Shown one piece after another: positions 1 through 30,851 of a stretch of 30,851 nucleotides of DNA. The translations under genes and the position numbers were made by a program. Within the stretch, counting starts at the first letter, position 1; the number at the start of each line of letters is the position of its first letter. The notes under the pieces were generated by a model. It saw only the letters and a list, made by a program, of their open reading frames with translations. It was not told the origin of the DNA and did no database searches. The DNA is from a virus. The stretch spans positions 1 to 30,851 of IMG/VR virus record IMGVR_UViG_3300032224_000911. The stretch is one strand, 5' to 3'.

Positions 1-2
1 AT

Positions 3-671
3 CAGTTCGGTATAGATTCGGTTACACGCCACGGTGATGACATGCATAGTAAAGGTTCGGTAAAGCGTCTACGTGTTAACGGTGGTGAGAACCCATTACA
101 AGAAGGCCTAGTTGAAAGACTAAGTGCCATGTATCAAGAAATTAAAGAAGCTGGCGATAAAAAGACCATGAGTCGTGCCGCTAAAGGTGTAATGAAGTAT
201 GGTAAAGAAGGCATGAGAAAATTAGCTGATGCAGGTAAGAAAGGTAAAGACTTAGAACCAATCAGGGCCAAATATAACAAGTACGACGAGTCTTTAGAAG
301 AGGGTATGGGCGATCCCGTAGTCAATATTAATCACGACGATCCTCAACGTCCTACTATAGATGTCCCTGTAAACATGCTCTATGGCCAGGGTGCTGACAC
401 GATCAAACGTGCTGGTCTGCCTATGCCAAGAGAAGGTCAAAAGATTCCTTTGGTAGCTGACGATCAGTCCGTTAGATCTAATCTCAAAGGCTATGATGTC
501 AAGGATAATCCCAACATTAGAAAAATGGCTGCCATGGGTAGCACTATGGTTCCGCCATTGATGTTTCCATTCACAATTGAGCCCAATATCACTGGTGAAG
601 TAGCGTGGCCAGATGGCATAGCCCTAGTACAACCTAAGGATTTCGGCCAATTGATGCATCCTCCCAAGTGA
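3..671 (+). CDS. Partial unknown protein upstream of terminase
   Basis: The reading frame is open to the left edge of the window, so the gene is probably truncated; the first in-frame ATG is at 42. I do not recognise the family. The visible part has a Lys-rich, helix-prone segment (roughly residues 30-75 from the ATG at 42), then a Pro- and Asp-rich C-terminal half. It contains two L-x-E-G tetrapeptides (LQEG and LEEG), which match the known cleavage preference of T4 prohead protease gp21 (L/I-x-E before G/A). It sits where T4 carries the small terminase gene 16, but I see no resemblance to gp16. A virion or head-maturation protein is possible by inference only. Confidence 0.6.
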   Translation, partial: QFGIDSVTRHGDDMHSKGSVKRLRVNGGENPLQEGLVERLSAMYQEIKEAGDKKTMSRAAKGVMKYGKEGMRKLADAGKKGKDLEPIRAKYNKYDESLEEGMGDPVVNINHDDPQRPTIDVPVNMLYGQGADTIKRAGLPMPREGQKIPLVADDQSVRSNLKGYDVKDNPNIRKMAAMGSTMVPPLMFPFTIEPNITGEVAWPDGIALVQPKDFGQLMHPPK

Positions 672-709
672 TTCACTTGACGGACTAATATAATAATTCG
701 TCGCAGTTA

Positions 710-726
710 GCACTATGTTATAGTGC
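710..726 (+). other. Short perfect hairpin before the terminator
   Basis: Perfect 7-bp inverted repeat GCACTAT / ATAGTGC around a 3-base loop, lying between the first gene and the terminator at 728-755. It has no T-run of its own and may be part of a tandem 3' end structure. Confidence 0.45.
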
Positions 727-727
727 C

Positions 728-755
728 AAATAGCTCCTTCGGGAGCTATTTTTTT
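728..755 (+). terminator. Intrinsic terminator after the first gene
   Basis: A perfect 10-bp stem AAATAGCTCC / GGAGCTATTT closes a UUCG tetraloop, and the T-run continues to 755. This is a classic factor-independent terminator. It separates the upstream gene from the terminase gene, which then has its own late-like promoter motif. Confidence 0.85.
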
Positions 756-756
756 A

Positions 757-764
757 TGTAAATA
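757..764 (+). promoter_or_regulatory. T4-late-like promoter box before terminase
   Basis: The sequence TGTAAATA resembles the T4 late promoter -10 box TATAAATA. It lies immediately after the terminator, and its last base is only 6 bases before the terminase ATG at 770. If used, transcription would start at or next to the start codon. No Shine-Dalgarno sequence is seen here. Confidence 0.45.
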
Positions 765-769
765 AGCGT

Positions 770-2365
770 ATGGCAAAATCATTAGATGGTGTATTAACCA
801 AAAAAGCTCACAGCAAAGAAAAGTTCACGGAAGAACAAGTTGAACATTTGTTAAAATGTTCTGACCCTGTCAACGGGTATCAATACTTTGCCGAACATTT
901 TTTCTATATTCAGCATCCTGTCAAAGGCAAGATGCTGTTCCAACCATTTGAGTATCAAGAACGATTACTACAAAGTTATCACGATTTTCGATTTAACATT
1001 AACATGCTACCACGTCAAAGTGGCAAGACCACATGTGCATCAGCTTACCTGCTTTGGTTTGCCATGTTTCATCCAGATCAAACTATCTTAGTTGCCGCAC
1101 ACAAATACACAGGCTCACAGGAAATTATGCAACGTATCCGCTATGGATACGAACTATGCCCGGACTATATCAGATCAGGGGTTGTAAGTTATAATAAAGG
1201 GAGTATAGATTTTGATAACGGATCACGAATTGTATCAGCTACTACTACTGGTAACACCGGTCGTGGTATGTCCATATCCTTACTATATTGCGATGAGTTT
1301 GCTTTCGTACAACCTAACATCGCTGAGGAATTTTGGACTTCGATATCGCCAACACTAGCAACTGGTGGTCGAGCGATTATTACTTCAACACCCAATAGTG
1401 ACGAAGATACGTTTGCTATTATATGGAAGGAAAGTCAAAATCAATTTGACGAATACGGTGATGTTAGGACAGACGGGCTAGGTACTAATGGTTTCCATGG
1501 TTTCCGTGCAGAATGGCACGAACATCCAGATCGTGACGAAGAATGGAAGAAAGTTGAGATGGGACGTATTGGTATAGAACGTTTTCGACGTGAGTATGGT
1601 TGCGAATTCTTAGTCTATGACGAAACATTAATCAATAGTATTAAACTTTCAGAGATGATTGGCAAAGAGCCAATAACCCGTATGGGACAAGTTCGGTGGT
1701 ACAAGAAACCCTCACCAGAACACCTCTACATTGCGGCTCTAGATCCTAGTTTAGGCACAGGCGGCGACTATGGTGCTATACAGGTATTTGAAATGCCCAG
1801 TATGATTCAGGTTGCAGAATGGCAACATAATGTTACACCTATACAGCAACAGGTTAAGATATTCCGCGATATGTTAAAATATATACAGGACGAAATTGGA
1901 GCTGAAAACTACAATAATATCTACTGGTCGGTGGAAAATAATACTGTAGGTGAAGCGGCACTGGTAGTTATAGCTGATCTAGGAGAAGAAACATTTCCTG
2001 GAATGTTTGTATCAGAGCCCTTGAGAAAAGGGCATATACGTAAATTCCGTAAAGGATTTAATACCACATTTGGAACTAAAATTTCTGCTTGTAGTCGACT
2101 AAAATTCCTTATAGAAGAGGAAAAAATGAAGATTTATAGCCGTGCATTGATCAGCGAACTTAAGACTTTTATTGCCGCAGGCACAACTTATAAAGCTAAA
2201 GTAGGACAACATGATGATCTAGTTTCTAGTCTATTACTAGTTATACGCATGAGTGTACTGTTAGCAGAATGGGATCCTAGAGTATTCGAAGTCCTTAAAG
2301 TAACCGGCGAGATTGACGAAAGTTGGGAACCACCGCTACCCATATACATATCCACAGGTGTGTGA
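770..2365 (+). CDS. terL: Terminase large subunit (gp17-like ATPase/nuclease)
   Basis: This is the DNA-packaging motor: it cuts concatemeric phage DNA and drives it into the prohead with ATP. The N-terminal ATPase has Walker A PRQSGKTT (residues 81-88), Walker B LLYCDEFAF (171-179, with D175/E176) and a coupling motif TSTPNS (205-210). The C-terminal RNase H-like nuclease has the expected acidic residues in ALDPS (D325), SVENN (E389) and QHDD (D482/D483), corresponding to the T4 gp17 catalytic triad D401/E458/D542. At 531 aa it is slightly shorter than T4 gp17 (610 aa). The ATG at 770 follows a terminator and a late-like box. The downstream gene begins 11 bases after its stop. Confidence 0.97.
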   Translation: MAKSLDGVLTKKAHSKEKFTEEQVEHLLKCSDPVNGYQYFAEHFFYIQHPVKGKMLFQPFEYQERLLQSYHDFRFNINMLPRQSGKTTCASAYLLWFAMFHPDQTILVAAHKYTGSQEIMQRIRYGYELCPDYIRSGVVSYNKGSIDFDNGSRIVSATTTGNTGRGMSISLLYCDEFAFVQPNIAEEFWTSISPTLATGGRAIITSTPNSDEDTFAIIWKESQNQFDEYGDVRTDGLGTNGFHGFRAEWHEHPDRDEEWKKVEMGRIGIERFRREYGCEFLVYDETLINSIKLSEMIGKEPITRMGQVRWYKKPSPEHLYIAALDPSLGTGGDYGAIQVFEMPSMIQVAEWQHNVTPIQQQVKIFRDMLKYIQDEIGAENYNNIYWSVENNTVGEAALVVIADLGEETFPGMFVSEPLRKGHIRKFRKGFNTTFGTKISACSRLKFLIEEEKMKIYSRALISELKTFIAAGTTYKAKVGQHDDLVSSLLLVIRMSVLLAEWDPRVFEVLKVTGEIDESWEPPLPIYISTGV

Positions 2366-2371
2366 TAAATA
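2364..2371 (+). promoter_or_regulatory. T4-late-like box before the 1010-aa gene
   Basis: GATAAATA overlaps the terminase stop codon, and its last base is 5 bases before the ATG at 2376. It resembles the T4 late promoter core. No Shine-Dalgarno sequence lies between it and the start codon, so a transcript from it would be essentially leaderless. Confidence 0.4.
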
Positions 2372-2375
2372 TAAT

Positions 2376-5300
2376 ATGAAACCGAATTTAAATAAAATTG
2401 CTAAGGAACTCTACGGAAAGATACAAACCCGCTTTACCGACATCGAAATCGGTGATGAAAATGCCGAGGTTTTAAGCAAAAAGGAAGATATTCCTTTAGC
2501 CCGATTTTTTGAGTTTGAATACAAAGAAAAAGGCGTTACTATCGGAACTATTGCTATAACATTAGACGAGGAAGACGGGGTTGTAGTCCAAGTAAGTGGA
2601 AATTTAGCTGAAAAGAAACACCCAGGCGCTTATAGATTTATACGTAGTTTTAGACAATTTGCTAAAAATAGATTATTAAACTTTGATGTTCAAAATATCG
2701 GAAAAAATAATCTAGATAAACGAGATTATACATTTCAAGCCAAATCTAAGGATGAATCAATGATGGAACCAATTATGGAACATAGGCTGTACGGAACAGC
2801 AAGAATGAGTTACCAAGATCTAGGAGAAGCTACTCTAATTATTAAACATAGCCAACCTGTTAATTTAAATCTTGCTGCCGGCCGCTCAATGCATATTGAA
2901 GGCATTTGGGTTGAAAATGCACAAGGTGAGCGTTTTAAATATCCGTCTAAACATATAAACGGTGCTCGCGCACTGGCAGAACATATTAAACATGGTGGCC
3001 ATCCTTATGATAGTATCGGCCAACATATCATCAGTCTTTCAGAAGAATTAGCACAACTACGTAAATTCAAAGGTTATGTTAGTCGCAATGAAGCACTATC
3101 AGAAGCAATGGGCGATATCACCAGCAAAGTCTTAGAGCGCATTGAAGAAGTTAAAAAAGAAGTTAATAATTTACAACGTACATCTTACTATGAAGCATTC
3201 GCAGAATCGTTTACAGATCGTGAAGAGCAGATGATTCCTGAAGAAATTATGAGTGACTGGATTGATCGTTTGACAATTCGCACATTTAACGAGGAATTAA
3301 AAACAGCATTTCCTTACATATTTAAACTAGTAAGTGAAACAGATATTCCAGTTAAAGAACTAAGTCCTGATGATTTACTAGACGAAGAACGCACAGAAAC
3401 TAAAGACGAAAAAGGTAATGTGGTCAGTTGGAGAGAAGAAGGCGAATGGAAAAAAGCCGCTCCTAAAGATGGGCGTGGCAAAGTCACCAATCTAAGTGAC
3501 AAGGCTCGTAGGGCAACAGAAAAATTAACTAAAAAAGAAAAAGAACTTGCTGAAGCCGAAGATGCAGTTAGCACTGGACAAATTGTACCTAGAATATCTC
3601 CACCGCCTGGCCCAACGTCACCGGCACAACCTAAAGCAGGTCAAAAAGATTTAGGTAATGGCTTTGCCTTATCAACTGTTAACATAGGGTCTGAAGAATT
3701 GCCGGCAGTACTTGATACACAAAGTAATCCACAAACATATATTTTACCTAATAAACGTACAGATGGTAGCGCGATTATTAGAAGTATGGATCCGTACATC
3801 CTTGTTATAGACGGAAAGCCAGAGGTTGCTGACAAAGTTGGTCCGGACACAATGAAGGCATTACAACAAATGCAAGCATTACAAAAACAGCCGCAAGCAT
3901 CAACTTCGTTTATTAAAGATTATCAAACTGGTGAGTACTTGACAAAAGGACCCGACGGTAAATTGTACAACAAAGCAGGCGAAGAACGTGATAATTTACA
4001 TGGCGGCCCAGTGAACAATGGTGCGGCGATGTTTAGAGGTATAACACCTAAAGCTAAAACAATGGAAGATCAATTTGAAAGCTTCATGGACAGTATTGTT
4101 AATGAAGATGAAGATCATAGAGGGCGCGGCATTTTAGATCATAATGAAAGTACTGTACTTGATGCTGTTAAAGAATTAAACGATATTTTTAAAACTGAAT
4201 TAAAAGGTGGCGTAGCAGGAATTAATATTATCGATTCATTAAAGGATCTAATACCAGACCCTGAATTTTTAGCCAAAATGAAAGATGTAGACCCAGACTT
4301 AGATGCTAGATCAGTTATCGAATTAGAATTAAAAGACATGGCACATAGTAATGAAAATTTAGCTCGTGCAGTATCGTTAATTGACTTTGGCGGATCAAGC
4401 GATGAAGAAATTGGTGGCCAAGACACTGGAACTACACCTCCGCCTGAAGCTAGTGCTCCTCCAGCACCTGAAGCTAGTGCTCCTCCAGCGCCTGAAGCTA
4501 GTGCTCCTCCAGCGCCTGAAGCTAGTGCTCCTCCAGCACCGGCGCCAGTAGCTGAAAATATGTCAGGTCTAAAAGCAAAACTAATCAAAGCACTAGAAGC
4601 CGGTGCAACACTAGAAACAAAATTAGATTTTGGATTTAAAGTAATGACCTTAGGCGAAGCATGCGATGCATGCGGTATGTCTATGGAGAAACCAGAAAAA
4701 TCAGGCGATCCAATGCATGATATACTGAAATCAATTGCAGGATTCTGGAATCCAAAAGAAAAGAATTTTACTATCGGCGGCACTCGTGCTAAGATAAAAG
4801 TTCTAAAAGGGTTCAAAGACGGCGAATATCCCAATGCACACCCAGAACATGTAAAGAAGGTAATCGATATCATTGAAAAAATGGATCCTACCAAAGATAC
4901 AGAGTTGAGCAGAATTAAGCAGTTATCCGGAACTATGCAAGTTGAAGATGTGCAAGATGACTTTGATACTATGATGAAAGATTTTACTGAAAAACATGGT
5001 AATATAGATGTTGATAGCATGTTAGCTAAGTTTAAACAAGATAATCCAAATGCTACTGTAACACAAAGCAATACACAAAATTATTCAGTAAATGGTAAAC
5101 CTTCTGACAAAGCAGGTTTTGATGCGGCACAGAAAAATACTAACATGCCTAAGTTTGATTTAAATGATCCACAAGGTATGCAGAATCATTTCAAGAATTT
5201 CGCCAGCCAAATCATGCCACAAGTAGGTCAAAAGATACAATCAGCTACTGCTGATCAAAAACCGCAGAACATTAATATGCCAGGATTTAACGGAAGTTTT

Positions 5301-5408
5301 AATCCAGCAGACTTTGGAAGTCATATTAACAATATGATGAAAGGTATGAATTTTAATGAAGCCAACGAACTAGCAAAAATGCTTAAAATTGCAGGAATAG
5401 GAAAATAA
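2376..5408 (+). CDS. Large unknown phage protein with PEASAPPA repeats
   Basis: A 1010-aa protein I do not recognise by name. I place the start at the ATG at 2376 because the frame upstream is opened only by a TTG inside terL. The N-terminal third looks globular. Residues around 230-330 are helical and charged. A central linker is rich in Pro, Lys and Glu and ends in four PEASAPPA copies (DNA 4443-4538). The following domain contains a C-x2-C pair (CDACGM), and the C-terminus is rich in Asn, Gln and Met. The layout of globular modules joined by disordered linkers, and the position just after terL, suggest a virion or internal head protein; this is inference. It ends 1 base before the next ATG. 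Confidence 0.85.
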   Translation: MKPNLNKIAKELYGKIQTRFTDIEIGDENAEVLSKKEDIPLARFFEFEYKEKGVTIGTIAITLDEEDGVVVQVSGNLAEKKHPGAYRFIRSFRQFAKNRLLNFDVQNIGKNNLDKRDYTFQAKSKDESMMEPIMEHRLYGTARMSYQDLGEATLIIKHSQPVNLNLAAGRSMHIEGIWVENAQGERFKYPSKHINGARALAEHIKHGGHPYDSIGQHIISLSEELAQLRKFKGYVSRNEALSEAMGDITSKVLERIEEVKKEVNNLQRTSYYEAFAESFTDREEQMIPEEIMSDWIDRLTIRTFNEELKTAFPYIFKLVSETDIPVKELSPDDLLDEERTETKDEKGNVVSWREEGEWKKAAPKDGRGKVTNLSDKARRATEKLTKKEKELAEAEDAVSTGQIVPRISPPPGPTSPAQPKAGQKDLGNGFALSTVNIGSEELPAVLDTQSNPQTYILPNKRTDGSAIIRSMDPYILVIDGKPEVADKVGPDTMKALQQMQALQKQPQASTSFIKDYQTGEYLTKGPDGKLYNKAGEERDNLHGGPVNNGAAMFRGITPKAKTMEDQFESFMDSIVNEDEDHRGRGILDHNESTVLDAVKELNDIFKTELKGGVAGINIIDSLKDLIPDPEFLAKMKDVDPDLDARSVIELELKDMAHSNENLARAVSLIDFGGSSDEEIGGQDTGTTPPPEASAPPAPEASAPPAPEASAPPAPEASAPPAPAPVAENMSGLKAKLIKALEAGATLETKLDFGFKVMTLGEACDACGMSMEKPEKSGDPMHDILKSIAGFWNPKEKNFTIGGTRAKIKVLKGFKDGEYPNAHPEHVKKVIDIIEKMDPTKDTELSRIKQLSGTMQVEDVQDDFDTMMKDFTEKHGNIDVDSMLAKFKQDNPNATVTQSNTQNYSVNGKPSDKAGFDAAQKNTNMPKFDLNDPQGMQNHFKNFASQIMPQVGQKIQSATADQKPQNINMPGFNGSFNPADFGSHINNMMKGMNFNEANELAKMLKIAGIGK
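4443..4538 (+). repeat. Four 24-bp tandem repeats (PEASAPPA)
   Basis: Four nearly identical in-frame 24-bp units (4443-4466, 4467-4490, 4491-4514, 4515-4538) encode PEASAPPA. The copies differ mainly at the last base (A or G). They form a flexible Pro/Ala linker in the 1010-aa protein and are a natural site for copy-number change. Confidence 0.95.
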
Positions 5409-5409
5409 T

Positions 5410-6102
5410 ATGAAAAAAATCATCACTGAAAGCGAATTAATCAATCGTGCCCGTGGCCTTAGAGAATACTTAAATGTATTAGAAGCTAAGTTTGATCCAA
5501 ATGTTAAAGCATTACAGGATAAACTAATTCAAGCCGGTGCAACTATCAAAGCGGACGGATTTATGGGTCCAGCAACACAAGCGGCTATGAAGCAATTCCC
5601 TACAGTAACTACACAAACTGATGCTGAGAAAAACACTGCGGCAAATATCAATAGTGCAGATACTACCCCGACTACAACAACATATGACGACGGCAGTACT
5701 ATGTCAACTGGTGCAAACGGAGTAGTATCCAGTACAGATACTAGCGGTGCGAATTATAAGCAAGGATCAAATCCTGCTTTGACACAACCTGCTCAGGCAG
5801 CGGCTCCGGCAGCACCAGCGGCTCCGGCAGCACCAGCGGCATGGGCACCAACACCAGAACAGGCTAAATGGTTGGGTAGTGCTAATCCGCAAGATCCACT
5901 TATCCTTAATAGAATGCCAGGTGTTAAACCACCAGTGACATATTTTAAAGATCCAGCAGATCAAGCTAGAGCAAAACAATTAGGTTTTCCAGCGTCGGCG
6001 GCACCTGCGACAGCACCTGCGAATCCTGTTCCAGTCCAGGAAGCTAGTAGATACAGTGATGAATCAATTTTAGCTAGAATTGTAGAATTAGCAAAGAGAT
6101 AA
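5410..6102 (+). CDS. Peptidoglycan-binding-domain protein with disordered linker
   Basis: This 230-aa protein has a PG_binding_1-like segment at residues about 31-63 (VKALQDKLIQAGA, then the DGFMGPATQAAMKQF signature), a fold that binds cell-wall peptidoglycan in endolysins and tail proteins. The rest is Thr/Ser- and Ala/Pro-rich low complexity, including repeats of AAPAAP, with a short helical C-terminus (ILARIVELAKR). Residues 17-26 (LREYLNVLEA) match a motif also seen near the N-termini of the next protein and of the minus-strand gene at 28421, discussed as a possible capsid-targeting peptide. No catalytic domain is visible, so it is a binder rather than a hydrolase. The start ATG lies 1 base after the upstream stop. 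Confidence 0.8.
   Translation: MKKIITESELINRARGLREYLNVLEAKFDPNVKALQDKLIQAGATIKADGFMGPATQAAMKQFPTVTTQTDAEKNTAANINSADTTPTTTTYDDGSTMSTGANGVVSSTDTSGANYKQGSNPALTQPAQAAAPAAPAAPAAPAAWAPTPEQAKWLGSANPQDPLILNRMPGVKPPVTYFKDPADQARAKQLGFPASAAPATAPANPVPVQEASRYSDESILARIVELAKR
5800..5835 (+). repeat. Two exact 18-bp tandem repeats (Ala/Pro linker)
   Basis: An 18-bp unit (5800-5817) is repeated exactly at 5818-5835 and encodes alternating Ala/Pro residues in the disordered part of the 230-aa protein. A third partial unit follows. Confidence 0.9.
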
Positions 6103-6104
6103 TT

Positions 6105-7160
6105 ATGAAATCGTTACGCGATTATATTAATTTAATTGAAGGTACTGCTGCCGGCATCGTACCGGACGGATCAATATTAAAGGCTAACCAACTAGTATGG
6201 TCGCCCGATTCTGACAACGGCAAACGGTTTAGTGGCAAAGACTTAGAAAAACTAGGTGACGGACGTTGGTGTGCTGACGGCTACTGCATATTCCACAAAG
6301 ATTATAGAGCCATCCTAGATAAAATTTGGTTTGATAAAAACAGCAGTCCAACCACACCGGCCAAGGCTAAAACATCCGCATTTGAACCTGGAATAGATGC
6401 TAAAAATACAGGCAGCTGGGATAGCAAACAAATAGATTATAAAGGCACTGTTCAAGCTCAAGCTATTCAACATGCCAATAATATTGCAAATGTCAACTCA
6501 ATTGTGGTTGGCAAAACATTGGATATACCCGGAGTTGGTACTTATAAAATTGCACCCGGAGATACATTAGATGCCATTGCCGCCGGCCGGTATAAGAAAC
6601 CTGACAATCTTCAAAAATCAGATAGTGGAATATGGAATAAAGGTCCCGATGAAAGTGATGCAGAAAAACAGCGTAATATACGCAAAAACTTCAACGCAAG
6701 AGATCAGTCAACTCGAGATCAGGAAGAAAGACTACATCAAATCCGTCGTGACGACAATTGGCAAAATGGACCAAATCAACACGAGCCAGAATCAAAGCGG
6801 TTGGGTATAAATGAAGCAACAGATACTCGAGAATTTATGCGTAATTATATTAGGTTAGTCGAAGGTGCCGAAACTCCAGTAGATCCAAATAAATTAATGG
6901 CATCTATGCTAATGGGTGGCGAATATAAAGAATTTGATCTAACATCAACTATGGAAAAAAATAACTGGGTCGGTTCTCCGAAGCAGGTTATTAACCAAGC
7001 TGATAAATGGTTGTCGGATTTTTTAAGACAACGCGGCGTTATGTACTCTAATCTAAAAATTACATATAAAGGTGCAACAATGAACTCTAGCAAAATCGGA
7101 GATGCTGATGCACCTGACCCAGATTGGGTTAACGATATTAAAAACTCTTTTAAGAAATAA
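6105..7160 (+). CDS. LysM-like protein with duplicated IEG/VEG motif
   Basis: A 351-aa protein whose middle (residues about 120-162) reads as the end of one LysM repeat and the start of another (VVGKTLDIP, then TYKIAPGDTLDAIA), suggesting peptidoglycan binding. The N-terminus MKSLRDYINLIEG closely resembles the T4 internal-protein capsid-targeting peptide MKTYQEFIAEA and ends in LIE-G, a match to the gp21 prohead-protease consensus. A second copy (TREFMRNYIRLVEGAE) occurs at residues 241-256, splitting the protein into two modules. It begins 2 bases after the upstream stop, so the two genes form one unit. No enzymatic motif is seen. A packaged, possibly injected, protein is an inference. Confidence 0.8.
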   Translation: MKSLRDYINLIEGTAAGIVPDGSILKANQLVWSPDSDNGKRFSGKDLEKLGDGRWCADGYCIFHKDYRAILDKIWFDKNSSPTTPAKAKTSAFEPGIDAKNTGSWDSKQIDYKGTVQAQAIQHANNIANVNSIVVGKTLDIPGVGTYKIAPGDTLDAIAAGRYKKPDNLQKSDSGIWNKGPDESDAEKQRNIRKNFNARDQSTRDQEERLHQIRRDDNWQNGPNQHEPESKRLGINEATDTREFMRNYIRLVEGAETPVDPNKLMASMLMGGEYKEFDLTSTMEKNNWVGSPKQVINQADKWLSDFLRQRGVMYSNLKITYKGATMNSSKIGDADAPDPDWVNDIKNSFKK

Positions 7161-7196
7161 TTGAGTAAACTGCTCTGTTTTAGAGCATAATTCTTC

Positions 7197-7225
7197 TTGC
7201 TTTACTAAATAAAAGTGCGTATACT
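7197..7225 (+). promoter_or_regulatory. Candidate promoter for gp32
   Basis: TTGCTT, a 17-base spacer and TATACT form a sigma70-like promoter about 80 bases before the gp32 start. The -35 region TTGCTTTA also matches the core of the T4 MotA box (TTGCTTTA), but it lies 15 bases from the -10 box rather than the 11-13 usual in T4. The -10 box lies inside the hairpin at 7211-7241. Confidence 0.5.
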
Positions 7226-7242
7226 ATGTATATGCACTTTTT
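7211..7242 (+). terminator. Strong hairpin with T-run overlapping the gp32 promoter
   Basis: A 13-bp stem (7211-7223 with 7229-7241, one G-U pair) has a 5-base loop and five T residues at 7238-7242. It looks like an intrinsic terminator for the upstream unit. It also covers the -10 box of the gp32 promoter candidate, so it could instead act as an operator-like dyad. Confidence 0.6.
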
Positions 7243-7302
7243 GTTTTACAGGTGTAAAGCAAATACAGGCAAAAAAACAAAGGCTAATATAGGAGAACAA
7301 TT

Positions 7303-8271
7303 ATGGCATCTTTGGCAGAAATTAGAGCAAAACTTAAGGCAGCTGAATCAAAAGGTTCAGGAGAAAGAACAGGTGGTGATAATTCAATTTACCCATTCTG
7401 GAATTTAAAAGAAGGTAGCGAATCTACACTTAGATTCTTACCCGACGGCAATTCAGATAACACATTTTTCTGGGTTGAACGTGCAATGATCAAACTTCCC
7501 TTTGCAGGTATCAAAGGCGAATCCGAAAGCAAACAAATCACAGTACAAGTTCCATGCGTAGAAATGTATGGCGATACATGTCCAATCTTAGCTGAAGTTC
7601 GCGGTTGGTTTAAAGATCCAGCATTGGAAGACATGGGCCGTAAATACTGGAAAAAGCGTTCATACATTTTCCAAGGGTTTGTTGCAGAGGACGGCCTTGC
7701 AGAAAAAGAAACTCCAGAAAATCCAATCCGTAGATTTATCATCGGTCCTCAGATCTTTACACTAATCCGTAGTGCGTTAGTTGATCCAGAGTTGGAAGAT
7801 TTGCCAACAGACTTCGTACACGGTCTAGACTTTCGTATGAAGAAAGGTTCGAAAGGCGGTTATGCTGACTACTCAACTAGCTCTTGGGCACGTCGTGAGC
7901 GTCCACTAAATGATGCTGAACAAGCCGCTATTAAAGAACGTGGTTTGTTTAATTTAAGTGACTTCTTGCCTAAGAAACCAGGCGAAGTTGAATTGAAGGT
8001 CATGAAGGAAATGTTTGAAGCATCAGTTGACGGCGAGCCATATGACATGGAACGTTGGGGACAATATTTCAAACCAGCCGGCATGAGCCAAAACACAGGT
8101 GATCCTGTAAAAGCAACTCCTAAAGCATCTGCACCGGCAGAAGACTTTGATGATGAACTAGCGCCAGTAGCAAAAACTACTACTGCTCCAGCACCAAAGG
8201 CTGAAGCGGCCGCAGGCGGTGACTCACGTGCCCAAGACATCTTGGCAATGATTCGCAATCGTCAGAAGTAA
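7303..8271 (+). CDS. 32: Single-stranded DNA-binding protein gp32
   Basis: It coats single-stranded DNA at the fork and in recombination intermediates. The core (residues about 30-230) carries the marine-T4-like signature YPFWNLKEGSESTLRFLPDG and FFWVERAMIKLPF. An acidic patch (EDFDDELAP) near the C-terminus corresponds to the gp32 tail that contacts partner proteins, although this one ends in a short basic tip. T4 gp32 binds zinc through H64, C77, C87 and C90; here only C85 and C93 are present, so the zinc site looks lost or altered. A strong Shine-Dalgarno AGGAG (7291-7295) precedes the ATG. uvsX follows after a hairpin. Confidence 0.93.
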   Translation: MASLAEIRAKLKAAESKGSGERTGGDNSIYPFWNLKEGSESTLRFLPDGNSDNTFFWVERAMIKLPFAGIKGESESKQITVQVPCVEMYGDTCPILAEVRGWFKDPALEDMGRKYWKKRSYIFQGFVAEDGLAEKETPENPIRRFIIGPQIFTLIRSALVDPELEDLPTDFVHGLDFRMKKGSKGGYADYSTSSWARRERPLNDAEQAAIKERGLFNLSDFLPKKPGEVELKVMKEMFEASVDGEPYDMERWGQYFKPAGMSQNTGDPVKATPKASAPAEDFDDELAPVAKTTTAPAPKAEAAAGGDSRAQDILAMIRNRQK

Positions 8272-8274
8272 TAA

Positions 8275-8296
8275 TAAGGGGACTTTGGTCCCCTTA
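8275..8296 (+). terminator. Hairpin between gp32 and uvsX
   Basis: A perfect 9-bp stem TAAGGGGAC / GTCCCCTTA encloses a TTTG loop. There is no long T-run, so it is more likely a partial terminator or an mRNA-stabilising 3' structure that lets gp32 be expressed above uvsX. Confidence 0.6.
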
Positions 8297-8320
8297 AATC
8301 ATCATTAGGAGAATTAATTT

Positions 8321-9379
8321 ATGGCTACAAAAGCCTTCGATTTATCGAAATTTAGAAAGACCTTGACCAAGAGTATTGACGGTCTAGGTGTTGGGTTTAA
8401 TGATCCAACAGATTGGATTAGTACAGGCAATTATACGCTTAACTATCTAATCAGTGGAGATTTCCACAAAGGTATTCCACTAGGTAAAGTTACTGTGTTT
8501 GCTGGAGAATCTGGTGCAGGTAAGAGTTTTATCTGTTCAGGCAATCTAGTACGTAATGCACAGGCTCAAGGTATCTACGTTATCTTAATTGATACAGAAA
8601 ATGCCCTAGACGAAACATGGCTACATGCACTTGGTGTAGATACTAGCGAAGACAAGCTTCTTAAACTCAATATGGCAATGATTGATGACGTGGCTAAAAC
8701 CATTCATGAATTCATGAAAGAGTATAAAGAAATGTCAGAACGTCCTAAAGTCTTATTTGTCATAGACTCATTGGGTATGTTGCTTACCCCCACTGACATT
8801 AACCAGTTCCAAGCTGGTGACATGAAGGGAGACATGGGCCGTAAGCCAAAAGCATTAACCTCATTAGTTCGTAACTGTGTCAATATGTTTGGTAGTTATA
8901 ATGTAGGCATGGTATGTACAAACCACACATATGCGTCACAGGACATGTTTGATCCTGACGACAAGATTAGTGGTGGTCAAGGCTTTGTTTACGCATCCAG
9001 TATTGTTGTTGCTATGAAAAAACTCAAACTTAAAGAGGATGAGGATGGCAACAAGGTATCAGATGTTATGGGTATTCGTGCAAGTTGCAAAATTATGAAA
9101 ACTCGTTACAGCAAACCTTTTGAAACTGTACAAATTAAGATCCCATATGAAACAGGTATGAATCCATATAGCGGTATGGTTGATATGTGCGAAAAAGCCG
9201 GCTTGCTAAAACAAGAAGGTAACAGACTCAAGTGGGTCGATCCAGAGACAGGTGAGGAATTCAAATTCTACCGAAAAGAATGGAAAGATGATAAATTAGA
9301 TATGATAATGGCAAAATTCCATATCAAAACTTTAACAACAACTACCATTCCTGAGGAGACTGAAGAAAATGTTGAATGA
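8321..9379 (+). CDS. uvsX: UvsX RecA-like recombinase
   Basis: It forms filaments on ssDNA and catalyses strand exchange for recombination-dependent replication. Visible motifs are Walker A GESGAGKS (residues 62-69), the catalytic-glutamate region LIDTENA (89-95), Walker B VLFVIDS (144-150) and the L2-like ISGGQGF. At 352 aa it is shorter than T4 UvsX (391 aa), mostly at the C-terminus. A strong AGGAG Shine-Dalgarno at 8307-8311 fixes the start. The next gene starts inside its last codons (11-base overlap), and uvsY follows, so the recombination genes are translationally linked. Confidence 0.96.
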   Translation: MATKAFDLSKFRKTLTKSIDGLGVGFNDPTDWISTGNYTLNYLISGDFHKGIPLGKVTVFAGESGAGKSFICSGNLVRNAQAQGIYVILIDTENALDETWLHALGVDTSEDKLLKLNMAMIDDVAKTIHEFMKEYKEMSERPKVLFVIDSLGMLLTPTDINQFQAGDMKGDMGRKPKALTSLVRNCVNMFGSYNVGMVCTNHTYASQDMFDPDDKISGGQGFVYASSIVVAMKKLKLKEDEDGNKVSDVMGIRASCKIMKTRYSKPFETVQIKIPYETGMNPYSGMVDMCEKAGLLKQEGNRLKWVDPETGEEFKFYRKEWKDDKLDMIMAKFHIKTLTTTTIPEETEENVE

Positions 9380-9602
9380 AACACAAATAGGTGACATCTG
9401 GTTGCTATTCGCTGACTATATCGATAAAAAGTCTGTCGAAGCTGTAGCAGAGCGTTATGTTGATCTACTAGCAGATTTTAATACACCGGATCGAGTACTA
9501 GAGGCATCTACTGGTGTCGATAGTACATTAGATGCCGCTATTGAGTACTATCTCGAAGATTCCGATAGTGATGATGACGATGTAAGTGAATTGGATTTCT
9601 AA
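9369..9602 (+). CDS. Small acidic protein between uvsX and uvsY
   Basis: A 77-aa protein of unknown function. The N-terminal 50 residues look helical (MLNETQIGDIWLLFADYIDK), and the C-terminus is strongly acidic (EDSDSDDDD). From memory, similar small acidic proteins occur near uvsX in other marine T4-like phages. It overlaps uvsX by 11 bases, and its stop overlaps the uvsY start (TAATG), which points to a role with the recombinase. A DNA-mimic or UvsX-modulating role would be inference. Confidence 0.8.
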   Translation: MLNETQIGDIWLLFADYIDKKSVEAVAERYVDLLADFNTPDRVLEASTGVDSTLDAAIEYYLEDSDSDDDDVSELDF

Positions 9603-10054
9603 TGTGGTATTCTAAGATATCTAAGGATATTAGTTACATTCCAGATGCTGTTCAATATTTTAACGATGAGCTCGACGAAGCACGAAAAGAAGTTCGAGTT
9701 ATTGGAAATATTGAACGTGCATCTGCGGCTATGCCAGGAATCGTTGAACAACGGTTCGGACAGCTACAGGAAATTGAAGCTATCTTAGAATATCTTAATA
9801 TCGAACTACGTAGATTAAAAAGCCAGCATTTTAGAAAATATCTTGAGAGTTATCAAAGGGCTTTGAGTAGTAGAGACTGCGAAAAGTTTGTAGAGGGTGA
9901 AGCTGATGTTGTTGACTTTGAAAAAATTATCAATGAGTTTGCATTGCTACGCAATAAGTGGTTGAGTATTACTAAAGCCTTAGATATTAAACAATGGCAA
10001 CTTTCTAATATTATTAAATTAAGAGTTGCTGGTATGGAAGACGCTTCTCTTTAA
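9602..10054 (+). CDS. uvsY: UvsY-like recombination mediator
   Basis: UvsY loads UvsX onto gp32-coated ssDNA. This 150-aa protein (T4 UvsY is 137 aa) is mostly helical and charged. Its C-terminal pattern LDIKQWQLSNIIKLRVAGMED fits the UvsY C-terminus, where an R-x-[FY]-x-I-[KS]-x-x-I type helix ends in a short F/V-x-x-G segment. The call rests on this weak pattern plus position after uvsX and before uvsW. Its start overlaps the previous stop by one base, and it ends before a terminator at 10078-10111, so it closes the gp32-uvsX-uvsY unit. Confidence 0.72.
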   Translation: MWYSKISKDISYIPDAVQYFNDELDEARKEVRVIGNIERASAAMPGIVEQRFGQLQEIEAILEYLNIELRRLKSQHFRKYLESYQRALSSRDCEKFVEGEADVVDFEKIINEFALLRNKWLSITKALDIKQWQLSNIIKLRVAGMEDASL

Positions 10055-10077
10055 TCAATTCGCCCAAAAGCGATCCG

Positions 10078-10111
10078 ATAGGCCTTAAATAATTATGAGG
10101 CCTATTTTTTT
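10078..10111 (+). terminator. Intrinsic terminator after uvsY
   Basis: An 8-bp stem ATAGGCCT (10078-10085) / AGGCCTAT (10098-10105) is followed by seven T residues. It ends the gp32-uvsX-uvsY unit directly before a fresh promoter. Confidence 0.82.
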
Positions 10112-10119
10112 CTATATGG

Positions 10120-10148
10120 TTGACCTTTGATGAACAATAGCATATACT
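10120..10148 (+). promoter_or_regulatory. Sigma70-like promoter before the 397-aa gene
   Basis: TTGACC, exactly 17 bases, then TATACT: a near-consensus promoter. The -10 box ends 8 bases before the ATG at 10156, so the predicted start of transcription falls at the start codon. No Shine-Dalgarno lies in between. Confidence 0.72.
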
Positions 10149-10155
10149 TACTAAT

Positions 10156-11349
10156 ATGATGACCGTTGATATACTCCTTAAAGAAATTTTAGAATGCCCG
10201 CAAGAATACGCTAAGTCTCGGATATCTAAAAGAGATTTTAATACATTAGTTAGTTTATCTAATGCTATTGATCGTCCTGCGTTTATAACAGAAAATCAAG
10301 CTAATTTATTAGTTAAAATCCTTAAAGAAAATTATAAAAAAATAGAAAACTTTTCTGAAACAATAATTTTGACTATAGCTGAGCCTATATGGTCAAAAAA
10401 GTTTAGATATATTGAACAAATTAAAAAACTTAAAATTTTACCAAGATATGATCAAGATCCTTGCCTATTAATTGAATTATCGTTTAATACAACTATTCGA
10501 AAAACAATTCACAATGTTAGTAAATCACTAGAGGGTTTCATTCCAAACTTGAACGGTAAAGAATATCATGTAGATTTGACTGAAAAAAATATTATTATAC
10601 TAGTAGATACGTTAATGCCGTTTGATTTTGAAATAGACGAAAAAATATTAGATCATTACAGTGTTATAAAATCCTGGTCTGAAGAAACTGTAAAAAATCA
10701 ATTTTTAATTACTAATTTTGACAATAAAAACTTTCAAAAACATATTACTGACGACCTTGGCATAAACACAGCTATAGATAATAATATCATTAATGACCGA
10801 AGCATCAGATATCAATATTTTCCCGAAAATGCCAAAAATTTCGGTGAGAATTTGACAGAAGTTATCGCCAACAGATCAAAGAGTAGAGTGTTTATCGATA
10901 AGAAAATCCATGAACTGTCTGATATTTTTGAATCACTAAAATTATTGAGACGACTGCCAGTACTAGTAGTTTTTGAAAATTGGGATGAACAAAAAGCCTT
11001 AAAAAATCTGGAAATTTTAGACAAATCACTGGAAAAAAGTGGTACTAATAATGAGGTAGGAATTTATTTTAGATTACCTAATAGCGAAATTGGTAGGAAA
11101 TTTAACCAGTTAATTGCTGATCAACAGTATAACAAACCACTCGATCATCATACAAATATTGCAGTAGTGCAAAGTGGAAAAATTCCGAAATTTTTCCTGA
11201 AAAATGACTGGCAACCTATGAGTGTAATTGCATTGGATACCAAAATGGGTTTACGTCACGGCAAAACTAGTGTATACTCTAATTGTTGTGATTTGATTAT
11301 TGAATGGTCTGAAACGCCATCAATACTCGATCAGAGACTTATACTATGA
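10156..11349 (+). CDS. Unknown 397-aa protein coupled to uvsW
   Basis: I do not recognise this protein. It is rich in Ile, Lys, Asn and Phe and visibly more AT-rich than uvsX or uvsW on either side. The C-terminal third has alternating beta-like segments (LPVLVVFENW, NIAVVQSGKI, SVIALDT) that could be a Rossmann or helicase-like fold, but no Walker motif is present. It has its own terminator-promoter cassette upstream, and its stop overlaps the uvsW start (ATGA), so uvsW depends on this transcript. A UvsW partner is a reasonable guess from context only. The start could be the ATG at 10156 or the adjacent one at 10159. Confidence 0.82.
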   Translation: MMTVDILLKEILECPQEYAKSRISKRDFNTLVSLSNAIDRPAFITENQANLLVKILKENYKKIENFSETIILTIAEPIWSKKFRYIEQIKKLKILPRYDQDPCLLIELSFNTTIRKTIHNVSKSLEGFIPNLNGKEYHVDLTEKNIIILVDTLMPFDFEIDEKILDHYSVIKSWSEETVKNQFLITNFDNKNFQKHITDDLGINTAIDNNIINDRSIRYQYFPENAKNFGENLTEVIANRSKSRVFIDKKIHELSDIFESLKLLRRLPVLVVFENWDEQKALKNLEILDKSLEKSGTNNEVGIYFRLPNSEIGRKFNQLIADQQYNKPLDHHTNIAVVQSGKIPKFFLKNDWQPMSVIALDTKMGLRHGKTSVYSNCCDLIIEWSETPSILDQRLIL

Positions 11350-12812
11350 CAGTTAAATTAATTATAAAAGATGAGGTTAATATCAAGCTAGAGGGGCTTC
11401 CCTTAGATGCTCGTAAAAAGCTGGCCGCAACTTTTAAATATGAGATTCCTTATGCACGATATCACCCGGCATTCAAACTCGGTCGATGGGATGGGATGGT
11501 AAGTTTGTTTGGTCTTGGCGGTAACGGCTATCTAAGTCAGTTAGAGACTATCCTAGGAATTCTAACGAAATTAGGTATTGAGATTGAAGATCTTGAAGAT
11601 TTACGTACAACACCGACAATTAAATTTACACCAGTAACAGAAACATACTGGGCCGATCAAGGTAAGGTATGGCCTAAGGGTCACCAACAAGAAGGTCAGC
11701 CGATCATGCTCAGAGATTACCAAGTAGAGGCAATTAACCGATTCTTGGAAGCTCCGCAAGCATTACAAGAAATTGCTACCGGTGCAGGTAAAACAATCAC
11801 TACTGCAACACTAAGTCAAATTTGTGAAAGTTTAGGTCGTACCATTACTATTGTCCCCAATAAGTCACTTGTTGAACAAACAGAAGAAGACTTTATTAAC
11901 TGTGGATTAGACGTTGGTGTATACTACGGTGACCGTAAAGATTTGAACAAAACTCATACAATTTGCACTTGGCAAAGTCTTAATATTTTAGACAAGAAAA
12001 GTAAAAATCACGAGCATGATATCGTTACACTCGCAGAATTTCTCGACGGAGTTAAGACAGTAATTGTTGACGAAGTTCATATGGCCAAAGCCGAAGTCTT
12101 GAAAAATTTACTCACACAAAACTTATGTAATGCGGCAATCCGTTGGGGATTGACTGGAACAGTACCTAAAGAAAAATTCGAAAGTGAAAGTATATTTGCT
12201 AGTATCGGTCCAGTAATTGGCGGCATCAAAGCACACGAACTACAAGAAATGGGAGTATTATCAAACTGCCATGTGAACGTAGTGCAGATGATAGATTTAC
12301 CAGAATTTAAAGCATATGCTGAAGAATTAAAATATCTTGTTACTAATGAAGATAGAATGATTTATATCAGTAGGCTAATTAAAAAAATCTCAGATACAGG
12401 CAATACGTTAGTCCTAGTTAATAGGATCGATTCAGGCAAATTTTTAATAAACGAATTAGAAGACGCTGTGTTTGTCAGCGGAGAAGTAAAGACTAAAGAC
12501 CGAAAAGAAGAGTATGACGAAATTAAAACAAGCACTAACAAAATCATTGTGGCGACTTACGGTGTGGCCGCTGTGGGTATTAATATCCCTAGGATTTTTA
12601 ATCTGGTTCTTCTGGAACCCGGAAAGAGCTTTGTTCGCGTTATACAATCAATTGGACGCGGTATACGGAAAGCCGAAGACAAGGACTTCGTACAAATCTG
12701 GGATATAACCAGTACCTGTAAGTATGCAAAACGGCATCTTACAGAAAGAAAGAAATTTTACAAGGATGCCAAATATCCATTTACTTTAGAAAAAGTGGAT
12801 TGGCAAAAATAA
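11346..12812 (+). CDS. uvsW: UvsW-like superfamily 2 DNA helicase
   Basis: In T4, UvsW unwinds R-loops and branched DNA, regresses stalled forks and switches replication from origin to recombination mode. Motifs seen: a UvsW-type N-terminal domain (YARYHPAFKLGRWDG, residues about 36-50), MLRDYQ (121-126), Walker A ATGAGKT (144-150), DEVH box (242-245), motif III LTGTVPK and motif VI QSIGRGIRK. Its 488 aa is close to T4 UvsW (503 aa). It overlaps the upstream unknown gene by 4 bases and is followed after 6 bases, with a short AAGGA Shine-Dalgarno, by the next gene. Confidence 0.96.
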   Translation: MTVKLIIKDEVNIKLEGLPLDARKKLAATFKYEIPYARYHPAFKLGRWDGMVSLFGLGGNGYLSQLETILGILTKLGIEIEDLEDLRTTPTIKFTPVTETYWADQGKVWPKGHQQEGQPIMLRDYQVEAINRFLEAPQALQEIATGAGKTITTATLSQICESLGRTITIVPNKSLVEQTEEDFINCGLDVGVYYGDRKDLNKTHTICTWQSLNILDKKSKNHEHDIVTLAEFLDGVKTVIVDEVHMAKAEVLKNLLTQNLCNAAIRWGLTGTVPKEKFESESIFASIGPVIGGIKAHELQEMGVLSNCHVNVVQMIDLPEFKAYAEELKYLVTNEDRMIYISRLIKKISDTGNTLVLVNRIDSGKFLINELEDAVFVSGEVKTKDRKEEYDEIKTSTNKIIVATYGVAAVGINIPRIFNLVLLEPGKSFVRVIQSIGRGIRKAEDKDFVQIWDITSTCKYAKRHLTERKKFYKDAKYPFTLEKVDWQK

Positions 12813-12818
12813 GGACTC

Positions 12819-13325
12819 ATGCAGATATTAACATTAGAAGATAGGACGTTTTCATTAAACAATTTACCAGACGAAGTAGACGAAAATACTAGATTCGCAG
12901 TACTAGATAATAGTAACCCCGCAGAGCCTGATTTCTTTTTCATGCCTCTGATATTTTTAGAATCATTTAATGCTCCGGCAATGATATTACGTATAGGCAA
13001 TGATGAAGTTGCAATGCCTATTGATTGGTCAATCGCAGTGGGTGATAGTTCAAGTGGATGTGATATTGAAATTTTACCATTAACAAGTTTAAACGATCGA
13101 GGATTTGAAGCACTCATTTTTAATCCATTAAGTAGTTTTAGAGTAGAATTTAAGAAAATTGAAATCGTAAATTTCTACAATGACGTTAAATGGTACTTTC
13201 CTAAAATGAAGAACGGACAACTACTAGCAACTCCGACAAGGATGGGCGACAAGCCCAGCTGTGCATATTTTGTTAAAGAAATATCACGACAAAGCGAAAT
13301 TATTCAATTGGATAAATTATTATGA
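12819..13325 (+). CDS. Unknown 168-aa protein with C-terminal QLDKLL
   Basis: Function not recognised. The protein is mostly beta-strand-like and hydrophobic (FFMPLIFLESF, AMILRIG, FEALIFNP), and the C-terminus ends exactly in QLDKLL (residues 163-168). That hexapeptide resembles sliding-clamp-binding peptides of the QLx(x)L[FL] type, but clamp-binding motifs of T4-like phages are diverse, so this is weak. Its ATG has an AAGGA Shine-Dalgarno 6 bases after uvsW, and its stop overlaps the next start (ATGA), placing it in the uvsW-oxygenase-gp62 unit. Confidence 0.8.
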   Translation: MQILTLEDRTFSLNNLPDEVDENTRFAVLDNSNPAEPDFFFMPLIFLESFNAPAMILRIGNDEVAMPIDWSIAVGDSSSGCDIEILPLTSLNDRGFEALIFNPLSSFRVEFKKIEIVNFYNDVKWYFPKMKNGQLLATPTRMGDKPSCAYFVKEISRQSEIIQLDKLL

Positions 13326-13948
13326 CATTACGTGTAGCATATTTTCAACCTACTACATTAGCCATAGATGATGTGCCTCCTGTAGAATTTAGTAAAATCT
13401 ATAACTTATGCGAAGAATTACACATACACCCAGAATTAAATGATGCAGATAATCCTCTAATCAGTATCCGTGGCGGACAACAAATTCAAGTATATCCTAA
13501 CCAATTAGAACTAGATATTGGCTGGTTAATTAATTGGATTGAAAGTGTATGTCAAGGATATATGGAATTAGTTACTGCACAAAGCGGTACTGAAGATCTT
13601 AAAATGTGTAAACCTAAAGTTGTTAGCATATGGACGATTCGTCAATTCGAAGGCGATTATCAAGAAATGCATACACACCCCGGCGGACATATCAGCGGCA
13701 ACATATATGTATCGGCACCGGAATTATCACCTATGAGTCAACCAAGTGATAGTAAGGTTTCTTTTAGACTACCAATAAGTAAAGATGTTAGTAAGTTTAT
13801 TATGAACGACACTTGGAAATATAATCCCACTCCGGGATCTGTAATCGTATTCCCAAGCCATTTGCCGCATACTGTTTATCCGTGGAAGGGTACAGGACAT
13901 AGGACTGTACTAGCATTTGATGCAATTTTGTTACCAAAGGATGAATAA
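13322..13948 (+). CDS. 2OG-Fe(II) oxygenase family protein
   Basis: The 208-aa protein matches the 2OG-FeII_Oxy_5-type family common in marine T4-like phages. The metal-binding region is MHTHPGGHISGNIYV (H117/H119) and the distal block is FPSHLPHTVYPWKG with TGHRTVLAFD (H183, with R194 expected to bind 2-oxoglutarate). In this family the first metal site is H-x-H rather than the usual H-x-D. Such enzymes hydroxylate proteins, nucleic acids or small molecules using 2-oxoglutarate and oxygen; the substrate is unknown. It overlaps both neighbours (ATGA upstream, TAATG downstream). Confidence 0.85.
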   Translation: MTLRVAYFQPTTLAIDDVPPVEFSKIYNLCEELHIHPELNDADNPLISIRGGQQIQVYPNQLELDIGWLINWIESVCQGYMELVTAQSGTEDLKMCKPKVVSIWTIRQFEGDYQEMHTHPGGHISGNIYVSAPELSPMSQPSDSKVSFRLPISKDVSKFIMNDTWKYNPTPGSVIVFPSHLPHTVYPWKGTGHRTVLAFDAILLPKDE

Positions 13949-14241
13949 TGGGCAGTCTTAAACCAGGAGTAACACTTATACACGAACGAGTAGGCAATGT
14001 AGTCTACAGTAGAGAATTCGGAGCAGATCCTATGACTAGAAAAGTAGCAGGTTGGGATTATGATAAAGATGATCCAAAATTTGATCCTCGCACTGGCGAT
14101 GGTAGACCGTTGGTTGAGCACATACGAGAAAGTAAATTGTGGGGCGAAATTCACCGCGAGGCGAGGACCAATATCACTTTACAAAAAGCATTGGATCGTG
14201 CTATAATGATATATCGTCTAAGCAAGGATAAGCCAGAATGA
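13948..14241 (+). CDS. Small conserved T4-like phage protein, unknown function
   Basis: A 97-aa protein with the pattern LKPGVTLIHERVGNVVYSRE, then GADPMTRKVAGWDYD, which I recall as a short family recurring in marine T4-like phages without assigned function. It is hydrophilic, with a helical C-terminal half (EHIRESKLWGEIHREA) and no membrane segment. Start and stop both overlap neighbouring genes by one to four bases, placing it in the same translational unit as the oxygenase and the probable clamp-loader subunit. Confidence 0.8.
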   Translation: MGSLKPGVTLIHERVGNVVYSREFGADPMTRKVAGWDYDKDDPKFDPRTGDGRPLVEHIRESKLWGEIHREARTNITLQKALDRAIMIYRLSKDKPE

Positions 14242-14714
14242 GTGATAAAATCGAATTAAAAGAAAAGATAGCATTTGTAGACTTGAATGTTCGTGCGGCT
14301 TGGGATGAGATGACTCCTGAGCAACAAAAGAGTCTCAAAAGTGAATATTTCATCCTTAATCGATATATTAGCAATGTCAAAGGACAAAGCAGAGAGCTAC
14401 AAGAACATTTCGTATTGACTGTTAATGAGTATTTTAACAAGCATTGGAATGACTTACAAAAGCATCCTAAGCTACTTTGGTTGCTGTTATGTATGTGTAG
14501 TTACAACGGAGAAAAAACATTCTTTCACGAATGGTTAGGAAATAAGAAAAAAGCCGGTGGCAGTAAAAAAATCAAATTCTTAGAAGACATGTACCCTAAT
14601 CGAAAACGTGATGAGATTGAATTATTAGCAGAAATGTCAACTGATAAGGAACTAAAAGATCTTGCACGTAAATTTGGTTATGACGAAGCGACCATTGCAA
14701 AAAAATTAAAATGA
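14238..14714 (+). CDS. 62: Probable clamp-loader small subunit (gp62-like)
   Basis: gp62 with gp44 loads the gp45 sliding clamp. This 158-aa protein follows the pattern of phage clamp-loader A proteins: FILNRYIS near residue 38, a helical hydrophobic core (HPKLLWLLLCMC), then an aromatic/basic EWLGNKKK segment that mirrors the KR-x-KW region of cyanophage and T4 gp62, and a charged helical C-terminus. The match is by pattern, not strong identity. T4 gp62 is 187 aa. It starts inside the previous gene (ATGA) and its stop overlaps the next start. gp44 and gp45 are not in this window, an arrangement different from T4, where 44 and 62 are adjacent. Confidence 0.6.
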   Translation: MSDKIELKEKIAFVDLNVRAAWDEMTPEQQKSLKSEYFILNRYISNVKGQSRELQEHFVLTVNEYFNKHWNDLQKHPKLLWLLLCMCSYNGEKTFFHEWLGNKKKAGGSKKIKFLEDMYPNRKRDEIELLAEMSTDKELKDLARKFGYDEATIAKKLK

Positions 14715-15403
14715 TGGCATTATTAGACCAACAATACACTTGTCAATACTGTAATAATAAATTTACTAGAGAAAAAACTCTCGCAGTTCATGTCTGCGAG
14801 CAAAAAAGAAGATATCTAGCACGATCTGAAAAACATGTGATTTTAGGGTACGATACGTTTAATCGCTTTTATAAAATGAGTCAAAATCATAAAGGAGATA
14901 AAACGTATGAGGAATTCGCCAGGAGTCCTTACTATAATGCTTTTGTTAAGTTTGGCAGCTTTGTTAGCAATGTTAACCCTTTATATCCCGATAAGTTTAT
15001 TAATTATGTTGTAACTAGCGGAGTTAAGTTAGATCACTGGTGTAGAGATGCATTGTATGATGATTATGTTGTACACTTGATTAAAAGTGAACCGGTTGAA
15101 GTTGCACTCGAACGTAGCATTAGTCATATGCTGTCATGGGCTAATGATAATAATGCGCAATGGCACCATTATTTTTTATATGTGAGTTTAAGCCGAGCAT
15201 GTTATGATATACGAGATGGAAAGATAAGTCCATGGTTAGTTTTAAATGCAAAGAGCGGTAAAGATATGTTAAAAAAGTTTAATGACGAACAACTATCAGC
15301 AGTTAGTATTGTAATGGATGTACCATTTTGGTTAAACAAATTTAAAAAGTTACCTGCAGATTTAGAATTAGTTAAACAGGTAATACGAGAGAGTAATATA
15401 TAA
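14711..15403 (+). CDS. Zinc-finger protein in the replication cluster
   Basis: A 230-aa protein with an N-terminal C2HC finger: C11-x2-C14-x12-H27-x-C29 in YTCQYCNNKFTREKT, followed by a basic stretch (EQKRRYLAR). The rest is helical and aromatic, with no enzymatic motif I know. The layout of a DNA-binding finger plus a roughly 190-residue helical domain, within a replisome cluster that shows no other gene 59, makes a distant gp59-like helicase loader conceivable; this is speculation. Its stop overlaps the start of the DnaE-like gene (TAATG), so the two are probably made together and may form a complex. Confidence 0.82.
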   Translation: MMALLDQQYTCQYCNNKFTREKTLAVHVCEQKRRYLARSEKHVILGYDTFNRFYKMSQNHKGDKTYEEFARSPYYNAFVKFGSFVSNVNPLYPDKFINYVVTSGVKLDHWCRDALYDDYVVHLIKSEPVEVALERSISHMLSWANDNNAQWHHYFLYVSLSRACYDIRDGKISPWLVLNAKSGKDMLKKFNDEQLSAVSIVMDVPFWLNKFKKLPADLELVKQVIRESNI

Positions 15404-15981
15404 TGCCAGATATTGATATCGACTTTGCAGATAGAACATTAGCACTTGATAAATTCAAGCATGTAGTTGCATCTATTAAAGACAATGACACTTTTAAAAA
15501 GCACAATACTGGTATATATTGTACTGCTATCCCGTACAATCCACTTACCGGCATGAGTACTATAGATTATAAGACAGCAGAAGACAGAGGTTATTTTAAG
15601 ATAGATTTTCTTAATGTTGGAATTTACGAAGGTATAAAAGACAGGAATCACCTACTAAAATTAATGGAGACTGAACCATTATGGGAGTTACTACTAGAAG
15701 ACGATTTTGTCAACAAACTCTTTCACGTGAACGGGCATGGTTCTATATTGCGTCAAATGAAACCTACTTCGATAGAGCAATTAGGCGCAATATTGGCAAT
15801 GATTAGACCTGCAAAACGTTATCTGATTGGAAAAGACTGGACTACAATAATGGCAGAAGTTTGGACTAAACCGGAGAATGATGAATACTACTTTAAGAAA
15901 GCCCATGCCATTGCATATGCGCATGTGATAGTAGTACAGATGAACTTAATTTGTGAAAATTTAACGAACCTTACGAACTAA
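15403..15981 (+). CDS. Miniature DNA polymerase III alpha (DnaE)-like protein
   Basis: The 192-aa protein starts with PDIDIDF, the catalytic signature of bacterial DnaE (E. coli D401/D403; here D5/D7), and later has GYFKIDFLNV, matching the third catalytic aspartate block KFDFLGL (E. coli D555; here D68). Further blocks follow in DnaE order: ILRQMKPTSIEQLGAILAMIRP (residues 115-136, like the LQPDCFEDMIALVALFRP block) and FKKAHAIAYAHV (164-175, like FNKSHSAAYALV). The PHP, most fingers (no MGKK-like motif), tandem HhH, OB and tau-binding regions are absent; E. coli DnaE has 1160 aa. I see no frameshift or neighbouring remnant, so it looks like a purpose-built short protein. Activity is unknown. 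Confidence 0.8.
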   Translation: MPDIDIDFADRTLALDKFKHVVASIKDNDTFKKHNTGIYCTAIPYNPLTGMSTIDYKTAEDRGYFKIDFLNVGIYEGIKDRNHLLKLMETEPLWELLLEDDFVNKLFHVNGHGSILRQMKPTSIEQLGAILAMIRPAKRYLIGKDWTTIMAEVWTKPENDEYYFKKAHAIAYAHVIVVQMNLICENLTNLTN

Positions 15982-16335
15982 TTGTACACTCTTACGTTTA
16001 ACACGTTTCATTGTTAAATTCATTAAATTTACCACAGGACCGAGGACTATACGAACATCCTTGCTGTTGAATGTTTTAATAGCATAGGCAAATGGGCCTA
16101 TTTGTTCTCGACAAAATATGTTAATCGGAAACTGACGGTTTGACTCCCACCACCAAGTTTCTCCTATGCTTAAAAATACTGTTTTAGCATCTTGATCTTT
16201 TATGGAATTAAGGTCGTAGAAGCTGGTAACATATTGATCTTGATTTATTATAATTCCTACATATTCGTCTTCACCGTAGTTAATAACGCTGATAAACGGA
16301 AGATTTTGTTCTATATCGTCTCTTAATTTTGCCAT
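15961..16335 (-). CDS. Small conserved phage protein, unknown function
   Basis: I use the ATG at 16335 (MAKLRDDIEQN) rather than the upstream TTG, giving 124 aa. The pattern FISVINYGEDEYVGIIINQDQ, then LSIGETWWWESNR, then LGPVVNLMNL and a basic C-terminus (MKRVKRKSVQLVRKVR), is one I recall from marine T4-like phages, without a known role. The basic tail suggests nucleic-acid contact. It is the only minus-strand gene in the replication region. A perfect late promoter box (16380-16387) lies upstream, so it is probably expressed late. Its 3' end overlaps the DnaE-like gene by 21 bases, tail to tail. Confidence 0.85.
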   Translation of the reverse strand: MAKLRDDIEQNLPFISVINYGEDEYVGIIINQDQYVTSFYDLNSIKDQDAKTVFLSIGETWWWESNRQFPINIFCREQIGPFAYAIKTFNSKDVRIVLGPVVNLMNLTMKRVKRKSVQLVRKVR

Positions 16336-16341
16336 AAATAC
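16333..16341 (+). promoter_or_regulatory. Late-like promoter for the structural gene at 16362
   Basis: CATAAATAC matches the T4 late box TATAAATA with one change and lies 22 bases before the ATG at 16362. It overlaps the start codon of the divergent minus-strand gene (ATG at 16335-16333). Confidence 0.6.
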
Positions 16342-16361
16342 TTTATAAAGGTTTCTGCCAA

Positions 16362-17225
16362 ATGCAAAAAATTCAAAGTTATTTATATACAAATAGGATT
16401 CAACTATTAGCCGATGTGGCAGGCTTTACTACGGAGTATACTAACGTGTATCAGAAAACAGTAAAAATTTACAACGGCGTCGATAACGTCTTAGAGTTTG
16501 ATATTAAGAACGCAGATCAAAAGCGAATCGATCTATCTACATTATCTAACATTGAATTAAATGTCATGGATGTTACAGGAAATGCATTGCCTAATAGCCC
16601 GTATACAATAACTCCGACAGCGACAAAGGGCATAGCAACTGTAACTATTCCGGATATGGATTTAGGGGAATACACAACTCAATTTTTTAAATATAGTGTA
16701 ACAGCAACAAAAGATGGTAATACTGTTCCACTATACGCAGATAGTCGTTTTGGAGTTGCCGGCACAATGGAATTAATTAGCAATGCTATGCCATCATTTA
16801 GAGATGATCGTGTTTATAATACATTTACAGGTGAAATAGATTTTGCTGGTAATATACAACATCGCAGTTCAGCAATACCTGCTAAATTTTATGAAACCGT
16901 AGCTACCGAAAATTTAACATTCCAAGTTAATATTAGCAGTGGATTTTTAGGTAAGATTTATCTAGAAGGTACGACTGATATGACTATTTCAGTTAACAGT
17001 TGGCTCAATGCTAGCCAAACTACTATTTTTGATAACATATCAAGTAACGTAAAAACCTCGGCTGTTAGTACAGTTACTATAACAATGCCGGTTGGTTCAA
17101 ATAATTATTTTCGATTAACTTGGCAATGGCCGCCTACTACTAGCATCAGTAGTTATATGGACATATATGGCGGATATGGTGCAGATAATGGGCCCGGAAA
17201 GGTTGTATCTGTTACAGTTTTCTAG
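16362..17225 (+). CDS. Baseplate-like virion structural protein (BppU-type N-domain)
   Basis: The first 130 residues (QKTVKIYNGVDNVLEFDIKN, then DLSTLSNIELNVMDVTG and LGEYTTQFFKYSV) have the strand pattern of Ig-like BppU N-terminal domains found in baseplate or tail-associated proteins. The remaining ~160 residues are Thr/Ser/Asn-rich and beta-like, as in receptor-binding or fibre-anchoring parts. Total 287 aa, no signal peptide. A late-like promoter is just upstream, in line with a virion role although it sits among replication genes. The primase gene starts 13 bases after its stop, with a promoter candidate overlapping its 3' end. Confidence 0.75.
   Translation: MQKIQSYLYTNRIQLLADVAGFTTEYTNVYQKTVKIYNGVDNVLEFDIKNADQKRIDLSTLSNIELNVMDVTGNALPNSPYTITPTATKGIATVTIPDMDLGEYTTQFFKYSVTATKDGNTVPLYADSRFGVAGTMELISNAMPSFRDDRVYNTFTGEIDFAGNIQHRSSAIPAKFYETVATENLTFQVNISSGFLGKIYLEGTTDMTISVNSWLNASQTTIFDNISSNVKTSAVSTVTITMPVGSNNYFRLTWQWPPTTSISSYMDIYGGYGADNGPGKVVSVTVF
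16380..16387 (-). promoter_or_regulatory. Perfect late promoter box for the minus-strand gene
   Basis: Read on the minus strand, this is exactly TATAAATA, the T4 late promoter core. Transcription would start about 16373 and leave a leader of about 40 bases before the ATG at 16335. The box lies within the first codons of the plus-strand structural gene. Confidence 0.65.
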
Positions 17226-17231
17226 TATAAT
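17203..17231 (+). promoter_or_regulatory. Sigma70-like promoter before primase
   Basis: TTGTAT, 17 bases, then a perfect TATAAT box overlapping the end of the structural gene. The -10 box ends 7 bases before the primase ATG at 17238, so transcription is predicted to begin at or beside the start codon. Confidence 0.6.
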
Positions 17232-17249
17232 TAGGCTATGGGCCTAATT
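17229..17249 (+). promoter_or_regulatory. Hairpin with the primase start codon in its loop
   Basis: A perfect 8-bp stem AATTAGGC (17229-17236) / GCCTAATT (17242-17249) leaves a 5-base loop TATGG that holds the ATG of the primase gene. There is no Shine-Dalgarno. It could display or hide the start codon depending on where transcription begins, or be an operator over the promoter. Confidence 0.6.
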
Positions 17250-18203
17250 GCGGATACGCTACAAACTTACTTACCGAGCAAACGTAAACATACTCCAAGT
17301 GGTTGGATAAGTTTCAATGCGCCCTGCTGTGATGACAAACGGCAACGTGGTGGATTTATAGTCAATGCCGGTGATGCAGTCAGCTATCACTGTTTCAATT
17401 GTGGCTTCAAATGCAGTTGGCAACCGGGCAGACACATCAGTCAAAAGATGAATCAATTCATGCGGAATCTAAATATTCCGGATGACATCATCAGCCAACT
17501 TAGATTAGAAGCACTTAGACTAGATGATAATAATATTGCAGAAGTTCGTAGTATAATTCCTAAATTTGACGTTCGTGCATTACCACTGGACAGCGAACCG
17601 ATAGATATACTATTAAATAATCCTCCTGAAAAACTTATTCCTATATTGGAATATATGATAGATAGAAAGATATATCCAGAAGATTATTCTTTCTATTGGA
17701 CTCCTAAAGTTGGATTTAGCAATAGATTAATTATACCATTTTTTTATAAAAATGAAATAGTAGGCTGGACTGCTCGTGCAATTAATGATGCCAAACCTAA
17801 ATATCTAAGTGAACAACAACCGGGCTATGTATTCAATTTAGATAGACAATCTGATGGCAGAACATTCGTGATTATTAGCGAAGGCCCTTTTGATGCGCTA
17901 AGTATTGATGGGTGTGCTTTACTCGGAGCAGAGATTAAAGATAGTCAAAACTGGCTATTAAAGCAATTAAACAAAGAATTAATCCTAGTTCCAGATAAAG
18001 ATCACGAAGGTCCTAGAACAGTAGAACAAGCTATAGAATATGGTTGGTCAGTTAGCATGCCTGATTGGCCAGATGGTATTAAAGATGTTAACGATGCAGT
18101 AATGCAAATTGGCAAACTTGCTACCTTATGGTTAATAGTAACTGCTAAAGAATCAAACAGTTTGAAAATAAGATTAAAAGCGAAATCATGGTTCAAAGAA
18201 TAA
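17238..18203 (+). CDS. 61: DNA primase (gp61-like)
   Basis: It makes RNA primers for lagging-strand synthesis together with the gp41 helicase. The N-terminal zinc-binding region has C30/C31 and HCFNCGFKC (C52, C55, C59). The Toprim catalytic fold follows: VIISEGPFDAL (E215) and the acidic pair in ILVPDKDHEG (D253/D255). The 321 aa length is close to T4 gp61 (342 aa). The start at 17238 lies inside a hairpin loop and right after a TATAAT box. The next gene overlaps its end by 16 bases, and the helicase gene lies two genes downstream, as expected for a primosome unit. Confidence 0.93.
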   Translation: MGLIADTLQTYLPSKRKHTPSGWISFNAPCCDDKRQRGGFIVNAGDAVSYHCFNCGFKCSWQPGRHISQKMNQFMRNLNIPDDIISQLRLEALRLDDNNIAEVRSIIPKFDVRALPLDSEPIDILLNNPPEKLIPILEYMIDRKIYPEDYSFYWTPKVGFSNRLIIPFFYKNEIVGWTARAINDAKPKYLSEQQPGYVFNLDRQSDGRTFVIISEGPFDALSIDGCALLGAEIKDSQNWLLKQLNKELILVPDKDHEGPRTVEQAIEYGWSVSMPDWPDGIKDVNDAVMQIGKLATLWLIVTAKESNSLKIRLKAKSWFKE

Positions 18204-18415
18204 TTAAAATACCTAAGCATGGTGGGCCGGACGGTGTAGGACTTGATCAGAAATCGTTCGACCAATTATTGAACATATTGAACGATGAAACTGTTAGTGA
18301 TAACATAGCAAAGTCAGCTATTGAATTATGCTTATCTGCTAGTAAACAACAAGAATGGAATGACAACTATAGACCTAAGTTAGTAGAGCAATATACTCCA
18401 AAGGAGTCGAATTGA
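18188..18415 (+). CDS. Small protein between primase and oxygenase, unknown
   Basis: A 75-aa protein of unknown function with a basic N-terminus (MVQRIIKIPKHGG) and a helical middle (SFDQLLNILNDE, AKSAIELCLSASKQ). It overlaps primase by 16 bases, and its stop is overlapped by the TTG start of the next gene. The tight coupling to primase supports a real gene. No motif suggests a role. Confidence 0.75.
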   Translation: MVQRIIKIPKHGGPDGVGLDQKSFDQLLNILNDETVSDNIAKSAIELCLSASKQQEWNDNYRPKLVEQYTPKESN

Positions 18416-18963
18416 AAGGGCTTTATTTTATTAAAAAACAATGGTGTTCACCGGAAAGGTGTCAAGAAATTGATTCACAGTTGTTAGCTGACAAACATGT
18501 CTGGAGCAAAGATCAGTACGATCCTAATATTAAAAAAACAGCTGACGTTACGCCTTTAGCATGGTCACGTGCTAAAAACTATGTATCAGATTTATTAGAA
18601 TATTCGACATTTACTAATCAAATGTATTTCGGTTTTGACATATATCCGTTTAGCGATCATTTATGTGTAAATCACAATCAGTATAATGCGGAGAAACAAG
18701 GCGAGTATGATTGGCATTATGATGGCTTGATTAAAGACGTGTATGATGTTAAACTAACAGTTGTACTAAACATTTCTACAGGACCAGTCGAGGGTGGCGG
18801 ATTTGAATTATTTTCAAACGGAGGCCCAAAAAGAATATATGAAATTGATGAACCAGGAACACTATTAATTTTTCCTTCTTGGTTATATCATAGAGTTTTA
18901 CCAGTAACAAAAGGTACAAGAAAAACATTATCAATGTGGTTGATCGGACCACTAATAAAATAA
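18412..18963 (+). CDS. Prolyl-4-hydroxylase-like 2OG-Fe(II) oxygenase (TTG start)
   Basis: A 183-aa double-stranded beta-helix oxygenase. The iron ligands are in YDWHYDG (H102, D104) and FPSWLYHRVLPV (H160), and R170 in KGTRKTLSMW should bind 2-oxoglutarate. The whole catalytic set H-x-D...H...R is intact. The start is a TTG at 18412, supported by the strong Shine-Dalgarno AAGGAG at 18401-18406 and by the TTGA overlap with the preceding stop. The substrate is unknown; proteins or modified bases are both possible. It lies between primase and helicase. It is unlike the oxygenase at 13322 in sequence. Confidence 0.87.
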   Translation: MKGLYFIKKQWCSPERCQEIDSQLLADKHVWSKDQYDPNIKKTADVTPLAWSRAKNYVSDLLEYSTFTNQMYFGFDIYPFSDHLCVNHNQYNAEKQGEYDWHYDGLIKDVYDVKLTVVLNISTGPVEGGGFELFSNGGPKRIYEIDEPGTLLIFPSWLYHRVLPVTKGTRKTLSMWLIGPLIK

Positions 18964-18967
18964 AATT

Positions 18968-20395
18968 ATGGCACAAAATACAGATTACGGTTACGAAATA
19001 CAAAAATTATACTTGGAAATGATGCTGGCAGATGCGGCAACATTTGTTCGTTGTCAAAGTATTTTCGATGCAAGTTTGTTTGATCGAAAATTGCAAGACT
19101 CTGCAGAATTTATGAACAAGTATGTAGAAGAACATAGTGTTATGCCTACTATTGACATTGTTAATGCCGCAACAAACGGTAATTTTAAGGTAACAACAGA
19201 TTTAAGAGAAGAACACTTTGATTGGCTATTAACTGATTTTGAAACTTTTATTCGACACAAGGGACTCGAAAGAGCTATCTTAGAATCTGCTGATTTGTTG
19301 GAAAAGGGTGAATACGGTCCAGTTGAAGAAAAGATCAAAAAAGCAGTTCAAGTGGGCTTAACTAAGGACATGGGTACTGATTATTGGTTAGACCCTAGGG
19401 CCCGTCTAATGAAGATTAAAGACAATAATGGTCAAGTAAGTACAGGATGGAAGAGTGTAGATGACAAATTATTCGGTGGTATGAACCGTGGAGAGCTTAA
19501 TATATTTGCTGGCGGGTCTGGTGCAGGAAAATCACTATTTTTAGCAAATTTAGGCATCAACTGGGCGTTGTCAGGGCTCAATGTAGTATACCTAACATTA
19601 GAACTTAGTGAAGAATTAGTGTCGATGCGTATGGATGCAATGGTGACTGGATTAGCAACTCGTGAGATCTTTAAAAACCTAGATGATGTTGAAATGAAGG
19701 TTAAAATGATTGGTAAAAAATCAGGTACATATCAGGTAAAATACATGCCGAGTGGTAAAACTGCAAACGACATTCGTAGTTACTTAAAAGAGTATGAAAT
19801 TAAGATGGATCGAAAAGTTGATGTATTACTAGTTGACTATTTAGATTTGTTAATGCCGCAAAGTAAGAAGATCAGCCCGGCAGACTTGTTTATTAAAGAC
19901 AAATATGTCAGTGAAGAATTGCGAAATTTAGCGGTAGAAAAGAACTGTGTGTTTGTAACTGCGGCACAGTTAAATCGAGGTGCAGTTGAAGAAGTTGAGT
20001 TTGATCACAGTCATATATCGGGTGGTTTAAGTAAGATTCAAACAGCAGATAATGTGTTTGGTATCTTTACAAGTCGTGCTATGCGTGAGCGTGGTCGCTA
20101 TCAAATCCAGTTAATGAAAACACGTAGTAGCAGTGGTGTTGGTCAAAAAATTGACTTGGAATTTAACATCGATAGTTTACGTATCACTGATCTAGCTGAA
20201 GAAGACGGTTATGGAAATCATAATAGTCAGTCAGCAGGTAGTACATTATTGAATAGTATTAAACAGAGACAAACTGTAGTTCCGAGTACTGGGGAAATAC
20301 TAACTGACGGTGCTAGTATTCCAAAAGTTAAAGCAAATGTCGAAAGTTCAAAACTTAGAGAGCTGTTAAACAATCTTCCAGGCGATGATATTTAG
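18968..20395 (+). CDS. 41: Replicative DNA helicase gp41 (DnaB-like)
   Basis: It unwinds DNA ahead of the fork as a hexamer and activates primase. The N-terminal helical domain (about 1-130) is followed by the RecA-like domain with Walker A GGSGAGKS (182-189), catalytic-glutamate region VYLTLELSEE, Walker B VDVLLVDYLDLL, a Gln-containing motif FVTAAQLNRG and the arginine-finger-like region LMKTRSSSG. Length 475 aa matches T4 gp41 (475 aa). It starts 5 bases after the oxygenase stop. The C-terminal 60 residues look disordered, which may serve partner contacts. Confidence 0.95.
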   Translation: MAQNTDYGYEIQKLYLEMMLADAATFVRCQSIFDASLFDRKLQDSAEFMNKYVEEHSVMPTIDIVNAATNGNFKVTTDLREEHFDWLLTDFETFIRHKGLERAILESADLLEKGEYGPVEEKIKKAVQVGLTKDMGTDYWLDPRARLMKIKDNNGQVSTGWKSVDDKLFGGMNRGELNIFAGGSGAGKSLFLANLGINWALSGLNVVYLTLELSEELVSMRMDAMVTGLATREIFKNLDDVEMKVKMIGKKSGTYQVKYMPSGKTANDIRSYLKEYEIKMDRKVDVLLVDYLDLLMPQSKKISPADLFIKDKYVSEELRNLAVEKNCVFVTAAQLNRGAVEEVEFDHSHISGGLSKIQTADNVFGIFTSRAMRERGRYQIQLMKTRSSSGVGQKIDLEFNIDSLRITDLAEEDGYGNHNSQSAGSTLLNSIKQRQTVVPSTGEILTDGASIPKVKANVESSKLRELLNNLPGDDI

Positions 20396-20412
20396 GATTT
20401 TATTAGCAGTTT

Positions 20413-20420
20413 AATAAATA
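20413..20420 (+). promoter_or_regulatory. Late-like box before the GNAT-like gene
   Basis: AATAAATA resembles the T4 late box and ends 9 bases before the ATG at 20429. A TATAAT sequence at 20425-20430 overlaps the start codon and so is unlikely to serve this gene. Confidence 0.4.
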
Positions 20421-20428
20421 CGTATATA

Positions 20429-20872
20429 ATGGAACTATACCACTTACGCTCCCTCGATGATCCGTTGACTAAAGTCATTAAAGATGACCCAGTACGTCCT
20501 CACATACCGTTAGCACAACGTATTAACGAAACGGCTGAAATCCTTATTCTTAAAGCAGGCGAAGAAATACTAGCGGCTACTTGTTTACAATGGTTAAGTG
20601 ATATTCCTACAGATGAAAACGACCTAGTTGAAATGAGTAAAAATAAAAATACAGCCGTATTTTATACTATTTGGAGTTATAAGCCAGGAGCAGGTGCTGC
20701 CTTAATTAAACAGGCAGCCGAGTGGATTTTAGGTGAATTTAAAGATGTTAAAGATATTGTTACTCTAAGTCCTCAGACTGAAATGGCACGACGTTTCCAC
20801 CTAAAAAATGGTGCTACTATACACAAAGAAAACCCTACATCTGTAAACTACCAATATTATCACAAAGAATAA
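20429..20872 (+). CDS. GNAT-like acetyltransferase domain protein
   Basis: The 147-aa protein has the outline of a small GNAT fold: a beta segment (AEILILKAGEEILAATCLQW), a Gly-containing turn and helix (YKPGAGAALIKQAAEWI) where acetyl-CoA would bind, and a late LSPQTEMARRFHLKNGA segment typical of the C-terminal alpha/beta part. The acetyl-CoA signature is weak, so the enzymatic call is tentative. From memory, similar proteins occur near structural genes of marine T4-like phages. It follows the helicase gene after 33 bases with a late-like box, so it probably belongs to the late unit to its right. Confidence 0.55.
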   Translation: MELYHLRSLDDPLTKVIKDDPVRPHIPLAQRINETAEILILKAGEEILAATCLQWLSDIPTDENDLVEMSKNKNTAVFYTIWSYKPGAGAALIKQAAEWILGEFKDVKDIVTLSPQTEMARRFHLKNGATIHKENPTSVNYQYYHKE

Positions 20873-20879
20873 AAGCAGG

Positions 20880-20906
20880 TAAATACTAGTTATAGGGACT
20901 AGTATT
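20880..20906 (+). promoter_or_regulatory. Late-like box and leader hairpin before fibre gene
   Basis: TAAATA (20880-20885) is overlapped by a perfect 9-bp inverted repeat AATACTAGT (20882-20890) / ACTAGTATT (20898-20906), with a 7-base loop TATAGGG. The ATG follows at 20908. The loop contains the only G-rich, Shine-Dalgarno-like bases. Confidence 0.5.
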
Positions 20907-20907
20907 C

Positions 20908-21657
20908 ATGACCAGAACAGTACATTCAGTTAAATTAATACCTTACGCCGGCGTCGATCTTGATCGAGTAGCTTACAGTAATGGTGATATAGTTTACGAC
21001 AATACAGATAAAACTATTCGAGTAATGGACGGCAGTATTGCCGGCGGTTACAAGATTGCAACACGTCGTTGGACGACTACGTCTATTACAACCGCAGTTT
21101 CTGCAAGTGCCGCAACTTTAAATGCGGCTATCGCACTTAAATCACCATTAGCAAGTCCAACGTTCACAGGAATAGTAACTAGTCCTGCATTTAGCGGGCC
21201 ACTGACTGGTAATGTTACAGGAAATTTAACTGGTAATGTTACAGGAAATTTAACTGGTAATGTTACAGGAAATGTGTCTGGGTCTTCGGGAAGTACTACA
21301 GGCAATGCCGCAACTGCAACTAAATTAGCTGCCACTAAAAATATTAATAGTGTGGCATTTGATGGTAGTGCTAATATTTCAGTAAACACATTAGTAAATG
21401 GGTCGTATATAATTACTTTAAACTCAAGCGGAAATTTAACAGTGCCCGGAAACATTACATCGTCAACTGGGACAATTACCGCTAATCAAATAACATCAAC
21501 TACTTCAATTTCAGCTAATTCATTATCGATAACCGGCAATATTACCGCTGGTTCTAATGTTGTTATAAGTACTACTCCGACAGCTAAAACACACGCTACA
21601 AACAAACAATATGTTGATACTAGAGCATTGGCTTTATCAATTGCATTAGGTGGATAA
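20908..21657 (+). CDS. Tail-fibre-like structural protein
   Basis: A 249-aa protein with a small N-terminal domain (GDIVYDNTDKTIRVMDG), then the phage-fibre block SPLASPTFTGIVTSPAFSG, LTGNVTGN repeats (DNA 21205-21273), an Ala/Thr-rich segment (GNAATATKLAATKNINSV) and a C-terminal THATNKQYVD motif. Similar blocks are frequent in fibre and receptor-associated proteins, where the repeats form beta-structured shafts. It probably belongs to the distal tail or fibre system; no chaperone or peptidase domain is seen. The giant structural gene follows 15 bases later. Confidence 0.82.
   Translation: MTRTVHSVKLIPYAGVDLDRVAYSNGDIVYDNTDKTIRVMDGSIAGGYKIATRRWTTTSITTAVSASAATLNAAIALKSPLASPTFTGIVTSPAFSGPLTGNVTGNLTGNVTGNLTGNVTGNVSGSSGSTTGNAATATKLAATKNINSVAFDGSANISVNTLVNGSYIITLNSSGNLTVPGNITSSTGTITANQITSTTSISANSLSITGNITAGSNVVISTTPTAKTHATNKQYVDTRALALSIALGG
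21205..21273 (+). repeat. 24-bp tandem repeats in the fibre gene
   Basis: Units at 21205-21228 and 21229-21252 are identical, and a third (21253-21273) covers 21 of the 24 bases. They encode the TGNVTGNL shaft repeat. Their exactness at the DNA level suggests recent duplication. Confidence 0.92.
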
Positions 21658-21672
21658 CAAGGAAAAATGTAA

Positions 21673-24600
21673 ATGTCAAAGAAACAAATATTAAACTACA
21701 AATTTAATCCGGGCTTTGTTGTTCCGGATACTAACTTATATCCAAATGTTGTAAATTTGTTGCAAGTAAATAAAAAATTTATTATTGAAGAAGCTATTGC
21801 TTATATTTCCTATAACGTGGCAAATAATATTGCACCGTATGCCTATTATACATATAATACAGAAAAATGCCGTAGGGACATTAGTTATGTTTTAGAAGCA
21901 TATATTAGCGATCTACGCCATGGCGGCAATATACAAACAAACTTTGTGGCTAGCAAATATTTTGAAAATGGTATTCCACAGGTTGACGGAAATCGACTGC
22001 CAGAAGTCTATGCACATACATTTATTCGAGATTTAATCAATAACTATGTATTATCTAATGTTACATATTCATCAAGACAATCTATTAAGGCACAAACAAT
22101 CGATCAAGAATATGTGCCTGAGGGTGGTGGAATTACTAAGATTACAACCCTAGCCAATAGTGTTATTGCTGTAATCACTAATGGACTTTCATCGCTACCT
22201 GCATCGAGTAATAATAGAGGTTATGTAAAATTTCCAGGATTTTACAAACTCAAAGATATATTATTAATTACTAATACTACAAGAAATACCATTTTATATA
22301 ATTTTGCAGACACAGCCGCTGCCGCCGATTTAAGTTATAGCGAACAATATGATAGTGATTTTCCTGGTGCATTGTATGGAAATGAAAAAATAACTACAAT
22401 TTATTTTGATGCTGATACTAGTAATATGATGGTAACTGATCAGATTCAAATTTTTGTTGAAGGAAAAGAACAAACTGTCAGACTAAACAGTATCGGTACT
22501 GATGCTATGGAACGTGCTAAAGTCGGCATTCCTCAGTCTATGCTTGACGCTGACTTTGAATATGGACTTCAACCAACTAAGTGGCAGACCATTAGTATGA
22601 TGCGTAACTATCCTGCGGTATACGAAATACCAGGTAGTGATCAGGCAGTTATCAGTGTTATTACAGATGCAAGTACTGGTACTAGTTCAACTGGTGCTAG
22701 TTCGATTACCGTTACTACCTTATCGGCTCACGGATTTAGTCTAGGTGATGTGTTTACTATTAAAGCATTAGCCAGCAGTATCCAGGGATTTAGTCGAGCT
22801 GAAGGAACTTTCCTTATAGCCACAGTTCCATCATCTGTAACATTTACTTATTATGCTAAAAGCAAAGTTGGAACATCTAATGGTCAATTATTAAGTTCAG
22901 CATATACCCAGTTGCGAAAAGGTGGTTTCTATACCGGTGCTAGTGTAGGCTCCCCTAACTTTAACGTTTATTCTAATGGACAAAGTGGGTCTATTACTAC
23001 CAATTTAACAACCCCTATCAATAGTCAGTTTATTGGATTTACTGGAATTGCTCCACCAGTTGGTGCTCCATTAACTGGCACAGGAATTACAACTGGTACC
23101 CAAATAACAGCAGTATACGGTACGGGCGGAACAGTAGCCGCTACTACATTAACTTCGGCGGCTGCTATCGGGGATACAACTCTAATTGTTACTAGTACCA
23201 GTTCGATTTATCCAGGACTATTAATAGATCGCGGAGACGGTCAATCTCTGCAAGTAACAGACATTACTAACAACACAGTGAGCCTAAGCGGACCGTTGAC
23301 CAGTGCTATCTTAGGAACTAATGCAACTTATCCTAATTTAACACAATCAGCAACTAGTGGTAGTGGTAGTGGTGCTACATTTACCATATCTCGATTGGGC
23401 AACTCCTATTCTGTTACTGTTGGAAATAGTGCAGGTACTGGATACGCTAATAACAATACTGTAACTATCTTAGGAACTAGTCTAGATGGGACGTCATCAA
23501 ACAATGCAACTGTTACAATAACTGCGGCCAGTGATATAAACACTGTAGATACATTAGATCCTGCTACCCTAGTCCAGGGGGATAGTTATGTAGCAGGAAC
23601 TAGTGTGGCTACTACAGGCGGTACAGGTACAGGACTTACTGTTGATATAACAGTCAATTCAAGTAATGGATCAATACAGACTGTAGTCGTTAATCAAGCA
23701 GGAAAAAATTATACAGTCGGTGATACGATTTATATTAGTGGCGGAAGTGGTAATGCCACTATTAAAGTTTTAACTATTACTGCAGGTGGACTAGTACAAA
23801 CTGCTACAGTATCAGGTCTTACTGTTACTGCTCCTACTAAATCTTTCGTTAGCTCAATTAGTGTTAGTGATCCGACAACTAGCCAAATCGCCAGCGGTAA
23901 TACCGGAATTTCATATACTAGCATTGCTACTATTGAAGTAACATTCGGATCAGCTCACGGATTTATTCCCGGCGATAGTTTAACTATTTCTATATCAAGT
24001 ACTGGTTCAAATGCTCAATTGGCAGCAGGTGCATACTATGTTGAACGAGTTCCTTCATCGACGACCTTACGATACACAGCTAGAGCACCTGGAACTATTG
24101 CTAACACATTAACTGGTTCTGTTTATGCTAGACCAGATAGTTATTATGTACATAGACCGTTAGACGGCGGTGTGCAGTTAGGTACTGGTGGACCAGCACA
24201 TGGTGCAACCGCTATACGTATGAGTAAAAAATATATTCGTTATCAGTCAGGCAAAGGCGTTATGTACAACACAGGTGCATTATTTGCCCCTAGTTATGAT
24301 ATACAGACTATTAGTGCCACTAGTACTAGTGTCGGTGCTACGATTACATTACTCACGGATGATACTGATCACGGATGTCAGGTCGGTGCACAAATACAAG
24401 TAAGTGGAGTAACTACTTCAGGCTATAATGGTATATATACCGTTAGTAAAATTAATAATGAACGTAGTCTTAGTTTTATTGCTACACAAACATTAGGTTC
24501 AACTTCCGGTGTATTAGGTAGTCCCTGTGTTATGAGTATCAGAGGATGGCACGGTGCAACTATACGTTCAGGAACATTTGATGATCAAAACGGTATGTTC

Positions 24601-27600
24601 TATCAGTACGATGGTATCCGCATGGCTGTGGTAAAACGTTCAAGTACATTTCAAATAGCCGGTACAATAGCGATCGCCGCCAATAGTAATTTGATCACAG
24701 GAACTAACTCAAGATTTACACAACAACTAGCGATCGGTGATCGTATTGTTATTCGTGGTATGAGCCATGTTGTCAGCAGTATCACTAACGATACATCTAT
24801 GACTGTGACACCAGATTATCGTGGAGTTTCAGATATTGCAGTGGCCAAAGCAACTAAAACCATTGACCTAATTGTACCTCAAGAAAGTTGGAATATAGAT
24901 GCGTTGAATGGTTCGGGCCCGAGTGGTTACAATTTAGATGTAACTAAGATGCAGATGATTGGTATGCAATGGACATGGTACGGCGCTGGATTTATTGATT
25001 TCATGCTACGCGGTCCACAGGGTGATTATGTTTTTGCACACCGTTTTCGTAACAGTAACGTAAACACAGAAGCGTATATGCGTACTGGTAACCAACCTGT
25101 TCGTTATGAAGTTATTAACGAAGGTGCAAAGAGTACATTATCAGCTAGTATAACTAATATTAGTAATACCTTACCGTTAACTAATGCATTTTATTTCCCT
25201 AATAGTGGAACAGTGGTGATTGAAAATGAAATGATACGCTACACAGGCAATGACGGTTCAAATCTCACAGGATGTACTAGAGCAACTACATTAACACAGT
25301 TTGTAGCTGGTTCTAATCGTAGTTGGCAAGCTGATTCGACTGCTAGCGGTCATGCGGCAGGTTGTGGGGTAATTTTAGTAAGCAATACGATTACACCTAT
25401 CATTAGTCACTGGGGTAGTGCGTTTATGATTGACGGACAGTTTGACAGTGACCGTGGCTACATCTTTAACTATGCTTCTACTGGTGTTACTGCATCAATT
25501 GATACAGCAACATCTTTCCTAATTCGTCTAGCACCTAGTGTTTCAAACGCACAAACTGGTGACTTAGGTGAGCGTGAATTATTAAATCGTGCGCAATTAT
25601 TATTGGCGAGTATTTCAATTACTAGCGATTCAGTAGCAGGTGGTGGTGCTATTGTTGTACAAGGTATTTTAAACCCACAAAATTATCCAACTGACCCAAC
25701 TAAGATTACCTGGACTGGATTAAGTTCAAGTGCGGCAGGCGGTCAGCCTAGCTTTGCACAGATCGCATCAGGCGGTTCTGTAACCTGGTCGGGTAACTTT
25801 TCGACTGCAACTGCAACCGTGCAAGGTGCATTTACTACAGGTTTAGTAGCAAGATCATTTGCGCCAGTTACTAATAGTCTAAGTGCCATCAGCTTTAGTG
25901 CAGTTACACAAACAGCATCAGCTGCCAGCTTTGGATTCTTGTCACAAGCTATTGTAGCACAAAGTACAACAGCGGCACCTTATGGTGCAGGTTATAATAA
26001 TGCTACAAGTACTACTAGACCTAGCAAGGATATTCTAATTACCAATACTGCCTATGATGCATTGACTCTAGTACCTCGAGTAGGCGATGCAGTTACTGGT
26101 ACAGGTATCGCGGCAAGTACCACTATTGTAAGTGTGACTCGTGCATATCTAGGCGGTAATTTAACTCAGATCGTATTAAACAACTTTCCAGTAGTAACTA
26201 GTACAGCTGGCGCAAACGTATCTGGTATTAACATTGCCACATTGTACAGCGTAACTTACAATAATGCTATCAGTAATGCTAGAAATGATTTCTTAGTATC
26301 AGACAGTGCGTATGATGCTATTACAGCTAGCACACCTATCACAGTAGGCGATACAGTTAGTGCCGCTACATACATTACAGGTGGGCAAACTGTAACTAGT
26401 GTAACTAGAACTTATATCAATATTGCCGGTGTTCCTTATACTAGAATTGTTATGAGTGCAGTTGCTAATGCAAGTTCACCAGCCGCATCTAGCAATGGTG
26501 CAAACAACGTTACTATAACATTTACCAGCTCAGTGGCTGCTACCTACAATAATGCATTAAGTACTAGTAGAACTGATTTTTTAATCACACAGTCGGCATT
26601 TGCATCTAGTACTACAAAAGTCAGTGACGTGTTATCAGTAGCTACATACATTACCGGTAGTCAAACAATTTCAAGTATTACACAAAGTTATACCACTATC
26701 GGTGGTGTAGTCTACTGTAGAATTATCATGAGCGGTGTAGCTAATTCAACTAGTACTGCTAACTCAGGTAATAACGTAACTGTAACTGCTACTTCTGCGG
26801 CTACTGCTACCTATGGCAGTGCATTAAGTACTGCTCGTACAGATTTCTTAGTTACTGATACTGATTGGGCAACTAGTGGAGTACAAGTTGGTGATGCATT
26901 GTCCATTAATACATTCCTAACAGGCAGTCAAACAATTATCAGTGTAACTACTTCGTATATTAACATTAACAGTATCAGTTATACTCGTGTAGTTATGACT
27001 AGCGTGGCTAATTCAACTAGTACTAGTGGGGGCAGTAACGATCAAGTAGTTACAGTTACAGCTACTGGTTCAAGCGCCAGTTACGTTAGAACTAACTACT
27101 TGTTTGTAACAGCCTCAACTTGGTTAGCTAGCGGAGCAACTGTTGGTACAAAAGTTGCTACTAGTTATACTAGCTTTCCGGCAGGTACTGCGATTGCTGC
27201 CGTTGGTTCACGACAGTATGGTACCAATAGTATCACAGTAACAGGAGCGACTGGAACTGGTAGTGTAGTGACTCTGACATTTGCTAGTCAGACTACAGCA
27301 CCGTTCAGTGTTGGTTGTCCAATTACTGTATCTAATATAGTCAGTGCTACTACTAACTACAATGGTACATATACAGTTGTGTCTTGTTCTCAAACTCAAT
27401 TGACCTATAGTCATACTGCTAACGGTAGTTATACTAGCGGCGGTAACATAACAGGTACTACTGTATATCGTTTAACATTCACGCAGGCGGCCAACACAAC
27501 TATTGCGGCAGCGGCAACTCCTACCTTCCAGTTTGGTGCGGCGTATGCTATACCAGGAGAGCAGGTTTTCTCATTCGTGTCGAATCCCGGTTCAACAGAT

Positions 27601-27762
27601 ACACTGAGTTTAGACGCACTGAAAGAACTTACAAGTACAAGTATCGGTGGACGTGGAACGTTCCCTAATGGACCTGATGTATTGGCCATTAACGTGTTTA
27701 AAACTGCGGGAACTAGTACAACTTGTAACGTTATTATACGTTGGGGTGAAGCGCAGGCTTAA
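21673..27762 (+). CDS. Giant virion structural / fibre protein (2029 aa)
   Basis: The N-terminal ~200 residues contain a KCRRDISYVLEAYISDLRHGG block that I recall from large structural proteins of cyanophages and other marine T4-like phages. The middle is a chain of beta-rich, Ser/Thr/Gly-rich modules. Residues about 960-1250 form a conserved region with RGWHGATIRSGTFDDQNGMF and MQWTWYGAGFIDFMLRG. From residue 1441 to about 1803 there are four repeats of 88-96 aa beginning YNNA or YGSA, with a degenerate fifth after that. This fits a long fibre or baseplate-associated protein. A likely Shine-Dalgarno AAGGAA (21659-21664) precedes the ATG. Its stop overlaps that of the minus-strand gene in the palindrome TTAA. 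Confidence 0.87.
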   Translation: MSKKQILNYKFNPGFVVPDTNLYPNVVNLLQVNKKFIIEEAIAYISYNVANNIAPYAYYTYNTEKCRRDISYVLEAYISDLRHGGNIQTNFVASKYFENGIPQVDGNRLPEVYAHTFIRDLINNYVLSNVTYSSRQSIKAQTIDQEYVPEGGGITKITTLANSVIAVITNGLSSLPASSNNRGYVKFPGFYKLKDILLITNTTRNTILYNFADTAAAADLSYSEQYDSDFPGALYGNEKITTIYFDADTSNMMVTDQIQIFVEGKEQTVRLNSIGTDAMERAKVGIPQSMLDADFEYGLQPTKWQTISMMRNYPAVYEIPGSDQAVISVITDASTGTSSTGASSITVTTLSAHGFSLGDVFTIKALASSIQGFSRAEGTFLIATVPSSVTFTYYAKSKVGTSNGQLLSSAYTQLRKGGFYTGASVGSPNFNVYSNGQSGSITTNLTTPINSQFIGFTGIAPPVGAPLTGTGITTGTQITAVYGTGGTVAATTLTSAAAIGDTTLIVTSTSSIYPGLLIDRGDGQSLQVTDITNNTVSLSGPLTSAILGTNATYPNLTQSATSGSGSGATFTISRLGNSYSVTVGNSAGTGYANNNTVTILGTSLDGTSSNNATVTITAASDINTVDTLDPATLVQGDSYVAGTSVATTGGTGTGLTVDITVNSSNGSIQTVVVNQAGKNYTVGDTIYISGGSGNATIKVLTITAGGLVQTATVSGLTVTAPTKSFVSSISVSDPTTSQIASGNTGISYTSIATIEVTFGSAHGFIPGDSLTISISSTGSNAQLAAGAYYVERVPSSTTLRYTARAPGTIANTLTGSVYARPDSYYVHRPLDGGVQLGTGGPAHGATAIRMSKKYIRYQSGKGVMYNTGALFAPSYDIQTISATSTSVGATITLLTDDTDHGCQVGAQIQVSGVTTSGYNGIYTVSKINNERSLSFIATQTLGSTSGVLGSPCVMSIRGWHGATIRSGTFDDQNGMFYQYDGIRMAVVKRSSTFQIAGTIAIAANSNLITGTNSRFTQQLAIGDRIVIRGMSHVVSSITNDTSMTVTPDYRGVSDIAVAKATKTIDLIVPQESWNIDALNGSGPSGYNLDVTKMQMIGMQWTWYGAGFIDFMLRGPQGDYVFAHRFRNSNVNTEAYMRTGNQPVRYEVINEGAKSTLSASITNISNTLPLTNAFYFPNSGTVVIENEMIRYTGNDGSNLTGCTRATTLTQFVAGSNRSWQADSTASGHAAGCGVILVSNTITPIISHWGSAFMIDGQFDSDRGYIFNYASTGVTASIDTATSFLIRLAPSVSNAQTGDLGERELLNRAQLLLASISITSDSVAGGGAIVVQGILNPQNYPTDPTKITWTGLSSSAAGGQPSFAQIASGGSVTWSGNFSTATATVQGAFTTGLVARSFAPVTNSLSAISFSAVTQTASAASFGFLSQAIVAQSTTAAPYGAGYNNATSTTRPSKDILITNTAYDALTLVPRVGDAVTGTGIAASTTIVSVTRAYLGGNLTQIVLNNFPVVTSTAGANVSGINIATLYSVTYNNAISNARNDFLVSDSAYDAITASTPITVGDTVSAATYITGGQTVTSVTRTYINIAGVPYTRIVMSAVANASSPAASSNGANNVTITFTSSVAATYNNALSTSRTDFLITQSAFASSTTKVSDVLSVATYITGSQTISSITQSYTTIGGVVYCRIIMSGVANSTSTANSGNNVTVTATSAATATYGSALSTARTDFLVTDTDWATSGVQVGDALSINTFLTGSQTIISVTTSYININSISYTRVVMTSVANSTSTSGGSNDQVVTVTATGSSASYVRTNYLFVTASTWLASGATVGTKVATSYTSFPAGTAIAAVGSRQYGTNSITVTGATGTGSVVTLTFASQTTAPFSVGCPITVSNIVSATTNYNGTYTVVSCSQTQLTYSHTANGSYTSGGNITGTTVYRLTFTQAANTTIAAAATPTFQFGAAYAIPGEQVFSFVSNPGSTDTLSLDALKELTSTSIGGRGTFPNGPDVLAINVFKTAGTSTTCNVIIRWGEAQA
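25993..27081 (+). repeat. Four 88-96-aa repeats at the end of the giant protein
   Basis: Units start at 25993, 26257, 26545 and 26812, with lengths 264, 288, 267 and 270 bp. Shared marks are YNNA/YGSA, RxDFLxxxxA, VGDxxS, ITGxQT, S-[VI]-T-x-[ST]-Y and R-[IV]-[VI]-M. A degenerate fifth copy begins at 27082. DNA identity is lower than protein similarity, so the duplications are not recent. Confidence 0.82.
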
Positions 27763-28421
27763 GCGCCGAGATTACCGCCGGCTACAGCATCTAGGGCTGG
27801 ATTGCCGGTGGTTGAATTTACCTTTGCCTTCCTATACCAGCTACTGTTCATGATTGCTTCGATAATTGAGTCAGCGATGTCGTGATACATAGCACCAACA
27901 TACTCACCAGTCTTTGCAGGATTTTCGGCCATGTCGAACTCAAAGTTAGCAGGTACTTTAACTGTTTCTCCATCTTTCATTACTAGGTTACCATCGGCAT
28001 CAATCTTAGCTTGACCATACATTTCTCCGTATAGATCACGATTGATTTGATACAAGAATGTAACTATCATCACATAAGGATTTTTAATTATGAAAAACTG
28101 AGCAATAGTTAAAAATAAATCTGTTACACTGCCCACTTGGCTGTGCAGTTTGCTGTTAGGATCGCGCATTTCATCCCATACTTCCTTGACATTCATGATT
28201 AACATGTAGGCAATGACAATCTTAAACACAATGTCAATCTTAGTCTGGCTTAGATACCAATTACGCATGAGTCGAACTAACACGCGAGGAATATCTTCTT
28301 TTTTGATCCTAATAAAGCGTTCAAACTTTTTCTGTGCGGTTGCAGGTCTAGTGGCGGTCTTGCCAGCAGGGACAGCTAGAGCATCAGCTTCAATTAGTCT
28401 AGTGATTTCACGGATTTTCAT
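27759..28421 (-). CDS. Membrane-segment protein with capsid-targeting-like N-terminus
   Basis: A 220-aa protein of unknown function. Hydrophobic segments at about 62-78 (IDIVFKIVIAYMLIMNV) and about 99-125 (VTDLFLTIAQFFIIK, then YVMIVTFLYQ) look membrane-associated. The N-terminus MKIREITRLIEADA resembles the motif in the 5410 and 6105 genes and ends in LIE-A, a possible prohead-protease site. A late-like box 6 bases before its ATG suggests late expression. It converges on the giant structural gene with a 4-base stop overlap. A packaged protein that later inserts into the host membrane, or a lysis factor, are both possible; neither is shown. Confidence 0.8.
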   Translation of the reverse strand: MKIREITRLIEADALAVPAGKTATRPATAQKKFERFIRIKKEDIPRVLVRLMRNWYLSQTKIDIVFKIVIAYMLIMNVKEVWDEMRDPNSKLHSQVGSVTDLFLTIAQFFIIKNPYVMIVTFLYQINRDLYGEMYGQAKIDADGNLVMKDGETVKVPANFEFDMAENPAKTGEYVGAMYHDIADSIIEAIMNSSWYRKAKVNSTTGNPALDAVAGGNLGA

Positions 28422-28426
28422 ACAAG

Positions 28427-28434
28427 TATTTATC
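28427..28434 (-). promoter_or_regulatory. Late-like box for the minus-strand membrane gene
   Basis: On the minus strand this reads GATAAATA, ending 6 bases before the ATG at 28421. It forms a divergent pair with the plus-strand box at 28447-28454. Confidence 0.5.
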
Positions 28435-28446
28435 GGCCTAACCTGG

Positions 28447-28454
28447 GTAAATAA
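28447..28454 (+). promoter_or_regulatory. Late-like box for the 86-aa gene
   Basis: GTAAATAA resembles the T4 late box. The TAAATA part ends 6 bases before the ATG at 28459. It is divergent from the box at 28427-28434, only 12 bases away. Confidence 0.45.
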
Positions 28455-28458
28455 TATT

Positions 28459-28719
28459 ATGCCACGGTCATTCTACTTGCCCGAATTACATGCGTTTGAA
28501 CATGTAGCACAAGCTCCTTGGCCTGTTATTCTAACCGAATACGATCAACTAGATTGGGTCAGTAGTGTAGAATGCATGGAAGTATGGCTTAATAGATACT
28601 GCGGCAGTCACTACTCAGAATGGGCTTGGCATAACGGAACCAGCATAGACTACTGGCAAGCCTGCATAGCATTCCGTAGAGAGCGTAACAAAACCCTATT
28701 TTTATTAACCTGGTCTTAG
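28459..28719 (+). CDS. Small unknown protein rich in Trp/Tyr
   Basis: I choose the ATG at 28459, giving 86 aa, because the longer reading frame runs through the opposing gene and the late-like box precedes this ATG. The protein is rich in aromatic residues (WAWHNGTSIDYWQACIAFRRE) and has no membrane segment or motif I can name. Its stop overlaps that of the minus-strand oxygenase-like gene by 4 bases. Confidence 0.65.
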   Translation: MPRSFYLPELHAFEHVAQAPWPVILTEYDQLDWVSSVECMEVWLNRYCGSHYSEWAWHNGTSIDYWQACIAFRRERNKTLFLLTWS

Positions 28720-29273
28720 ACGTAGGTAAAGACTACCAAGCGTCTACGATAAAACCCAGGACCGTAACGCCATGCATGCTGTCGCCCTGTAAAGCTAACA
28801 CATTGGTCCTGTACACAGTCTATTTCATGTGTTATCTGCCACTGGTCATCCCATAAGACTGTGGGCGTATTGGGCACAGTATCCAAATACCATATCCAGT
28901 TGCCGTGCTCAAAGCTGTGATCAATATGTGGCAAACTAAACTCAGCAGGTGCTGAAAAACTCATGTTAAGTGTAGCCCTATAGATTCGATGCCACCTGAC
29001 CCCGTTAGCCGATGCCCAGCGAGCAAATATTCTTTTGAAAAATTGAAACTGATCATTATCTACCACTAGACCTTCATGTTCAGGACTAGCTGAACGCATC
29101 ATCAAATGATGAAACATATAGGGTATATCCACTGCATTGATCTGGGGAGGATGTGTGGCCTTACCTACAGTATGATCATTATGATACCAGGGCATAAACG
29201 CACTAGTAACCACAGTGTTGATATGAGCACGTTCTTGATCAGTTAGGACTACAGGAGCTTGTATAACTGTCAT
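28716..29273 (-). CDS. Third 2OG-Fe(II) oxygenase-like protein
   Basis: A 185-aa protein whose C-terminal half has the double-stranded beta-helix pattern. PHIDHSFEHG supplies H116-x-D118, and FTGRQHAWRYGPGFYRRR supplies H166 and an Arg (176-178) in the position expected to bind 2-oxoglutarate. The N-terminal half is poorly conserved with other families known to me. The sequence differs clearly from the oxygenases at 13322 and 18412. It is translationally coupled to the upstream small gene (ATGA overlap at 29270-29273). Confidence 0.68.
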   Translation of the reverse strand: MTVIQAPVVLTDQERAHINTVVTSAFMPWYHNDHTVGKATHPPQINAVDIPYMFHHLMMRSASPEHEGLVVDNDQFQFFKRIFARWASANGVRWHRIYRATLNMSFSAPAEFSLPHIDHSFEHGNWIWYLDTVPNTPTVLWDDQWQITHEIDCVQDQCVSFTGRQHAWRYGPGFYRRRLVVFTYV

Positions 29274-29485
29274 AGGATCTCCTGACCCGTGGCTAGATCT
29301 TCGTTGTCCTGTACTTGGCTAGTACAGTGATACCAGCGTAGGACATATTCAGTATGTAGGGGCCCCGCAGGCACCCAAAAACGTGTACGGTTAAGATGTA
29401 TTTCCAAGCGCAGGCCTTTTCCTTTGGCCCATGAGACTAGGTCAACATAGTGTTCGCTAGATGTCAGTATACAGTATTGCTTCAT
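29270..29485 (-). CDS. Small unknown protein coupled to the oxygenase-like gene
   Basis: I take the ATG at 29485 (MKQYCILTSSEHYVDLV), giving 71 aa; an in-frame ATG at 29500 would add five residues. The upstream extension reads through a GC-rich, repeat-like intergenic region and is unlikely to be coding. The protein is small, mixed alpha/beta by eye, with no motif I can name. Its stop overlaps the next start, so it leads a two-gene minus-strand unit with the oxygenase-like gene. Confidence 0.6.
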   Translation of the reverse strand: MKQYCILTSSEHYVDLVSWAKGKGLRLEIHLNRTRFWVPAGPLHTEYVLRWYHCTSQVQDNEDLATGQEIL

Positions 29486-29500
29486 GCTAGTATGTATCAT

Positions 29501-29611
29501 CGGCGAAGCCCTGCGCAGATTTTTTCGCGAAGCGCGAAGCGGCAAAAATTAACCTGCTACGAAGTAGCACAGCGGCTAACGCGAGATTCAGCGTTCCGGC
29601 TAGCAGTAAGG
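29501..29611. other. GC-rich intergenic region with GCGAAGC repeats
   Basis: Between divergent genes lies a segment much richer in G+C than its surroundings. The 7-mer GCGAAGC occurs at 29503-29509 and twice in tandem at 29527-29540. A TTCGC/GCGAA hairpin lies at 29524-29538, and a 6-bp hairpin TGCTAC-GAA-GTAGCA at 29555-29569. A T-run and an A-run flank the tandem copies. It may be regulatory or a small mobile repeat; no gene is supported here. Confidence 0.6.
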
Positions 29612-29619
29612 AATAAATA
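29612..29619 (+). promoter_or_regulatory. Late-like box before the hydrolase-like gene
   Basis: AATAAATA ends 5 bases before the ATG at 29624. It lies inside a short inverted repeat GGAAT / ATTCC (29610-29614 and 29619-29623) directly against the start codon. Confidence 0.45.
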
Positions 29620-29623
29620 TTCC

Positions 29624-30133
29624 ATGCTAATAGAAGAACTAGTAAAATCAACTACAACTGTCTGCGTGTTCAAAGGCATGAGCCACGGTTCAGCAGGCAA
29701 CTCAGCTTGTGATCAAATAGCTGAAGCAACCGGTGGTAAATCATGGGGCCCACTAGAATCAGTGGCCGCAGCCGCTGAAGCAGCCGCAAGTGGTCTAGCC
29801 TATTGGCGATCTAGACCGGGAACTAGGCTAGTAGTAGTAGGTTACTCAATGGGTGTAAGTAGCCTATTGGTCATGCAGTCAGCTAGACCCGCCTTGACTA
29901 TCAGTATAGCAGGTTGGAGCACAGTAGTAGAAGCACTAGATCGAGCGGCTCAAGGTGAGTATCATAATTTCTACGATCCTGCAGAGTTAAACAGTCAATT
30001 GGCCCGTCGAGGTAGAAAATATACCAGTACTAGCGGACATGCCCACTCGTTGAGTCTGGGTCCTAATACACACAATCTCATAGTACCACAAGTTGCTGGT
30101 CAAGTGATTAGACTAATTAAAGGCCTAGACTAA
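29624..30133 (+). CDS. Possible small alpha/beta hydrolase (GYSMG)
   Basis: I use the ATG at 29624 (MLIEELVKST), giving 169 aa; the longer frame would run through the GC-rich intergenic element. RLVVVGYSMGVSS contains the G-x-S-x-G nucleophile elbow (residues 73-77, S75) between a beta strand and a helix, the hallmark of alpha/beta hydrolases. An early strand plus a Gly/Ser-rich turn (VFKGMSHGSAGNSA) would supply the oxyanion region, and H139, H141 or H150 could be the catalytic histidine. The acid residue is unclear. It is short for the fold, so a minimal esterase or lipase-like protein is the best guess. A late-like box precedes it. Its 3' end overlaps the minus-strand gene by 9 bases. Confidence 0.6.
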   Translation: MLIEELVKSTTTVCVFKGMSHGSAGNSACDQIAEATGGKSWGPLESVAAAAEAAASGLAYWRSRPGTRLVVVGYSMGVSSLLVMQSARPALTISIAGWSTVVEALDRAAQGEYHNFYDPAELNSQLARRGRKYTSTSGHAHSLSLGPNTHNLIVPQVAGQVIRLIKGLD

Positions 30134-30307
30134 GACGGGTCTATACTCTATGCACCAAGCGCATATGGCTAGTATAACAACTAGGACAATCCAAGCATAC
30201 TTGCTGACTGTAGATTCATTAGATCTCGAATAGTAGCAGTCCATATCTGGATCATAGTGATAGATCTTACCACGACGCACTACTGTTTCGTTATATAAGT
30301 CGTTCAT
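30125..30307 (-). CDS. Single-helix small membrane protein
   Basis: A 60-aa protein with one strong transmembrane helix near the C-terminus (YAWIVLVVILAICAWC, residues about 38-52) and a polar N-terminal half containing RRGKIYHYDPDMDCYY. It could be a small holin-like, spanin-like or accessory membrane protein; nothing fixes this. Its ATG overlaps the stop of the upstream gene (TAATG). The GKIYHYDP segment recurs at the C-terminus of the partial gene at the right edge of the window. Confidence 0.68.
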   Translation of the reverse strand: MNDLYNETVVRRGKIYHYDPDMDCYYSRSNESTVSKYAWIVLVVILAICAWCIEYRPVLV

Positions 30308-30801
30308 TAGGTCTTATCAATATCCCGATCAAAGTACTTTTCACTTGGCAATCTGGCTCGCCCGCCATGTTGATTAGGATCTATAATAGCTGGTTCAACA
30401 TCTAACGGGCGTATTCCCCACTGCTTGCGTCCCCATTTGACTATACGCATGTACAGGTATGGTCCTGCGCTGTCTGGTTCGTCTAGAGTGGGATCTGCTT
30501 GTACTTGCGGTTGTTCTTTATAGTCTGTTACCCAACTGGCAACTTCTACAGCGGGTATGTGATAGGTAGTGCTGATCAAGCGTATGATCCAAGGCCAATC
30601 GTTAGACTGGAAACGTTCTTCTGGCAAACTGTCCCACCACTTGTTAAAGCCCTCTTCGTCGGCAAACTTACTGGGTTCTGGCCATTTGGGCTGTGCGGGC
30701 CATGTGGGTCTATACTGCTGATGGCGCTCAACATGATCTTGATTTGGACCGGGAGCTTGTCGATCTGGACCGTTTTCTTTGATTATTTCATGTATACGCA
30801 T
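30307..30801 (-). CDS. Unknown protein with Pro-rich N-terminus
   Basis: A 164-aa protein of unknown function. The first 50 residues are Pro/Gln-rich and probably disordered (PTWPAQPKWPEPSKF). The rest has a helical Trp-rich part (FNKWWDSLPEERF, WPWIIRLISTTYH) and a polar C-terminus. The N-terminus MRIHEIIKENG is a weak member of the MK-x-x-E-x-I pattern noted for other genes here. A late-like box lies just upstream on the minus strand. It is coupled to the following membrane gene through TAATG. Confidence 0.75.
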   Translation of the reverse strand: MRIHEIIKENGPDRQAPGPNQDHVERHQQYRPTWPAQPKWPEPSKFADEEGFNKWWDSLPEERFQSNDWPWIIRLISTTYHIPAVEVASWVTDYKEQPQVQADPTLDEPDSAGPYLYMRIVKWGRKQWGIRPLDVEPAIIDPNQHGGRARLPSEKYFDRDIDKT

Positions 30802-30806
30802 GTGAA

Positions 30807-30814
30807 TATTTATG
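30807..30814 (-). promoter_or_regulatory. Late-like box for the 164-aa gene
   Basis: On the minus strand this reads CATAAATA, ending 6 bases before the ATG at 30801 and overlapping the stop codon of the partial upstream gene. Confidence 0.5.
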
Positions 30815-30851
30815 CTCGAAATGGGTCATAATGATAAATCTTACCGTTGCG
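30810..30851 (-). CDS. C-terminal end of a further minus-strand gene (partial)
   Basis: Reading the minus strand from the window edge gives RNGKIYHYDPFRA followed by a stop at 30812-30810. The GKIYHYDP string is identical to residues 13-20 of the membrane protein at 30125-30307, which argues that this short piece is real coding sequence. Only 13 codons are visible, so nothing else can be said. Confidence 0.5.
   Translation of the reverse strand, partial: RNGKIYHYDPFRA

Follow-up and report, generated by a model that had tools for sequence, protein, structure and literature searches.

What is the role of short peptides that recur on otherwise dissimilar proteins in a tailed phage genome? The question is raised by a 30.9-kb virus record (30,851 nucleotides), the whole of which is here called the window. 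It carries genes for a gp17-like terminase, SSB, recombinase and helicase, and represents part of the genome of a T4-like jumbo phage, kin of the Pseudomonas phages PA5oct and Cassandra. Its large terminase subunit is 54% identical to the terminase of the Pseudomonas jumbo phages PA5oct, Cassandra and Paride, and the genes for terminase, large protein, SSB and recombinase follow one another broadly as in Cassandra. The nearest kin are uncultivated IMG/VR contigs with terminase identities of about 67-98%. Elsewhere in the window, the product of 28716-29273 (minus strand) matches phrog_274, labeled DNA endonuclease V (E 7e-19); judged by eye it is 2-oxoglutarate/Fe(II) oxygenase-like, and genes 13322 and 18412 may be too. 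The main features are listed below; genes are named by their first nucleotide and a slash marks a candidate cut.

770-2365, plus strand: large terminase subunit, a marker of context and relatedness.
2376-5408, plus strand: large protein of 1010 aa, phrog_13484 (virion structural protein), ending FNE/ANELAKMLKIAGIGK; C-terminal tag at about 5361-5405.
5410-6102, plus strand: cassette protein of 230 aa with a long leader, a peptidoglycan (PG)-binding domain (PF01471), a low-complexity stretch and a C-terminal tag.
5410-5487, plus strand: N-terminal leader of the 5410 protein, MKKIITESELINRARGLREYLNVLEA, residues 1-26, with candidate cuts VLE25/A and ITE7/S.
6046-6099, plus strand: C-terminal tag of the 5410 protein, RYSDESILARIVELAKR, with candidate site VQE211/A directly upstream.
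6105-7160, plus strand: fusion protein of 351 aa, composed of leader, LysM module, second leader and C-terminal module.
27759-28421, minus strand: protein of 220 aa with leader MKIREITRLIE/ADA, without relatives in IMG/VR.
30307-30801, minus strand: protein of 164 aa with weak candidate leader MRIHEIIKE/NG.

Internal proteins of T4 start with MKTYQEFIAEA, which targets them to the prohead, and gp21 cuts behind L/I-x-E. The initial annotation of the window had pointed out peptides of this kind, and all those it quoted are found in the sequence. The 6105 protein begins MKSLRDYINLIEG and has an internal copy, TREFMRNYIRLVEG (TREFMRNYIRLVEGAE at residues 241-256, nt 6825-6872), and the 28421 protein begins MKIREITRLIEADA. 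In the 5410 protein the core LREYLNVLEA occupies residues 17-26 of MKKIITESELINRARGLREYLNVLEA, preceded by MKKIITESELINRARG, and is therefore not at the extreme N-terminus. MRIHEIIKENG (30801) is indeed the weaker example it had been taken for. The sites at the peptide ends of 6105 (LIE/G and LVE/G) and 28421 (LIE/A) obey the L/I-x-E rule, as had been claimed; VLE/A of 5410 has V at P3 and so lies outside the strict form. Sites INE237/A (6105) and VQE211/A (5410), and a C-terminal tag, can be added to that description. The motif suggested in the annotation, once loosened, matched 2 window proteins against 0.04 expected (P 6e-4), and a loose leader pattern matched 4 of 31 against 0.78 expected from shuffling (P 0.008), both patterns having been composed post hoc, after the sequences had been seen. 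The proposed likeness to T4 capsid-targeting peptides is partly supported, by portable leaders with prohead-protease-like sites at their ends; nothing in the window matches MKTYQEFIAEA residue by residue.

A variable cassette sits between the large protein (2376-5408) and the SSB gene (7303), in which relatives retain the leaders and exchange the bodies. The 5410 protein has relatives in L002 (96%) and L008 (57%), and its type of leader is retained on different bodies in L001, L003, L008, L097 and L031. Other bodies again stand behind SIRDYIKIVTE, SLREYINIIKEA, SIRDYINLVTE, SFREYIQLVES and GLRHYIDIVNEA in G004, G008, L104, L100 and L102, respectively. Comparison of 19 distinct cassette proteins gave 126 pairs without detectable body similarity, in which the first 32 residues (z = 44.6 vs. 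shuffles) and the last 18 (z = 34.3) are alike; related genomes were counted more than once, and the z values are therefore descriptive and no strict probability. A short N-terminal peptide is in this way common to unrelated bodies within one phage group, and leader-like and C-tag-like ends are also borne by proteins encoded at other loci, gp22 among them. The comparison supports the view that the N-terminal peptides are portable leaders ending at prohead-protease-like sites. Chance as the origin of leader and C-tag was rejected group-wide.

In order to avoid pattern fitting, N-termini were also scored a priori against T4 MKTYQEFIAEA. In 12 related contigs 14 proteins score at least 24 (0.75 expected); several of these belong to one family (MKSFKEYLTES), which matches phrog_14802, "virion structural protein," and the 14 are therefore not independent events. 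T4 itself has 4 such proteins (0.30 expected), the window proteins all stay below 20 and no Cassandra protein reaches 24. Judged by these scores, there are clearly T4-like leaders in the phage group and those of the window are a different form. Three hold-out contigs gave a modest result for the leader pattern, with 3 matches against 0.40 expected (P 0.008), and a stricter pattern was not significant in them (1 against 0.17); Cassandra alone has no leader excess by most patterns. The starts of T4 gp24 (MAKINELLRES; L210:7323-8606) and gp2 (MAIFQIINES; L209:26061-26885, minus strand) resemble the short leaders found here.

C-termini have a tag too (..DESILARIVELAKR, ..ELAKMLKIAGIGK), often directly behind an E/S, E/A or E/N site; the 5410 protein ends VQE/ASRYSDESILARIVELAKR. 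The tag takes the forms LARIVELAKR and RRLAGL and is similar to the C-terminal end conserved among the gp22 scaffolds of this phage group, a C-terminal motif R-[LI]-A-G-[IL] being conserved in the group's gp22 and present on neighboring proteins. R-L-A-G is found at the gp22 C-terminus in G011-G015, Cassandra, Atu_ph07 and Phosso, and K-I-A-G in Vibrio 2.275.O, and sites precede the motif in Atu_ph07 (L-V-E/S), Phosso (L-T-E/S) and Vibrio 2.275.O (L-F-E/S). The motif is weaker in 121Q gp22, and T4 gp22 has a different C-terminal end without it. The tag family comprises 27 of 1415 C-termini vs. 17 of 29138 internal segments, by a pattern composed after examples had been seen. The share of tagged proteins with a loose site upstream of the tag is 31 of 47 (66%), moderately above the 38% of control stretches; the ES[TV]GYDEL form is very regular, as judged by eye. 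In the hold-out contig G021 the tag occurs on exactly two proteins, gp22 and the large protein. As for the latter, phAPEC6 gp205c (48.48 kDa), which adjoins the SSB gp204c, was detected in virions and is probably, from gene order and size, the counterpart of 121Q gp5, a member of the large-protein family; the virion list also has SSB and RecA, so carry-over is possible. The window's large protein also has a short PEASAPPA-type repeat.

Which protease could act at such sites? In T4 the prohead protease follows the rule L/I-x-E (PMC9026906). A gp21 homolog, which the initial annotation had wished to see identified, is absent from the 31-kb fragment, the genes for gp21, gp22 and gp23 all lying outside it, and is present in five near relatives (PF03420, E 7e-26 to 2e-28) and in Cassandra, which all encode Gp23 as well. 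The first contigs examined gave no PF03420 match, and Gp23 is lacking in the four of these that were tested for it; they are therefore probably other genome segments. Gp23 of the relatives has L-x-E/S or L-x-E/T near the N-terminus, directly before a conserved TAGATSAGN-like stretch, and by analogy to T4 this is likely the maturation site. In the cassette proteins, [LIVMF]-x-E/[AGSTN] is concentrated at the ends, with 28 occurrences in terminal zones vs. 4.2 expected.

Gene 6105 can be divided into four parts:

6105-6143, plus strand: N-terminal leader MKSLRDYINLIEG, candidate cut LIE12/G; the same peptide opens the 110-aa proteins of L002 and L003.
6144-6815, plus strand: LysM module, residues 14-237, ending at candidate site INE237/A.
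6816-6863, plus strand: internal second leader, residues 238-253 (ATDTREFMRNYIRLVE), with a candidate cut on each side.
6864-7157, plus strand: C-terminal module, residues 254-351.

L001 encodes the LysM module separately (83-85% identical), behind a long leader of the 5410 type and with a C-terminal tag. Where the window has 6105, L002 and L003 have a gene for only 110 aa, in which MKSLRDYINLIEG is joined straight to the 6105 C-terminal module, and this module is embedded in other proteins in L004, L225, L226 and L227. Seen beside these, 6105 looks like a fusion of two proteins encoded apart in relatives. Between the leaders of 6105 and L003 there are 3 synonymous and 0 nonsynonymous codon changes. 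The 6105 protein has only three [LI]-x-E/[AGSTN] sites, at E12, E237 and E253, all at module borders, so that a cut in two with excision of the second leader is possible; the predicted cuts could produce residues 13-237 and 254-351 and release 238-253. L082 and L003 also have internal stretches bounded by two such candidate sites. The AlphaFold2 model of 6105, from a five-sequence alignment, had a mean pLDDT of 43 and a pTM of 0.25. Phmmer searches of the 6105 and 28421 proteins against PDB gave no matches, and tblastn in named phages gave none for 6105 and only a weak PG-binding match for 5410. The fusion, like the portability of the leaders, the recurrence of the tags, the positions of the sites and the presence of gp21 and Gp23 in relatives, is read directly from the compared sequences.

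Some related contigs have more elaborate arrangements. In L226:2392-3354 and L227:28-3282, internal twin-arginine-like signals (MNRRGFLGRAGAAAAVAAAPGLAKAADQ.., ISRRGFLRGAGAVAAGAAVGGMAQAADQ..) precede a 6105-type C-terminal module and come directly after NEA- or NED-type sites; with such a signal before the module, a released protein might reach the periplasm after injection. L227:28-3282 and G006:36036-39821 (minus strand) encode long, polyprotein-like mosaic proteins of 1084 and 1261 aa, with repeated GVAEG-type boundaries (5 vs. 0.2 and 8 vs. 0.6 expected, respectively). Judged by eye, a segment of the window's large protein, LGNGFALSTVNIGSEELPAVLDTQSN..SAIIRS, resembles one in the L227 mosaic. 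Group-wide polyproteins marked by [GKRQ][VIL]xE[GSA] repeats were rejected, the excess coming mainly from one G023 and one G006 protein.

Short, swappable end tags stand beside likely cut sites, and the proteins are therefore probably loaded into the head, trimmed and perhaps injected. It appears likely that the shared peptides are capsid-targeting propeptides, that their carriers are loaded into the head and trimmed, and that 6105 represents two internal proteins. During head assembly an amphipathic N-terminal leader would draw a cassette protein into the prohead core, where a gp21-type protease would cut behind the leader's Glu (x-E/G, x-E/A or x-E/S) and so free the body within the head, as happens with the internal proteins of T4. 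The C-terminal tag would probably dock where the gp22 scaffold tail docks and then be cut off as well. The LysM module and the 98-residue module of 6105 would enter in one chain, from which the second leader could be excised. Packaging, cleavage, scaffold-tail docking and later injection are steps that we infer.

The domains of 5410 (PG-binding) and 6105 (LysM) would suit early-infection proteins, and in related contigs leaders are borne by, among others, a protein that combines LysM with tail lysozyme and one that is like a nucleotidyltransferase. The same PG-binding and LysM domains, together with the phage tail lysozyme domain of a G006 leader protein, could also belong to tail-tip lysin accessories whose leaders dock onto the tail or baseplate, and not to head contents. 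We regard this as unlikely: the cassette adjoins terL and a head-and-packaging family, the C-terminal tag is that of the head scaffold gp22, and the sites fit a head protease. It is rather improbable that the tagged proteins are parts of the prohead core that are cut into pieces and disappear, as happens to much of T4 gp22, gp67 and gp68, with no cargo delivered. T4 core proteins are largely removed in maturation (PMC9026906) and the tag is common to gp22, but internal [LIVMF]-x-E/[AGSTN] sites in the cassette proteins fall below the shuffled expectation (7 vs. 13.0), as if the bodies stay intact, and these bodies have infection-type domains. Common descent alone, with paralogs whose middles have diverged or been replaced and whose ends have no targeting function, would agree with the single locus of all cassette proteins and the PG-binding segments that some bodies share, but is very improbable given the similar leaders and C-tags elsewhere in the genomes, including gp22, and the concentration of candidate cut sites beside the tags.

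Head loading by capsid-targeting propeptides may be part of a wider scheme, which we put forward only tentatively: a general two-ended loading code, open to any protein that has the N-terminal leader and a copy of the scaffold C-tail, with both ends trimmed, and 6105-like genes as head polyproteins with excisable internal leaders. A partial literature search found no report of capsid-targeting leaders in this phage group, of a scaffold-type C-tag shared with cargo or of head polyproteins. If the proposals are true, one could predict from sequence what cargo is carried by giant phages of a large and for the most part uncultivated group, since end tags and sites would flag the unknown proteins that are packaged and probably injected. 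Cargo sharing the scaffold C-terminal motif would suggest a route of protein entry into the prohead. Delivering several proteins per gene, through head polyproteins that are cut at internal leaders, would be unusual for a phage. The tags would also be candidate tools for bringing proteins into phage heads.

Capsid-targeting leaders are known from T4 (PMC9026906) and, in another form, from P1, in which an N-terminal signal sends the injected protein DarB to the capsid (PMC9024508). DarB is alike in having its capsid signal at the N-terminus; P1 is unrelated, and the likeness is one of description only. In phiKZ and SPN3US, head proteins lose N-terminal propeptides when the prohead protease cuts behind Glu (PMC10052503, PMC5694885); these propeptides differ in being mostly at least 100 residues long, and the phages are not close kin of the window phage. 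A close comparison is with T4 internal proteins, which share a short N-terminal peptide on unrelated bodies, a site of the L/I-x-E/A or L/I-x-E/G type (in 6105 and 28421, with VLE/A in 5410) and a gp21-family protease, found here in relatives. The window set differs by its leaders, which are longer than MKTYQEFIAEA or unlike it, by a second tag, at the C-terminus, and by an internal leader copy in a fusion protein. However, the leaders of T4 gp24 and Alt also differ from MKTYQEFIAEA, and a residue match is not strictly defining. By eye, MKIREITRLIEA and the related leaders MNIRELIKIVEA and MKIRELLSEA are like the gp24 propeptide (MAKINELLRES); gp24 is a shell vertex protein, unlike the cargo candidates of the window. 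In herpesviruses a short C-terminal tail of the scaffold binds the capsid protein and is released at a protease site directly upstream. To our knowledge that tail does not occur on cargo proteins; by analogy to the herpesvirus scaffold, cargo of the phages described here may borrow the docking tail of its scaffold.
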